This document shows positions 1 to 54,555 of a stretch of 54,555 nucleotides of DNA, in pieces (the stretch's first letter is position 1; every line of letters begins with the position of its first letter). The stretch lies in NCBI GenBank assembly GCA_946408355.1, contig CAMJRX010000014.1, positions 1 through 54,555 on the forward strand, written 5' to 3'. Origin of the DNA: an uncultured Selenomonadales bacterium (lineage in GTDB: Bacteria > Bacillota > Negativicutes > Selenomonadales > Selenomonadaceae). Under the pieces are notes generated by a model, which did not search any database, had not been told where the DNA came from, and worked only from the letters and a program-made list of their open reading frames with translations. Made by a program: the position numbers and the translations under genes.

Positions 1-98
1 TATATTTATCCTGTGGGCTTTAATTATCGCGTCGCTTAAGTTAATGCCATTGCCCGAAATGTACTTTTCTAATTTTTTGAACTTAACTATTCAAGATT
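1..98. other. window edge, no gene seen
   Basis: This is AT-rich sequence downstream of the asparaginase stop codon. I see no open frame, no terminator hairpin and no recognisable regulatory site in it. Confidence 0.5.
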
Positions 99-1094
99 TT
101 AAAAAACGGTTTCAATCGTGCCGATAATTTCTCCGCGATGATTCTTCAACACGGGCGGGAAAATTTTATCAAGCTCCGTCGCCTCGTCTTTAGTCAACAA
201 GTCTAAATGTTTAAGTACAGCGATTGTCATAGGCGTAACTGCCGCATAACTTCCGTCCTCAATCTTAAACGTAATACCTAAGTCGCCGTCCTTAACCGCT
301 AAACAATAAACCGCGTCCGAACCAATTTTTGCGATAATCCTGCCGCCCGTGACTTCAGAAACCACCAAATCAATTCGTCCCGTGCCCGAAATAACTTGCG
401 GATATTTGCTCATTGCGTCGCGAATTTTAGTTGCCGCACCCTCGTAATCGCCCCAATCGCCTTTGCTTGGCGTGGAAAGTCTAGCATAGGCGAGCGACAT
501 ATTATAAATCGGCAGATAAAAAACGGGCACGCCGCAACCGTCAATGCCAATTTCCAATTTATCTTCGGGCATACGCGACGCCATTGCCACATTTTTAAAG
601 ATAATTTTTTGCGCTTCGTGAGCAGGACGAACATAACCTTCGTAGGGAATGCCCAACATCATTGACAGCGCGATAATCTGCGAATGTTTACCGGAGCAAG
701 GATTGTGAACGGGCAAAACCTTTTCACCCGCCGCGATAATTTTTTTGAACGCCTTGCCACTCATTGGACGCACGACGCCGCAATCCAAAACGCTCTCATC
801 AAGTCCGAGCTTAGCCAAAATTCCGCGTACAAGTGCCACGTGATTTTCCTCTCCGCTGTGACTTGAAACTAAAAGCGCAAGTTCCTCGTCGGTTATTCCG
901 TATTTTTCAAGCCCGCCATTTTTCACGAAGGGCAACGCTTGAAAAGGTTTAGCGGCACTGCGCCAAAACATCGGCAAATGCGCATTGCCAACCGACGCGA
1001 CGACTTCGCCATTACAATTAACTGCCGCAACGTCGCCACGATGAATATTTTCAACGTGACCTGCGCGGGTATAGTGCAAAACAATTTCACTCAT
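99..1094 (-). CDS. L-asparaginase II-like protein
   Basis: 331 aa read from the ATG at 1094. That start is chosen because TAGGAGG lies seven bases upstream; an upstream in-frame start would add ten residues with no ribosome site. The product matches the asparaginase II family (PF06089 type, distinct from the classical AnsA/AnsB fold): an early HRGD motif, SAAKPFQALP, SSHSGEENHV and HNPCSGKHSQ are the family's typical conserved segments. Its predicted role is hydrolysis of asparagine to aspartate and ammonia in the cytoplasm. No signal peptide is visible. It lies just behind the terminator that closes the fla/che operon, and its ribosome site directly abuts that terminator's T run, so it may be read partly by read-through. 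Family assignment is strong; substrate is inferred. Confidence 0.85.
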   Translation of the reverse strand: MSEIVLHYTRAGHVENIHRGDVAAVNCNGEVVASVGNAHLPMFWRSAAKPFQALPFVKNGGLEKYGITDEELALLVSSHSGEENHVALVRGILAKLGLDESVLDCGVVRPMSGKAFKKIIAAGEKVLPVHNPCSGKHSQIIALSMMLGIPYEGYVRPAHEAQKIIFKNVAMASRMPEDKLEIGIDGCGVPVFYLPIYNMSLAYARLSTPSKGDWGDYEGAATKIRDAMSKYPQVISGTGRIDLVVSEVTGGRIIAKIGSDAVYCLAVKDGDLGITFKIEDGSYAAVTPMTIAVLKHLDLLTKDEATELDKIFPPVLKNHRGEIIGTIETVF

Positions 1095-1107
1095 GATTTT
1101 TCCTCCT

Positions 1108-1137
1108 AAAAAAATTCTGCTCACCGATGATGAGCAG
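1108..1137 (-). terminator. terminator closing the fla/che operon
   Basis: On the minus strand CTGCTCA and TGAGCAG form a 7-bp perfect stem (1117-1123 with 1131-1137) followed by seven T. It starts six bases after the stop of the SwrB-like gene. Confidence 0.75.
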
Positions 1138-1143
1138 CGTTTG

Positions 1144-2376
1144 CTATCTTCTTGCCAGTTGTCGCCTGGTCATTTCTTGAATCAATTCTATTGCGCCGCG
1201 TCCTAGTCCCGTTTCGCGTGAAATGTCTTCGATTGACATGCCCGATAAAAGCATTTCTTTGATTATCGCCGAATTTGTCGTTTCTAATTTTAAGTCGCGC
1301 CGTTCAGGGAGAATTTCTTTTTCCTGTTTTCTGCGGGGTACTTCAAGCGGCTTTTCTTCAAGCGCAACGGTTTGTTCTGCCGCTTTTATCGCATCGAGTG
1401 CTGCCTTTCTTACGTCGCGAGCTGAACGGGAACTGCGCCGTCTCTTTTGTAGAGGTTGTGCTTGATTGTCTAATTCTTCCGGAGGTTTTTCCGCCATTTT
1501 AGCTGACGCCTCGTTTAATTTCTTGCGCGTCGCTTCAATTTTAACCGGGTCTGCCTCAACGACGGTTGCCGGCTGTTTATTTTCCGGTGACAATACGATT
1601 GATTTTCGTGGCTTTGGCGGTTCAGCGATTGATTTCTCCAAAATTTTATCAAAGGCTTTATCCTCAACTTCTGCAGGACGGATAATTGGCGGTACTGTAA
1701 TTGGTCCCAACGGATTAATCGGTTCAGCGGGCGTCGTCGTTATTTTTGTTGGCGGCGTATTTCGTTGAATAATTGGCGGCGGAGTTTTCTGTTCAATCGG
1801 CTGTGGCTTTATCTGCGCGGCGGGTGGAATATTTCGCGGTTCAATCGGCGGCGATGCAGAAGTTGTATTAATCGGTGCAAACGGTGCAGAAGTTATCGGC
1901 GGCGTGATTATCGGCGGGACGAGCGGCGTTGTCATTTGCGGGATTGTGACGGGTTGTTGAATCGGGAGCGGTGCCGTCATTGCCAAATTTAATTTCCGTT
2001 CGACGACGTCCATTTTCCGTTGCATGGTATTAATTTCCTCGCCGGCATCGTCTAATCTTGCCAACAAGTCGCGTATCTCGCCGGATTGCCCTTCGCTTTT
2101 CTTGAGCAATTTTTTTAATTCAGAGACGCGCCCTTCAAGTTGCGTTCGATTGCGCTCGGATTCGTCCAAAACGTTTTCCAAATGCGTGACGTGATTTTCC
2201 ATACGACCGATTATTTCGTTGGCTGTACGCTCCAATTCCTTTTTAAGCTTGCCCGTCGAGTCTTCAACTTCCCTGCGCTCTATGGCGTCCTGTTTACGTC
2301 GACGAGTGTTTGACCACGCTATAAAAACAATTCCCGTACCCAGCACAATCAGCAACAGCATTATTTCTGTAATCAT
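1144..2376 (-). CDS. SwrB-like membrane-anchored coiled-coil protein (last gene of fla/che operon)
   Basis: 410 aa. The N-terminus is a single membrane segment (residues about 4-22) followed by KRRR-like basic residues. Residues about 30-140 are heptad-rich and probably a coiled coil. Residues about 140-260 are very rich in Pro, Ile and Thr (low complexity). The last 35 residues (MSIEDISRETGLGRGAIELI) look like a small helix-turn-helix of the kind seen at the end of DUF6115 proteins. In Bacillus, SwrB holds exactly this place, the gene after sigD at the end of the fla/che operon, and also has one N-terminal membrane segment. I therefore infer a motility-linked role, but sequence similarity to SwrB itself was not tested. 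It begins five bases after the preceding gene with no clear ribosome site, suggesting translational coupling. Confidence 0.6.
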   Translation of the reverse strand: MITEIMLLLIVLGTGIVFIAWSNTRRRKQDAIERREVEDSTGKLKKELERTANEIIGRMENHVTHLENVLDESERNRTQLEGRVSELKKLLKKSEGQSGEIRDLLARLDDAGEEINTMQRKMDVVERKLNLAMTAPLPIQQPVTIPQMTTPLVPPIITPPITSAPFAPINTTSASPPIEPRNIPPAAQIKPQPIEQKTPPPIIQRNTPPTKITTTPAEPINPLGPITVPPIIRPAEVEDKAFDKILEKSIAEPPKPRKSIVLSPENKQPATVVEADPVKIEATRKKLNEASAKMAEKPPEELDNQAQPLQKRRRSSRSARDVRKAALDAIKAAEQTVALEEKPLEVPRRKQEKEILPERRDLKLETTNSAIIKEMLLSGMSIEDISRETGLGRGAIELIQEMTRRQLARR

Positions 2377-2381
2377 GATAC

Positions 2382-2705
2382 TTACAAAGAAATATCCAAG
2401 AAATGTCCGCGTCTAGGGTCGACAGCGTAATTTTCTTCTTCGTCCTCGAATTCTTCTTGGCGTCGTTGACTGTTGTAATAATAGCCGCCCTGTCTGCTTC
2501 TGCGGTCGGGGTCGTCCTTGATTAAACGCCCTTCCGCCTCTTCCTTGTTGCGAACTTGTTTTTGTTTAAGTTGAGCGTCCTCTTTTTCGCGCACGGTCTG
2601 AAATGCGTTCTGCAACGCCGAAGCGTTATTCATATCGTGCTGAACTTGCGATGCGTTATTTGCGTTCGCATATGTCATTTGTACTCCAACTGGTGCAAGT
2701 TCCAT
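2382..2705 (-). CDS. small charged protein of the fla/che operon, unknown function
   Basis: 107 aa, ATG start with AGGAGG upstream. There is no membrane segment. The first 45 residues are Asn/Ala/Gln rich, and the rest is highly charged (KEEAEGRL, DDPDRRSRQGG, a run of acidic residues near the C-terminus), suggesting a largely disordered or helical soluble protein. It sits between the FapA-like gene and the SwrB-like gene, 20 and 5 bases away, so it is co-transcribed with them. I do not recognise a domain. A flagellar or chemotaxis link rests only on position. Confidence 0.6.
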   Translation of the reverse strand: MELAPVGVQMTYANANNASQVQHDMNNASALQNAFQTVREKEDAQLKQKQVRNKEEAEGRLIKDDPDRRSRQGGYYYNSQRRQEEFEDEEENYAVDPRRGHFLDISL

Positions 2706-2724
2706 TTTTTATTCCTCCTTGCAA

Positions 2725-4386
2725 TTAATACGTTCCAACCTCGACATCGCCTTCCGAGTTGAGAGAAATACTGCAATGTTTATATTCCGACTGAATGCTT
2801 TTTAGAATGTTATTAACAGAAAGACGAACGCCGGGATAAATTGTGCCGCTTACACGAATTTTGCCGTTTTTCATATTCGTAAGCTGTTGTTCAATTTCCA
2901 AAATTCTTTTCTCGTCGCGCTTAATTTGTCCTGCTAACGGGAATTGCGAACGAGTCAACGCATTTATTGATTCGACGCGGCTTTTGGGCAATTTGTTAAT
3001 ATCAATCTTTGACAGCGTATTAAGCGTCTGCGTTATATGCGTCAAGCGTTTCTTAGATTCTTTATAAACCTTGCGCAACTCTTGATATTCTTTTTGTAAG
3101 TTCGGGTCGACGCCGACGGAAACTTTCGTAACGACAAAGGACGAGTTGCCGATAATTTTAACGCTAACTACCTCGCCCGCGACGGCATGACCGCCGGTTA
3201 TCTGCCCGTGCTTATCTTCCATAATTAGACGCTTGCCGGCTCTAATTTGCGAATGTAGCGCAATATCCGCAATGAAAATGTCGTTGCCTGCCTCAATCAG
3301 CGCGTTTTCGGCAAAGGCAGTTCTAACGTCGTGTTCAGCGAAAACTTTAGCTCTATCTGCGCCCGTGACGCCGCCGCTTATGTAAACGTTGCGCCCTCTA
3401 ACTTCCGCGCCGTTGATTGAGCCTTTAATTTCAATATCGCCCGTCGCCGTGACTTTAAAGCCTTGCTCCACATCGCCTTTAATCTGAACTGTGCCGTCGA
3501 AATCAATATCGCCCGTCTGCACACCGACGCCGCCTTTAATCTCCAAGCGCGGGTCAACACTTATGCGCGAGCCTTTATCGACAATTTGCCCGTTCACAGT
3601 AGCTATCAATCTGTGTTCGCCGACGACTTTAGTATTTTTGCCTTCGGGCATGGGACAAGGTCTACCGTTCTGCGCGGGAACAATTTCACCTAAAATATTT
3701 TTACCGGGCGTGCCTTTCGTCTGCGGAATCCGGATTGCCAACGTCTGATTTTCTTTAGCCAGCACGAAAAGATTTAAGTCCTTATAATCCGCCCTGCCGT
3801 ATTCGTCGATAATCGGCTTGCCTTGAATGCCCAAATTAAATTTCCTGTCAATGTAAGCATTTTCGCCCGGAATAGGCATAAGCCCTTCCGCCGCAACAAA
3901 CGGAGTTAAACTTGCAATGCCGGTTTCTATCGAGTCCTCGTTAATGCCGTAGACAACGCCCGCCTCGCTCAAAGCCGCCATAACCATATCTTTAGTTGGA
4001 AGTCTTGCGCCGTCCCGCGTGTCGTAGCGAATTGTAGCCTTCATTCTGTCGCGTGTCATTTCAACGATAATTCGGGCATAAGGTTCCTCTTCCTCGTTGC
4101 CAGCAAAAATATCTTCGCCGCCAACTATCGCTTTTAAAGCTTCCTCTGTAATTTGAATAGGCTCGGCAATTTTTTGCGGACGACCGTTAGCCTCGCGCAT
4201 TGTTCGAGAAAGTATCCCTACGTCATAATCCAAAACTTTACAATCACGCAGAATTTGGCGCATATCGGACAGCTCAAAGAGACGTTCGCCGTCCACATTG
4301 GGATAAACCGTCAAATAAACGCCATCCGGTCTGAATTCGTATTTATAACCGGATGCCGGACCGCCCAAGATAAGATTATCACTCAT
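2725..4386 (-). CDS. FapA-family (DUF342) protein
   Basis: 553 aa. The central part (residues about 190-400) is a repeating beta-helical pattern of short Gly/Val/Ile strands (for example VQIKGDVEQGFKVTATGDIE) typical of DUF342/FapA (flagellar assembly protein A domain) proteins. Residues about 420-490 are a coiled coil (KEYQELRKVYKESKKRLTHI) and the C-terminus returns to beta structure. FapA-type proteins are often encoded near flagellar or polarity genes in Firmicutes and Vibrio; the biochemical role is not settled. Start: ATG with AAAGGAGG eight bases upstream, sixteen bases after the fliA stop. Operon position supports a motility-linked function. Confidence 0.85.
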   Translation of the reverse strand: MSDNLILGGPASGYKYEFRPDGVYLTVYPNVDGERLFELSDMRQILRDCKVLDYDVGILSRTMREANGRPQKIAEPIQITEEALKAIVGGEDIFAGNEEEEPYARIIVEMTRDRMKATIRYDTRDGARLPTKDMVMAALSEAGVVYGINEDSIETGIASLTPFVAAEGLMPIPGENAYIDRKFNLGIQGKPIIDEYGRADYKDLNLFVLAKENQTLAIRIPQTKGTPGKNILGEIVPAQNGRPCPMPEGKNTKVVGEHRLIATVNGQIVDKGSRISVDPRLEIKGGVGVQTGDIDFDGTVQIKGDVEQGFKVTATGDIEIKGSINGAEVRGRNVYISGGVTGADRAKVFAEHDVRTAFAENALIEAGNDIFIADIALHSQIRAGKRLIMEDKHGQITGGHAVAGEVVSVKIIGNSSFVVTKVSVGVDPNLQKEYQELRKVYKESKKRLTHITQTLNTLSKIDINKLPKSRVESINALTRSQFPLAGQIKRDEKRILEIEQQLTNMKNGKIRVSGTIYPGVRLSVNNILKSIQSEYKHCSISLNSEGDVEVGTY

Positions 4387-4402
4387 CTCGCGTCCTCCTT
4401 TC

Positions 4403-5155
4403 CTAAACCAATTCCTCTTTGCTTTGCGCCAAATAACCGCGCATTTTCATTATCGCCTTTGTGTGTAACTGGGAAATTCGCGCCTCCGTCAAGTGCAACA
4501 CCAAACTGATTTCCTTTAGCGTCATTTCCTCGTAATAATACAGCGACACGACAAGGCGTTCTCGTTCAGGCAGGCGTTCAATCGCCTTTGCTAGAGTTTC
4601 TTTTATCTCAAAAAGTTCCGTTGAGTTCGCGGGATTTGTATCGATTGCCTCTGCCGCGTCGGTTCTAAGATACTCCTCAAGCGGAATGACTGTTGCCGAA
4701 TTGCTTTGATTTACTAGCGTTTGAAGTTCCTCAAGCGAAATTTCTAACGCCTCCGCTAATTCGTCATCAGTCGCTGTCCGTCCCAATTCGTTTTCAAGTC
4801 GGCAAACTGTTTGTTCATACTTGCGAATTTTTTGGCGCATTGAAACGGGTATCCAATCCTTCGAGCGCAGATAATCAATCATTGCACCGCGAATTCTCAC
4901 GCCTGCATAAGTTTCAAACTTTATATTCCGCGTAACGTCGAAACGGTCAATCGCGTCGAGCAAGCCGAAAAAACCACTGCTCAAAAGGTCGTCCTTGTCC
5001 AAATGTGGCGGCAGACTGACCGCTAACCGCCCGCAAACAATTCTAACGAGCGGCAAATAATTTTCGGCGATTTCGTTGCGAAGTTCAATGGTTTTATTGG
5101 CCTTGTACTTCAGCCACAACGCCGTCATGTCTTTTGCCTTCGCGTCACTTTCCAT
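4403..5155 (-). CDS. fliA: RNA polymerase sigma-28 factor (FliA/SigD)
   Basis: 250 aa, the normal length for the family. Region 2 is clear (DLLSSGFFGLLDAIDRFD, then the FETYAGVRIRGAMIDYLR segment), region 3 follows (IRKYEQTVCRLENELGRTAT), and region 4.2 carries a helix-turn-helix (LHLTEARISQLHTKAI). It directs transcription of late flagellar and chemotaxis genes. Its place after cheD is the standard Firmicutes arrangement. The ATG at 5155 has only a weak ribosome site. No FlgM anti-sigma gene is in the window. Confidence 0.93.
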   Translation of the reverse strand: MESDAKAKDMTALWLKYKANKTIELRNEIAENYLPLVRIVCGRLAVSLPPHLDKDDLLSSGFFGLLDAIDRFDVTRNIKFETYAGVRIRGAMIDYLRSKDWIPVSMRQKIRKYEQTVCRLENELGRTATDDELAEALEISLEELQTLVNQSNSATVIPLEEYLRTDAAEAIDTNPANSTELFEIKETLAKAIERLPERERLVVSLYYYEEMTLKEISLVLHLTEARISQLHTKAIMKMRGYLAQSKEELV

Positions 5156-5189
5156 AGTTGATTCACCGTCCCTCGCGCCGCCTTAAAAT

Positions 5190-5597
5190 TTAATGTTGAT
5201 TCGAGAAGTTTGCAAAGTCCATTGGGCGGAAAGAATTATCAACGACGGGTTCAGGCTCTGCTACAGGTTCGTTTTCGTGAAGATATTCCGCCCTGTTGAA
5301 GTTTTCATTAGTCTCTGCAACTGGAGCATCGTCAATAAAGTTTTCAAGTTCGCGCTTAGTCTTGAAGATTGCATACTCCTCGCAACTCATCAAAAAAATA
5401 AAAGTCACCAAACTGGTAAAAGAAAAGGCTGAAAAAGTTCGTGACGCAACTGTTGCCCCGCGCACAAAATCGCTCGTCAGCCCCGAAATGAGTACAATAA
5501 ATAATGATACCATGCCGACCGCCATTGAAATTATAATCCTTTTGATTGGCATGACGCTTTCAAGGTAGTTGTAAAATCCTGTCAAAGTTTTCACCAC
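5190..5597 (-). CDS. small membrane protein between cheD and fliA, unknown
   Basis: 135 aa from a GTG at 5597; a second GTG follows at once, and an ATG at residue 16 is an alternative start. Two hydrophobic segments (about residues 18-40 and 52-70) make it a predicted inner-membrane protein with a cytoplasmic acidic, Glu/Pro/Asn-rich tail of about 65 residues. Its 5' end abuts a heptamer-repeat hairpin that fills the gap to cheD, so the original start may have been altered. I recognise no family. It is retained inside the chemotaxis operon, so a signalling or polar-localisation role is possible but unproven. Confidence 0.6.
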   Translation of the reverse strand: MVKTLTGFYNYLESVMPIKRIIISMAVGMVSLFIVLISGLTSDFVRGATVASRTFSAFSFTSLVTFIFLMSCEEYAIFKTKRELENFIDDAPVAETNENFNRAEYLHENEPVAEPEPVVDNSFRPMDFANFSNQH

Positions 5598-5599
5598 TT

Positions 5600-5664
5600 T
5601 TAGTGATTAGCGATTGGTGGTTAGCGATTAGGTTTTTCCCTAAATACTAACCACTAATCACTAA
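5600..5664. repeat. TTAGTGA heptamer repeat forming an inverted repeat
   Basis: Degenerate 7-bp units (TTAGTGA, TTAGTGG, TTAGTAT, TTAGGGA on the minus strand) run out from the cheD stop codon and return in inverted form. The outer arms are an 11-bp perfect match (5600-5610 with 5654-5664). Related sequences lie at 10729-10772 and 51293-51323. Confidence 0.8.
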
Positions 5665-6146
5665 ATATTCTTCTCGCCGCGGTCGATGGTCTTGACTTTG
5701 TAAGAACCTGTCGACAAATCGATTGAAACTGTACGTCCATAATTACCGCCCGTGTCTTCAGCGACAATTTTAATGCCATTGCGACGAAGAATTTGTTTGC
5801 AAGTTTCCGCATTCCTGTTGCCGACTTTCATAATGTCGCTTGCATTGGAGAAAGCAAACATTTGCGCACCGCCGGCAAGTTTAGCCACGAGCCGAGCTTT
5901 AGTCGCGCCGAGTGAAACAACGTCGTTAATCATGAGCGGAATCCCAGTATCCGCAAATTTGGCGGGATTGTCGCTAGCTCTTGCCTGTTTGCTGTCAGGT
6001 AACATGATATGCAAAAGCCCACCGACTTTTTTAATAGGGTCGTAAAGAGAAACGCCGATACATGAACCTAAACCATAACTTATGAGAGTAGACGGACTGC
6101 GACCGACCTTGTAATCAGCCATGCCGACTTTGATAAGGTCTGCCAT
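5661..6146 (-). CDS. cheD: CheD chemoreceptor glutamine deamidase
   Basis: 161 aa, full length. The catalytic cysteine lies in GLGSC (C29) and the catalytic histidine in LLHIMLPDS (H46), the hallmark pair of CheD. It deamidates glutamines on methyl-accepting chemotaxis proteins and, as known in Bacillus, binds CheC and raises CheC phosphatase activity. It starts two bases after the cheC stop, so the two are translationally coupled, in keeping with their complex. Confidence 0.95.
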   Translation of the reverse strand: MADLIKVGMADYKVGRSPSTLISYGLGSCIGVSLYDPIKKVGGLLHIMLPDSKQARASDNPAKFADTGIPLMINDVVSLGATKARLVAKLAGGAQMFAFSNASDIMKVGNRNAETCKQILRRNGIKIVAEDTGGNYGRTVSIDLSTGSYKVKTIDRGEKNI

Positions 6147-6148
6147 AA

Positions 6149-6763
6149 TTATTCAACTCCCACTGCCTTGACAATCGTGCCCAGCGAACCTGGATCGGGA
6201 ACGAGGAAGAAATGTCCATTAATACTGTCGTCTTCTGCTATGAATTTTGTTTCGATAACCATTGCGCGATCGCCCATTTGTCCGAGCTGGAGGAGCACGA
6301 TATTTAAGATTGCCCCTGCCATATCCATTGCCAAAGACGGGATTGACGGCAACATAGAAATATTTGTGAAGTGCGAGAACGCGCCCAAATACGAGCCAGA
6401 AAGGATATTGCCGACTTCCTTTATTGCTGATATGCTCATTTCGTCGAGTTCTTGCGTAGTGCCATGCGGTCTGCCCATTAAATCATCGGCGAGATAGAAA
6501 GCATTTTCTTTAGGCATAAGGAAGAGAATACTGCCAGGGGCTTTGCCGTAGACGCGCAGAAAAACGGCAACAATCAAGGTGTCGGGACCGCCGACAAGTT
6601 CGGGAACCTCTTCAATCGGGATAATCGAAACTTTTGGGACGTTCATGTCGATTTTTTTGTTGACAATTTGCGAGAGTGCAGTAGCAGAATTGCCCGCGCC
6701 GATGTTGCCGATTTCGCGCATGGCGTCGAGCTGATTCGGTGTCAAATCAAATTCATCAGTCAT
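6149..6763 (-). CDS. cheC: CheC CheY-P phosphatase
   Basis: 204 aa, the usual CheC length. Two phosphatase signatures are visible: DAMREIGNIGAGNSATAL near residue 13 and SAIKEVGNILSGS near residue 110, each with the E and N residues required for CheY-P hydrolysis. It therefore looks like an active CheC rather than a CheX or FliY. It acts in adaptation by removing phosphate from CheY. It lies between cheW and cheD. Confidence 0.95.
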   Translation of the reverse strand: MTDEFDLTPNQLDAMREIGNIGAGNSATALSQIVNKKIDMNVPKVSIIPIEEVPELVGGPDTLIVAVFLRVYGKAPGSILFLMPKENAFYLADDLMGRPHGTTQELDEMSISAIKEVGNILSGSYLGAFSHFTNISMLPSIPSLAMDMAGAILNIVLLQLGQMGDRAMVIETKFIAEDDSINGHFFLVPDPGSLGTIVKAVGVE

Positions 6764-6789
6764 TTAAATCATCTCCACATTAAAATTTA

Positions 6790-7272
6790 TTAATTCAAAG
6801 CGACAATTTCTTCCAAGTTAAGCATAGTAACAAGTCGCCCGTCGATATTGCCAATGCCGCTCAAGAATTTTTCCATAGCTCTATCGCTAACGGTTTTTTT
6901 CGGGTCAACGAGTTTAGTACGAATAGTTAAAACTTCTGTTACGGCGTCAACCAACATTCCAACTTGCAAATCGCCAACGATAACCGTAACAATTCTGGTC
7001 GTGGCAGTATAAGGAGTTTCCTCAATACCGAGCCGCTTTTTGAGGTCAATAACGGGCATAACCGAACCGCGCTGATTGATAACGCCTTTGATAAAGCTTG
7101 CTGCGAACGGGACGCGCGTTATGTCAACCAGATTGTGAATTTCCTGCACGTGGAAGATATTAACGCCATATTCCTCGTCGCGCAATTTAAACGCAACAAC
7201 CTGCATTGCCTGTACTTGCTCCTCATCGTCGACGATCGGAGCGTTTTTATTTGCCACGCTGTCTTTAGCCAT
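6790..7272 (-). CDS. cheW: CheW chemotaxis coupling protein
   Basis: 160 aa consisting of one CheW domain (VVAFKLRDEEYGVNIFHVQE, then PFAASFIKGVINQRG, and VIDLKKRLG). It links chemoreceptors to the CheA kinase. A 20-residue polar N-terminal extension precedes the domain. Its spacing to cheA is 23 bases. Confidence 0.95.
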   Translation of the reverse strand: MAKDSVANKNAPIVDDEEQVQAMQVVAFKLRDEEYGVNIFHVQEIHNLVDITRVPFAASFIKGVINQRGSVMPVIDLKKRLGIEETPYTATTRIVTVIVGDLQVGMLVDAVTEVLTIRTKLVDPKKTVSDRAMEKFLSGIGNIDGRLVTMLNLEEIVALN

Positions 7273-7295
7273 AAATTTTCACTCCTCTAAAATTT

Positions 7296-9419
7296 TCAGT
7301 TGAGCATTGTTGCTACGTCGAGAATCAAAGCTACGCGACCATCGCCGAGAACTGTTGCGCCTGAGAACATTTTCAAGCCCATAAACAGATTGCCCAACGT
7401 CTTTATAACAATTTCCTGCTGTCCAATTAATTTATCAACGACAATTCCCGCTTTGGAATCGCCCGCGTGCACAACCACCACGAACAGTTCTTTAGTATCT
7501 TTGACGTGCGGAACCATTAATGATTCTTCCATGCGGATTATCGGGATAATTTCGCCGCGCAGGACGATAACTTCATTATTCTGAACGGTGCTAATATCGC
7601 TAGGCTGAATGCTCAACGTGCTGTCGATTGAGGCAAGCGGTATTGCGTACATTTCAGCTTGAACTTGGACGAGCATAGCTTGGATAATCGCCAAAGTCAG
7701 CGGCAATTTAATCTTAAAAATTGAGCCTTCGTTAACATGCGTCTCAACGTCTACTTGCCCGCTAAGGGATTCGATTTTACTTTTAACAACGTCCATTCCG
7801 ACGCCGCGCCCGCTAATGTCGCTGATTTTTTCCGCCGTTGAAAAGCCTGGCAAGAAAACAATTCGGACGGCATCCGCGTCATCCATTGCGTCGACTTCCT
7901 CTTGAGTGAATAAGCCTTTCTCAACAGCTTTGTGGCGAATAATATCGGCGTCAATGCCCTTGCCGTCGTCAGTAACCATGATAACGACGTTGTTGCCTTC
8001 GTGACGTGCGATAAGTCCGACTTCGCCGATACGCGGCTTGCCCTTAGCCTCGCGCTCGTCAGGCATTTCAATTCCGTGATCCAGCGAATTTCTAAGCAAG
8101 TGCATAATCGGATCGCCGATTTCGTCGATAACGGTACGGTCAAGTTCAGTGTCCTCGCCCTCGATTGTCAAGTTAATTTCCTTGTTGAGTTCTTTGGTAA
8201 CGTCGCGAACCATGCGCGGGAAACGGTTAAAGACTTGACTAACGGGAACCATGCGAACTTTCATTACGATATTTTGGAGGTCAGTCGTTACCCTGTCCAT
8301 TTGCTCCAAAGTTTCAGTAAGCTCGGAAAGTCTATGCGTCTGCCCGATTTGCTCAAGACGAACTTTATTAATAACAAGCTCGCCCATTAAATTCATCAGC
8401 GTATCAAGTTTTTCAATGTCGACACGAACGGATTGACCTGCATGACTTTTCTTTTGAGCCGCCGCATTTGCCGGAGCAGAACCGCCTGCATGAGCCGCAG
8501 GTTTATTTGCCGGTGCAGAAGATTTTGGAGCCGCCGCAGGTGCAGGAGCTGTTGCCGGTGCAGTAGACGAAGATTTTTGCTCAACGGCGGGCGCAGGCGT
8601 TGGAGTTGCCGCAGGTGCAGAAGTTGCGCCCAAATTTATAATTTGAGTTTCTGCCGTCTCGATTTCCGAAATACCTATTACTGCGTCGTGAATTTGTTCC
8701 TCTTCGGAGGCGGTTATTAAAATGACTTCAAAGGAACGCTCAAAAGCTTCTTGCTCTAAATCTTCGGCGGGCGGGATTGTCCGAATCACTTCGCCGAGTT
8801 CTTCCAGAGCGTTCATTACCATGTACGACCGCGCAGATTTCAACAAGCAAGATTCTGCCAACGTCACCTTTAAATAAATGCCGTGCATGCCTTTTTTAGT
8901 TGCCTCAGTGATAACATTTTTTTCCGTGTCAGACAATTCGACAGGGATTCCGCTATCAGCCGCGACGGGAGCCGCCGTATTTGCAGGGTCTTGAGCGGCA
9001 GGTGCAGGAGTTGAGGCTTCAGCGGCAGGAGCTTTTTCGCCGCGCATTATCGAGGTTAATTTCGCAACCAAATCCGATACATCGATAAGGTCTTCGGGGT
9101 CGCCGTTTGCCACATTGTTAATCATTTGCTCCAGCGAATCAATACACTTAAACAGCGTGTCGATAATGTCGCCCGTTACTTTTAATTGTTCCTTGCGCAA
9201 CATGTCGAGCACGTCTTCCATTTCGTGCGTCAATTCGGCGATTTTGTTATAACCCATTGTCGCCGACATGCCCTTCAACGTGTGCGCATTTCGGAAAATT
9301 TCATTGAGTATAGATAAATCCTCGGCGTTATCTTCCAAGCCGAGCAAGCCGTCGTTGAGCGATTGCAAATGTTCATGCGACTCGTCGAGAAACATATCCA
9401 TATATTGATTGGTTTCCAT
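7296..9419 (-). CDS. cheA: CheA chemotaxis histidine kinase
   Basis: 707 aa with the full CheA layout: an Hpt domain with the phospho-accepting histidine in NAHTLKGMSATMG (H46), a CheY-binding P2 domain at about 160-260, an Ala/Pro low-complexity linker at about 265-330, a dimerisation domain, a HATPase domain (LLRNSLDHGIE, VTDDGKGID, SGRGVGMDVV) and a C-terminal CheW-like domain. It autophosphorylates and passes phosphate to CheY and CheB. The linker is unusually alanine-rich. All catalytic motifs look intact. Confidence 0.96.
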   Translation of the reverse strand: METNQYMDMFLDESHEHLQSLNDGLLGLEDNAEDLSILNEIFRNAHTLKGMSATMGYNKIAELTHEMEDVLDMLRKEQLKVTGDIIDTLFKCIDSLEQMINNVANGDPEDLIDVSDLVAKLTSIMRGEKAPAAEASTPAPAAQDPANTAAPVAADSGIPVELSDTEKNVITEATKKGMHGIYLKVTLAESCLLKSARSYMVMNALEELGEVIRTIPPAEDLEQEAFERSFEVILITASEEEQIHDAVIGISEIETAETQIINLGATSAPAATPTPAPAVEQKSSSTAPATAPAPAAAPKSSAPANKPAAHAGGSAPANAAAQKKSHAGQSVRVDIEKLDTLMNLMGELVINKVRLEQIGQTHRLSELTETLEQMDRVTTDLQNIVMKVRMVPVSQVFNRFPRMVRDVTKELNKEINLTIEGEDTELDRTVIDEIGDPIMHLLRNSLDHGIEMPDEREAKGKPRIGEVGLIARHEGNNVVIMVTDDGKGIDADIIRHKAVEKGLFTQEEVDAMDDADAVRIVFLPGFSTAEKISDISGRGVGMDVVKSKIESLSGQVDVETHVNEGSIFKIKLPLTLAIIQAMLVQVQAEMYAIPLASIDSTLSIQPSDISTVQNNEVIVLRGEIIPIIRMEESLMVPHVKDTKELFVVVVHAGDSKAGIVVDKLIGQQEIVIKTLGNLFMGLKMFSGATVLGDGRVALILDVATMLN

Positions 9420-9458
9420 TTAAAATCCTCCTGTTTATTTATCAGCCGAATACAGCCG

Positions 9459-10604
9459 CTATCTTCTTACAGCGTCGACGATAGCTTCGGCAATCTTATT
9501 CAAGGGGCGAACCTCGTCGGCAAGTCCCGCGTCAACCACAGCTTTAGGCATTCCGTAGACAACGCAACTGTCTTCGTCCTGTGCGATTGAATAACCGCCC
9601 GTAGCCTTAACTTTCTTCATGCCCTCGCAACCGTCTGAACCCATGCCCGTCATAATCACGCTTACTAAATCCCTGCCAAATTGTGAGGCAGAATCGAACA
9701 TGTAATTGACAGTCGGGCGAAGATTTCCTACACGCGGTTCTTGGCTCAAAGCAATTTTTCGTTCGCCGCCGATTGCGGGCACAATTCGCAAATGATAATC
9801 GCCTGGCGCAATATAAACTTGTCCGGGTCTGATAATTTCGTCGTGTTCCGCCTCCTTAACCGCTATTTCGCTGATTGAATTTAATCTGTCCGCCAAAGAT
9901 TTCGTAAAACCGGCGGGCATGTGTTGAACTACGACGACGCCGCAAGGAAGATTTTTTGGTAGGCGCGTGATAACCGCTTGCAGAGCTTGAGGTCCTCCCG
10001 TCGAAGTTCCAATCGCCACGATTTTTTTGCCGGTGCCTGGAATAATTTTTTTGACGGGCGCAGTTGTCGAAGGCGTGCGATTTATCGTCGGCTTTTGTCC
10101 TAGTACAAGTCCCGTTCTGCGTTTTACATCAATTCGGCGCGTTGTCGGCTCAACGTTGGCAGGTCGCGGATTATAGACAAGTGGTTTAGCGGCGGCGAAA
10201 TTTCTTCTAGCGTGAGTTTTAGCAGCCAATCTGCACTTAGCTAAAATCTCGTCTTTAATCGTGTCAATTTTGGAAATAGCACCGCCCGCCTTGCTGACGA
10301 AATCCACCGCACCTAAGGCAAGAGCGCGAATTGTTTCGTTTGTACCTTTCTGCGTAGTGGAGCTTACCATAACAACCGGCAACGGGCATTGCTCCATGAT
10401 AACTGCCAGCGCGTTCAATCCGTCCATAACCGGCATAATAACATCTAGCGTCAACACGTCTGGTTGAAACTTTTTAACTTTCTCTATGGCGTCTTGACCG
10501 TTAACCGCCGTGCCGACAACCTCGAAATCGCTTTGACTCTTGAATAAATCAGAGAGGACTTTTCGCATAAAAGCCGAGTCATCAGCAATTAAAACCCGAA
10601 TCAC
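9459..10604 (-). CDS. cheB: CheB protein-glutamate methylesterase response regulator
   Basis: 381 aa. Residues 1-120 are a receiver domain (phospho-acceptor D54 in TLDVIMPVMDG). A linker of about 65 residues follows, then the methylesterase domain with the serine in GTSTGGPQAL, the histidine in VVVQHMPAGF and the aspartate in TGMGSDG. It demethylates or deamidates chemoreceptors. The start is a GTG at 10604 with GGGAGG upstream. It is the first che gene in the window; the genes that usually precede it in Firmicutes (flhF, flhG) are absent, replaced by an accC pseudogene. Confidence 0.95.
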   Translation of the reverse strand: MIRVLIADDSAFMRKVLSDLFKSQSDFEVVGTAVNGQDAIEKVKKFQPDVLTLDVIMPVMDGLNALAVIMEQCPLPVVMVSSTTQKGTNETIRALALGAVDFVSKAGGAISKIDTIKDEILAKCRLAAKTHARRNFAAAKPLVYNPRPANVEPTTRRIDVKRRTGLVLGQKPTINRTPSTTAPVKKIIPGTGKKIVAIGTSTGGPQALQAVITRLPKNLPCGVVVVQHMPAGFTKSLADRLNSISEIAVKEAEHDEIIRPGQVYIAPGDYHLRIVPAIGGERKIALSQEPRVGNLRPTVNYMFDSASQFGRDLVSVIMTGMGSDGCEGMKKVKATGGYSIAQDEDSCVVYGMPKAVVDAGLADEVRPLNKIAEAIVDAVRR

Positions 10605-10720
10605 TTTGGACGCCTCCCTTGGCTGAAATTATTTCATGTTGTCGGCTCCCTGCCGTCAACCGTTTCAAAACAATTATTAGCTAATATTCGCTTGACTTGC
10701 TAAAGTTCCTTCATTTCCGT

Positions 10721-10772
10721 AAAAAAAAGTGATTAGTGATTAGAATTCTGTCACTAATCACCAATCACTAAT
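10721..10772 (-). terminator. hairpin of TTAGTGA repeats with T8, downstream of accC remnant
   Basis: Arms GTGATTAGTGA (10729-10739) and TCACTAATCAC (10751-10761) pair perfectly over 11 bp. On the minus strand they are followed by eight T, so the heptamer repeat here has terminator form, separating the accC pseudogene from cheB. Confidence 0.6.
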
Positions 10773-10778
10773 TGTTAA

Positions 10779-12181
10779 TCAAGCGTAGTCAATATCGATA
10801 CGTCCGCCGCCGCGAGCCAATCGCTCAGCAAGTTCGGGATCCATTTTGTCTTCAAGCGTGAGTTTCTTGGGAGCCGCCGCGTAAATCGGTAGACGTTTCT
10901 TTATAAATTGCGTGTCAATATTGCCCGTGCAAAACCATTCGTCGTCGAGAATTTGTTGATGGAACATGACAGTAGTCTTAACGAAATTTCTTTCGCCCTT
11001 AAGCATGAACTCATTTAACGCCCGCCGCATAATTCTAATTGCGTCGCCACGTGTGCGCCCATGAACAATCAGTTTTGCAATCAACGAATCGTAATAAGGC
11101 TCAATCGATAAACCCGCCGTAACGCCGCTGTCGAATCTTACACGTGGACCGCTCGGTTCGTGCAAAAATTCAATCTTGCCGGGCGTCGGCATAAATTTTC
11201 TGTCGGGATCTTCAGCGTTGATTCTGCACTCGATAGCATGTCCCGTAAACGTAATATCTTTCTGCGCGAAGTCAAGCGGCTCGCCCGACGCAACTTTAAT
11301 CTGCGTTCTTACAAGGTCAATGCCCGTGACGGCTTCGGTTATGCCGTGTTCAACTTGAATGCGCGGAATTAATTTCCATAAAATAAAATTCGTTCGTCGT
11401 CAAGTTCAAGTAAAAATCCAACGGTGCCGATATTGGAATAGTGAACGCTCTTAGCCACCTTGACTGCAAGCTTGCCGACATATTCGCGCATTTCGGGCGT
11501 CAAAGCTATTGACGGCGATTCTTCTAAAAGTTTCTGATTGCGTCGTTGGATTGAACATTCGCGCTCGCCCAAATGAATTACGCTACCAAAGTTATCAGCC
11601 ACAACTTGAACCTCAATGTGCCGCGAATGTTCGATATAGTGTTCAAAATAAAATCTATTCTGCTTAACGTCGACAAGCCCTAGCACATGAAGAAGTTCTT
11701 TTTCATTGCGGACGATAAACATACCTTTTCCGCCGCCGCCGCTAACTGGTTTCAAAATAACGGGATAGCCGACCTCTTTAGTTGCCCTAATCGCCATGCT
11801 GTTATCAGTCAAAGGCTCGGAACATTTAGCCATTGGAATACCCGACGGAACCATTGAGGCTCGTGCCGCGTCTTTGTCGCCAACAAGCCTAATCGTTTCG
11901 GGCAAAGAACCAATCCGCGTCCTCCGACAAAAAGCCGTAGCCAGGGTGAACGGCGTCAGCTTCAGTAGTCTTCGCCGCGTCGATTATTGCTTCGCGGTTA
12001 AGATAGCTATCGAAAGCGTCTTCGGTGCCCACGCGATAGCGAACGTCAGCAAGTTGCGCGTGAAGTGCTTCCTTGTCCGCGTCCGAATAAATTGCGACTG
12101 TTTCAATGCCTAACTCTTGACAGGTTCGAATCACTCGTACGGCAATTCGCCGTGGTTCGCTATTAAAATCCTCCTAATCAT
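10779..12181 (-). pseudogene. accC: broken biotin carboxylase (accC-like)
   Basis: Three out-of-frame pieces together spell an acetyl-CoA carboxylase biotin carboxylase. The start is an ATG at 12181. Lesions seen by reading the frames: a missing base near 12145 right after AN-H-GE (the normal AN-R-GE arginine is also changed to histidine); loss of roughly 40 bases near 11910 between FLSEDAD and PETIRLVGDKDAAR; and single extra bases near 11388 and 11365 within what should be FYFMEINSRIQVEH. The ATP-grasp loop SGGGGKGM and the C-terminal part ending at 10779 are still recognisable. At least four independent lesions exclude simple sequencing error. An intact accC presumably exists elsewhere, but this cannot be seen here. 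Confidence 0.9.
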
Positions 12182-12394
12182 TACGGTACCTCCTTAAAAC
12201 ATTGATAACATCTATTTATTGAAAGCACTTCATTAAAAATATTTTATAATATTTTTTGCGAAAAGGCAACTTTAACTCGTTATGAGAGTAAAAAAATCAA
12301 AGATTTAATATGACTTGATTGACTGAGTAAGATACAAAGATTAAAAGCAAGAAACTTGGTCAACAAGCAGAAACAAAGCCCGGCAAAAGATTTT

Positions 12395-12925
12395 GCAGTG
12401 TCAAGCAGATTGTGTAAGTAGGAAAAATTAGCGATCGAATTTGTCGAAGAGTGAAGCGAGGCGGTCGTTCAAGAGCAACTGATTGCTTTCCGAGCGACCA
12501 GTTGGCAATCGGACGATCTGCCCAATTTTTTTGCAAATCTACTACTCTCAAATAAAGCAATTTGAAAACGGAATAGTCATTAGGAAAAGCGCCGCGTTTT
12601 GTCACCTTGCCAAAACTGGAATTAACCGCCTCAATCGCATTGGTTGTGTACATAATTTTACGAACCGCCGACGGCAATCGTCCCGGGATATTTTGCCCAA
12701 ACTTGGCAGAACAGCTCGGTAGCCAAGATAACTTTCCATTTCGCCGTTTTGGATCGAAGACTTCTTTTAGAGCCGCTTGCATTTGGGCGACACTTTTAGG
12801 CTTGTACTCGGCAATAATGAATTCTTCTGCCGAGTGTGTCTCGATTTTTTCTTTTCATCTCTTCTTGCTCCTATATCAAAAAATGGATTGTGCTCTCCTT
12901 CTTACACAATCCATTTTACACTACC
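12395..12925 (-). mobile_element. internally deleted IS256-family remnant with both ends
   Basis: The ends are imperfect inverted repeats: CTTACACAATCCATTTTACA followed by CTACC at 12901-12925, and GCAGTGTCAAGCAGATTGTG followed by TAAG at 12395-12418. Both share the TTACACAATC...CACT core typical of IS256-like ends. Between them only about 480 bp remain. They encode an N-terminal piece of a mutator-type transposase (EYKPKSVAQMQAALKEVF, then in another frame NGEMESYLGY) joined directly to a C-terminal piece (RKIMYTTNAIEAVNS), with several frameshifts. A full element would be about 1.3 kb. No target duplication could be recognised. Confidence 0.75.
12428..12858 (-). pseudogene. IS256-family transposase, deleted and frameshifted
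   Basis: The coding part of the remnant. An ATG at 12858 has AGGAGC upstream, but its frame stops after about 20 codons. The N-terminal family signature continues in another frame, the middle of the gene with the catalytic region is gone, and the C-terminal part (YTTNAIEAVNS ... LQKNW) changes frame once more near 12490 before the proper tail NQLLLNDRLASLFDKFDR and its stop at 12428. It cannot make an active transposase. Confidence 0.75.
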
Positions 12926-12937
12926 GCAGAAAGCCGC
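12902..12937 (-). terminator. fortuitous hairpin at IS junction
   Basis: AAAATGGATTGTG and CACAATCCATTTT form a 13-bp perfect hairpin with T run at the junction of the two insertion sequences (it extends to about 12879 on the minus strand). It arises from the IS256-type end and would stop transcripts of the IS5-family gene. Confidence 0.4.
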
Positions 12938-13627
12938 AGTTAGCTCATAATCCTTGCTAAGTCGGCGAGAGTAATTAAGCCAAGAAAAAGTGCGTTCTAC
13001 TATCCAGCGTTTTGCTAACACTTGCCAGCCGCACCCCTTGAGCTTCTTGCTGATTTCTACTCGCAAACCAAAATATTTATAAGCCTCGTAAACAAAAGAA
13101 CAGCGATAGCCGTCATCTCCACAGATTTTCTGCAAAGTAGGATAGGCGAAAGTCGACAAGCACGCTACCCAATATCCCATTTTTGTATCGTGCTGATTGG
13201 CTTTGTGAATCAAGACATATAAAAGACAGCCAATGTCTTCGGTGACAATTTGCCGTTTTACTCGTTTTTTTCCCACGTCAAACCCTTTTTGCTCAACGGC
13301 ACCGGTCGTTTTCACACTCTGGGAATCGATTAGAGCTTGGGTCGGTTCTTCGCTCAAACCTGCTTTTTGCCGCGTTAGCTTTACGAGATGTTGGAGAATT
13401 TTGTCCCACAAGCCGTTGAGGCGCGCGCGACGATAAAAGCTGTGAACGGTGAAAACCGGCGGAAAATCATGGGGCAAATTTCGCCAATGACAACCCGTTT
13501 TTACCAGATACAACACCGCATTCACCAATTCCCGCTTATCCCATTTGTACTTACGCATATTGGAAAACAAAGGTGCGATAACGTCCCATTGCTCGTCCGT
13601 TAAATCTGTTTCGTATTTCTGTCTCAT
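12902..13627 (-). CDS. IS5-family (IS427-like) transposase, 3' end truncated
   Basis: 241 aa from the ATG at 13627 (MRQKYETDLTDEQWDVI is the normal family N-terminus; twelve upstream residues are not expected). Catalytic residues are present: the first Asp in LIDSQSVKTTG, the second in GDDGYR, and the Glu in RWIVERTFSWL. The normal sequence stops at SKDYELTAAFC; the last residues (SVKWIV) are encoded by the end of the IS256-type remnant that begins at 12925. About 15-20 C-terminal residues of the family are therefore missing. The element is nested and probably dead. Confidence 0.8.
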   Translation of the reverse strand: MRQKYETDLTDEQWDVIAPLFSNMRKYKWDKRELVNAVLYLVKTGCHWRNLPHDFPPVFTVHSFYRRARLNGLWDKILQHLVKLTRQKAGLSEEPTQALIDSQSVKTTGAVEQKGFDVGKKRVKRQIVTEDIGCLLYVLIHKANQHDTKMGYWVACLSTFAYPTLQKICGDDGYRCSFVYEAYKYFGLRVEISKKLKGCGWQVLAKRWIVERTFSWLNYSRRLSKDYELTAAFCGSVKWIV

Positions 13628-13922
13628 AGTACATTTACTATACCACTTTTTTGATGTGAACACACATTCTAAAACCTCACAACCATTGAATAAAATTAAA
13701 TGTATTCACGACAATTATACCACCGATAAGGAACTTATGCACCAAAAATTTTTTGCGCGGTTTAGAGTGATTGCTCAAATAGGAATTTTTTTACTGTTCA
13801 ATTTGAGTATATAGCGTAAAATTCTATAGCAAACTGAGCAAATTATTACAGCGATTAAAAAGGGCGCAAAAAATCCCCGCGAAGTTTTCACGAGGATAAA
13901 ATACGCTTAAAATAGTTTGGAC
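13628..13922. other. IS5 left flank and intergenic sequence
   Basis: This 295-bp stretch without genes holds the upstream end of the IS5-family element (a TATAGT box near 13639 could drive the transposase) and, at 13867-13897, the terminator of trmN6. I could not define the outer inverted repeat of the IS5 element. Confidence 0.4.
13867..13897 (-). terminator. terminator after trmN6
   Basis: On the minus strand ATCCTCG pairs with CGGGGAT (one G-T pair), the loop includes GAAAACTT, and six T follow. It lies about 25 bases past the trmN6 stop. A very similar sequence is found at 52560-52590. Confidence 0.65.
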
Positions 13923-14660
13923 TCATGTCTTGTTATAGATTTTATAAATTTCGTCGGTATAAGAACCGTCGTCGTTGTGAACAATTAATGGCGGCATAAT
14001 TTTTAAGTTGCCGATATTCGCGCCGACTATCGCCTCCAACATTATCAAGTTAGCGTCGCGCTCCACCTTAGGTTGAATCATTCGTAGACGTTTCATTTCC
14101 ATTTGATGACGGTGTAAGCTGTCGACTATCTCGCAAAGTCTTGAGGCCAAATGAATCATATAAAACGCGCCGTGAAATTTTAAAACATATCTCGCCGCTG
14201 TCACCACGTCTTCAAGTGTCGCTGTGAATTCGTGCCGCGCTTGTGCTATTCCAGAAAGTTTATTTACCTTGCCATTTTTTATCGGCGTGTAAGGTGGATT
14301 GGCTATTGCCGCATCAAAACTCTCTGCTTTAAAAAGTTCGCGGTACTTGCGAAAATCGCCCTCCACGATGGAAATTTTTTCTGATAAGCCGTTTAACTCG
14401 ACATTGCGCCGCGCCAAATCAGCCATACGTGAATTTAATTCAACCGCGCAGATTTCCTTAACGTCGTCGGCAATTAACAGCGGAATTACTCCTGTACCCG
14501 TGCCTAAATCTATGACGCGGGCATTTTTTTTGAAATGCGGGAAATACGCAATTAACACCGCGTCCATTGAAAAGCAGAATTCGTTTTGGTTTTGGATAAT
14601 GACGCGCCCAGACCGCATTAAATCATCGAGGCGTTCGCCTTCGTTCAGAGAAATTTTCAT
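13923..14660 (-). CDS. trmN6: tRNA1(Val) adenine-N6-methyltransferase family (TrmN6/YabB)
   Basis: 245 aa. It has a class I SAM-binding fold: motif I VIDLGTGTGVIPLL (about 49-62) and the NPPY catalytic motif (121-124) typical of N6-adenine methyltransferases. The family modifies A37 of tRNA1-Val in E. coli (YfiC); Firmicutes relatives are called YabB. The gene overlaps ricT by four bases (ATGA), the same neighbourhood as ricT-yabA-yabB in Bacillus, which supports the call. The exact tRNA target is not shown by sequence. Confidence 0.85.
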   Translation of the reverse strand: MKISLNEGERLDDLMRSGRVIIQNQNEFCFSMDAVLIAYFPHFKKNARVIDLGTGTGVIPLLIADDVKEICAVELNSRMADLARRNVELNGLSEKISIVEGDFRKYRELFKAESFDAAIANPPYTPIKNGKVNKLSGIAQARHEFTATLEDVVTAARYVLKFHGAFYMIHLASRLCEIVDSLHRHQMEMKRLRMIQPKVERDANLIMLEAIVGANIGNLKIMPPLIVHNDDGSYTDEIYKIYNKT

Positions 14661-15718
14661 TTTTTGTAATTGCGTTTTGAATTACGACGTGTTCTATCAC
14701 CGCGTGATTTTGGTGAGCGTTCAGGACGAGTATTGCGCTCAATTTTTTCCGACCGATTATAGCGACGATTAAAAGTTTCCGTTCTACGCGGACGTTCGCG
14801 ACGCGGTGGACGTTCTGGTTTACGCGGCGGCAATTCAACGGTTTTAGGTATTTCAATCTGCATAGGCTCTTCGGCGGCTTCAAAGTCCTCTTCATTGACG
14901 GGTAAAATATCTTCCCAGCTCGCGACGACCGTTTTATTTGTGTCGAGGAGAATAGTTGCGTTTCTGCGAGAATAATTCACGGTGACAACTTTACCCTCGC
15001 CGTCAGCCACAACTACGCGAATTCCTTGTCGAGGTCTAAATACGATATTAGTTCGCGGGCGATTTTCGCAATACAAATCGTTTTCGTATTTAAGACAGCA
15101 CATAAGCCGCCCGCAAACGCCGCTAATTTTTGTCGGGTTGAGCGATAAATTTTGGTCTTTAGCCATGCGAATTGACACGGGAATAAAATCGCCCAAAAAT
15201 GACGCACAACACAAAGGACGCCCACAACCGCCCATGCCGCCCAAACATTTTGCCTGGTCACGAACGCCAACTTGACGCAACTCAATGCGCGTTCTGAATA
15301 TCGACGCCAAATCGCGGACTAAATCCCGAAAATCAACGCGTCCGTCCGACGTAAAGAAAAATATTAATTTATTAAAGTCAAATGTTGATTCGACGTTGAT
15401 TAATTTCATTGGCAGTTCGCGTTCTTTTATTTTATTCTGGCAAACTTCAAAGGCGTATTTTTCTTCCGCCTGATTTCTTGCAAGTTGCTTTAAATCGTCT
15501 TCATATGCTTTCCTGTACATTCTTTTAAGCGGAAGTCCTGGTTCCGTTTCGACTTTTTCATCGGCGAGCAGTTCACGAGGACCAACGACGATTTCGCCGC
15601 ATTCCAGCCCTCGCGAAGTATCGACGAGTACCCAATCACCTTTTGCGAGTTCCTCTTCATTTGGCTCAAAGAAAAAAATTCTGCCCGCCTTCCTCATTCT
15701 TATTCCGATAATTTGCAT
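14657..15718 (-). CDS. ricT: PSP1-domain protein RicT (YaaT)
   Basis: 353 aa. The PSP1 domain covers about residues 60-150, followed by the cysteine-rich signature GCGRPLCCASFLGDF and GRLMCCLKYE, whose cysteines help hold iron-sulfur clusters in the Bacillus Ric (YaaT-YlbF-YmcA) complex. That complex guides RNase Y mRNA processing. The last 60 residues are strongly basic and Arg/Pro rich, longer than in Bacillus and probably disordered or RNA-binding. It is paired with trmN6 as in other Firmicutes. Confidence 0.9.
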   Translation of the reverse strand: MQIIGIRMRKAGRIFFFEPNEEELAKGDWVLVDTSRGLECGEIVVGPRELLADEKVETEPGLPLKRMYRKAYEDDLKQLARNQAEEKYAFEVCQNKIKERELPMKLINVESTFDFNKLIFFFTSDGRVDFRDLVRDLASIFRTRIELRQVGVRDQAKCLGGMGGCGRPLCCASFLGDFIPVSIRMAKDQNLSLNPTKISGVCGRLMCCLKYENDLYCENRPRTNIVFRPRQGIRVVVADGEGKVVTVNYSRRNATILLDTNKTVVASWEDILPVNEEDFEAAEEPMQIEIPKTVELPPRKPERPPRRERPRRTETFNRRYNRSEKIERNTRPERSPKSRGDRTRRNSKRNYKK

Positions 15719-15734
15719 AGTTATTCCTCAAACT

Positions 15735-16478
15735 TTATTGAATAATCGTTTCGAGCGCGATTTTAATCATGTCGTTGAAGGAAGATTGCCGCTCTTCGGG
15801 CGTGCAGTGTTCATTACGCCATAAATCGTCGCTGACGGTAAAAATCGCCAACGCTTGAACTTTAGCGGCGGCGGCGTGCAAGTAAAGCGCGGCACTTTCC
15901 ATTTCCACAGCCAAAATTCCATACTTGCGAAGTTTATCATTAAAAGTATTTTTACCGTCGCCAAAAGTACCGTGCGGGTTATCATAGTCGTTGTAAAATA
16001 AATCGGCGCAAATGATATTGCCAACTTTGACGGGCAGATTTAAATTCTTCGCGACGTTAACGGCTTTGCTAAGCAAATTAAAATCGGCAATTAGAGAAAA
16101 ATTAACCGCGCCGCCAAAAACTTGATTGACGATTGAAGAATCCGTAGACGAACCTTGAGCAATCAAAACGTCGCGCAAGTGAATATCCTCGTTCATGCCG
16201 CCGCACGTCCCGACACGAATTAATTTTTTTGCGCCGAAAACTTCAATCAACTCGTGCAGATAAATCGAGATTGACGGAATACCCATGCCCGTTGCTTGAA
16301 TAGAAACGCGCTCGCCCTTATATTTACCCGTGAACCCGAAAATATTTCTAATCGCCGTGTATTGATGAACGTCGTCCAAAAAATTTTCCGCAATGATTTT
16401 GGCACGAACGGGGTCGCCCGGCAACAAAACGCGCTCGGCAACTTCACCAACTTTCGCCGCAATGTGTATACTTGCCAT
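15735..16478 (-). CDS. deoD: purine nucleoside phosphorylase, DeoD type
   Basis: 247 aa, slightly above the usual 235. Family motifs: LLPGDPVRAK for phosphate and ribose binding, GMGIPSISIY, VGTCGG, and VEMESAALY in the nucleoside site, with SDDLWRNE holding the catalytic Asp. It cleaves purine (deoxy)nucleosides by phosphorolysis for salvage. ATG with GGGAGG upstream. It stands alone behind the cheV terminator and ends just before ricT, so it could be co-read with ricT-trmN6. Confidence 0.95.
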   Translation of the reverse strand: MASIHIAAKVGEVAERVLLPGDPVRAKIIAENFLDDVHQYTAIRNIFGFTGKYKGERVSIQATGMGIPSISIYLHELIEVFGAKKLIRVGTCGGMNEDIHLRDVLIAQGSSTDSSIVNQVFGGAVNFSLIADFNLLSKAVNVAKNLNLPVKVGNIICADLFYNDYDNPHGTFGDGKNTFNDKLRKYGILAVEMESAALYLHAAAAKVQALAIFTVSDDLWRNEHCTPEERQSSFNDMIKIALETIIQ

Positions 16479-16498
16479 AAAAATTCCTCCCTAAACAA

Positions 16499-16526
16499 TA
16501 AAAAAGCCCGCCGAATTGCACGGGCT
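16499..16526. terminator. bidirectional terminator between cheV and deoD
   Basis: AGCCCG (16505-16510) and CGGGCT (16521-16526) form the stem, with an A run on one side and a T run on the other, so it can work in both directions. Its natural use is the cheV transcript on the minus strand. Confidence 0.8.
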
Positions 16527-16534
16527 AAATTTTT

Positions 16535-17494
16535 TCATATTCTAGATTGCGTCTTGCCGAAAATAAATTTATCGAGCAGGTCAATTAATTGCCCGATTTC
16601 CGGCTTAGAAATTTGAGCACTCGCCCCAAGCTCCTCGCCCTTCAAGCGCATTTCCTCATTAATTAACGACGAGAACAGCACAAACGGAACATCGCGGAGC
16701 CTGTCATTGTGGCGCACGAGTTTTAACAACCTGTGACCGTCCATTTTGGGCATTTCAACATCAGAGACGATAATCCCGACGTGTTCAGAAATTGAACCCT
16801 CTTTGCTTGCAAGCCCTTGCAGATATTCCCAAGCGTCTTGTCCGTTGCCAAAATCGCGAACGAAACGATAGCCAGAATCGTGCAAAGTCGAGACGAGCAA
16901 ATCACGCAGCATAGGCGAATCTTCTGCAACGACAACATGAACGTCCGAACGCAAGGAGCGAACGTCAGCGTCGGCGTCGGCAACTGTAGTAAGTTTTGCG
17001 TTAATTTCTGGATTAATTTCCGCGATAATCGTTTCAAAGTCGAGCAACAGAACAATTCGATTGGGCATTTTGACGATACCGACAACGCGGCTTTGGTCGC
17101 CAACTTCCGGCGAAGGCTCCATATCTTTCCAGGAAATGCGGTGTATGCGCGAAACATTTTCCACCAAAAAGCCTATGTCGTAGTTGTTAATTTCCGTGAC
17201 GATAATATTTTTTGCCTCGTCGCCGTTGGTGACATTCAAACAGCGCGGAAGATTTACCAGCGGAATCGCCTTGCCGCGCAGAGTAAACAAGCCGTCAATG
17301 TAGGGGTGAGCTTGCGGCATTGCGGTAACGGGCGTGCGCTGAATGACTTCGCGAACTTTGGCGACGTTTATGCCGTAATTTACGCCGCCTATGCTAAATT
17401 CCACTATCTCAAATTCATTCGTGCCAGTCTCCAGCAGAATCCCTTTCTTGTCGCCAAGAGTTTCCGCTCCCTTGCGTACTTTATCTTTAGCCAT
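16535..17494 (-). CDS. cheV: CheV-type chemotaxis protein (CheW-receiver fusion)
   Basis: 319 aa from the ATG at 17494, chosen because GGAGG lies eight bases upstream; the earlier ATG five codons upstream overlaps that ribosome site. The N-terminal CheW domain (FSIGGVNYGINVAKVREVI, IDGLFTLRGKAIPLVNL) is followed by a receiver domain with the Asp in VSDVEMPKMDG. CheV couples receptors to CheA and its phosphorylation aids adaptation. It is separate from the main che operon. Together with CheC and CheD it gives this organism three adaptation routes besides CheB methylesterase. Confidence 0.93.
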   Translation of the reverse strand: MAKDKVRKGAETLGDKKGILLETGTNEFEIVEFSIGGVNYGINVAKVREVIQRTPVTAMPQAHPYIDGLFTLRGKAIPLVNLPRCLNVTNGDEAKNIIVTEINNYDIGFLVENVSRIHRISWKDMEPSPEVGDQSRVVGIVKMPNRIVLLLDFETIIAEINPEINAKLTTVADADADVRSLRSDVHVVVAEDSPMLRDLLVSTLHDSGYRFVRDFGNGQDAWEYLQGLASKEGSISEHVGIIVSDVEMPKMDGHRLLKLVRHNDRLRDVPFVLFSSLINEEMRLKGEELGASAQISKPEIGQLIDLLDKFIFGKTQSRI

Positions 17495-17576
17495 TAAATC
17501 TGCCTCCATTTAATTGAGCCTTATTAATCGAATAAAATTTCGCCGCAAAAAATTTTTATCCTTCAATGTGATTAAA

Positions 17577-18161
17577 TTACTTAACAAGGTTATCGAAGTC
17601 GGCTTGCGGAACGAGTGTAACCAGCCCCATTATCGACAGAATTTGTTCAAGCGCAATGCGTGCCGTCGAGGTATTTTTAACTACAAAGTCAACGTCGCGC
17701 CAATGTTCAAATTCGCCGGTCTCGTCGGCAGTTTCCACGTAATATCTAATCTCGTCGTTTGAGCAACCTGCGCGGAGCATTCTGTCGACAAAAACTTCAT
17801 CGTCAATCATCAGGAAAATCGTCACGAGGTCTTGATTGATAAATTTCTGCAACTGCTTAATCCCCGCAACGTCATGCATAAGCGCGATACTAATTTTGTG
17901 CTTTTTGTAAGCGTCGAGCACTTCGGATTTGCGCAAGCCGTAAGAGTGCGCCTGATAGTTATTGTCGACGATAAATTTTTCTTGATTGTACCTGTCGCTT
18001 TTGACGGTCTGATAAATTTTGCGCTTATAAGCATAGCGGTCGTCGAAAACGCGGGTCGTAACCGTCGGGATATAGTGAATCCCCATCGACATGAGCTGAG
18101 AAACCATAGTGGATTTGCCGGACATATGCGGACCGAGGAAAGCGTAAATTTTATTTGCCAT
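17577..18161 (-). CDS. guanylate-kinase-like P-loop protein, unknown role
   Basis: 194 aa. A Walker A motif is at the very start (FLGPHMSGKST, residues 8-18), followed by an IPTVTTR segment reminiscent of the GMP-binding TTR motif of guanylate kinases. The usual guanylate kinase residues further on (for example the SVxYxF segment) are not evident, and the protein should not be taken as the housekeeping Gmk. Substrate unknown. It begins twelve bases after the zinc-ribbon gene 18174-18383, with GGAGG, so the two form a pair. Confidence 0.6.
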   Translation of the reverse strand: MANKIYAFLGPHMSGKSTMVSQLMSMGIHYIPTVTTRVFDDRYAYKRKIYQTVKSDRYNQEKFIVDNNYQAHSYGLRKSEVLDAYKKHKISIALMHDVAGIKQLQKFINQDLVTIFLMIDDEVFVDRMLRAGCSNDEIRYYVETADETGEFEHWRDVDFVVKNTSTARIALEQILSIMGLVTLVPQADFDNLVK

Positions 18162-18173
18162 GTAAATTCCTCC

Positions 18174-18383
18174 TTAACGTTTTTCCTTAGCGATAACGCG
18201 AACGGTGTCTTCGTCCTCGTCAATCTCCGCGCCGCAACGGGGGCAACAGTAATATTGAGTTCCGTCGGGCAGATTGCGTTTGCCTTTGCATTTTTGGCAG
18301 AAAATAAGACTGCAACGCTTGCATTCCAAAATTTCGACAAAATCCTTGCGTCCACACTTCGGACAGCTGTTATAAGTTGCCAT
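18174..18383 (-). CDS. small zinc-ribbon protein
   Basis: 69 aa. Three or four Cys-x2-Cys knuckles (CPKC, CKRC, CQKC, CPRC) fill most of the chain, so it probably binds two zinc ions. The C-terminus is acidic then basic. ATG with GAGGAGG upstream. No known name. It is coupled to the P-loop gene downstream, which suggests they work together, but the function is unknown. Confidence 0.65.
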   Translation of the reverse strand: MATYNSCPKCGRKDFVEILECKRCSLIFCQKCKGKRNLPDGTQYYCCPRCGAEIDEDEDTVRVIAKEKR

Positions 18384-18442
18384 GATAAAACCTCCTCAAT
18401 AATGCGAGTCATAGACACCACGAACGGGGGCTTGCAGTTAGC

Positions 18443-19140
18443 TTAAGCCACCGCGTTCGGCTGTATGACATCAACCCCGCGCCTCGCAATGTTCAGCGCG
18501 GCATTGATGTCTGCATTCAGCGCGTGCCCGCACGCATTGCAGACAAAATGCTTTTGGTCTCTTCGGTTTTTCTTATCAACATTTCCACATTTAGAGCAAG
18601 TTCGCGAGGTATTGCGCGGGTCGACATAAATAACCAAAATGCCCGCCGCTCGTGCTTTGTACTCAATAAATTGACGCAGTTGATAAAAACTCCATGAAGA
18701 CAGAACTTGTCGCATTGTTTTACAAACCGTTTTCCGCGTGCCTTTTCTTGCCCGTTCGCGAATCCCCTTGAGGTCTTCGAGAACAATGGCGCGTTGGGTG
18801 CCTTTTGCGACTTCAACTAATCTCTTCGATATACAATGATTAACATCGGCAACAAATCTTGATTTTTTTTGCCGACGCTGTTTAAGCTTTCTTTTGGCTG
18901 ACTTTGTGCCTTTTGATTGCAACCTTTGACGCAATCTGAAATAACGTCGACGAATATTTTTTACCTTCGTTCCGGAGTAAAATTTACCGTCGGAAGTCGT
19001 TGCAATTTTGGCAATACCCAAGTCAACGCCTAAAAAGTCGTTACGAGTATTTTTCAGGTTCGTCGGCACATTCGGCAACGAGGAACAAATAAAATTTGCC
19101 GTTGATATAACCCAAATCAGTTTGCCCGCGAAAATTCCAA
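18443..19140 (-). pseudogene. tnpB: TnpB (IS605 OrfB) remnant, truncated and frameshifted
   Basis: The long frame 18443-19078 carries the RuvC-like nuclease domain with all three catalytic acids (GVDLGI, VLEDLKGI, NADINAA) and the zinc finger CSKCGN ... CNACG. The family sequence continues upstream in another frame (GQTDLGYINGKFYLFLVAEC), so a one-base frameshift lies near 19047. The first 150 or so residues, with the wedge and recognition domain, are gone. TnpB is an RNA-guided nuclease of IS200/IS605 elements. No TnpA is present. It splits the gap between the 103-aa gene and the zinc-ribbon gene. Confidence 0.85.
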
Positions 19141-19144
19141 TAAA

Positions 19145-19327
19145 GTTTCGTGCGGAATTTTAATAATGCGGGTGAAGTTTAACGTAGTCAACAGGGCGGC
19201 TCCAATCGACATGTACGCCGGTTGCCTCCCAAAGCCGCGTCAAAACAATTTTTAAATTCTCCGCGCTCAAGTTCGGGTCAATATGTTCCGTCGTGAAGTC
19301 CAAAAGAGTTTCGTGCGGAATTTTAAT
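19145..19327. repeat. 20-bp direct repeat flanking the 3' half of the 103-aa gene
   Basis: GTTTCGTGCGGAATTTTAAT occurs at 19145-19164 and again at 19308-19327, with similar flanks. On the minus strand both copies encode IKIPHETLL followed by DF or EF, so the outer copy is a fragment of a second, lost copy of the 103-aa gene next to the TnpB remnant. Confidence 0.8.
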
Positions 19328-19471
19328 CTCGTGCGGCGTCGTCAAAAATTTTTCGGCAAGCTTTTTGCCCTCATCGTCGCCTAAATTCACGATAACTTTT
19401 TTTGCCGTCTCGTCAAACTCAACCCAACCAAGACTGCCCTTGAAACTTATTGCCACGCTAAAATTTTCCAA
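19160..19471 (-). CDS. 103-aa hypothetical protein behind the RND pump
   Basis: 103 aa from a TTG at 19471 with AAAGGAGC upstream, five bases after the RND pump stop, so it is co-translated. Soluble; no membrane segment or known motif. Hydrophobic and charged residues alternate, suggesting a small alpha/beta fold. Its stop codon lies inside the 20-bp repeat, so the natural C-terminus may have been altered by the recombination that brought in the TnpB remnant. Function unknown. Confidence 0.6.
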   Translation of the reverse strand: MENFSVAISFKGSLGWVEFDETAKKVIVNLGDDEGKKLAEKFLTTPHEIKIPHETLLDFTTEHIDPNLSAENLKIVLTRLWEATGVHVDWSRPVDYVKLHPHY

Positions 19472-19476
19472 TAAAA

Positions 19477-22400
19477 TCAGCTCCTTTCATGATAAACTGC
19501 CGCATACATGACTGGCAAAACCAACAGCGTTAAAACCGTCGCAACTAACAGCCCGCCCGCGATTACCACTGCCATTGGTCCCCAAAAAATACTAACCATT
19601 AGCGGCAACATGCCTAAAATCGCCGCCGCCGCCGTTAACATTATAGGTCGGAATCTTAAAATCGCCGAATCAATTATCGCGTCGTGAAGATTTTCGCCCG
19701 TAGCTATATGCTGTTGAATTTGATCGATTAAGATTACCGAGTTGCGAATTATCATTCCCGACAACGCGATTACTCCCAACTGCGCCACGAATCCCAGCGG
19801 CTTAGATAAAATTATCAGCGCGAAAATTACTCCGATTAATCCGAGCGGCGCAGTCAACAGCGTCAACGCCATTGCTTTTGCGTCGTTTAGTTGGAACATC
19901 AGCAACGTCATAATTATGAATACGACGAGCGGCAACATTGCCGCGAGCTGTTCGGTTGATTTGTCGCTTTCCTCCAAATCGCCGCCCGGTTTGATTGAGT
20001 AGCCAAGCGGTAAATTTTTTTGCAAATTCTCCGTCGCCGCCAATGCTTTAATTGCCGCGTCGTTAGCCGTGCCGCTTAAAATATTTGCTTGCACAGTGAT
20101 TGTCGGCTTGAGGTCGCGCCGTTCAATCAAGCCGTATTCCGCGTCGTAAGAAATTTTTGCAATCTGTTCAAGCGGCACATAGCCCGCCGTCCCTAAATAT
20201 ATCGGCAAATTTTTCAGCGCGGAAAGATTATTTCTGTCCGCCTCCGCAAACCTCAATTCAATGTCAATCGTTCTGTCGCCCGTGTAAAATTCTGCAACCT
20301 TCGCGCCCGTAATTTCGGTATAAAGTGTGGACTTAACCGCCTGACTTGACACTCCGAGCGCACGAAGTTTATTCTGGTCAAGTTCAATGCGCACGACTTT
20401 GGATTTTTCGTTCCAGTCAAGATGAACGTCGACGGCATTTGAATCTTGAGAAATTATTTCGGCAACTTCGTGTGCCAGCGCGTGAACTTTTTTAACGTCG
20501 GTGCCCGAAACGCGAATCATAATCGGATAATTGGCGGGCGGTCCCGTCTGAATCAGTTGGATATTCGGACGAACGAGTGGAAAATTTTCTGCCAACTCAT
20601 GACGAATTTTTTTAATCAGCTCGTCGCGGTTGTCGTCCTTTGCCGTGACGACAAATTTTGCCATATTATCGGCATCAGATTCCGGGCTAATCGTCAGCAC
20701 AAAACGCGGCGTATCTTGCCCGACGTAATAAGCATAATTTTTTAAGTTAGCGCGTTCGTTATCTAAAAACTTTGCAAATCTATCTGCTTCGGTTTGCGTC
20801 GCCGCCAGTGATGAACCTTCCGGCAATCTCAATTCGATTAAAATTTCGGGGCGGATTGACGGCGGGAAAAATTCTTGCTGAACGAATTCCGACGCAAACA
20901 TCGTTGCCGCAAATGCGCAGATTGTCCCGCTCAAAACCAAGATTTTGTTGTCTAAAAAAATTTCAAGCACGCGGCGGAAGATTCTATAAAAGCGGCTGTC
21001 GTAAAGTTCCGCCTCAGATTTTTTCTCGACTTTGATTATGTACGTTCCGAAAAGCGGCGCAACCATTACTGAAACTATCCACGACAGAATCAGCGCGATT
21101 GCTACTACCCAAAACATATCGCGACAAAATTCGCTTGCAATTCCTTTGGCGAACGCAACAGGAATAAATCCCGCGCAGGTTATCAGAGTGCCCGTTAACA
21201 TTGGCTTAGCTGTCACGTTAAACGCATGACACGCCGCATCAAATCTTGATAAGCCGCGCTCAAGTTGCACACTCATCATTTCCACAGCAATTATCGCGTC
21301 GTCAACTAAAAGTCCTAATGCAATTATCAGCGAGCCGAGTGAAACTTTGTGCAAGGCAATTCCCAGCGCGTACATAAAACAGAACGTTCCCGCCAAAACC
21401 AACGGTATACAGCCTGCCACAACTAATCCCGTGCGCAATCCTAAACTTGCAAAGCTCACGGCTAAAACTATCACGATTGCTAAGATTAAAGTTTCGACGA
21501 ATTCGCCGATTGATTCTTTGACGACTTGCGGTTGGTCGGAAACTGGATGAAGTTCTAAGCCCAGCGGCAGTTCCGATTGAATTTGCTCAACCATGCTATC
21601 GAGGTTTTCGCCAAGCTCTAAAATATTTCCGCCGTCCTCCATTGATATAGCAATTCCAATGGCGGGCTTGCCGTTAAAAAACATTTTTGATTCGGGCGGG
21701 TCAACAAATCGCCGCTCAACTTTTGCAATATCTCCAAGCCGGAAAATTTTACCGTCGGCGTTTATCGGCAAATTTTTTATCTCGTCCACGTCGTCGAAAA
21801 TCCCCGTAACACGCAGATAAACATTGTCGCTTGAAGTGTCAACCATACCGGCGGGTGCCATAGTGTTCTGCGCGGCGAGTGTGTCAGAAATAATTTGCGT
21901 ACTTATTCCGAGTTCAGAAAGTTTAGTTTGCTCAATTTCAACGTAAACAATTTCGCTTTGCACGCCGACAAGTTCAATCTTTTTAACGTCGTCGACACCG
22001 AGCATTAAGCGGCGAATTTCTTCAGCATTTTTGCGAAGTTCTTCGTAAGAAAAGCCGTCGCCGGTCAGCGCGTAAATCGAGCTGAAAACTTCATCATAAG
22101 TATCGTTAAAGAAAGGTCCCATGACGCCTTCGGGTAATTCATCTTTAATATCGTTGCAAAAATTGCGAACTTCGTGCCACGTCGGGCGAATTTGTTCGGT
22201 TGGAGGGTTCTCGTCAAGTTCAATATAAATTGTCGTTTCACCTGGTCGAGTCTCGCTGGTCAAGGAGTCAAGGTTCGGAATATCCTGCAATTTCTTTTCG
22301 AGTTTGTCAGTAACTTGCTCCTGCATCTCGTCAGCGGTCGCGCCCGGCCAATGTGCGGCGATAATCATCTCGCGCACGACGAATTTGGGATCTTCCATGC

Positions 22401-22503
22401 GTCCAAGTTGAAAGTAAGAAAAAATCCCGCCGATAAACGCCACTATTATAAAATACCAAACGAGCGGGCGATTGTTTAAAGAAAGTTCCGTTAAGTTCCG
22501 CAT
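19477..22503 (-). CDS. RND-family efflux pump inner-membrane transporter
   Basis: 1008 aa from the ATG at 22503, one base after the adaptor stop; an upstream in-frame start would overlap that gene by 18 codons. The RND layout is complete: an N-terminal membrane helix (VWYFIIVAFIGGIFSYF), a large periplasmic loop, TM4 with the proton-relay pair in GLLVDDAIIAVEMM, a second periplasmic loop and six C-terminal helices. Length and motifs fit the AcrB/HAE1-like drug pumps of Gram-negative type; no heavy-metal signature was sought. With the adaptor upstream it forms two parts of a tripartite pump. No outer-membrane TolC-like gene is next to it. Confidence 0.92.
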   Translation of the reverse strand: MRNLTELSLNNRPLVWYFIIVAFIGGIFSYFQLGRMEDPKFVVREMIIAAHWPGATADEMQEQVTDKLEKKLQDIPNLDSLTSETRPGETTIYIELDENPPTEQIRPTWHEVRNFCNDIKDELPEGVMGPFFNDTYDEVFSSIYALTGDGFSYEELRKNAEEIRRLMLGVDDVKKIELVGVQSEIVYVEIEQTKLSELGISTQIISDTLAAQNTMAPAGMVDTSSDNVYLRVTGIFDDVDEIKNLPINADGKIFRLGDIAKVERRFVDPPESKMFFNGKPAIGIAISMEDGGNILELGENLDSMVEQIQSELPLGLELHPVSDQPQVVKESIGEFVETLILAIVIVLAVSFASLGLRTGLVVAGCIPLVLAGTFCFMYALGIALHKVSLGSLIIALGLLVDDAIIAVEMMSVQLERGLSRFDAACHAFNVTAKPMLTGTLITCAGFIPVAFAKGIASEFCRDMFWVVAIALILSWIVSVMVAPLFGTYIIKVEKKSEAELYDSRFYRIFRRVLEIFLDNKILVLSGTICAFAATMFASEFVQQEFFPPSIRPEILIELRLPEGSSLAATQTEADRFAKFLDNERANLKNYAYYVGQDTPRFVLTISPESDADNMAKFVVTAKDDNRDELIKKIRHELAENFPLVRPNIQLIQTGPPANYPIMIRVSGTDVKKVHALAHEVAEIISQDSNAVDVHLDWNEKSKVVRIELDQNKLRALGVSSQAVKSTLYTEITGAKVAEFYTGDRTIDIELRFAEADRNNLSALKNLPIYLGTAGYVPLEQIAKISYDAEYGLIERRDLKPTITVQANILSGTANDAAIKALAATENLQKNLPLGYSIKPGGDLEESDKSTEQLAAMLPLVVFIIMTLLMFQLNDAKAMALTLLTAPLGLIGVIFALIILSKPLGFVAQLGVIALSGMIIRNSVILIDQIQQHIATGENLHDAIIDSAILRFRPIMLTAAAAILGMLPLMVSIFWGPMAVVIAGGLLVATVLTLLVLPVMYAAVYHERS

Positions 22504-22504
22504 G

Positions 22505-23554
22505 TCAATCACCCGTCCTAACGGCTTGCCCGTCGCGCAACTTGTGAACGCCAGCAACTACAACTATATCGCCAGCCTCAAGCCCGCGAACTTGAACGTT
22601 GTTATTGTTAAAGGCAGTGACTTCGATTTTTTTCAACGAAACTTTTCCGCCGTCGACAAGCCAAACCTGCGCGGCGTCGCCAGTCTGATAAATCGCATTC
22701 AACGGAAGAATAATTACTCCCGTCGAAGTGGAGGAATTCATTACAACGTTAGCCGTCATGCCGAGCTGAATATTTGGAACGTCGGGAATAGAAATTTTAA
22801 CGGTAAAAGTTCTGGACGCCGAATCAGCCATAGGAGAAATTTCGCGAACGGTGCCACTTACAATATCCCGCGTCGCCCAAAAATCAATCGAAACGTTTTG
22901 CCCGATTTGGACGGCGGAAATTTTATTTTCGGGAATGTTAATGACGACTTCAAGTTCGCCGGTCTGCACGAGAGTTAAAACATTTTGCCCAGCCGCGACA
23001 ACTTGCCCAATTTCCGCATTGACAGCTGAAATAACTCCGTTGGCATTGGCGGTTAGCGTCGTGTAGTCGAGGGCGTTTTGGCTTTGTTGAGCTTGAGCAA
23101 CTGCGGCGTCATAAGCGGCTTTGGCGGCGTCATATTGAGTTTTGTATTGGTCGAGAACGGCGGCGGCAATCGCTTCCGCTTTAAAGAGTTCGGAATATCT
23201 GTCGAAGTTAGCCTTAGCGAGTTTGAGTTGAGCGAGCGTCGAGGCAACTTGCGCGTCGGCACTGTGGGATTGTTCGACAATATCTTTCGGGTCAAGCGTC
23301 ATCAAAACATCGCCAGCACGAACAACCGAGCCTGTCTGCACGTCGCGAGAAATTATTTTGCCGCCAACTTGAAATGACAAATTTGTTTCGTAGCGACCTT
23401 TAACGACGCCCGAATAATTTTCTTCCTGCACGGCGTTGGTGAGCGTAATTTTTTGAACTTTAACGAGCGGCGTTTTTGGAACGATGACTTCTTCATTACA
23501 GCCGGCGAGTAAAAAGCTTACTGCAATGATTCCGACTAGAAATTTTTTCTTCAA
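22505..23554 (-). CDS. RND pump periplasmic adaptor lipoprotein (MFP)
   Basis: 349 aa. I choose a TTG at 23554 because AGGCGG lies seven bases upstream and the product then starts with an ideal lipoprotein signal (KKKFLVGIIAVSFLLAGC, with the lipobox cysteine). The GTG three codons upstream overlaps the ribosome site. The body has the biotinyl-lipoyl hairpin (residues about 60-190 with an alanine-rich coiled coil) and a beta-barrel region. It bridges the RND transporter to an outer-membrane channel. Its stop is followed at once by the transporter start, a tight pair. Confidence 0.9.
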   Translation of the reverse strand: MKKKFLVGIIAVSFLLAGCNEEVIVPKTPLVKVQKITLTNAVQEENYSGVVKGRYETNLSFQVGGKIISRDVQTGSVVRAGDVLMTLDPKDIVEQSHSADAQVASTLAQLKLAKANFDRYSELFKAEAIAAAVLDQYKTQYDAAKAAYDAAVAQAQQSQNALDYTTLTANANGVISAVNAEIGQVVAAGQNVLTLVQTGELEVVINIPENKISAVQIGQNVSIDFWATRDIVSGTVREISPMADSASRTFTVKISIPDVPNIQLGMTANVVMNSSTSTGVIILPLNAIYQTGDAAQVWLVDGGKVSLKKIEVTAFNNNNVQVRGLEAGDIVVVAGVHKLRDGQAVRTGD

Positions 23555-23560
23555 AAAAAT

Positions 23561-23604
23561 CACCGCCTAAAATTTTTTATCATTATAACATTTAGGCGGC
23601 GCGT
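23561..23604 (-). promoter_or_regulatory. probable promoter with inverted repeat ahead of RND operon
   Basis: A perfect TATAAT (minus strand, 23582-23587) has a poor -35. It is framed by an inverted repeat CCGCCTAAA / TTTAGGCGG; the downstream arm contains the adaptor's ribosome site. This could be a repressor operator or, with the T7 that follows, a weak terminator of pduX. Confidence 0.4.
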
Positions 23605-23619
23605 TTGTACACGAAAAAT

Positions 23620-24402
23620 TTAAACAGCAAGTCGCGTTAACGTTATGAACTGCAGGAAGTCAAAAATTTTTTGGACGGCGGAAATTTTTTCTACAACGTG
23701 CAAATCGTCTTCGTGAAAAAAAATTCCCGTCACGGTTCCTGAATGCGCCACGTTAACGGCAATCGCTCCCAATTCTTTTGCAAAGTTCATAAGTTCTTCC
23801 AGTCCGCGCTTATATAAAATTTTCTGATTGGCGAGCGCGGAATTTTTTACGAGTTCAAAATTAATTTCGTCGTCTAGGGCAGGGAACTCAAAATCACTGC
23901 GACGATTAAACTTAAGCGTATCGACTTCGCCGCCATAATCGAAGACAGCAATTTGAAATTTTTCTTTCGTCCGAATTCTTTTCACGAGTTGACCGGTTAA
24001 CGGATTCATAGCGACGACGCCCGCATAAAAAATTCCGTCCGTTGGTTCAATCTCCGTACAAAGTTTGCCGAGTTCATCGGGCGAAAAATTTTTTCCGAGT
24101 GACAACGCAACGGCTTGCGCGACTGTCGCCATATCAGCCGAAGACGACGCCATACCTTTGCCGTGAGGAAGTTCCGAAGTTAACCGCACGCCGAATTTAA
24201 AATCTTCCACACCGAAAATTTTTAAAACTTTATCGAGCATTGCCAGCGATTTGGAGCCAAGTCCGTCGACGCCAGCGAATTCGTCAGATACAACAGCTGC
24301 CGAATATTTTTCAATCGGGCAAGTTATCAAAATCGGTTCGCCGCAATAAAAACCTTGCGCCAATTCTCCGCACGTACCACGCATTTTTGCCGTAAGTTTC
24401 AT
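23620..24402 (-). CDS. pduX: GHMP kinase, PduX-like L-threonine kinase
   Basis: 260 aa. The GHMP phosphate-binding loop is LPHGKGMASSSADMAT (about residues 83-98), and the N-terminus (RGTCGELAQG) is typical of the PduX family. PduX phosphorylates L-threonine to provide the aminopropanol linker of cobalamin. Overlap by four bases with cobS (ATGA) fits that pathway well. The general kinase fold is certain; the threonine substrate is inferred from family and context. Confidence 0.85.
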   Translation of the reverse strand: MKLTAKMRGTCGELAQGFYCGEPILITCPIEKYSAAVVSDEFAGVDGLGSKSLAMLDKVLKIFGVEDFKFGVRLTSELPHGKGMASSSADMATVAQAVALSLGKNFSPDELGKLCTEIEPTDGIFYAGVVAMNPLTGQLVKRIRTKEKFQIAVFDYGGEVDTLKFNRRSDFEFPALDDEINFELVKNSALANQKILYKRGLEELMNFAKELGAIAVNVAHSGTVTGIFFHEDDLHVVEKISAVQKIFDFLQFITLTRLAV

Positions 24403-25172
24403 TTCAAATAGTTTCCAATTAATAAAAAAGTTATCAGCACGAACATTTCAGCTAAAACAGTTACTGCGCCGTAAATGTCGCCCGTTACGCCGCCGATTTT
24501 TTTCATTGCGAAGTTTGCAAATCTCACTGAAACAATACGTACAACTAAACTTGCCATTCCCGCGCTGAAGAAAAACATTACGCTGATTAGGTTGAGCGGC
24601 AGAAGTAATAAAAACATTCCAATCCACGAAAAAATAAGCGTCCGTTGCGTCGTGAATTGTGCGAACGCCTTGCCCATGCCTTCAGGTCGAGCGTATGGAA
24701 AAGAGACGATTATCAAAACCATTATTTGTCTAGCGATTATCGGTGCAGAATAAATCGCCGCACAAAGCCACCACGTCGACAACTTTGCCAGTTCAGCCAA
24801 CGTACAGATTTCAATCGCCGCAACTAAAATCATACTTACTACGCCGAATGAACCTGCGCGGGAATCTTTCATTATCTCCAAAATTTTTTCCCGTTCGCGA
24901 CCAGAAAATAATCCGTCTACCGAATCCATTAGCCCATCGCAATGCATTCCGCCCGTTAAAATTACTAGCGACGCAAAACCTACTGCGCCCGTTAACAGCG
25001 GCAAGTTTAAAAGATTTATCGCTCCGACAACGCCCGCGCAGATTATTCCGATTATCGCCCCGACGGCAGGAAAATATTTTACCGATTCGCCGAAACTTTT
25101 TTCCGTCCATACACTTTGCTTTACGACAAATATCCGCGTTAAAAATTGTAAAGCGATTAAAAATGAATTCAT
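24399..25172 (-). CDS. cobS: adenosylcobinamide-GDP ribazoletransferase CobS
   Basis: 257 aa with about six membrane segments. The family signature is the soluble loop GGMHCDGLMDSVDGLFSGRERE, with the acidic residues that bind magnesium, followed by KDSRAGSFGV. It joins adenosylcobinamide-GDP to alpha-ribazole in the last steps of B12 assembly, at the inner membrane. ATG with AGGCGG upstream. The upstream gap is only about 110 bases, and I see no cobalamin riboswitch in it. Confidence 0.93.
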   Translation of the reverse strand: MNSFLIALQFLTRIFVVKQSVWTEKSFGESVKYFPAVGAIIGIICAGVVGAINLLNLPLLTGAVGFASLVILTGGMHCDGLMDSVDGLFSGREREKILEIMKDSRAGSFGVVSMILVAAIEICTLAELAKLSTWWLCAAIYSAPIIARQIMVLIIVSFPYARPEGMGKAFAQFTTQRTLIFSWIGMFLLLLPLNLISVMFFFSAGMASLVVRIVSVRFANFAMKKIGGVTGDIYGAVTVLAEMFVLITFLLIGNYLK

Positions 25173-25211
25173 AAATTTTCACCGCCTGCATAATATAAAA
25201 TTTAAAACTGA

Positions 25212-25241
25212 TTGTACAGCGATAAAATTTTTTGCTATAAT
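25212..25241 (+). promoter_or_regulatory. sigma-70-type promoter for nhaC
   Basis: TTGTAC (25212-25217) and TATAAT (25236-25241) with an 18-bp spacer, 48 bases before the nhaC start. It lies in the short divergent region shared with cobS. Confidence 0.55.
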
Positions 25242-25288
25242 CTCTGCGTTTTAAAGGTTCACTTAAAGCTTATGGGAGGTTTTTGTTG

Positions 25289-26806
25289 ATGGAGAATTCT
25301 GCGTTGTCAATGCTGCCGCCGATTATCACGATAATCCTCGCGCTTTGGACGAAGGAAGTTTACACGTCGCTGATAGTCGGTATTTTTGCGGGCGCAATGC
25401 TCTTCACGGGCGGCCATTTTCTGGAGTCAATCGTTACCTTCTTTGAGATTATGGAGGGCAAGGTCGGCGGCAATGTCAACATTTTAGTTTTCCTAGTTAT
25501 TCTGGGAATTTTAGTTGCGATAATTAGCAAATCCGGTGCGACGCGGGCTTATGGCGAATGGGCGCGTTCTGTCATTTCGGGCAAGCGTTCCGCGCTCGGC
25601 TTAACGGCTTTTCTGGGCATGTTGATTTTTATCGACGACTATTTTAACTGCTTAACTGTTGGTACGATTATGCGTCCTGTCACTGACAAATTTAAAATCT
25701 GCCGCGCTAAGCTTGCTTATGTCATTGACTCGACGGCGGCTCCGGTTTGTATTATCGCGCCGGTGTCAAGTTGGGCGGCGGCTGTCGGCTCGTCCCTTCC
25801 TGAAGGTTCACTCGTCGACGGTTTTTTACTTTTCCTGCAAACGATTCCTTTTAACCTCTACGCGATTTTGACGATGATTTTTATGGCGTTTATCGTCATT
25901 ACTGGCAGAGACTACGCGACAATGGGCGCAGTTGTCCGCAAAAACAATGAGCACTTTGAAATTCCCGACGAATACAAAGACGCCGTAGCTGAGGAGCAAA
26001 ATACTGGCGGGCAAGGTAAAATTGTCGACCTCGTATTGCCGCTGGTTGTTTTAATTTCCGTCTGTATTTACGCAATGTTGTATACGGGCGGCATTCACGA
26101 GGGCAAAAGCATTTCCGACGCCTTCGCTGATTGCGACGCCTCAAAAGCTTTAGCTCTCGGCTCGTTTATCGCGCTGATTTTTATTTCCCTGCTTTATCTG
26201 CCGCGCAAAGTCGTAAACTTCAGCGAATACTGCGAATGCTACTCGCAAGGCTTCAAAGCTATGGTTCCTGCGATTTTTATTTTGTGCCTCGCGTGGACTT
26301 TATCGGGCATTTGCTCTGATAGCTATTTAAATTTGGGTGGCTACGTTGGCGGCATTGTTCAGGAGCACGCCTCGCTTGCAATGTTCCTACCCGTAATTTT
26401 CTTTGTCGTGTCAATGGCTCTTGCGTTCGCGACCGGTACAAGCTGGGGGACGTTCGGCATTTTAATTCCGATTGCGCTATCTGTGCTAGTCAATCTTCCT
26501 ACAGAGACGGCAGCTAATCTTTTGGTCATTTGTGTAGCGGCAATTTTGGCGGGTTCAGTTGGCGGCGACCACGCCTCGCCCATTTCCGATACAACTATCC
26601 TTGCTTCAGCGGGAGCACAGTGCCACCACATAGAACATGTAAGCACCCAAGTTCCTTACGTTTTAACCGTTTCAAGTTGTTGTGTTGTCGGTTATCTGGT
26701 TAGCGGCGTCACGCAGAACGGCTGGTTAGGATTAGGAATTTCTTTAGCTTGTCTTGCAGTCGTTATGGCTGTCATTCGCGCTAAAGTTCCTGCTGTAGAA
26801 ATTTAA
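25289..26806 (+). CDS. nhaC: NhaC-family Na+/H+ antiporter
   Basis: 505 aa from the ATG at 25289, nine bases after GGGAGG; two upstream TTG codons in frame are less likely. Eleven to twelve membrane segments. Family features include GFIDDYFNCL-like sequence (LIFIDDYFNCLTVGT), a STAAPVCIIAPVSSWAA segment and a late GTSWGTFGILIPIA segment. It probably exports sodium in exchange for protons, although members of this superfamily also exchange organic acids (malate/lactate or arginine/ornithine-like), so the substrate is uncertain. The next gene starts 15 bases downstream. Confidence 0.85.
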   Translation: MENSALSMLPPIITIILALWTKEVYTSLIVGIFAGAMLFTGGHFLESIVTFFEIMEGKVGGNVNILVFLVILGILVAIISKSGATRAYGEWARSVISGKRSALGLTAFLGMLIFIDDYFNCLTVGTIMRPVTDKFKICRAKLAYVIDSTAAPVCIIAPVSSWAAAVGSSLPEGSLVDGFLLFLQTIPFNLYAILTMIFMAFIVITGRDYATMGAVVRKNNEHFEIPDEYKDAVAEEQNTGGQGKIVDLVLPLVVLISVCIYAMLYTGGIHEGKSISDAFADCDASKALALGSFIALIFISLLYLPRKVVNFSEYCECYSQGFKAMVPAIFILCLAWTLSGICSDSYLNLGGYVGGIVQEHASLAMFLPVIFFVVSMALAFATGTSWGTFGILIPIALSVLVNLPTETAANLLVICVAAILAGSVGGDHASPISDTTILASAGAQCHHIEHVSTQVPYVLTVSSCCVVGYLVSGVTQNGWLGLGISLACLAVVMAVIRAKVPAVEI

Positions 26807-26821
26807 CGGAGAGAAACTCTT

Positions 26822-28471
26822 ATGACGAACACAAAGCACAGAAAAATTTTAGACGATTTGTTTAACGCTTTTACTATGGTCGGGCGCGGCAATCACGTCA
26901 CAGTTTACGACGTTAAAAATAATGAGACGCGCTTTAGTTCAACTATAGTGGAGCTGTTTGATTTGCCCGGCGAATATGTTCCTTCCAGCAATGAAATTTG
27001 GGAAAATCATATTCACCCCGAAGACATGAATTCGTATCGGCGGACGATGAAAGCTTTACTTAGCGGTGAAATTGAAGGTTACGACTTTAGTTATCGCACG
27101 CGGCTCAAAGATGGCTCTTACGCTCTTATTCGATATATCGGCTCGACGATTTTTGATTCGGAGGGCAAGCCAGACATTATCGGCGGCATTATGATTAACG
27201 AGGGCATTGCCGCCGTAACTGACCCCGTGACGCTCTTGCGCAATCAATACGGATTTTTCCGTGATTTGGTTGCCGCTATTGAGCTTAAGCGGAATTGTGT
27301 TATCGTGCTGTGCGGAATCAATCACATGAACAAAATTAACGAGGAGCACGGCTATTTATTTGGCAATGCGGTTTTGCAACAAACGGCGTGGACACTCCAA
27401 GAACTCGTTGGGCAAGACGGTACAGTTTATCGCATGGAGGACGCGAAGTTTGCATTTTTGACGGAAAGTCTTTCACCGGAAGAAGTTGCCGTCAAGTATG
27501 AAAAACTTCGACGCGCCGCGCAGGCAGGTTTGCCCGTCGAAAATGTCCGTCAAGTTTTGTCGATTAACGGAGGCATGATTCATTTCGGAGGCGGTGCTTA
27601 CGACGAACGGACAATTCACGCTTGCTTAAAATTTGCTTACAGCGAGTCAAAATTTTATCACAACGGAAAATTGGTTAATTACAATGGCGCAATCGGTTTG
27701 AATACGCACGAGTCACTTGAGCTTGTTGCCGAAGTTCGCGACGATATTTTAATGGACTGTGAAAATTTTTCTCTGCGTTATCAGCCGGTGTTCAATGCTG
27801 ATACTGAAAAGTTAACGGCGATTGAAGCTTTGCTTTGTTGGCATAGTGATAGATTTGGTGACGTGCCGCCGTCAGCTTATGTGCCGGTTTTGGAGCGCGA
27901 TTTTCTTTTTGAGGAGCTGGGCTATTGGATACTGCGCCACGCAATGGAGGACGGCTTGAAACTTTTAAAGATAAAGCCCGACTTGATGTTAAACGTGAAC
28001 ATTTCGCCCGCGCAGATTGTCGACGATTTCCTCTTTGACGAGATTGATAAAATTTCAAAGGCGGTTGGGTTCCCGCTGAAAAATCTTTGCTTTGAATTAA
28101 CGCAGAGTTGTCGACTGATTGAGCCGGATATTTTGCGTAGAATTGTCCGCGCCTTAAAGCGTAGAGGAATTCTTTGCTTGATTGATGATTTTGGCAGCGG
28201 CGTTGCGTCGATTGACTTTTTGCGCGATCTCGCCCCGAATTTTATCAAGCTTGAGCGCGATTACATAATGCACATAAAAGACGCGGGCAATTTGTTAATC
28301 GTGCGACATTTATCCGAGCTGGCGTCGGAGCTGGGAACTAAAGTTTGTCTTAAGGGCGTGGAAGATGCGGAAATTCGCGAGGCGGTAAAAACTTTCCCGA
28401 TAACCAACGTGCAAGGGAATTTTTATTCCGAAGCAATCCAGCTTAACGAAATTATGGAAAGATATTTCTGA
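26822..28471 (+). CDS. PAS-GGDEF(degenerate)-EAL signalling protein
   Basis: 549 aa. Residues about 20-125 are a PAS fold. Residues about 135-270 are a GGDEF-like domain whose active motif is replaced by MEDAKF, so it cannot make c-di-GMP. Residues about 300-549 are an EAL domain: EAL at 335-337, NVNISPAQ, FELTQS and IDDFGSG (D455, D456) are kept. However, the usual EGVE glutamate (the position known in other EAL proteins to serve metal binding or catalysis) is a lysine (K511 in LKGVED). It is therefore either a weak phosphodiesterase or a c-di-GMP sensor. Fifteen bases after nhaC with GGAG, so possibly co-transcribed. Confidence 0.85.
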   Translation: MTNTKHRKILDDLFNAFTMVGRGNHVTVYDVKNNETRFSSTIVELFDLPGEYVPSSNEIWENHIHPEDMNSYRRTMKALLSGEIEGYDFSYRTRLKDGSYALIRYIGSTIFDSEGKPDIIGGIMINEGIAAVTDPVTLLRNQYGFFRDLVAAIELKRNCVIVLCGINHMNKINEEHGYLFGNAVLQQTAWTLQELVGQDGTVYRMEDAKFAFLTESLSPEEVAVKYEKLRRAAQAGLPVENVRQVLSINGGMIHFGGGAYDERTIHACLKFAYSESKFYHNGKLVNYNGAIGLNTHESLELVAEVRDDILMDCENFSLRYQPVFNADTEKLTAIEALLCWHSDRFGDVPPSAYVPVLERDFLFEELGYWILRHAMEDGLKLLKIKPDLMLNVNISPAQIVDDFLFDEIDKISKAVGFPLKNLCFELTQSCRLIEPDILRRIVRALKRRGILCLIDDFGSGVASIDFLRDLAPNFIKLERDYIMHIKDAGNLLIVRHLSELASELGTKVCLKGVEDAEIREAVKTFPITNVQGNFYSEAIQLNEIMERYF

Positions 28472-28482
28472 CAAAAAATTAA

Positions 28483-28511
28483 TCCCGTCAATGTGGCGGG
28501 AATTTTTTTTG
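28483..28511 (+). terminator. terminator after the EAL gene
   Basis: TCCCG (28483-28487) pairs with CGGGA (28497-28501), followed by a run of T. A TATAAT at 28515-28520 just beyond it may be the -10 of the next gene. Confidence 0.75.
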
Positions 28512-28548
28512 TGATATAATCGAAAAAATTTTTGAGGAGGCGATTTTT

Positions 28549-29568
28549 ATGGCAACCCAACAAGAGGTCATCAAAAAATTTATGGCGTCACTGGACAATA
28601 CAAATTTATCGAGCGAGACGGCTCTTAACGCGGTGATTAAATATGCCACGAATTACAAATGTTATACTATTCAAGAAGTTATCGACGCAATGATAAAAGA
28701 CTGCCAAAATGCCAAAAGTGCCGACGATTTTTTGAAAACCTATTGCGGCATTAATCTCGACAATGACGACACTGGCGCAATAACCGGTTCCGACGCGGGC
28801 GGCTCCATTGAAAAAACCGCCGAATCAATAGTTCCCGAAAAAGGCATGCTTATAGAGTTCACCAACGGCAGTTGGTTCACTACGGAAGATGGCTTGATCG
28901 TCATGCTTGGCGAAAGAATTGCTCCTAAAGATGAAAGCGACAATATGCGGGAAAAATATTTTGAAGAATTTTCCAAACAAGAAATTTACATATGGCGAGC
29001 AATTTACACTTGGTGGATTGAGGGCGGGCTTAAACTCATTTCCGACAGCTACGGCGACAATTACAGTTTCGCTTCCACAACTGCCACAACGAAAAAACTT
29101 TGGATTGTTTTTGACTACTATGAAGATGACCCTGACAGTACGGAGCTAACGGCAACGTGGGGAGGTCCTGTTCACGCACGGAGATCCACTAACGATATTA
29201 AAATCCATGTCAATATGAAATATTACAACAACATTGACATGACGAGTGAGGACGGTAAGAGCGAAGACGCATCATTATATTTTGACCGTTGTATGGCACA
29301 TGAATTAACACATGCCGTAATGCGCACCAGTATCAATTACCACGACTATTTGCCCGCCTTCGTCAAAGAGGGCATGGCGGAATTAACGCACGGAATTGAC
29401 GAATTTAAGACGAATGACATAGAAAAATTAGCGGGCGACTATTCTCTCTTAGCTCAATCTCTGGTTTTCGACGAGGAACCCGTTACTATTTCGGGCGTCG
29501 ATAATCCGTCTTACGCCGGCGGTTACATGTTCTTGCGCTATCTTGCTAGGCAACGACTTAACAATTAA
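28549..29568 (+). CDS. secreted-type zinc metallopeptidase, N-terminal part of a frameshifted gene
   Basis: 339 aa; ATG with GAGGAGG upstream. The first 85 residues are a helical N-terminal domain; the middle is a mixed domain of a kind I associate with exported Selenomonadales proteins (recollection, not searched). The active site is HELTH at residues 251-255 with a downstream EGMAE (E274 or E278), the third-ligand arrangement of gluzincin peptidases. There is no Sec signal peptide. The frame ends in RYLARQRLNN at a stop that interrupts the natural continuation. One base too many (near 29552-29555) would restore a single protein of about 520 aa with RTX-like repeats, as in 29543-30121. Type I secretion is inferred from those repeats. 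Confidence 0.7.
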   Translation: MATQQEVIKKFMASLDNTNLSSETALNAVIKYATNYKCYTIQEVIDAMIKDCQNAKSADDFLKTYCGINLDNDDTGAITGSDAGGSIEKTAESIVPEKGMLIEFTNGSWFTTEDGLIVMLGERIAPKDESDNMREKYFEEFSKQEIYIWRAIYTWWIEGGLKLISDSYGDNYSFASTTATTKKLWIVFDYYEDDPDSTELTATWGGPVHARRSTNDIKIHVNMKYYNNIDMTSEDGKSEDASLYFDRCMAHELTHAVMRTSINYHDYLPAFVKEGMAELTHGIDEFKTNDIEKLAGDYSLLAQSLVFDEEPVTISGVDNPSYAGGYMFLRYLARQRLNN

Positions 29569-30121
29569 TAACAGCACGTCCTTCACTACAGTTGAAACTT
29601 TTAACGGCGACGATTATATTTCAAACTGGGGCGACAACGTAACAATGCTCGGTGGCGCGGGCGACGACACCATTGGCAACTACGCAAAAGCTTACATGAA
29701 CGGCAAACTTGCTGCGGATAACGTTGGCAAAAACGTTAAAATTTTCGGCGATGCGGGTGCTGATTCAATCGAAAATAGCGGCGCAAATGTCACGATAAGC
29801 GGCGGTGCTGGCAATGATGAAATTATCAACAGCGGTGTGAATGTCTCAATTAACGGCGGCGACGGTAACGATACATTTATCTACAAGCCCGGCGAAGGCA
29901 CCGATAAAATTTTCGACTACGACAGCAACGATATATTGACGATTCTCAAGGCGGACGGTTTGGAGGGCGGCACGTTCAAAAGTTCTAAGTTCAGCGGCGG
30001 AGATTTGACATTAACGATAAAAGGCGGCGGCAAAGTTATTTTTGACAGCGCAACCAATATTAATAATTTCAACATCAACGGCATATTTTACAAAATTAGC
30101 GGCTCCAGGCTCGTTAAGTAA
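29543..30121 (+). CDS. RTX-like calcium-binding repeat part of the same frameshifted gene
   Basis: 192 aa in the +1 frame relative to the metallopeptidase frame, overlapping it by 26 bases. It has no ribosome site and only a TTG at its start, so it is not an independent gene as far as I can see. It contains nonapeptide-like repeats (GGAGDDTIG, GDAGADSIE, GGAGNDEII, GGDGNDTFI) that bind calcium in RTX proteins exported by type I secretion, followed by a C-terminal region with GKVIFDSA, also usual for secreted RTX proteins. It is the exported C-terminus of the protein above, separated by a single-base insertion. Confidence 0.7.
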   Translation: MLGNDLTINNSTSFTTVETFNGDDYISNWGDNVTMLGGAGDDTIGNYAKAYMNGKLAADNVGKNVKIFGDAGADSIENSGANVTISGGAGNDEIINSGVNVSINGGDGNDTFIYKPGEGTDKIFDYDSNDILTILKADGLEGGTFKSSKFSGGDLTLTIKGGGKVIFDSATNINNFNINGIFYKISGSRLVK

Positions 30122-30139
30122 AACTTTATAAAAAAATTA

Positions 30140-30171
30140 GCGATGAGCTACAAAGAGTTCATCGCCTTTTT
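30140..30171. terminator. bidirectional terminator
   Basis: GCGATGA (30140-30146) and TCATCGC (30159-30165) form the stem, with T run on the plus side and A run on the other. It serves both the RTX gene and the convergent GGDEF gene. Confidence 0.8.
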
Positions 30172-30185
30172 ATTTGCCGAGTAAT

Positions 30186-31499
30186 TTAAGCGTCGAGAAT
30201 TGCCCATTCATGAGTAAAATAGAAACTTTTGCTTTCTGGGAGCTTGCCCCAATTTTCGACGACACGACTTAGAGCGCGTGTAACGTCGTGATGTCCGTCG
30301 GTATTCGTTAGCAAAACTAAAAATTGATTCGAGCCATTTTGCGAAACAACGTCACCGCGCCGCAAAGTTGTATGCAAGCACTCAACAAATTTTTCGCCCG
30401 CGTATTTGAGAGAAATTTTTTCGCCGTCAACAGTTCGCTTAAGCGCGAGAAGCACAATACAAATCGTCTTACCATAACCTGCGCGGGTGCGCTTTAGGAA
30501 TCGATAAATGTTGCGAAAACTTTCAAACGGCAGGACATATGCGCCAGGCTCCTTGTTGCGTTCGGAGAGAATCATTTCAATTTGCGCAAGCGTGACGACC
30601 GTCTCAACATTTTCTTCGGGCGCGTCCTCATTAAAAATGTTGTAGCCGTGCTTGCCATTTTGCTTTACAATGTAGAGGGCTTTATCCGCCTTTTTGTACA
30701 GTTCAACAAAATCAGTGCCGGCTTGCGGAACGAGCACACAGCCGATTGACGCGCCAAGCGGAATGTTCATATCCTCGCCCATCAACTTTTTAGCCGCCTC
30801 AGTAATTTTCTCGTTAATGAATTGCGTCTTCGAGGCAATGGAATTTTCATCTGAAACGCCGTGACAAAAGGCAACAAATTCATCGCCACCCATGCGCCCG
30901 ATTAAATCCGTCGAACGCATTGCCGCCCGCAAAATATCAGCAAAGGCAATTAGAATCTTATCGCCCATTGCGTGCCCGTGAATGTCGTTGACGAGCTTAA
31001 AACTGTCCAAGTCAATCATCATCAACGATCCGTGCGATTTCGTGCAAATTTTCTTAAGCTCTTCTTCGGACGTAGCTTTATTGAACAAACCAGTAAGCGC
31101 GTCAGTCGTCGAAGTCTTAGTTAAGTCTTGAATCTCGCCGACTGTGCGCAAAATGTTAGCGACGCGGCGCAATAAAACTTCGGGTTGAAAGGGCTTGCGT
31201 ATAAAATCCATTGCGCCGTTGTCGAAACCTTTGCTCTCGACTTCCTCGCTGTTATCGGCGGTCATGAACATAAACGGAATTTTTTTATGGAATTCGTTTT
31301 GCAATGCGATTTGCATTTCGTAGCCCGTCATACCTGGCATCCGGAAATCGGAAAGTACCATGTCTGGTTTTTCTTTGCGATAAATTTCCATAGCCTGTTC
31401 AGGCGACGACGCGCAGAAAGTTTCGTATTTCCCTTCCAACATAAATGCGGTCATCTCAAGCAGGACGTCCACATCATCAACTATTAGAATTTTTTTCAT
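30186..31499 (-). CDS. response regulator diguanylate cyclase (REC-GGDEF plus C-terminal GGDEF-like domain)
   Basis: 437 aa. Receiver domain at 1-120 with the phospho-acceptor D51 (VLSDFRMPGMTG). A GGDEF domain follows with an intact MGGDEF active site and, five residues before it, an RSTD inhibitory site, so it should make c-di-GMP and be feedback-inhibited. The last 130 residues form a second, degenerate cyclase-like domain (RRGDVVSQNGSNQFLVLL takes the place of the GGDEF loop). It is the synthase counterpart of the EAL protein at 26822. No histidine kinase is adjacent. Start ATG with GTGAGG upstream; divergent from the DUF1537 kinase. Confidence 0.88.
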   Translation of the reverse strand: MKKILIVDDVDVLLEMTAFMLEGKYETFCASSPEQAMEIYRKEKPDMVLSDFRMPGMTGYEMQIALQNEFHKKIPFMFMTADNSEEVESKGFDNGAMDFIRKPFQPEVLLRRVANILRTVGEIQDLTKTSTTDALTGLFNKATSEEELKKICTKSHGSLMMIDLDSFKLVNDIHGHAMGDKILIAFADILRAAMRSTDLIGRMGGDEFVAFCHGVSDENSIASKTQFINEKITEAAKKLMGEDMNIPLGASIGCVLVPQAGTDFVELYKKADKALYIVKQNGKHGYNIFNEDAPEENVETVVTLAQIEMILSERNKEPGAYVLPFESFRNIYRFLKRTRAGYGKTICIVLLALKRTVDGEKISLKYAGEKFVECLHTTLRRGDVVSQNGSNQFLVLLTNTDGHHDVTRALSRVVENWGKLPESKSFYFTHEWAILDA

Positions 31500-31601
31500 T
31501 TTAAAAACCTCACGTTAGAGAAATTGCCCATTACAAATTACGAATTCATTATAAAGGTTTATCGCGATAAAGGAAAGAAAAATTTTATGGGAGGTATTTT
31601 T

Positions 31602-32990
31602 ATGACTAAGATTTTAAAGCACGAACTTTTTGCCCAAATTCCAAGCGTTGACGAAAGTTTTTATCACGCAAAGTTACAAGCGGCTCTGAAAACTTTTAAT
31701 AAGAAAATTATCGTGCTCGACGACGATCCGACCGGCGTCCAAACAGTCAACGGCATTTCAGTTTACACGGATTGGACTGCGGAAAGTATTGCGGCGGGTT
31801 TTGCTGAGAAAAAATCTATGTTCTTTATCCTTACGAATTCCCGCGCCTTTTCTGAAACTAAAACTCGCATTGAGCATAAAAAAATCGCCGAGCGTATCTG
31901 CGCGGCGGCTGAAAAATTTGGCAAGGATTTTATGATTGTAAGTCGTTGCGATTCGACGTTGCGTGGACATTATCCGCTTGAAACTCAAATGTTGCGTGAA
32001 ACTTTAGAAACTTGCGGCAGGAAAATCGATGGCGAAGTTTTAATGCCGTTCTTTAAAGAGGGCGAACGCTTTACAATAGGCGACGTTCACTACGTGCAAG
32101 AGGGAGATTATCTCGTTCCCGCCGCTGAAACGGAATTTGCTAAGGATAAAACTTTCGGCTACACGAATTCTAATCTGGCGGCTTACGTCGAGGAAAAAAC
32201 TTGTGGCGTGTTTAAAAAAGAATCCGTTACTTGCATAAGCCTTGATAAATTGCGCGGCGGCGACATTGAAAAAATTTCTGCGCGGCTTGAAAATGTTTAC
32301 GACTTCAACAAAGTTATCGTCAATGCCGTTGATTATGTTGATGTGGAAATTTTCGCGCTTGCTTTGCTTATGTCTAAGAAAAATTTTTTGTTCAGGACGG
32401 CGGCGGCGTTCACGAAAATTATTGGCGGCGTCGAGGATAAAAACTTTCTAACTAAAGCTGAACTCGTCGACGAAACAAATTTCAACGGTGGCTTGATAAT
32501 TGTCGGTTCACACGTCAAAAAAACTACCGCGCAACTTGACGAGCTGAAAAAAATTCCCTCCGTCGCGTTTATTGAGTTTGACGTTTTAGACTTGAGCGCA
32601 GTCGATAAAATTATTCAGCAAGCGGAACAAAATATTTCACATGGACAGACAACGGCGATTTACACTAGCCGAAAAGTTTTAGACGTTGGCGACGCAGAAA
32701 AAAATCTCGCGGCATCCGTAAAAATTTCCGAAGCACTCACGAGTATTGTCAATCGGCTAAAAGTTCGTCCGAAGTTTTTAATTGCGAAAGGCGGCATAAC
32801 TTCCAGCGACGTGGGAACTAAAGGTCTTGGCGTCAAAAAAGCTCTTGTACTCGGTCAAGTGGCGGCTGGCGTTCCCGTTTGGAAAATCGGCGCGGAAAGT
32901 AAATTCCCCGACATGAGCTATATAATTTTCCCTGGCAATGTCGGTGCCGTTGATACCTTAAAAAAAATCGTTGAAATGCTCAATGCGTAA
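31602..32990 (+). CDS. four-carbon acid sugar kinase family protein (DUF1537)
   Basis: 462 aa from the ATG at 31602, chosen because GGGAGG lies seven bases upstream; an upstream frame of 26 codons has no ribosome site. N-terminal domain: VLDDDPTGVQTV, SRCDSTLRGHYP. C-terminal nucleotide-binding domain: AKGGITSSDVG and FPGNVG. The family (OtnK/DtnK type) phosphorylates four-carbon sugar acids such as threonate or erythronate. No partner dehydrogenase or aldolase is next to it, so the substrate is open. Its last 11 bases overlap the convergent dynamin-like gene. Confidence 0.85.
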   Translation: MTKILKHELFAQIPSVDESFYHAKLQAALKTFNKKIIVLDDDPTGVQTVNGISVYTDWTAESIAAGFAEKKSMFFILTNSRAFSETKTRIEHKKIAERICAAAEKFGKDFMIVSRCDSTLRGHYPLETQMLRETLETCGRKIDGEVLMPFFKEGERFTIGDVHYVQEGDYLVPAAETEFAKDKTFGYTNSNLAAYVEEKTCGVFKKESVTCISLDKLRGGDIEKISARLENVYDFNKVIVNAVDYVDVEIFALALLMSKKNFLFRTAAAFTKIIGGVEDKNFLTKAELVDETNFNGGLIIVGSHVKKTTAQLDELKKIPSVAFIEFDVLDLSAVDKIIQQAEQNISHGQTTAIYTSRKVLDVGDAEKNLAASVKISEALTSIVNRLKVRPKFLIAKGGITSSDVGTKGLGVKKALVLGQVAAGVPVWKIGAESKFPDMSYIIFPGNVGAVDTLKKIVEMLNA

Positions 32991-34788
32991 TTTGAATCTC
33001 GCCGATAAGATTTTCCGTTCGTGTTAAAAGTTCGGCAAGTTTTTCGCTTTTAACTTTCTCATTAGCCGTTTGATTCTCGACGGCTTTTATTTTTTCGTTG
33101 AAAGTCGCGATAATCGGATTAACGTTTTGCGTCATAAAAGTTTGCACGCCAATTAAAATGTCCCGCCCAATGTCGTCAGCAAGGTCATTGAAGCCCGACA
33201 TAATTTCATTGCGTTTCCGCTGAAGTTCGCGTTGTTGCTCTTCAGCTTTTTTGCCTTCGCGGTGGAGCATGAAAATCGAGAATAACACAGCGACTCCCGC
33301 CATTGCCGCGCCAAAAATTTTTGAACCATTGCCCGTAAACGCGCTCGCAATTCTGTTAACGGTGGTCGGCTGGCTTACAATAGTCTCTTCAAAGAACGGC
33401 AGACTTTTTACCAAATTACCAAGTCCGTTACCAATCGGTGCCGAAAAAAGCCCCAAGTCCTCCGCGCCAAAAAAAGTTACAAGTGCTTTGGTTGCGTTGC
33501 CCGCGAAAATGCCCGCCTCGCTCGTGACGATTTGAACTGCAGGTTGAGCAAACTGCGCGGCAATCTGTGCTCCTTCCTGTGCAACAAAAGCTCCGGCTAC
33601 GGCTCCGCCTGTACCTAAAACCGCCGCGCCGCCTTGAGCTAATCCGCTTGCGCCTTGAGCCTTCAAACGGGTTGAAAAATTCAGTTGGACTTGCTGAACA
33701 AAAGACGACTGCTCATAAGTTTTTAAGTCGGATTCGCTTTGCTCGGCAAAAGCTTTTATGCGGTCGGAAATTTTTTTCGCGCAGTCTTCAGCGGAAATTT
33801 TTACTCGTTCCTGCGCGTCGGCAAGTTTACGTTTATCAGTGTCTTCGTCTTTAAAGGTGAGACTTTCGGCGGTATCACGTCCGCGCCTTGAAACTTCCGT
33901 TTTAAAGTTTGAAATTATCCCGTCAATGTCTTGAAGGCATTCGCGCTTGCCGTCGAGTAAAATTTTTTTGCCATGACGAAAAGTTTCAATCAAAGCAGCG
34001 AAGTCAGAATTATCTTTATCGGCGGTATTGCCCGAAGCGTTGCGAATTTCGGCGGCGATTGTATTCAACGGCAAATTAATTTTCTGTAGAACGCCCTTTT
34101 CCGCGACGAAGTGATTTAAATTATTGATGAAAACTTCGCGCCCACTACGCTCCAGCCGACGATTTTTCCTACGTTCGTCATTCTCTTCTTGCGCCTTGAA
34201 ATAAGACGCCGTGTCTACAAACGACAAATAAAGCTCTTTTGGGTCATAAGGCTTAGTAACTTTTTTCAAGTCCTCGTAGATAACTTGTTGCTGTTCGGGG
34301 ACGTTGCCAAGCGCGGTTCTGTCCATTTTGTTGACGACTAAAACCATATTTGCGGCTCGTTTCTGCTCAATCGCCAATTCGCGGAAGTGGTCTCCCATGC
34401 GTTGACTAAAGCCCTCGTTCGTTATAACAAAAATTAACAGCGCGGCATGATTAATTTGGTCGTAAGTAATTTCGTCGTGGTCGGGGCGCAGTTCAGTATG
34501 GATACCTGGCGTGTCAACTATTTCTAAGCCGTTCCATTCGTAAGGCGTTGAATCTTGCGTAGTGATAGCTGCGCCGATTGCAACGTCTTCGCCGGTGAGC
34601 ATTTTAATAATACTCGATTTGCCCGCGCTGTATTGTCCGACGAACACCAATTTAATTTTGCCGCTGTCGTCGGGGAAAATTTTCGGCAGGTTTGCGGCGT
34701 CAATGCCGAGCCGATTAAATTCCTCTGTGACTTCGCGCAAAAGTTGTGCGCCTTCCTTTGTAAATCTGCTAAGCTGAAATTCTTGCAT
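32980..34788 (-). CDS. dynamin-like GTPase, LeoA type (last gene of the accessory operon)
   Basis: 602 aa. GTPase motifs are complete: G1 GQYSAGKSS (51-59), a threonine-rich switch I (AAITTQDST), G3 DTPGI (92-96) and G4 NKMD (153-156). Long helical stretches follow. Two hydrophobic segments are seen: a Gly/Ala-rich stretch (SGLAQGGAAVLGTGGAVAGA) and a likely membrane helix (AAMAGVAVLFSIFMLH) around residue 510, suggesting a membrane paddle. Arrangement and motifs match the LeoA/HP0731-like bacterial dynamins. It starts six bases after the neighbouring dynamin gene, whose stop codon is part of its AGGAGG ribosome site, so the two are made together. Paired LeoA-LeoBC proteins are, to my recollection, the Eleos anti-phage system. 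Confidence 0.82.
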   Translation of the reverse strand: MQEFQLSRFTKEGAQLLREVTEEFNRLGIDAANLPKIFPDDSGKIKLVFVGQYSAGKSSIIKMLTGEDVAIGAAITTQDSTPYEWNGLEIVDTPGIHTELRPDHDEITYDQINHAALLIFVITNEGFSQRMGDHFRELAIEQKRAANMVLVVNKMDRTALGNVPEQQQVIYEDLKKVTKPYDPKELYLSFVDTASYFKAQEENDERRKNRRLERSGREVFINNLNHFVAEKGVLQKINLPLNTIAAEIRNASGNTADKDNSDFAALIETFRHGKKILLDGKRECLQDIDGIISNFKTEVSRRGRDTAESLTFKDEDTDKRKLADAQERVKISAEDCAKKISDRIKAFAEQSESDLKTYEQSSFVQQVQLNFSTRLKAQGASGLAQGGAAVLGTGGAVAGAFVAQEGAQIAAQFAQPAVQIVTSEAGIFAGNATKALVTFFGAEDLGLFSAPIGNGLGNLVKSLPFFEETIVSQPTTVNRIASAFTGNGSKIFGAAMAGVAVLFSIFMLHREGKKAEEQQRELQRKRNEIMSGFNDLADDIGRDILIGVQTFMTQNVNPIIATFNEKIKAVENQTANEKVKSEKLAELLTRTENLIGEIQITH

Positions 34789-34794
34789 AAAAAT

Positions 34795-37260
34795 TTACCT
34801 CCTGCGAAGTTTCTCGCGATATTCGGCAACAAAATTCAACGCCGTTTGATTACGCTGTTGTTTGGCAAGCTGTTCAATTGCGTCGAGAGCGTCGCTGATA
34901 AATTCGTTGCTGACAGACGGACTGTTAAACGCGCTTTTAATTTTCTTTAAGTCTTCGCTGAATTTACCACTCGGAATGAATTGGATTGTTCCCGACTTTG
35001 CAGAACGTTTTAATTTTGTTGACTGATTATTTTGCGGCTGAGGCGGCGGCGTGTAATTATTTTTAACAGAAACATTCGTGATAATCGGGACGCCCGCGAT
35101 TTGTTGCGCGATTTTTAAATTTGTCGCGTTAACCTTACTTTTCGGGAAGACGGCAACGGCATTTTCGGATTTTTCATCGTCTTTATCGAAATCTGTTGGG
35201 TAAAAATCAACATCGAAGTCGCTGTTCAAAATATTTTTTACGGTGTCGGAAAGTTCTTCTGCCGGATTCGTAACCGAAATTTTTTCGCCCAAAAGGTCGG
35301 ACAGTTCAGCCGTATTTAAATTTGAGCGGTCAGCAAAAACAACCATAAGTTCGCCTGGCACTCGCGCAATCCCGTTAACGGAAGAGATAAAGCCCGCGCC
35401 CTTGTACTCAATCGCCTCCGCAAAAAGTTTGGTATTGAGGTCGCTGAATTCCCAGAACAAAGTATTTGCCAAATCGCCTTGACTTTTGCCGAGCCGCGCC
35501 AACATAAATTGATAGCCACAAAGCAAATCATGGAATTCGTCGATACCCTTAGCTAAAATTTCTTTGTTAAAAATCTCAACAACTTGATTGTGCATCTTGT
35601 CGAGCATTTCATAACTTGGCATCGTCAAACCGTCGCGAAGTTTTGCTTTTGCCTCGCGAATCTTTTTTTCTTTGCCATCAAAGAAAAATTGCCCTAATAT
35701 ACCGACTACCATTGAAGCAATTCTTAATGGCGGAAAAGCAAAGCCCGCTAAACCTACTAATGCCGACGCATATTTCCCCCAAGGCGTCGTGCCCTCAAGC
35801 TTAATGCTAGTTTTCGTGTTGCCGTGAAAAGCGTAGGAAAGTTCTTGCGTCAACTCGTCGCTAAGTTCCTTGCGCTTGCGTTCACACTCGTCCGCAAAAT
35901 CTTTAAGCAACATTTGATATTGTTGATCGAAGTGCAGACTTTGCAAACGCTGTTGCCAATGCTCGTTAACTTTATCGTCTTCGTAGTGATTTTCGGCAAA
36001 ATTATAAATCGCGGCGTCGAGTTGCTCCGATAATTGCTCGTAAAGATTATCCAATTTTGTTTGCGACCGCTGTAAAAATTTTTCGCGCCACTCGCTAAGT
36101 TGTTGCCGCTTATTAAACCAAATATCGCTCTCAAGCAAAGCGGTTGCGCTGTGCTCGTAAATTTTCAAGATAATGTCGCTCATGGGAACTGATACGCTGT
36201 CGGCAAAAGTTTTTATCCGCAAAAATCTGCCGTCGTTGCGCACTTTATCCAAAATAAAATCTTCCACTTCAACGAACCGGCTTATCTCAAAAACTTTGGG
36301 ATTTTTATCTTGCGCCTGATACGCGGAAAGTAAATGCGTCGCAACAAATTTTATTCCGCTCCAATCCTGATTGTGACTGGTGGCAAATTGCTTGAACTGT
36401 TGCAACGTGGCATCGACGCTTGACATGTCGGACAGTTTATCTTGCAAGTCTTCAATGTCGAGTTCGTCGTTAATGTTAAAGTTCATTTTGACGTTGATGA
36501 CGCCGAGAACAGGTTTGCCGAAACTTTTCAGTTGAGCGAGACAAGCCGCCTCGTCGGGTTGGGGTGCGTCGCTCGTCAGCAGGAATAAAATTAAATCCGC
36601 CGCTTTAGCCGCCTCCATTGCAAGTCGTTCATCTTCTGCGCCCTCGAACGCACAAATGCCAGGTACGTCCGTTATTTTTAAGCCGTTCCAATAATAATCG
36701 CGAACGTCCCGCGTTGTACGCTGTGAACCTTTGCCGATTGATTTTCCGTTGCCGTGCGTCAAAATTTCCATGAGCGTTGACTTGCCCGCCATTGTTCGCC
36801 CATAAACCACGATTGAAAAATCTTTCGACCGTTCGCGCAAAGCTTTAATGTCGTCACGAATCAGCTTGACACGATTAGTCAGTTGCCGCAAATCTTTTTT
36901 CTGCGTATCAACAAGTTCTGTATTTTGGATACGCTCAATTTCGTTTTGCTCCGCGTCGGTCTGCGAAAGATTACGCGATTCCGCGATTAACGTATCCTTA
37001 ATCTCGTTGTACTTGCCCGCCGCCAATTTGAAACCTTCCTCAGCTGATTCGCGACACTTAGCAAGCTCCTGTTCGATTGTGCTATCACTTGGCTTGCGAA
37101 CAGATTTTTTCGCGGAAACATTTGGCAACGGCTTCTGCGCGGGCGGTTCGGGCGTCGACGATATATTCATAAATTCCGCTAACGACTTGCCGCAACTCAT
37201 GCAAAATTTTACGTCTTGACGAAGAATTTCCGCGCCGCAGTAAGGACAAAATTTCAACAT
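34795..37260 (-). CDS. zinc-ribbon dynamin-like GTPase, LeoBC-like, with shared C-terminal domain
   Basis: 821 aa. A zinc ribbon at the N-terminus (C5, C8, C20, C23), a coiled coil at about 60-145, then a GTPase domain: P-loop GRTMAGKST (154-162), TTRDVRDYYWNG, G3 DVPGI and a G4-like segment NVKM that is degenerate compared with NKxD. A hydrophobic stretch (ALVGLAGFAFPPLRIASMVV) around residue 515 may insert into membranes. The last 65 residues (from GTIQFIPSGKF) are about 55 percent identical by hand alignment to the C-terminus of the small protein 40379-40783. ATG with AGGAGGT upstream. It is the first of the two dynamins in the operon; the two probably form hetero-oligomers. Confidence 0.78.
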   Translation of the reverse strand: MLKFCPYCGAEILRQDVKFCMSCGKSLAEFMNISSTPEPPAQKPLPNVSAKKSVRKPSDSTIEQELAKCRESAEEGFKLAAGKYNEIKDTLIAESRNLSQTDAEQNEIERIQNTELVDTQKKDLRQLTNRVKLIRDDIKALRERSKDFSIVVYGRTMAGKSTLMEILTHGNGKSIGKGSQRTTRDVRDYYWNGLKITDVPGICAFEGAEDERLAMEAAKAADLILFLLTSDAPQPDEAACLAQLKSFGKPVLGVINVKMNFNINDELDIEDLQDKLSDMSSVDATLQQFKQFATSHNQDWSGIKFVATHLLSAYQAQDKNPKVFEISRFVEVEDFILDKVRNDGRFLRIKTFADSVSVPMSDIILKIYEHSATALLESDIWFNKRQQLSEWREKFLQRSQTKLDNLYEQLSEQLDAAIYNFAENHYEDDKVNEHWQQRLQSLHFDQQYQMLLKDFADECERKRKELSDELTQELSYAFHGNTKTSIKLEGTTPWGKYASALVGLAGFAFPPLRIASMVVGILGQFFFDGKEKKIREAKAKLRDGLTMPSYEMLDKMHNQVVEIFNKEILAKGIDEFHDLLCGYQFMLARLGKSQGDLANTLFWEFSDLNTKLFAEAIEYKGAGFISSVNGIARVPGELMVVFADRSNLNTAELSDLLGEKISVTNPAEELSDTVKNILNSDFDVDFYPTDFDKDDEKSENAVAVFPKSKVNATNLKIAQQIAGVPIITNVSVKNNYTPPPQPQNNQSTKLKRSAKSGTIQFIPSGKFSEDLKKIKSAFNSPSVSNEFISDALDAIEQLAKQQRNQTALNFVAEYREKLRRR

Positions 37261-37277
37261 GCACTCAACCTCCTAAG

Positions 37278-37379
37278 TTAACTAAAAATGGAACTGATAA
37301 TGGAGCCGATAGCGTAAATAATCGTGCCGCATATCGCCAAAACAATTTCAATTATAGTGCGCAAAATCATCGACAACAT
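37278..37379 (-). CDS. 33-aa hydrophobic peptide
   Basis: A frame of 33 codons from an ATG at 37379, five bases after the YkgJ-like stop, with GGGG upstream. Sequence pattern: MLSMILRTIIEIVLAICGTI, then IYAIGSIISSIFS (two pieces of one chain). Almost entirely hydrophobic with one Arg and one Glu, thus a single membrane segment. It ends 17 bases before the first dynamin gene. Real or not, it fills the only gap in the operon and fits the theme of small membrane proteins. Confidence 0.5.
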   Translation of the reverse strand: MLSMILRTIIEIVLAICGTIIYAIGSIISSIFS

Positions 37380-37384
37380 TTTAA

Positions 37385-37636
37385 TTACCCCGCTTGAAAC
37401 TTTTTGCAAACTTCCTTGTTGATACGGTAAAAATCTTCGCGGCTTATTTTGTCAGACAAATTTTTTTCGTAAAGTTCATCGACGCGGCAAAATATCGGAC
37501 GCTCATTATAAATCGTGCAAAGGTTCGTTGCCTCGTCCAAATATTTACAGACGCCGCCGGGCTTAGCCATATGCCGCGCAAAAAAAACTTCGCCAACCCG
37601 TCGACAGCAACAGCCGCAACGTTCACACGGAAACAT
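37385..37636 (-). CDS. YkgJ-family cysteine cluster protein
   Basis: 83 aa from the ATG at 37636, preceded by GGAG; an 18-residue longer version would overlap the upstream gene deeply. The signature CERCGCCCRRVG near the N-terminus and the later CKYL, CTIY and FCRVDEL cysteines are those of the YkgJ (Fe/Zn-chelating) cysteine cluster family, which lacks a firm biochemical role. It overlaps the preceding gene by 14 bases and is clearly part of the operon. Its presence suggests a metal or redox-linked step, but that is speculation. Confidence 0.75.
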   Translation of the reverse strand: MFPCERCGCCCRRVGEVFFARHMAKPGGVCKYLDEATNLCTIYNERPIFCRVDELYEKNLSDKISREDFYRINKEVCKKFQAG

Positions 37637-38006
37637 TTCTATCCGGCTCCGCAATCTCAAATGACATGTCGCCCTTTTGAAGTTCGCCACGAAAATCTTC
37701 CGTCAAGCATTCCAAATCCAGCGGCTTAGTTTGCGCCTCCAACACGTGATAACTTTCGTCCGCGTCCTCAAAATACAGCGCATAGGAACATTGATAATTT
37801 TTTTCGTCGACAGCAAAAATTTTGAACTCGCCGCTGATATAACGACAATTTTTTTCCCGTTCCTCGTCAAGAATAATTTTCTGGAGTGCGTCATCGTATC
37901 TGCCCTGCAACTCTTCCAGGCTGACGTAAAACCCCACGCGATTTAAATGCTTGCCGACCTCTTGAAAAATATCTTGTACTGCCTCAAAAGTTTTTTCGTT
38001 AAACAA
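37623..38006 (-). CDS. small soluble operon protein, family B member 1
   Basis: 127 aa from a TTG at 38006 with GGAGGG upstream. No membrane segment. Residues about 28-65 (SLEELQGRYDDALQKIILDE, then a CRYISGEF segment) match the protein 38481-38918 (TLEDLQRVYTKTVDEVI, then SRYVGGEF), and both continue with beta-rich segments and an acidic C-terminus ending near FEI(A/P)EP. They are paralogues without a recognised family. Function unknown. Confidence 0.65.
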   Translation of the reverse strand: MFNEKTFEAVQDIFQEVGKHLNRVGFYVSLEELQGRYDDALQKIILDEEREKNCRYISGEFKIFAVDEKNYQCSYALYFEDADESYHVLEAQTKPLDLECLTEDFRGELQKGDMSFEIAEPDRNVSV

Positions 38007-38020
38007 AGCTTATCCCTCCG

Positions 38021-38407
38021 TTAAATACTCATGCCGAGTTCCATTTCCATTTCGTCGGTAATATCGGCCTCTTGACGATTGCGGCGAATTTTATTGCGAA
38101 TGGCGGGTGGCAATTCACTTTCGGGCAACGTGCGCCGTGTCGTTTCCTCAAGCCATTTGCCATGCCCGACTTTGTGATAAAGTTTATGCTCAATTTTTGC
38201 GTGAACGCTGTCGAGAAGTCCACCAACTATCATTGCCGCTGCTTTGAACTCTGGACCAAATTCCACTGACGCCGCACGGAGCATTTGCGAAACTCTGGGA
38301 ATAAAATCGTGAAGCCATTCCATTATTCCGTCCCAATTATAAACGATTGCCGCGACACCCAACATTCCGACAAGCCCCGCGCCGATTAGCCATGCTGCTG
38401 GTACCAT
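38021..38407 (-). CDS. small membrane protein, EMELELG-tail family member 1
   Basis: 128 aa from the ATG at 38407 (AAAGGGG upstream; an upstream in-frame start 18 codons earlier lacks a ribosome site). Residues about 4-25 are hydrophobic and Gly-rich (AWLIGAGLVGMLGVAAIV). The middle is an amphipathic helical region with a WLHDFIPRV segment. The tail carries the family signature: KWLEETTRR, then ESELPPAIRNKI, then ITDEMEMELGMSI at the very C-terminus. It is the most divergent of four proteins with this exact tail. Confidence 0.7.
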   Translation of the reverse strand: MVPAAWLIGAGLVGMLGVAAIVYNWDGIMEWLHDFIPRVSQMLRAASVEFGPEFKAAAMIVGGLLDSVHAKIEHKLYHKVGHGKWLEETTRRTLPESELPPAIRNKIRRNRQEADITDEMEMELGMSI

Positions 38408-38480
38408 TTTAATTTCCCCTTTCAAAAATTCGGGAGCGAGGAAAATTTCCCCCGCCCCCATTTAAAACGTCCGCGTAGAT

Positions 38481-38918
38481 TTATTGCACGCGGTTAAGAT
38501 TTTCGCGATTATATTTATCCCGTGCACTTTGGCTCGGTTCGGGAATTTCAAACTTAATATTTTTCTCCGCCGCAAGCTGTTCACGAACTTTAACGGACAA
38601 CTTTGAAATGCTCAATTCGCGACTCTTTGCCTCAAGCTCAAAAATTTTCTTCTGCTCGTTTTGGAAGAAGAGCTTGTAACCGACCGTGTAGCCTTTTTCG
38701 CTGACGTAATCGAGATTGAACTCGCCGCCAACGTAACGGCTATTGCTCTTGTCCTCTTCCTTGAAAATGACCTCGTCAACCGTCTTGGTGTAAACGCGCT
38801 GCAGGTCTTCAAGCGTCATTGTCGGGCGAAATTCCTCAATCAGCTCGTTAATCATGTTCATCAAAACTTCTTTGCCGGCAATAATTGCCTCGCCGACCGT
38901 GACTCCTTCTTTGCCCAC
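38481..38918 (-). CDS. small soluble operon protein, family B member 2
   Basis: 145 aa from a GTG at 38918, with AGGAG upstream and a leader nearly identical to those of the next two genes (GATAAATC-GTG-GGCAA). The first ten residues (MGKEGVTVGE) resemble the start of the EMELELG-tail proteins 38939 and 39338, while the body is the paralogue of 37623-38006. It looks like a family B protein with a swapped 5' end. No known domain. Confidence 0.65.
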   Translation of the reverse strand: MGKEGVTVGEAIIAGKEVLMNMINELIEEFRPTMTLEDLQRVYTKTVDEVIFKEEDKSNSRYVGGEFNLDYVSEKGYTVGYKLFFQNEQKKIFELEAKSRELSISKLSVKVREQLAAEKNIKFEIPEPSQSARDKYNRENLNRVQ

Positions 38919-38938
38919 GATTTATCATCTCCTAAAAA

Positions 38939-39319
38939 TTAAATAGATATGCCAAGTTCCATTTCCATTTCGTGCGTAATTTCTACTTCGTGTTCGGTGA
39001 TTTTGGCGCGGATATACGGCGGAACTTCGTCTTCTATTATTTCGCGTGTGGTTGTTTCTTCCATCCATTTGCTGTCTTCTTTGTAGAAAAGTTTATGTCT
39101 GATTGCCACGATACCGGCTCTGACTTTTTCGCCGACGATGACCGCCGTAGCTGCGATACCGCGCATTTTTTCCGCAATAGATTTCTTGAGATTCGTCAAG
39201 AAGTTGTACCAGAATTCTTTAAATTCTTCCCAGTGGTAGACGCGCGGAATTAAACCCACAGCCGCGAGTATATCAGCTATCATTGCTTTGACGGTCTCAA
39301 TTAATCCGTCCTTGCCCAC
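38939..39319 (-). CDS. small membrane-associated protein, EMELELG-tail family member 2
   Basis: 126 aa from a GTG at 39319, AGGTGATAAATC upstream. The first 36 residues, with the hydrophobic stretch MIADILAAVGLIPRVYHWEE, are identical to those of the next gene. The middle contains FLTNLKKSIAEKMRGIA (amphipathic helix), then the signature KWMEETTTRE, EDEVPPYIRAKI and EITHEMEMELGISI. It arose from a recent tandem duplication with 39338-39718. Confidence 0.72.
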   Translation of the reverse strand: MGKDGLIETVKAMIADILAAVGLIPRVYHWEEFKEFWYNFLTNLKKSIAEKMRGIAATAVIVGEKVRAGIVAIRHKLFYKEDSKWMEETTTREIIEDEVPPYIRAKITEHEVEITHEMEMELGISI

Positions 39320-39770
39320 GATTTATCACCTGCCAAATTAAATCGACATGCCAAGCTCCAATTCCATTTCGTGCGTAATTTCCACTTCTTTAGCGGCGAT
39401 TTTGTCACTGATATACGACGGAACTTCGTCTGCTTTAACTTCGAACGTGGTAGTTTCTTCCATCCATTTGCCGTCCTCTTTGTAGAAAAGTTTATGCTTG
39501 ATTTCGATTAAGGCGAAATTGATTCTTTTAGCAACGATGACCGTCGCATGTGCGATACCGCGCATTTCTTCCGCAATAGATTTCTTGAGATTCGTCAAGA
39601 AGTTGGCAAGAAATTCTTTAAATTCTTCCCAGTGGTAGACGCGCGGAATTAAACCCACAGCCGCGAGTATATCAGCTATCATTGCTTTGACGGTCTCAAT
39701 TAATCCGTCCTTGCCCACGATTTATCACCTGCCAAATTAAATCGACATGCCAAGCTCCAATTCCATTTCT
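39181..39770. repeat. tandem duplication, 399-bp unit
   Basis: The sequence 39181-39371 is repeated almost base for base at 39580-39770, 399 bp further on. It includes the 5' half of one small gene, the intergenic leader and the 3' end of the next. The rest of each unit has diverged, mostly in the central helical region. Confidence 0.85.
39338..39718 (-). CDS. small membrane-associated protein, EMELELG-tail family member 3
   Basis: 126 aa from a GTG at 39718, with the same leader as 38939-39319. Same first 36 residues and the same FLTNLKKSIAEEMRGIAHA helix; then VIVAKRINFALIEIKHKLFY differs from its twin. The tail has KWMEETTTFE, ADEVPSYISDKI and EITHEMELELGMSI. Tandem duplicate with selection or gene conversion restricted to part of the unit. 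Confidence 0.72.
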   Translation of the reverse strand: MGKDGLIETVKAMIADILAAVGLIPRVYHWEEFKEFLANFLTNLKKSIAEEMRGIAHATVIVAKRINFALIEIKHKLFYKEDGKWMEETTTFEVKADEVPSYISDKIAAKEVEITHEMELELGMSI

Positions 39771-40099
39771 TTCGTAATGTCTGCTTCTTGTTTGGCGATT
39801 TTGGCGCGGATATACGGCGGAACTTCGTCTTCGGTGACTTCGCGTTTAGTCGTTTCCTCCATCCACTTGCCTTCCTCTTTGTAGAAGAGCTTGTGCTTGA
39901 GTTGCGCAATACCGTCCTTGATTTTCTCGCCGACGATAACCGCCGCATGTGCGATACCACGCATAGCTTTTTGAATAGAAGCTTTCAAGTTCGTAAGGAA
40001 ATCGGAAAAGAACGCTTTGACTTCGTCCCAATGTTTGTAGACGTAATAAGCCGCACCGCCCGCCGCCGCGACTGCAGCAGCTACTAAAACAGGTATCAT
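39737..40099 (-). CDS. small membrane protein, EMELELG-tail family member 4
   Basis: 120 aa, ATG with AGGAGTGATTA upstream. The N-terminus is a clear Ala/Gly-rich membrane segment (MIPVLVAAAVAAAGGAAYYV), followed by YKHWDEVKAFFSDFLTNLKA, IAHAAVIVGEKI, and the tail KWMEETTKRE, EDEVPPYIRAKI, DITKEMELELGMSI. It shows that the group is membrane anchored by an N-terminal segment and carries a conserved, probably exposed, C-terminal motif. Confidence 0.72.
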   Translation of the reverse strand: MIPVLVAAAVAAAGGAAYYVYKHWDEVKAFFSDFLTNLKASIQKAMRGIAHAAVIVGEKIKDGIAQLKHKLFYKEEGKWMEETTKREVTEDEVPPYIRAKIAKQEADITKEMELELGMSI

Positions 40100-40125
40100 A
40101 AATTAATCACTCCTAAAAATTTTTA

Positions 40126-40374
40126 TCAATCAGCGACGTTTGCTTGCGCCGCCAATTTGTCACGAATATATTGCGGGAGTTCGTCGTCTGTGACTTCCCG
40201 CGCAGGGATTTGTTCAACGCGAATTGTTTTTTTCGCCTGTGAAAGAACTTCTTTAACGTGTTCTTCGGAGACTTCGCGCATTTCGACAGGTTCAAATACC
40301 GGCTGTTCTGCCGCGCCGTCGATAATTTTTTGCGCCGCCATGCCGCTCAACACGCCCGCTACGAACGGAATCAT
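40126..40374 (-). CDS. 82-aa small membrane protein with VSEEHVK and DELPQYIR motifs
   Basis: 82 aa, ATG with GGTGGTGATTGA upstream, five bases after the stop of the preceding gene. A Gly-rich hydrophobic N-terminus (MIPFVAGVLSGMAAQKIIDG) is followed by REVSEEHVKEVLSQAKKTI, which matches the C-terminal tail of the operon's AAA+ ATPase (VSEEYVKEQVAKGKGVI), and by TDDELPQYIRDKLAA, the segment shared with the EMELELG-tail family. It is thus a composite of two operon motifs. Confidence 0.7.
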   Translation of the reverse strand: MIPFVAGVLSGMAAQKIIDGAAEQPVFEPVEMREVSEEHVKEVLSQAKKTIRVEQIPAREVTDDELPQYIRDKLAAQANVAD

Positions 40375-40378
40375 TCAA

Positions 40379-40783
40379 TCACCACCCACGATTGCGAAGT
40401 TTTTCGCGGTAATAAGCAACAAAATTTAAAGCCTGGTCGTTCCAATCTATCTTTGCTCGACTTTCAATCATTTGAAGTGCGTGGCTTATGAATTTATCGC
40501 TGACATTCGGACTTACAAGCATATTTTCGATTTTCTCGAAGTCCGCGCCGAAATTGCCGCTTGGAATAAATTTCATGTCAGACAAGGAGCCGCGTCGGGG
40601 AGTGGAAGGCGTCTCAATATTTTTGCCCGCGCGGTCGAGTTGCCACTTTACGTAATCTTCCGAGACTTCAACTTTTTGAATGACATTGTTGACAACAACT
40701 TTCTTCGGTTTATCGTTTTTGCCGAGTGCAAAGCCTACGCCCGCGCCCGCCGCCAATGCCGCCCCGATAATCACTGGAATCAT
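40379..40783 (-). CDS. 134-aa membrane protein sharing the dynamin C-terminal domain
   Basis: 134 aa, ATG with GGAGATGATTAA upstream. N-terminal Gly/Ala-rich hydrophobic segment (MIPVIIGAALAAGAGVGFAL), then VEVSEDYVKWQLDRAGKNI (the AAA+ tail motif) and a C-terminal domain of about 65 residues beginning MKFIPSGNF and ending ALNFVAYYREKLRNR. That domain matches the C-terminus of the zinc-ribbon dynamin (FIPSGKF ... ALNFVAEYREKLRRR). It could compete with or recruit the dynamin. No known family. Confidence 0.72.
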   Translation of the reverse strand: MIPVIIGAALAAGAGVGFALGKNDKPKKVVVNNVIQKVEVSEDYVKWQLDRAGKNIETPSTPRRGSLSDMKFIPSGNFGADFEKIENMLVSPNVSDKFISHALQMIESRAKIDWNDQALNFVAYYREKLRNRGW

Positions 40784-40800
40784 TTAATCATCTCCAAATT

Positions 40801-41163
40801 TTATTCTGTAGACTTCCGCGCTAAAATCTCGCGTTCAACGTCAGCAGTAATATCGACTTCACCAAACGCCGCCGCAAGTTTCTCGCGCAAATAATTTGGC
40901 AACTCGTCTTTCGGCAAATCAAGCTTAGCATTTTCCTTGAGCCACTCGCCGTTTTCTTGATAAAAGTGACTGTGATTAACGGTCGCCACGCCGCCGCCGC
41001 TATTTTCCAACGTCACTATAGAAAAATACAAAATGCCCGCTTCAGAATATTTTTCGCGCAAAGCCGTATCAAGCTTCTCAATAAAATACAAAACTTTATC
41101 CCAGCTGTCGCCGAAAAGCGCGTTGCAAATCCGGTTCAGGATAGAATTAAAAGTTGACTTCAC
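40801..41163 (-). CDS. 120-aa operon protein, diverged EMELELG-tail family member
   Basis: 120 aa from a GTG at 41163 that overlaps the AAA+ stop (GTGA), so it is translationally coupled. There is no obvious N-terminal membrane segment. The C-terminal half keeps part of the family pattern: HFYQENGEWLKENAKL, KDELPNYLREKLAA and DITADVEREIL, but lacks the EMELELGMSI end. It is a distant member, perhaps a soluble partner of the ATPase with which it is coupled. Confidence 0.65.
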   Translation of the reverse strand: MKSTFNSILNRICNALFGDSWDKVLYFIEKLDTALREKYSEAGILYFSIVTLENSGGGVATVNHSHFYQENGEWLKENAKLDLPKDELPNYLREKLAAAFGEVDITADVEREILARKSTE

Positions 41164-42113
41164 TCCCTAATCACGCCTTTACCTTTGGCAACTTGTTCTT
41201 TAACATATTCTTCGCTGACTACGCGCTTTTCAACGGTGACGCCTTTGTTAGCATTCTTGCTGGCTAAAGTTTCCTCAACCGCCTCGAAGACCAAACTTTT
41301 ATCGACGATTTCAGCATTTTGACGCGCCGCCTTAAACGCCGCCATTAACACCGCGTTTGAAATGTCGGAGCCGGAAAGTCCCTCGTATTTTTCGGCAAGT
41401 TCATCAATGTTAATGTTATTGGGCATGGTCGGCAGAATGTAATGTTGCCAAAGTTTTTTGCGACATTCGAGGTCGGGAAGTTTAAATTCAATGTGCGTGG
41501 AAATTCTGCGCATAAACGCCGGATCGAAGTTAGAAATAAAATTCGTCGCGAAAATTACAAAGTCTTGATAATCGTTCATAACCATGAGCATAACCGAGCG
41601 CGTTTGATTAACGCTAACGTCCGTCGCGCTGGACATGTTGGTTACGCGCTTGCTAAGGATTGCGTCTGCCTCGTCGAAAAACAAAATGCTGTTAGTCGCC
41701 GCCGCCGCCTCGAATGCCTTGCGAATATTTTTGGGCGTCTCACCGACATATTTTGATTCAATATCGGCGTAGTTGACGGCAAGGATTTTTCTGCCGAGAT
41801 GTTTAGCAATAGCGTGCGCCGCCATAGTTTTTCCGGTGCCGGGTTCGCCGTAAAGATTGATTCCGATTCGGCGCGACTGCTTGTAAACCGCCTGCAAGCC
41901 CCAATCCTCGAAAACTTTCTTGCTATTCTCCGCGTAGTTGGCAACGTCCAAGATTTTGTCCTTGACCGCTTGCGGCAGAATTATTTCGTCGAACGAATAC
42001 TTCGGCTCTTCGGGGTAAAACTCAATCGGCGGCTCCTTGCTTTTCTTTGTCGACTGAACTTCGGCTTCCGCCTTTTTCTCGTCGTCGGGCGTGATTCTTT
42101 TCCATAAACTCAT
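41160..42113 (-). CDS. AAA+ ATPase, Vps4/SpoVK-like, first gene of the accessory operon
   Basis: 317 aa. Walker A GEPGTGKT (89-96), pore-loop-like KYVGET (121-126), Walker B ILFFDEAD (143-150), sensor 1 N191 in FATN, and arginine pair R202-R203. The arrangement is that of the classical (Vps4/katanin/SpoVK) clade. The first 35 residues are charged, with no transmembrane segment. The last 20 residues (VVSEEYVKEQVAKGKGVIRE) recur in the small proteins 40126 and 40379. ATG with AAGGAGGAG upstream. It may unfold or extract the small membrane proteins encoded next to it; this is inference from family and co-occurrence. Confidence 0.85.
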   Translation of the reverse strand: MSLWKRITPDDEKKAEAEVQSTKKSKEPPIEFYPEEPKYSFDEIILPQAVKDKILDVANYAENSKKVFEDWGLQAVYKQSRRIGINLYGEPGTGKTMAAHAIAKHLGRKILAVNYADIESKYVGETPKNIRKAFEAAAATNSILFFDEADAILSKRVTNMSSATDVSVNQTRSVMLMVMNDYQDFVIFATNFISNFDPAFMRRISTHIEFKLPDLECRKKLWQHYILPTMPNNINIDELAEKYEGLSGSDISNAVLMAAFKAARQNAEIVDKSLVFEAVEETLASKNANKGVTVEKRVVSEEYVKEQVAKGKGVIRE

Positions 42114-42141
42114 CTGAAAAACTCCTCCTTAAATAAAATTT

Positions 42142-42147
42142 ATTATA
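42142..42147 (-). promoter_or_regulatory. second possible -10 element for the accessory operon
   Basis: A perfect TATAAT on the minus strand about 30 bases before the AAA+ start. The matching -35 is poor, so it would need an activator; the palindrome at 42171 is placed just upstream of that position. Confidence 0.4.
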
Positions 42148-42170
42148 CCAAAGTTAACTTGCCTATTGGT

Positions 42171-42183
42171 GTCCTGGCAGGAC
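42171..42183. promoter_or_regulatory. palindromic operator candidate
   Basis: GTCCTGGCAGGAC is a perfect 6-bp inverted repeat with one central base, located between the two candidate promoters of the AAA+/dynamin operon. It would be a good binding site for a dimeric regulator; none is encoded next to it. Confidence 0.5.
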
Positions 42184-42207
42184 ATTCGCAAAATTTATAA
42201 CTTATAT

Positions 42208-42235
42208 AGTATAAGCCCCCCCCCATTTTTGTCAA
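42208..42235 (-). promoter_or_regulatory. promoter with G9 tract in its spacer
   Basis: On the minus strand a consensus TTGACA (-35, 42230-42235) and a TATACT (-10, 42208-42213) are separated by 16 bp, nine of which are an unbroken G run (42216-42224). Slippage of such runs changes spacing and promoter strength, as known for phase-variable promoters. It lies about 95 bases before the AAA+ start. Confidence 0.7.
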
Positions 42236-42257
42236 TGATAATTATAATTTTTTGAGC

Positions 42258-42284
42258 AAAAAAAATCCCGCCGCATTGACGGGA
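42258..42284 (-). terminator. terminator after the aminotransferase
   Basis: TCCCG (42280-42284 on the minus strand) pairs with CGGGA (42266-42270), with a run of eight T behind it. It shields the phase-variable promoter from upstream transcription. Confidence 0.8.
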
Positions 42285-42292
42285 AAAATTTT

Positions 42293-43513
42293 TTATCTCA
42301 TAGCGCGAAGAATTTTTTCTGCGACGCCGTGCATTTTTTCCAGTGAAGTTGAACAAGCCGCAACACGAATTCCCAACTTGAGCGGGACGGCAAAAATTAA
42401 TTCGTCGTGGAGTTTTTTACAGACGGCAGCGGGATTGTCGGCAGGAATCGCGATAAAAAATCCGCCCTTATACGGCACGATACGCAAGCCGCAATCTTTA
42501 GCTTCAGTGACGAAAACATCTGCGCGGCGTTTAACCATTTTGTAAAGTTCAATGCGTTCCGCTTCGTATTGTGCGATAACGTCTTTATTGGAATTGATTT
42601 TGACGAGCAAAGCTTGAGCACCGCGATTTATATTCGACCACGTGGCGCGACAAGAATATTTGCTGACGTTTTTAAATTCGTCGATAACTTCCGCGCTTGA
42701 TGACACGCCGATTAACGCGCCAGTCCGTTGACCGTAAAAAGTGTAGCTCTTCGACATGCTGAACGAAATCATCACGAAAAGATTTTCGGGTAAGTTAGAA
42801 AATTTTTTCATGAAAGCCCGCGTAGAATTTTTTTCGCCGGCAAAATCAATATAGGCAATGTCAACGAGCAGAGAAATTTTTTTGCCCGCTGAAGTTTGCG
42901 CCTTCAAAACGTCAAGAACTTTATCCCATTCGTCGGAGGAAAGCGCGTAGCCCGTCGGATTATGCGCGGGCGAATTTATAATAACTAGCAAAGATTTTTG
43001 TTTTTTCAAGAGCGCGTCGACCTTAACGGCAAAATCGCTAAGATTAAAATTCAATGCGTCGTCAAAAAGTTTAAAAGTTTCGAGGCGTTTACCGGTCTCG
43101 TTGCAAATCAAATCGTAAGTGCCCCAACGCCAATCCGAAGTTAATACGGCGTCGCCGCGTTCAGCATAGTTTGCAATGGCGTGATGAATTGCGCCCGTGC
43201 CGCCAGCCGTAGCCACCGCTCCAAAATATCCTTCGGGCTTGTTGTCGGCAAAAGTTAAATCAATTATAGCGTCGAGGTAAGCGGGCAATCCCGAAATCGG
43301 CGCATAAGCAACTAAATCCGAAAACGCCATTGAACTAAAAATTTTTTCGACAGTCGGAATCGTCGCGAGTTTTCCCGCTTCGTCGAGCACTACGCCGATT
43401 GTAGCGTTGGTTACTGCCTCCGCCCCGTGAATTTTTATTGCCTCGTTGCAAGCCTGATTCGCGTCAAAGATTGCGTCCTTTAACTTTCTGCCTGCCGCGT
43501 GTGTTGCTGTCAT
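42293..43513 (-). CDS. class I/II aminotransferase, aromatic/aspartate type
   Basis: 406 aa from the ATG at 43513, with GGGAGG ten bases upstream; an earlier in-frame start overlaps that ribosome site. PLP-enzyme features: NSPAHNPTGYAL (substrate-binding Asn), DIAYIDF (Asp pairing with the cofactor), SFSMSKSYTFYGQRTGA (Schiff-base Lys) and GIRVAACS near the end. This is the fold I aspartate/tyrosine aminotransferase group. The particular amino acid is not clear from sequence. Monocistronic, ended by the terminator above. Confidence 0.85.
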   Translation of the reverse strand: MTATHAAGRKLKDAIFDANQACNEAIKIHGAEAVTNATIGVVLDEAGKLATIPTVEKIFSSMAFSDLVAYAPISGLPAYLDAIIDLTFADNKPEGYFGAVATAGGTGAIHHAIANYAERGDAVLTSDWRWGTYDLICNETGKRLETFKLFDDALNFNLSDFAVKVDALLKKQKSLLVIINSPAHNPTGYALSSDEWDKVLDVLKAQTSAGKKISLLVDIAYIDFAGEKNSTRAFMKKFSNLPENLFVMISFSMSKSYTFYGQRTGALIGVSSSAEVIDEFKNVSKYSCRATWSNINRGAQALLVKINSNKDVIAQYEAERIELYKMVKRRADVFVTEAKDCGLRIVPYKGGFFIAIPADNPAAVCKKLHDELIFAVPLKLGIRVAACSTSLEKMHGVAEKILRAMR

Positions 43514-43607
43514 ATTTAAAGAGCCTCCCAAATTTTTTATCGCCGCCTATTATAACCTTTAGCGTAATTTAAGCAAAGTTTTTCGGCAATGTATTCAAGT
43601 ATTCAAT

Positions 43608-44822
43608 TTATGTTAAATCGCTTACACTTTGACGCGCTGAACCAAATTTTCTGCAACGTATCAAAATCCACAGCACGATTGATAACGTCGTCGCAGTTGT
43701 CATAATCATTCCTAAGCCGTTGATAAAATTGCTCCAAGGCAACGTCCCCAACATCATTCCTAAACTACCAAATAAAGTCGGCACGAAATTTATAATCGAC
43801 GCGGCAGTCCCGACATTTTCCTTAGCCTCCAGCAACAAAATTTCCATTGAGAACGGACGCACAACCGCGCCTATCACCGTGAACGGCAAGAACGCCAGCA
43901 AAAACATTACCGCGCCCGATTGACCTATTGTCAGCACTAAAATTCCGCTCGTCATTGCCACGAAAAAACACAGCCGCAACATTGCAATATTCGATAAATT
44001 ATTTTTCAGCTTGAGATATAAAATTGGTCCCGCGATTGATGCCGCCGAATTCACCGCAAAAAAGTAACTGTACTCTTGCGCCGTTAAATTGAAATGTTCC
44101 ACGTAGATAAATGATGACGCGCTTAAATACGCCATGTACGGCTTTGATAAAAATGCAAACATTATCAGTACTGCCATAAAATATTTTCTCCGTGCCACTT
44201 CAGCTAACAGTGTTAGCGAATTTAAAATTTCTCCCTGATAACGTCTGTGTTCCGGCAATGTCTCACAAAACAAAAACGCGACGATTAAATTTATCGTTCC
44301 TAAAATCGTTAACAAGTAAAACGAACCGCGCCAATCCGTGAATGTCAACAGCACGCCTCCGATAAGCGGCGCAACCATTGGAGCGATTACGCCCAATGCT
44401 TGGGTGATTGCTAAAATTTTCCGCATAACTTTTCCGCGAAAACAATCTTTAATCAAAGCAGTTGAAACTGTTATCACTGCACCCGAACCGACCGCTTGAA
44501 AAAATCTGCCCGCCAATAAAAAATAAATGTTTGCAGAGACCGCGCAGGCAAATGACGCCATTGTATAAATCGCCGCGCCAAAAATTAAAATTGGTCGCCG
44601 CCCAAATTTATCCGATAAAGGTCCGAATAAAACCATACTCAACGCGAACACGAAAAAAAATATCGTCAGCGTCAAACCCACAAGAAATTCGCTCGCCGAA
44701 AAATAATTTCCCATTTGTGGCAACGCGGGCAAATATAAATCCGTCGACAGCGGGATAAACATGTTGATAAACGTTATGTACGTTATCATTGCCGAGATTG
44801 AAAGATATTTCTGCCGCCTCAT
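43608..44822 (-). CDS. Bcr/CflA-type MFS drug exporter
   Basis: 404 aa, twelve predicted membrane segments. The first helix has STDLYLPALPQM, the family signature of Bcr/CflA and CmlA exporters, and loop 2-3 has GPLSDKFGRRPIL, the MFS motif A. It exports small hydrophobic drugs by proton antiport in known cases; the substrate here is unknown. ATG with GAGG upstream. It follows the terminator of the atp operon and appears to be on its own. Confidence 0.88.
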   Translation of the reverse strand: MRRQKYLSISAMITYITFINMFIPLSTDLYLPALPQMGNYFSASEFLVGLTLTIFFFVFALSMVLFGPLSDKFGRRPILIFGAAIYTMASFACAVSANIYFLLAGRFFQAVGSGAVITVSTALIKDCFRGKVMRKILAITQALGVIAPMVAPLIGGVLLTFTDWRGSFYLLTILGTINLIVAFLFCETLPEHRRYQGEILNSLTLLAEVARRKYFMAVLIMFAFLSKPYMAYLSASSFIYVEHFNLTAQEYSYFFAVNSAASIAGPILYLKLKNNLSNIAMLRLCFFVAMTSGILVLTIGQSGAVMFLLAFLPFTVIGAVVRPFSMEILLLEAKENVGTAASIINFVPTLFGSLGMMLGTLPWSNFINGLGMIMTTATTLSIVLWILIRCRKFGSARQSVSDLT

Positions 44823-44884
44823 TTAATCGCCTCGTCAAAATTTTTCTGATTCTATTATCACGTAGAAAAATTTTTATGTCAACG

Positions 44885-44911
44885 AAAAAATCCCCCGCGC
44901 TTTGCAGGGGA
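44885..44911 (-). terminator. terminator of the atp operon
   Basis: Minus-strand stem TCCCC(T)GC / GC(G)GGGGA with a short AAAGC loop and six T. It begins about 20 bases after the atpC stop. Confidence 0.8.
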
Positions 44912-44933
44912 AATTTTTTTGCGTAAAGATTTT

Positions 44934-45362
44934 TCAGGGAATGGGGACGCCTTTAACCAGAAGTCGCGCTTTAGCTCTGGCAAGTGCCGCCTCCGCCCTG
45001 TCAATATCAATGTCCTCGTGATTTTTGGGCGCGCTCTTGTAAGTCGTAACTCTCTCTTCAGCGCGTTTGTAAGCGTCTTTAGCCCGCTCAATGTCGATGT
45101 CGTCGGGAGTTTCTGCCGCGTCCGCGAGGATTGTAATTTTTTCGGGTGTGACTTCCATAAAGCCGCCGCTCACGAAAAGTTGAGTTTCGCCGCCGCCTTC
45201 CTTAATGCGCATTGCGTTCGGAATAAGTTCCGTTAAAAGGTTAGCGTGCTTGGGCAAAATTCCCAGCTCACCATTAATCGAACGGGTTATCAACATATTA
45301 ATATCATTTTTGTAAACTTCGCCTTTGTCGGGCGTGGCAACCTCAAGCAGGATTGTGGCCAT
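44934..45362 (-). CDS. atpC: ATP synthase epsilon subunit
   Basis: 142 aa. N-terminal beta sandwich (EVATPDKGEVYKNDI, GELGILPKHANLLTEL) and a C-terminal two-helix region rich in Ala/Arg/Glu. This subunit couples rotation of the central stalk and can inhibit ATP hydrolysis. It starts three bases after atpD. The C-terminal helix region is complete, so regulation by it is possible. Confidence 0.94.
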   Translation of the reverse strand: MATILLEVATPDKGEVYKNDINMLITRSINGELGILPKHANLLTELIPNAMRIKEGGGETQLFVSGGFMEVTPEKITILADAAETPDDIDIERAKDAYKRAEERVTTYKSAPKNHEDIDIDRAEAALARAKARLLVKGVPIP

Positions 45363-45365
45363 GAA

Positions 45366-46781
<1,416 letters not shown>

Positions 46782-46795
46782 TCAACTCCTTTTTT

Positions 46796-47246
46796 TAGGT
46801 TATTAGGGAATGAGGGAAATAGGGAATTAGTTTCGGGAAGATTGGATTTTTATTATCAAAGAATTGAGCATTTTGCCGATTTCTTCGCATAGATTTGAAG
46901 CGATTGAAACTTCTTCCTCAGTAAAGTAACCAATTTTTGTACAAATATAAAGCTGTGTTTCCAATTCTTTTTGAGAACCGCGAGCAATGCTAAGAAAATT
47001 TACAAATTCTTTTGCAGAGTTGCGCCCTTGCCCTTCAGCAATATTTGAAGAAATAGAAACAACTGCTCGACGCATTTGGTCAGAGAGGGCATAGGTTTCT
47101 GTCTTCGGTAAAAGTTTTACTAACTTATAGACCTAAACCGACAAATCGATTGACTTTTGCCAAACGATAAAATCTTTGTAATCTTTAGCCCGCATAAAAA
47201 TTTCCCCTTAACTATTTCCCTAATAACCTTTTAACCTAATTCCCTA
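46796..47246. mobile_element. inverted-repeat-flanked insert between atpG and atpD
   Basis: Left edge GGTTATTAGGGAA on the plus strand (46798 onward) recurs as the same 13 bases on the minus strand at the right edge (about 47215-47228), both embedded in TTAGGGA-like repeats. The insert carries the four-helix-bundle pseudogene. It behaves like an intervening-sequence element that entered the operon. Confidence 0.5.
46827..47195 (-). pseudogene. four-helix bundle (23S rRNA IVS-type) protein with nonsense codon
   Basis: Reading from an ATG at 47195 gives MRAKDYKDFIVWQKSIDLSV, then TAG (47133-47135), then the rest of the normal family sequence (VYKLVKLLP, MRRAVVSISSNIAEGQGRN, SRGSQKELETQLYI-like) in the same frame to 46827. 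The family consensus has a Glu (GAG) at this point, so a single G-to-T change made the stop. The protein family is that encoded in 23S rRNA intervening sequences and as free-standing genes; its role is poorly known. A truncated start at the inner ATG is possible but lacks helix 1. Confidence 0.85.
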
Positions 47247-48359
47247 CTCCAGCGCATTTGCGCCGCCGACGATTTCGTTAATCTCGTTGGTGATGCCAGC
47301 CTGACGAACTTTATTATAAAACAGATTGAGACGCCCGACGAGTTCTTGCGCGTTATCAGTGGCGTTGCTCATTGCGTTCATACGCGAGGACAATTCGGAC
47401 GCGGCAGAGTGCAACATTGCGCCGTAAATCCTCGTGGCAATTCTGCGCGGCAAAAACTTATCCAAAAGCGTGACAGCGTCGGGTTCGTAAATATATTCCT
47501 CTTTAAGATTCGCGCTTGCTTTGGCGTAGTCGTCGGTAACAATCGGCAGGAGCGTCACTTCATCGGGCGCACAACTTATCGCTGATTTAAACTGATTATA
47601 AATCAAAGTCACGTCGATAATCTCGCCGCTCGCGAACCTGTCCATAACTAAATCCGAAATTTCTTTAGCGTATTTGTATTGCGGACGCTCGCTTATGCCG
47701 TGATAACTTTTGATGATGTTGTAGCCGCGCTGACGGAAATGCGTTGTAGCCTTCCTGCCAACGGTGATAAGTTCAATGCCGTCAATATAATCTGCGTCGT
47801 TATATTCGCGGGTAACGGAAATATTTGTGCTTGAAGTTGCGCCGCCTTGATGAGACGTCGTCCGTGCAATACCGCCCGTAGCACTCATTTGGCGTTGTTG
47901 CTTTGGAGTGCGTTTACCCGATGGCTTGATACCTTTCAGCGCGTCAAAATTTTTCCTGTGGAAATTTTCGTCGTCGTCATCATCGAGAGAAGAATTTTCG
48001 CTGGTGCCGTCATACTCAATCGTATCGTGCGCCGCTTTGAAAACGTTGCTTGAGAACGAACCCGCCAATCCTTTATCCGACGCAATAACTATGAACAAAA
48101 ATTTTCCTGCGCCCTCTTGCTGTTCGGCTATGAGGTCGGCGCGAGTTTTAAGGAATGGGTGTTCGTATTCTTGCCCGCGCATTTGCCCCATAACCCGCCG
48201 CATAATTTCCTTAGTTTTGGCGACGTAGGGAAGATTGCTAAGCAGTGCCTCACGTGCCGCATTGAACCGCGAACGGGCTATCATGTCCATTGCGTTGGTT
48301 ATCTTCTGGATATTTTTAACGCTTTTAATTCGGCGGCGTATGTGTTGTAAATTTGCCAT
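47244..48359 (-). CDS. atpG: ATP synthase gamma subunit with a 75-residue insertion
   Basis: 371 aa, against about 285-295 in most bacteria. The N-terminal coiled coil (IRRRIKSVKNIQKITNAM) and C-terminal coiled coil (LSSRMNAMSNATDNAQELV) are normal. Between ASDKGLAGSFSSNVFKAA and IELITVGRKATTHF there is an extra segment, about residues 112-188, with an acidic run of five Asp, then a Lys/Gln/Ser/Thr-rich stretch. The frame is open throughout, so this is a real insertion, not a pseudogene. Its position differs, as far as I can tell, from the regulatory insertion of chloroplast gamma. Confidence 0.93.
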   Translation of the reverse strand: MANLQHIRRRIKSVKNIQKITNAMDMIARSRFNAAREALLSNLPYVAKTKEIMRRVMGQMRGQEYEHPFLKTRADLIAEQQEGAGKFLFIVIASDKGLAGSFSSNVFKAAHDTIEYDGTSENSSLDDDDDENFHRKNFDALKGIKPSGKRTPKQQRQMSATGGIARTTSHQGGATSSTNISVTREYNDADYIDGIELITVGRKATTHFRQRGYNIIKSYHGISERPQYKYAKEISDLVMDRFASGEIIDVTLIYNQFKSAISCAPDEVTLLPIVTDDYAKASANLKEEYIYEPDAVTLLDKFLPRRIATRIYGAMLHSAASELSSRMNAMSNATDNAQELVGRLNLFYNKVRQAGITNEINEIVGGANALE

Positions 48360-48372
48360 TTACGCCACCGCC

Positions 48373-49896
48373 TCAACTTTCAGCCTTGTAGGTGACTGTC
48401 TCTTTAAATTCGGTGATTGCCGCCTTAATCTCGGCTTCGAGGGCGTCGTCGAGTTTTTTCTTCTCAACAATTTTCTTGCCGATGTCGGGGTGATTCGTAT
48501 GCATAAACTTAATAAAATCGTTGTGGAAGGTAACAACTTTATCGACGGGAATATCCGCCAAAAATCCTCTAACCGCTGTGAAAATCGTTAAAACTTGATC
48601 TTCGACGGGTAACGGCGAATATTGCGATTGTTTAAGCGTTTCAACCATGCGTGCGCCGCGGTCGAGTTGCGCTTTAGTAGCTTTGTCGAGGTCGGAGCCG
48701 AATTGCGCAAACGCCGCCAACTCACGATATTGGGCTAAGTCCAAACGCATTGTACCGGCGACTTGTTTCATAGCTTTAATCTGCGCGGCACCGCCGACAC
48801 GCGACACGCTCAAGCCAACGCTGATAGCCGGACGAATACCCGAATAGAACGAATCCGTTTCAAGCATGATTTGCCCGTCAGTGATTGAGATAACGTTTGT
48901 AGGAATGTAAGCGGAAACGTCGCCGGCTTGCGTTTCGATAATCGGAAGAGCAGTTATCGAACCTGCGCCCAATCTGTCAGAAAGTTTTGCGGCGCGTTCC
49001 AAAAGTCTGGAGTGCAGATAGAAAACGTCGCCGGGATACGCCTCACGACCGGGTGGACGCCTTAACAACAATGACATTGCACGATAAGCCGCAGCGTGTT
49101 TAGTTAAGTCGTCGTAAATGCAGAGGCAATGCCCGTGCTTTTCGTACATGAAATATTCCGCCATCGTGACGCCCGCATAAGGCGCAAGATATTGGAGCGG
49201 CGCAGAATCAGCAGCCGTAGCCGCAACGACGATTGAATATTCCATTGCGCCATGATCTTCCAAAGTTTTCACGACGCGGGCAACTGTCGACGCCTTTTGA
49301 CCAATCGCCACGTAAACGCAAATACAATTTTGTCCTTTTTGGTTAATAATCGTGTCGATTGCAATAGCCGATTTACCAATGCCGCGGTCGCCGATAATCA
49401 ATTCGCGCTGTCCACGTCCAATCGGAACTAATGCGTCGATAGCTTTTAAGCCGGTCTGCAACGGCTCATGAACAGATTTTCTGTCAGCAATGCCCGGAGC
49501 TTTAAACTCGACAGGACGTGCCTTAGTCGTTTGAATCGGTCCCTTGCCGTCAATCGGACGACCGAGCGCATCAACGACGCGCCCAATCATATTTTCGCCG
49601 ACGGGCACTTGCATAATTCTGCCGGTGCGTTTAACGGTTGCGCCTTCTTTAATTTCGTTATCGCGACCGAGAATAACCGCGCCAACGTTATCCTGCTCAA
49701 GGTTGAGGACGAGACCAAAAATATCGTCGCCGAAGTCAAGTAATTCGCCCGCCATAGCCTTATCAAGCCCGTGAATGTGCGCAATGCCGTCACCAATCTC
49801 AATGACCGTGCCGACCTCGTCAACATTCAAGTCGACATTATAATTTTTAATCTGTTCCTTGATTATCGCAGTGATTTCATCAGGATTTATTTTCAT
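48373..49896 (-). CDS. atpA: ATP synthase alpha subunit
   Basis: 507 aa. Walker [14 protein letters not shown], the [20 protein letters not shown] segment, and the [19 protein letters not shown] segment with the conserved arginine. Non-catalytic nucleotide-binding subunit of F1. It begins 18 bases after atpH. Confidence 0.97.
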
Positions 49897-49914
49897 TTCT
49901 TAGACTTCACCTCT

Positions 49915-50451
49915 TTAATTGCGCATTGCCGTTTGCAAAGCACGTAAACGACCCGCCGCCGAGCCGTCAATTAGTTTGTCGCCGATTTTTAAAATGAGTC
50001 CGCCTAAAATGGATGCGTCTTTATGCGGACGGATTTTAATTTTGCGCCCCGTCAGCGACATAAGTTTTTTTATGAGCGCGTCCTGTTGTTTCTTCGTGAG
50101 CGGAAAAGCCGTCGTCACGTCCGCGATTAAAACTCCCTGCTCCTTATTCTTCAGCGAGGTAAAAATATCGTAAATCTCGTTGAAGACGCCGATACGTTTT
50201 TTATCGACGAGGAGCATTAAGAAATTCATTACGGTTGGGGAAACTTCTTTATCGAGGGCGCGTTTAAGCAAATCTTTTTTCGCCTGTTGAGGCACGAGCG
50301 GATTTTGGAAAAATTTAACGGCTTCAGGAATTGCGAACACGTCCGAATGAACTTTGCCCAAGTCTTTATCGTAGCCGTCAAGATTTTTTTCTTCCTTAGC
50401 AATCTCGAAAATCGCCGTAGCATATTTTGAGGCGAGCTGAATGTTAAGCAT
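49915..50451 (-). CDS. atpH: ATP synthase delta subunit
   Basis: 178 aa. N-terminal helical domain (ASKYATAIFEIAKEE) and C-terminal LGGLILKIGDKLIDGSAAGR typical of the delta/OSCP family. It ties F1 to the peripheral stalk. It starts nine bases after atpF. Confidence 0.94.
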   Translation of the reverse strand: MLNIQLASKYATAIFEIAKEEKNLDGYDKDLGKVHSDVFAIPEAVKFFQNPLVPQQAKKDLLKRALDKEVSPTVMNFLMLLVDKKRIGVFNEIYDIFTSLKNKEQGVLIADVTTAFPLTKKQQDALIKKLMSLTGRKIKIRPHKDASILGGLILKIGDKLIDGSAAGRLRALQTAMRN

Positions 50452-50460
50452 TGCCGCACC

Positions 50461-50964
50461 TCACTTTTTTAAGTCAACAAACATATCTTTATTGAGCTTG
50501 GAAATAAAATCATTGACGAGCTTGTCATTTTCTTTGGTGTCGATATTTTTGGAAACGACTTTACCCGCCGCCGCCAAACTCAACGTGACAATCTGCGACT
50601 TCATTTCCTCGAAAGCGCGATTACGTTCGCTTTCAATCTCCGCCTGTGCAGAAATTTTCATGCGCTCGATTTCCTTGCGTGTCTCCTCAACTGCGGCGTC
50701 GTGTTCTTGACGGGCGGTCTGGTTTGCCTTGTCGACGATTGCTTGAGCTTTTTTGTGCGCGTCGGCAAGCTGAACTTTATATTGTTCTAAAGTTTGTTCC
50801 GCCGCCTTACGATCAGCCTCCGCCTTGTCGAGGTCGTTCTTGATTTTATTTGAGCGTTGTTGCAAAAGGCGAGCAACCGGTTTGTAAGCAACTGCACGCA
50901 AGATAACGACTAAGATTAAAAAGTTGAGAATTTGCGCGAGAATCGTTGCGTTAATTTCAATCAA
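50461..50964 (-). CDS. atpF: ATP synthase b subunit
   Basis: 167 aa. One N-terminal membrane segment (ILAQILNFLILVVILRAV) followed by a long charged coiled coil. Forms the peripheral stalk as a dimer. Confidence 0.94.
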   Translation of the reverse strand: MIEINATILAQILNFLILVVILRAVAYKPVARLLQQRSNKIKNDLDKAEADRKAAEQTLEQYKVQLADAHKKAQAIVDKANQTARQEHDAAVEETRKEIERMKISAQAEIESERNRAFEEMKSQIVTLSLAAAGKVVSKNIDTKENDKLVNDFISKLNKDMFVDLKK

Positions 50965-51006
50965 AATAAATTCCTCCCCTCGTTTTGGGATTTACGCGGG
51001 AAGTCC

Positions 51007-51258
51007 TTAGCTGAGGAGCGGATTGGCGTAGAGCATAATGAGCGCGACAACGGTTGCGATAATCGCCATAGCCTCGATCAAGCCGACGGAAATAAGCGTG
51101 TTAGTGAAAAGCGTATTTTTGGCTTCGGGCTGACGAGTGATACCGTCAATAAATTTGCTGGTTACTAAGCCGTCGCCGACGCCCGCGCCGATTGCCGCCA
51201 AACCCATAGTGATACCTGCGCCCAAAAGTGCTGCTGCTACCATAATTGCATGTTCCAT
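51007..51258 (-). CDS. atpE: ATP synthase c subunit with Asp29/Glu62 pair
   Basis: 83 aa, two membrane helices joined by the polar loop RQPEAK. The ion-binding carboxylate is E62 (VGLIEAMA). Helix 1 has D29 in GAGVGDGL, where sodium-type rings (Ilyobacter, Propionigenium) carry Gln, and A63/M64 replace the Ser/Thr of the sodium site. The same Asp-Glu pair is known in mycobacterial proton rings. A proton-driven enzyme is thus more likely than a sodium one, by inference. Confidence 0.93.
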   Translation of the reverse strand: MEHAIMVAAALLGAGITMGLAAIGAGVGDGLVTSKFIDGITRQPEAKNTLFTNTLISVGLIEAMAIIATVVALIMLYANPLLS

Positions 51259-51292
51259 GTTAATAAATCCTCCTAACAGTTATAAAAAAATT

Positions 51293-51323
51293 CTAATCAA
51301 TAACCACTAACTACTAGCCACTA
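51293..51323. repeat. TTAGTGG-like heptamer repeats after atpB
   Basis: On the minus strand TAGTGGC, TAGTAGT, TAGTGGT, TATTGAT and TAG follow each other from the atpB stop codon itself. Same family as at 5600 and 10729, but without the inverted half. Confidence 0.65.
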
Positions 51324-51995
51324 CTCCGCGTGGTCTTCCTTAACCGCATTGGCAAGGTAAGCCATGCTAAGCATAGTGAAGATAACCGCTTGCACACAGC
51401 TGATAAAAATACTGAACGCCAGCCACGCTACCGACGGTATCGGCATCCAAATTGGCATCAGCTTAAGCAAAACGATGATTAAAATTTCGCCCGCGAGAAT
51501 ATTTCCGAATAGACGGAAGGCAAGCGTTATCGGCTTTGCGATTTCCTCAATCATGTTGATTACGACGAAAACCGGCGTTGGCTGGAAAAAGTGCGCGATA
51601 TAATGTCCCCGCTTAAAATAAAGTCCGAGACAGTGCACGAGAAACACTACAAATAGCGCAAGTCCAAGCGTCGTGTTTAAATCGTTTGTCGGCGACGCCA
51701 TGAGCGGCACAAGTCCGATTAAGTTGCTAGCCAACAAAAACATGAACAGCCCGACGATAAGCGGCGCAAGCATTCTGCCGCGTTTACCCATCATTGCGTC
51801 GATTTGGTCATGCAACCAGAGGATAATCATCTCAACAAAATTTTGCCAACCTTGCGGGACGACTTTTAAATTTCGTGTAGCGAGGCACGCAACCAAAATC
51901 ACAATGCCCATTGCCAGCCACGTCATTTTTAGCGTCTCAATATTGAACGTCAAACCAAGAAAATTTACCGTCTCGCGGACACCAATTTCATGCAT
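51321..51995 (-). CDS. atpB: ATP synthase a subunit
   Basis: 224 aa, five to six membrane helices. The essential arginine is in PITLAFRLFGNILAGE. Forms the ion channel against the c ring. ATG with AAGGAGG upstream. Its stop codon is the first base triplet of a heptamer repeat. Confidence 0.95.
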   Translation of the reverse strand: MHEIGVRETVNFLGLTFNIETLKMTWLAMGIVILVACLATRNLKVVPQGWQNFVEMIILWLHDQIDAMMGKRGRMLAPLIVGLFMFLLASNLIGLVPLMASPTNDLNTTLGLALFVVFLVHCLGLYFKRGHYIAHFFQPTPVFVVINMIEEIAKPITLAFRLFGNILAGEILIIVLLKLMPIWMPIPSVAWLAFSIFISCVQAVIFTMLSMAYLANAVKEDHAE

Positions 51996-52103
51996 AAATT
52001 CACCTCCTTACAAAAAAATTTTCGCGTCGGGCGTCTCACCCCCTTTTATCTCATGCGCAAGATAACACGCGCAAATTAATTTTTCCGTGACAAAAATCAC
52101 CGA

Positions 52104-52478
52104 TTAAAACTTCCGTTTAACTTCGGAGCGAGCCAGGACAAATAGCGATGTCGCATAAAATACGCCGAACGATATCGCCGTTGCCAAGAAAAGTTCTGTG
52201 GAAATGTGAATGGTGATCGCTAAAATTACGAAAACCATTCCAAGCCGCAACAGCAATCCGATTAACATAATTTTTTTAGCTTGCGCGGCGGGCGAATTTG
52301 CTACGACTTTCAAGCGGGCGGCTGTCGACAAGAAATAAAAAAAATTTAACAACGCACCTGTCAGAACTGCTCCACATAAATTGAACTGTCCCGCTGAAAT
52401 TAATTGCAATGATAAAACTGCCGCGACTGCCAGAAAAATTTTCCAACTTTCCTTGAATGTACTTAATACCTGTCTCAT
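52104..52478 (-). CDS. atpI: ATP synthase protein I-like membrane protein
   Basis: 124 aa from the ATG at 52478 (MRQVLSTFKESWKIFLAV), the usual size of AtpI; longer readings begin at an ATG at 52505 or a TTG at 52547. Four membrane helices. Position ahead of atpB and helix pattern fit AtpI, which helps c-ring assembly; sequence conservation in this family is low. Ribosome site is weak for every start. Confidence 0.7.
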   Translation of the reverse strand: MRQVLSTFKESWKIFLAVAAVLSLQLISAGQFNLCGAVLTGALLNFFYFLSTAARLKVVANSPAAQAKKIMLIGLLLRLGMVFVILAITIHISTELFLATAISFGVFYATSLFVLARSEVKRKF

Positions 52479-52547
52479 GTAATCACACTTCGACGCAATG
52501 GGCATTTTCCCTTTACTCAAAAAAAATTTTGTACAAGGAATTTTCAA

Positions 52548-52628
52548 TAACCGAAAAATATCCTCATGAAAACTTCGCGGAGATTTTTTGCACCCTTTTA
52601 AATCACTGAAAAAAATCTGTAAAAAATA
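52548..52628. other. divergent region between atp and min operons
   Basis: It contains a second copy (about 52560-52590) of the hairpin element seen after trmN6 (13867-13897), in inverted orientation to that copy relative to the nearest gene. No clear atp promoter could be assigned. Confidence 0.4.
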
Positions 52629-52657
52629 TTGGCAAGCGGCGATAGATTATGTATAAT
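52629..52657 (+). promoter_or_regulatory. promoter of minCDE
   Basis: TTGGCA (52629-52634) and TATAAT (52652-52657) with a 17-bp spacer, about 40 bases before minC. Confidence 0.75.
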
Positions 52658-52696
52658 GCACGAGGAATCATTTTTAATTCATAGGCGGTGATAAAC

Positions 52697-53341
52697 ATGA
52701 GTGATATAGTTACGATTAAGGGGCTTAAATACGGCTTGCAGCTGACGTTCGCAAAAGGCGCGAGTTTCGACGACGTGCAGGCAAATCTTTTGGACAAGCT
52801 CCAATCGGGTAACGGTTTCTTTATGCGCGGGACGACGGTTTTCGTTCCCAAAGGTTACTTTGCTGAAGAACAGAACGAGGCTCTGCGTCGCATGTTTCAT
52901 CGGCACGGAATGCTTTTCAGTACCGAGTTGAAACGTCCGAATCTTGCGCCGCCCTCCCGCGATAATTCTTCCAAAGCTTCCGCGCAGAAATTTAAAGAGA
53001 GCGTCGAGGAAGCGCAAAAAATGATGGTTATAAATCGCACGGTTCGCGGCGGGCAGGAAGTCAAAGCTAATTGCTCTGTGTTGATTTGCGGCAATGTCAA
53101 TCCTGGTGCACAAGTTATCGCGGGCGGTTCGATTGATATTCGCGGAACGTGCAGAGGCTTTGTTCATGCGGGGGCTTTCGGCGACAAAACGGCGTGCGTT
53201 GTGGCAGATAGACTTATGCCCGCGCAGATTCGCATTGCCGACTTGATTGCTCGCGCTCCCGACGAAGACATTAAAACCAATCAAGCCGAACGCGCCATGA
53301 TTAAGGATAACATGATTATCTTTGAACCGGTTGCGCGATAA
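52697..53341 (+). CDS. minC: septum site-determining protein MinC
   Basis: 214 aa from the ATG at 52697, eight bases after AGGCGG (a GTG three codons earlier overlaps that site). The C-terminal domain (NCSVLICGNVNPGAQVIAGG, GTCRGFVHAGA) is the MinC beta-helix that dimerises and binds MinD; the N-terminal domain inhibits FtsZ assembly. First gene of minCDE. Confidence 0.94.
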   Translation: MSDIVTIKGLKYGLQLTFAKGASFDDVQANLLDKLQSGNGFFMRGTTVFVPKGYFAEEQNEALRRMFHRHGMLFSTELKRPNLAPPSRDNSSKASAQKFKESVEEAQKMMVINRTVRGGQEVKANCSVLICGNVNPGAQVIAGGSIDIRGTCRGFVHAGAFGDKTACVVADRLMPAQIRIADLIARAPDEDIKTNQAERAMIKDNMIIFEPVAR

Positions 53342-53368
53342 AATTTTTTCTATGGAAGGGTAAATTAT

Positions 53369-54160
53369 ATGAGTAAGATTTTAGTAATTACGTCGGGCAA
53401 AGGCGGCGTCGGCAAAACGACTACCACAGCGAATATCGGCGTCGGGCTCGCAATGCGCGGAAACAAAGTCGCCTTGATTGACACGGACACTGGACTCCGC
53501 AATCTCGACCTTTTGCTCGGCTTGGAAAATCGCATTTTGTATGATCTTGTCGACGTGACGAGCGGGCGCGTTGCTTATAAAAAAGCTCTCGTCCGTCATA
53601 AAAAATACGAAAACCTTTATCTGTTGCCAACGTCGCAAGTTAAGGACAAATCCGCTGTCAATCCTGAACAGCTCGTTACACTTTGCGACGAGATGAAAAA
53701 AGAATTCGATTTTATAATAATCGACTGTCCCGCTGGCATTGAGCAAGGCTTTAAAACGGCTATAGCCGCCGCTGATACTGCGATTGTCGTTACTATGCCG
53801 GAAATTTCTGCCGTTCGCGACGCGGATAAAATTATCGGTGAACTCGGTCGCGCAGATAAAGAAAATGTCAAGCTGATTGTCAACCGAATTCGTCCTCAAA
53901 TGGTCGAAAAAGGCGATATGCTTGACATGGGCGATATTGACGAAATTTTATCAGTTGTGTGCATTGGACAAGTTCCCGACGACGAAAACGTTGTAGTCGC
54001 GACGAACAGGGGCGAACCCGTTATAACAATGAGCAACTCGACGGCTGGGCAGGCGTATAAAAATATCGTCGCTCGACTGTGTGGCGAAAATGTCCCGTTC
54101 CTCAAGCCGCAGAAGGAAGGCTTCTTTGCTCGGCTGAAAAAACTTTTCGGCTTGCTGTAA
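53369..54160 (+). CDS. minD: septum site-determining ATPase MinD
   Basis: 263 aa. Deviant Walker A TSGKGGVGKTTTTANIG, FIIIDCPAGIE as Walker B, and an amphipathic C-terminal helix (FFARLKKLFGLL) that binds the membrane. It recruits MinC and is released by MinE. GGAAGGG upstream. Confidence 0.97.
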   Translation: MSKILVITSGKGGVGKTTTTANIGVGLAMRGNKVALIDTDTGLRNLDLLLGLENRILYDLVDVTSGRVAYKKALVRHKKYENLYLLPTSQVKDKSAVNPEQLVTLCDEMKKEFDFIIIDCPAGIEQGFKTAIAAADTAIVVTMPEISAVRDADKIIGELGRADKENVKLIVNRIRPQMVEKGDMLDMGDIDEILSVVCIGQVPDDENVVVATNRGEPVITMSNSTAGQAYKNIVARLCGENVPFLKPQKEGFFARLKKLFGLL

Positions 54161-54172
54161 GGAGGGCTGTCT

Positions 54173-54439
54173 ATGCTTGACGTTTTAAAAAGAGTCTTCG
54201 GCATGTCCGAAAAAAAATCGGGGGCGGTCGCCAAAGAGCGTTTGCAAGTCGTGCTGATTCACGACCGCGCTAGCATTTCGCCGGAGATTATGGAAAAAAT
54301 TAAAGAAGAAATTATCAGCGTCCTGTCAAAATACATGAACATAAATCGCACCGAAATGGAAATTGCGTTGGAAAATGATTCTGATTCGGTTGCGCTCGTC
54401 GCCAATATTCCGGTAAATTCTATGCGGCACGCAAGATAA
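54173..54439 (+). CDS. minE: cell division topological specificity factor MinE
   Basis: 88 aa. N-terminal membrane-targeting region (LDVLKRVFG), the MinD-binding segment (AKERLQVVLIHDRAS), and a C-terminal alpha/beta dimerisation domain. GGAGGG upstream, twelve bases after minD. Presence of MinE, rather than DivIVA-MinJ, implies Min oscillation. Confidence 0.95.
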   Translation: MLDVLKRVFGMSEKKSGAVAKERLQVVLIHDRASISPEIMEKIKEEIISVLSKYMNINRTEMEIALENDSDSVALVANIPVNSMRHAR

Positions 54440-54449
54440 AAATTTTTGG

Positions 54450-54477
54450 GCGGTCACGATGACCGCTCTTTTTTTTT
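54450..54477 (+). terminator. terminator of minCDE
   Basis: GCGGTCA (54450-54456) and TGACCGC (54460-54466) with a CGA loop and about nine T. Confidence 0.9.
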
Positions 54478-54555
54478 ATTGCGCGAATTGTCAAATGAAG
54501 TGCAATGACTTTGAAAAGCAAACTTCCCACGGTGATTTGTAACCCAGACATTTTC
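54478..54555. other. window edge, no gene seen
   Basis: The last 78 bases hold no convincing frame on either strand and no repeat that I recognise. Confidence 0.4.

Follow-up and report, generated by a model that had tools for sequence, protein, structure and literature searches.

An operon joining a AAA+ ATPase, small proteins with shared tails and an Eleos-type dynamin pair: a probable membrane machine not described before, possibly anti-phage

Eleos is an anti-phage system. What would its pair of dynamin-like GTPases be doing in one operon with a AAA+ ATPase and a series of small proteins? The question is raised by a stretch of 54,555 nucleotides (the window) from an uncultured bacterium of Selenomonadaceae type, whose close relatives are ruminant-gut dwellers. 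Fourteen open reading frames (ORFs), all on the minus strand, run from 42113 down to 32980 (Table 1).

Layout of the operon and its dynamins

AAA and T1 overlap by 4 bases, B2 and YkgJ by 14 bases if YkgJ starts at the ATG at 37636, and the remaining intergenic gaps are 4–26 bases, those across YkgJ, the 33-aa peptide, LeoBC and LeoA being 5–17 bases. Coordinates, strand and spacing thus all agree with the tightly packed, one-direction operon described in an earlier note made from the DNA alone. The same gene order is found in G017 (L043), in G192 (L134), where there was no YkgJ match, and in G014, where it is divided between two contigs (L037, L140). The operon is therefore no assembly accident, and its order is not limited to this genome; such a limit would have told against the note's proposal. 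The earlier count of about ten small membrane-type proteins was too high: the mean Kyte-Doolittle value over 17 residues (KD17) is at least 1.6 in six of the eleven small ORFs (H1, T2, T3, T4, T5 and the 33-aa peptide), H2 is borderline with a maximum of 1.48, and T1, B1, B2 and YkgJ are not membrane-type. The DNA of the 33-aa peptide is 94–96% identical in G017 and G014. By eye, the near flanks of the operon within the window look housekeeping-like.

Table 1. Features of the operon (positions in the window)
Feature	Position	Strand	Evidence
AAA, single-domain classic AAA+ ATPase (CDC48/IetA-like) with C-terminal docking tail	41160..42113	-	PF00004 5.4e-31
AAA C-terminal tail, KRxVSE docking motif	41163..41240	-	tail pattern search
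T1, T family, non-hydrophobic N-terminus	40801..41163	-	T profile 114 bits; max KD17 1.05
H1, hydrophobic N-terminal anchor, docking motif, LeoBC-like C-terminal domain	40379..40783	-	motif E 6e-4 (tail profile made from other genera)
H2, two docking-motif copies (AAA-type, T-type)	40126..40374	-	tail profile E 0.08 (AAA-type); T profile 25 bits (T-type)
T2, tape-measure-like N-terminal anchor and docking domain	39737..40099	-	sequence searches; model pLDDT 63
T2 residues 3-45, TMP-like segment	39965..40093	-	phrog_28 1.5e-8
T3, T family, tandem duplicate with T4	39338..39718	-	T profile
T4, T family	38939..39319	-	T profile
B1, B family (long helices, three strands, helix)	38481..38918	-	B profile 139 bits; AlphaFold2 pLDDT 76
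T5, T family, hydrophobic anchor	38021..38461	-	T profile; KD17 2.22
B2, B family	37623..38006	-	B profile
YkgJ-like CxxCxxCC metal-binding protein	37385..37636	-	PF03692 1.3e-5, above cut-off
33-aa hydrophobic peptide	37278..37379	-	KD17 2.47
LeoBC, dynamin-like GTPase, N-terminal zinc ribbon, H1-like C-terminal domain	34795..37260	-	PADLOC PDLC03841 5.7e-87
LeoA, dynamin-like GTPase	32980..34788	-	PADLOC PDLC03839 2.1e-89, residues 2-599

The two GTPases had been taken for a LeoBC/LeoA (Eleos) pair, and by PADLOC so they are: like that pair they are adjacent on one strand, with a 6-base gap, and have near full-length PADLOC matches. LeoA carries the motifs GQYSAGKS, DTPG and NKMD, with an NCBIfam LeoA/HP0731 score of 36 bits that is below the cut-off of 325; LeoBC carries GRTMAGKS and DVPG, NKxD being missing at the expected place. 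Its zinc ribbon (Zn_Ribbon_1, 1e-6) and its C-terminal domain, 41% identical to H1 over 99 aa (2e-18), differ from Eleos, and both are also present in some LeoBCs outside such operons. Unlike Eleos, the pair is here joined to the AAA+ ATPase, T, B, H1, H2 and YkgJ; those of them that were scanned had no match to the Leo models of PADLOC.

The DNA of the upstream part is 92–98% identical in G017 (AAA 94%, H2 98%, T2 98%), and that of LeoBC only 74%, with atpD at 88%. Such a drop inside an otherwise well-matched operon suggests that the Leo pair was exchanged; it is seen against G017 only, not against G014 or G192. The operon itself sits at a different place in relatives.

The AAA+-T-B cassette and its shared tail

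The ATPase has Walker A (GEPGTGKT), Walker B (ILFFDE) and an RRI finger, together with AAA_lid_3 (1.9e-8), and its best relatives of solved structure are VCP-like ATPases. It matches IetA models of PADLOC (best 6e-40) and the IteA, CDC48 and CdvC models of NCBIfam (1.5e-37 to 4e-33), the best 25 of 33 NCBIfam matches all being below cut-off. The likeness to IetAS thus lies in the AAA domain; unlike IetA, the protein scores 129.6 bits with IteA against a cut-off of 510, and no protease family of IetS type or other was above cut-off among the ten operon proteins scanned (all but H1, H2, T3 and the 33-aa peptide). B1 matched a Zn-protease DUF below cut-off. Among the ten proteins scanned there was likewise no CD-NTase match as in Type III CBASS, which comprises TRIP13, HORMA and CD-NTase. 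With CDC48, Vps4 and CdvC the ATPase shares the classic AAA module with lid; it differs in having one AAA domain, with about 35 residues ahead of it and no large N-domain, and in carrying a docking tail itself. No MIT domain was among the Pfam matches listed (25 of 28). The earlier label "Vps4/SpoVK-like" is supported in that the ATPase domain is CDC48/CdvC-like; a MIT domain of Vps4 type was not seen.

The C-terminal tail of AAA carries a KRxVSE-type motif in common with H1, H2 and the T proteins. When a profile of tails from 12 AAAs of other genera was searched against 6700 non-AAA ORFs, cassette small proteins came out on top (E 8e-7 to 0.08). T tails came next (E 0.24 to 2.7); among them, at 1.5, stood a single ORF that looks unrelated. 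The tail pattern is present in 29 of 35 AAAs from clusters, and two of the other six have variants of VTEEYV/VAEEYV type. To regard it as a mark of cassette AAAs only would be too simple, since two of six stand-alone AAAs looked at end in a RREISEAEY-like tail, the other four lacking it. The T and B families are homologous, judging from the comparison of their profiles (E 1.9e-5, probability 77%) and from the helix–three strands–helix common to the predicted models of T2 and B1. Membership of T in PepSY_like (PF11396) was rejected: matches with E ≤0.1 were obtained for ten T members out of 25 (best 5.7e-4), and the three that match in the window score 14.7–16.2, below the gathering threshold of 28.3.

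The upstream part of the operon is an uncharacterised AAA+-T-B cassette. Among 50 inspected clusters, T is followed by B in 44, AAA is present in 35 and the full AAA-T-B order in 31, leaving 15 without an adjacent AAA+; YkgJ occurs in 15. Leo genes are present in four of the 50 and an 889-aa dynamin in three (the Leo count would be six with the split operon of G014 and with L127, excluded as a near-copy of L126). The coupling is therefore optional. The small proteins do largely occur widely without the dynamins and quite often without the ATPase, contrary to what the earlier proposal needed, and we regard the cassette as a separate one that sometimes takes dynamins, rather than part of one obligate machine. 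A second dynamin family is encoded directly upstream of AAA in three clusters, two by Dynamin_N matches (6e-15 and 1.4e-15) and the third by 51% identity, and in G152 and G097 other AAA+ proteins lie directly upstream of LeoBC/LeoA.

T was found in 33 of 36 relatives by single-sequence search and in 59 of 65 genomes of the genus by profile search; AAA is likewise near-universal in the genus. The N-terminus of the core T has a mean identity of 67% among 14 sequences, and by eye core copies lie in ordinary genomic surroundings. A spread of T outside the class was considered and dropped: among 398 genomes of the phylum, T was found in three, namely its own, one of the same family (1.8e-6), and one with a match in a 700-aa ORF. 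The single-sequence picture of a genus-only family was dropped when the profile found T beyond the genus, where the cassette is patchy.

The T2 anchor and phage tape-measure proteins

Whichever of the two is used as query, the anchor of T2 resembles a hydrophobic stretch of phage tape-measure proteins (TMPs); the likeness is smaller in the other T proteins. It is about 50% identical to a prophage TMP over some 42 aa, and a T2 search of 60 genomes returned, besides T-like ORFs and one cassette partner, only five long ORFs, all TMPs. In the reverse search with the TMP segment (E 0.05), 21 of 27 non-self matches were T proteins, five of these below 1e-4 and three of them near-identical T2s; the other six were ORFs of 803–1544 aa, three of them verified. 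None of 200 shuffles reached the T2 score for any of five TMPs. For the core T the same held for two of the five, the others giving 2, 39 and 95 of 200. The likeness is weak in T5 and T3 and absent in T1. T2 differs from a TMP in its 120 aa, its bacterial operon and its B-like docking domain.

Phrog_28 is matched by 11 T members out of 25; PHROGs holds phage families only, so that any match there is necessarily phage. No T member matched a Pfam tape-measure family at E 0.1; there were isolated weak matches to membrane families, TrbL (0.0016) among them. Annotated phages gave no match at E 0.01 with the BLAST low-complexity filter on. At E 10 the T2 anchor matched 51 phage records, mostly annotated TMPs among the matches listed; the 40 listed are all from Staphylococcus phages and repeat one match at E about 3, and so carry little weight. 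The reverse query found one TMP at 3e-3, the other matches listed having E of at least 1. Carriage of the cassette by phages or plasmids was also considered and dropped, as the IMG/VR scans, the phage-record search (E 0.01) and the plasmid search were all empty.

Possible functions

The architecture of the operon is well supported: its gene order, the motif held in common, the homology of T with B, the one fusion, the recurrence, the divergent Leo pair in a conserved operon and the TMP likeness all come from sequence comparison. Our tentative reading of it, to which we give somewhat less than an even chance, is that a membrane cassette of AAA+-T-B type, not described before, has taken up an Eleos pair of dynamins that can be exchanged, and would act where a phage TMP enters, or at a similar lesion. 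Its place in the membrane, the formation of a complex, the sequence of steps and the anti-phage purpose are inferred, as follows. T proteins would sit in the inner membrane by their N-terminal anchor, TMP-like in T2-type members, with a cytoplasmic domain that is homologous to soluble B and would end in a strand-helix docking element. Since this element is also found on the tail of AAA+ and on H1/H2, motor, adaptors and anchors could gather on a B/T-type platform. Triggered by a TMP entering the inner membrane, or by a similar membrane lesion, T proteins may associate with the foreign segment; AAA+ would then pull the assembly apart, and LeoBC/LeoA would reshape or seal the membrane, so that DNA entry is stopped or damage limited. 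On this reading the operon would encode a surveillance machine of the inner membrane, perhaps directed at the injection of phage DNA, in which shared tails bring in dynamins that can be swapped. In a more specific form, which seems rather unlikely, T proteins would confer a new class of bacterial immunity by mimicking and co-assembling with the incoming TMP, and the shared strand-helix tag would call the AAA+ extractor and interchangeable dynamins, which take the site of injection apart and close the membrane again.

A close rival, and a distinctly possible one, is that AAA+-T-B is a housekeeping device for extraction or repair of membrane proteins, FtsH- or Vps4-like in spirit. T would be an adaptor for damaged membrane, dynamins would have been added in some lineages to help in sealing, and the TMP likeness would be a common solution for a membrane-entering helix that stops at an amphipathic WDxV segment. 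The near-universal T and AAA, the conserved core T and its ordinary surroundings fit this well, and so do the uneven TMP likeness among T proteins and the missing Pfam match; near-universality of T and conservation of its core N-terminus point to maintenance more than to an arms race. The specificity of T2 in both directions, which outside T and its partner leads to long tape-measure-type ORFs and not to other membrane proteins, argues against it, as do the patchiness outside the genus, the relocated operon with its differing Leo pair, and the anti-phage nature of Eleos. The membrane "attack" once suggested is unsupported; defence or maintenance would be the better fit.

An ordinary Eleos pair might also lie by chance downstream of an unrelated cassette, with common transcription and separate mechanisms. 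In 380 genomes of the class only six of 45 LeoBC places adjoin such a cassette, and most LeoBC/LeoA pairs in the neighbourhoods inspected lack T and B. We nevertheless consider chance improbable: a second genus also joins LeoBC/LeoA to the cassette, the LeoBCs of the two genera come from separate parts of the tree, and in the second a B domain is fused to LeoBC (88 bits). The H1-LeoBC domain, the second dynamin family upstream of AAA and the close spacing from YkgJ to LeoA point the same way. Given the shared tail, the fusion, the H1-LeoBC domain and the second-genus recurrence, it seems that the AAA+, the small proteins and the dynamins belong to a single assembly; to this extent the proposed action of both motors with the small proteins is supported, the obligate single machine being contradicted by the mostly dynamin-free cassettes. 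Least probable is a machine for vesicle release or secretion, like the one suggested for E. coli LeoABC, in which dynamins and AAA+ release membrane vesicles and T proteins are cargo adaptors. Deletions of leoA, leoB and leoAB in E. coli do leave about 50% of vesicle markers (PMC4159319); however, the operon has no obvious secreted cargo gene by eye, and dynamins are missing from most cassettes.

A precedent for TMP-related defence where injection takes place is SNIPE, a membrane nuclease acting at the TMP (PMC13190303); some SNIPE N-termini are described there as homologues of a tail-needle protein of phages. Here, by contrast, no nuclease family (GIY-YIG or other) was above cut-off among the ten operon proteins scanned, and the anchor itself is TMP-like. 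DynA of B. subtilis is likewise a dynamin that protects against phage; it differs in acting late, with lysis delayed, and not at injection, and "AAA" is absent from the main text of PMC8844932. Among the papers listed by searches of a literature in which few subscription papers were covered, none was seen to describe a AAA+ cassette together with LeoA/LeoBC or with a tape-measure mimic. If the preferred reading, a cassette with recruited dynamins, is true, Eleos dynamins gain partners, none described in that literature, and a possible mechanism. AAA+ and dynamin motors would be linked by a common tag, which recalls, by analogy only, the membrane work of eukaryotic Vps4 and dynamin, and the TMP likeness, if functional, would give a direct handle on how bacteria could recognize, at their inner membrane, that a phage is injecting its DNA.

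A defence-island context was also considered. Ten proteins, mostly neighbours of cassettes, gave too little for a claim: a WYL regulator (L129), the 863-aa AAA protein of L211 and, on the upstream side of the L127 cassette, one kinase-like gene.

The AAA+-T-B cassette

The fourteen genes of the operon are closely packed: two overlaps occur (4 and 14 bases), and no gap exceeds 26 bases. The AAA protein has one classic AAA domain (Pfam); its nearest NCBIfam models are IteA, CDC48, and CdvC, below cut-off in all of the best 25 of 33 rows, and VCP-like ATPases are closest among solved structures. The last two genes, taken in the earlier note for a LeoBC/LeoA pair, match the PADLOC models at 5.7e-87 (LeoBC) and 2.1e-89 (LeoA). 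As for the small proteins, which we call T, B, and H, no family exceeded the cut-off in a Pfam scan of T1, T2, T4, T5, B1, and B2 or in an NCBIfam scan of T2 and B2; T and B gave weak matches only in PADLOC, and H1 had no match in PHROGs. T3 and T4 are a tandem duplication. The related genomes G017 and G014 have a single copy at this place.

Forty-nine loci picked for T, B, or AAA matches, not at random, gave 50 labelled-gene clusters; L127, a near-copy of L126, was omitted. T is followed by B within two genes in 44 of the 50, AAA is present in 35, and the strict order AAA-T(n)-B is found in 31. Among the partners are YkgJ (15/50), Leo genes (4/50), an 889-aa dynamin (3/50), and two proteins named P613 (613–688 aa; 4/50) and TMZ (305–444 aa, with a hydrophobic start; 5/50), whose two counts serve as naming only, their profiles being made from the same members counted. 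The Leo pair of G014 falls outside the four Leo-bearing clusters because its operon is divided at a contig end (L037, L140). The AAA-T-B order recurs across several genera of the family, and G302 and G322, from other families, have it too; G098 has T-B without AAA, and two clusters (L053, L135) have T-B fusions. Within the genus, a lone T-B pair (for example on contig C41 of the window's own genome, L042) and a lone AAA elsewhere (L152) stand apart, and it is therefore possible that they form trans-acting sets. By eye, helix-turn-helix genes lie near the cassettes of L044, L124, L126, and L130.

The window is contig C14 of its own genome (G000). The close relatives of the operon come from Selenomonadales/Selenomonadaceae MAGs, two of them of goat omasum origin. 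In a single-sequence search of 60 genomes, T was found in the own genome, in 33 of 36 same-genus relatives, and in none of the 23 others; the genomes searched here and below are mostly drafts, and absences are soft. In the same set, AAA (at E 1e-40) occurs in 32 and LeoBC in 12 of the 36 relatives, as well as in the own genome. With a T profile, 78 of 380 class genomes were positive: the own genome, 59 of 65 listed other genus members, 13 elsewhere in the family, and 5 from other families. Scores are weak for five of the 78 (1.9e-4 to 6.6e-4), and in three of those five the match lies in an ORF of 701–708 aa. In the phylum set, only 3 of 398 genomes have a T match, the own included.

The AAA tail, T motifs, and tape-measure proteins

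Across genera, the AAA C-terminal tail is VTxKRxVSEEYVKxQ-like. A simple pattern for it fits 29 of 35 cluster AAAs and 2 of 6 stand-alone AAAs; the stand-alone version reads ISEAEY, and the AAA copies beside the genus's plain T-B pair (L060, L061) lack the tail. We built a profile from 12 tails of other genera and searched it against 6700 ORFs other than AAA, those of the window included. The top matches, at E 8e-7 to 0.08 (one locus counted twice in some rows), were small proteins encoded in cassettes between AAA and T/B, and the window's H1 and H2 scored 6e-4 and 0.08. T tails ranked next, at 0.24 to 2.7 (window T2, 1.6), with an unrelated-looking ORF at 1.5 in their midst, so that the link between AAA tail and T tail draws on weak scores together with side-by-side reading of the motifs. 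H2 contains both the AAA-type and the T-type motif. The P613 partners have, by eye, a T-like motif near the N-terminus, and that of L044 scores 18 bits with the T profile. A profile comparison pairs T with B (1.9e-5, probability 77%), with the same region aligned. AlphaFold2 models from shallow alignments (B1, 7 rows, pLDDT 76; T2, 16 rows, pLDDT 63) share the order helix, three strands, helix, and the T motif falls on the modelled last strand and the helix after it. We infer that the tail of AAA and the motifs of H are copies of this strand-helix element, by which they would dock on the sheet of a B- or T-type protein.

A search of 60 whole genomes with T2 (E 0.01) gave, besides T-like ORFs and one cassette partner, five places in frames of 853–1544 aa, all of which are phage tape-measure proteins (TMPs; PHROGs, 3.3e-62 or better). 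T2 scores 75–113 against these five, the maximum from 200 half-wise shuffles each being 53; in the best pair, about half of some 42 residues are identical, and the matched segment is among the most hydrophobic of each protein, second to fourth by window score. The reverse search, with a 51-aa TMP segment at E 0.05, found 28 places. Besides the segment's own, these are 21 T proteins, of which five score below 1e-4, and six ORFs 803–1544 aa long, three of them confirmed as TMPs. PHROGs, which holds phage families only, gives a phrog_28 match at E 0.01 or lower for 11 of 25 T members. T1 has no TMP likeness and T3 and T5 have little; core T, the form near-universal in the genus, reaches 0/200 shuffles for only two of the five TMPs. 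Pfam gave no tape-measure family for T, and annotated phages gave no match at E 0.01. The likeness may stem from a phage gene, from convergent mimicry, or simply from an anchor design in common use, and these data do not separate the three.

Dynamins as optional partners

The dynamins are repeated, optional guests of the cassette. Leo pairs joined to it are found in this genus in the window, G014, G017, and G192, and in another genus in G225 and G226, which are near-identical to each other; in G225, a B domain occupies residues 10–135 of LeoBC (88 bits). Thus 6 of 45 LeoBC places are joined (34 of 380 genomes carry LeoBC), some of the 45 being fragments of one gene. By the T table, the remaining places are on contigs that lack T or more than 20 kb from the nearest T; contig breaks could conceal further joined pairs, and most, not all, of the unjoined neighbourhoods were opened. 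The gene immediately before AAA encodes a Dynamin_N protein in L046 (891 aa) and L054 (889 aa), and in L125 a cut 639-aa ORF, about 51% identical to the 889-aa dynamin and too partial for a Pfam match. LeoBC-LeoA is immediately preceded in G152 by a protein of 863 aa containing two AAA stretches, and in G097 by an AAA protein cut by the contig end; the LeoBCs of G152 and G097 are sister branches in the tree. The own genome has six Dynamin_N places above cut-off besides the window, two of them short; the unjoined Leo pair on C18 and the 887-aa dynamin on C5 are among the six. From these we roughly estimate that a given cassette would have such a gene within 5 kb with a probability of 2–3%. The observed figure, three or more joinings that look independent among about 30 cassettes, exceeds this, the count being uncertain given related genomes. 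A YkgJ-like gene beside the unjoined Leo pair of G195 means that YkgJ and Leo may be linked independently of AAA-T-B.

By best aligned piece per gene, the window and G017 are 92–98% identical in DNA over AAA, T1, H2, T2, B1, T5, B2, YkgJ, and the 33-aa peptide, 85–87% over T3/T4, and 88% in atpD. LeoBC is 89% identical in the first 60 codons and 74% after; the best LeoA piece covers 852 of 1809 bases at 84%, with protein identity of 63%. H1 shows a similar split, with 165 of its 405 bases at 95% and an overall protein identity of 61%. The comparison with G014 (atpD 96%) shows no such step outside H1, of which only 46 bases align in place; against G192 (atpD 89%), the slope is mild, with AAA at 88% and LeoBC at 71–79%. 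A reading by eye of the LeoBC tree puts G017 together with the unjoined G015b and G010 (100/100) and with G192, separate from the window and G014; support for the node uniting all six is weak (80/88). The LeoBC of G225 clusters with unjoined ones from this genus (100/100). Replacement, or one gain and later loss, could explain this pattern, on which choice the tree tool's own count, comparing labelled groups only, says nothing. The DNA upstream of the operon aligns over 123 bases at best with G017 and over 154 with G014, and different ORFs flank the operon in these genomes; therefore, it has changed place.

Assembly and function

These observations support one modular assembly, with T and H as membrane anchors, B as a homologous adaptor, an AAA+ motor whose tag is of the same kind, and dynamins as optional additions; we hold this architecture to be highly probable. 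Eleos is an anti-phage system, and the whole operon is an Eleos variant on an undescribed AAA+-T-B cassette, which may deserve its own name; a literature search, with most subscription journals outside its reach, found no description of a Leo pair joined to an AAA+ cassette.

What does the assembly do? Defence at the inner membrane is a plausible, still tentative reading, suggested by the Eleos Leo pair, the Leo divergence, the change of place, the TMP-like anchor, and the precedent of SNIPE, a membrane nuclease acting at the TMP (PMC13190303). The Leo step appears in one comparison only and Pfam lends no support, which slightly lowers the probability of defence and raises that of membrane maintenance, a possible role, only a little less probable, with which the near-universal, conserved core T-B pair agrees. 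The late action of DynA (PMC8844932) cautions against assuming that dynamins work at injection.

Positions of the operon and of individual features
Position	Location	Feature
42113 to 32980 (-)	window	AAA, T1, H1, H2, T2, T3, T4, B1, T5, B2, YkgJ, 33-aa hydrophobic peptide, LeoBC, LeoA
38939-39718	window	T3/T4; same upstream bases, identical start region
29543-30121	window, slightly past the operon's downstream side	glycine-aspartate-rich repeat protein, RTX-like by eye
L145:8323-12410	own genome, C18	unjoined LeoBC/LeoA pair
L196:6847-9510	own genome, C5	887-aa relative of the 889-aa dynamin family, without cassette
L129:5388-6353	G261	WYL-type regulator (PADLOC WYL 4e-24) upstream of cassette
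L054:2-1312		repeat-rich ORF (leucine-rich surface type by eye) whose motif SDLPAWAQKQI resembles a T tail; 14 bits with the T profile (E 4.6e-5, set of 25 proteins)
L040:8483-11071	Ruminococcus MAG	862-aa ORF matching the T2 anchor, perhaps a tape-measure protein
L041:8015-10702	betaproteobacterial MAG	895-aa ORF matching the T2 anchor, perhaps a tape-measure protein
L206:9175-9570	G195, C110	YkgJ-like gene immediately upstream of unjoined LeoBC-LeoA
L211:1-14618	G152, C81	another, differently built elaborate Leo operon: 863-aa two-AAA protein, LeoBC with five Sel1 repeats, LeoA, 263-aa and 1000-aa proteins; a further ORF carries, by eye, a DFGT motif of Hsp70 type (no Pfam match)
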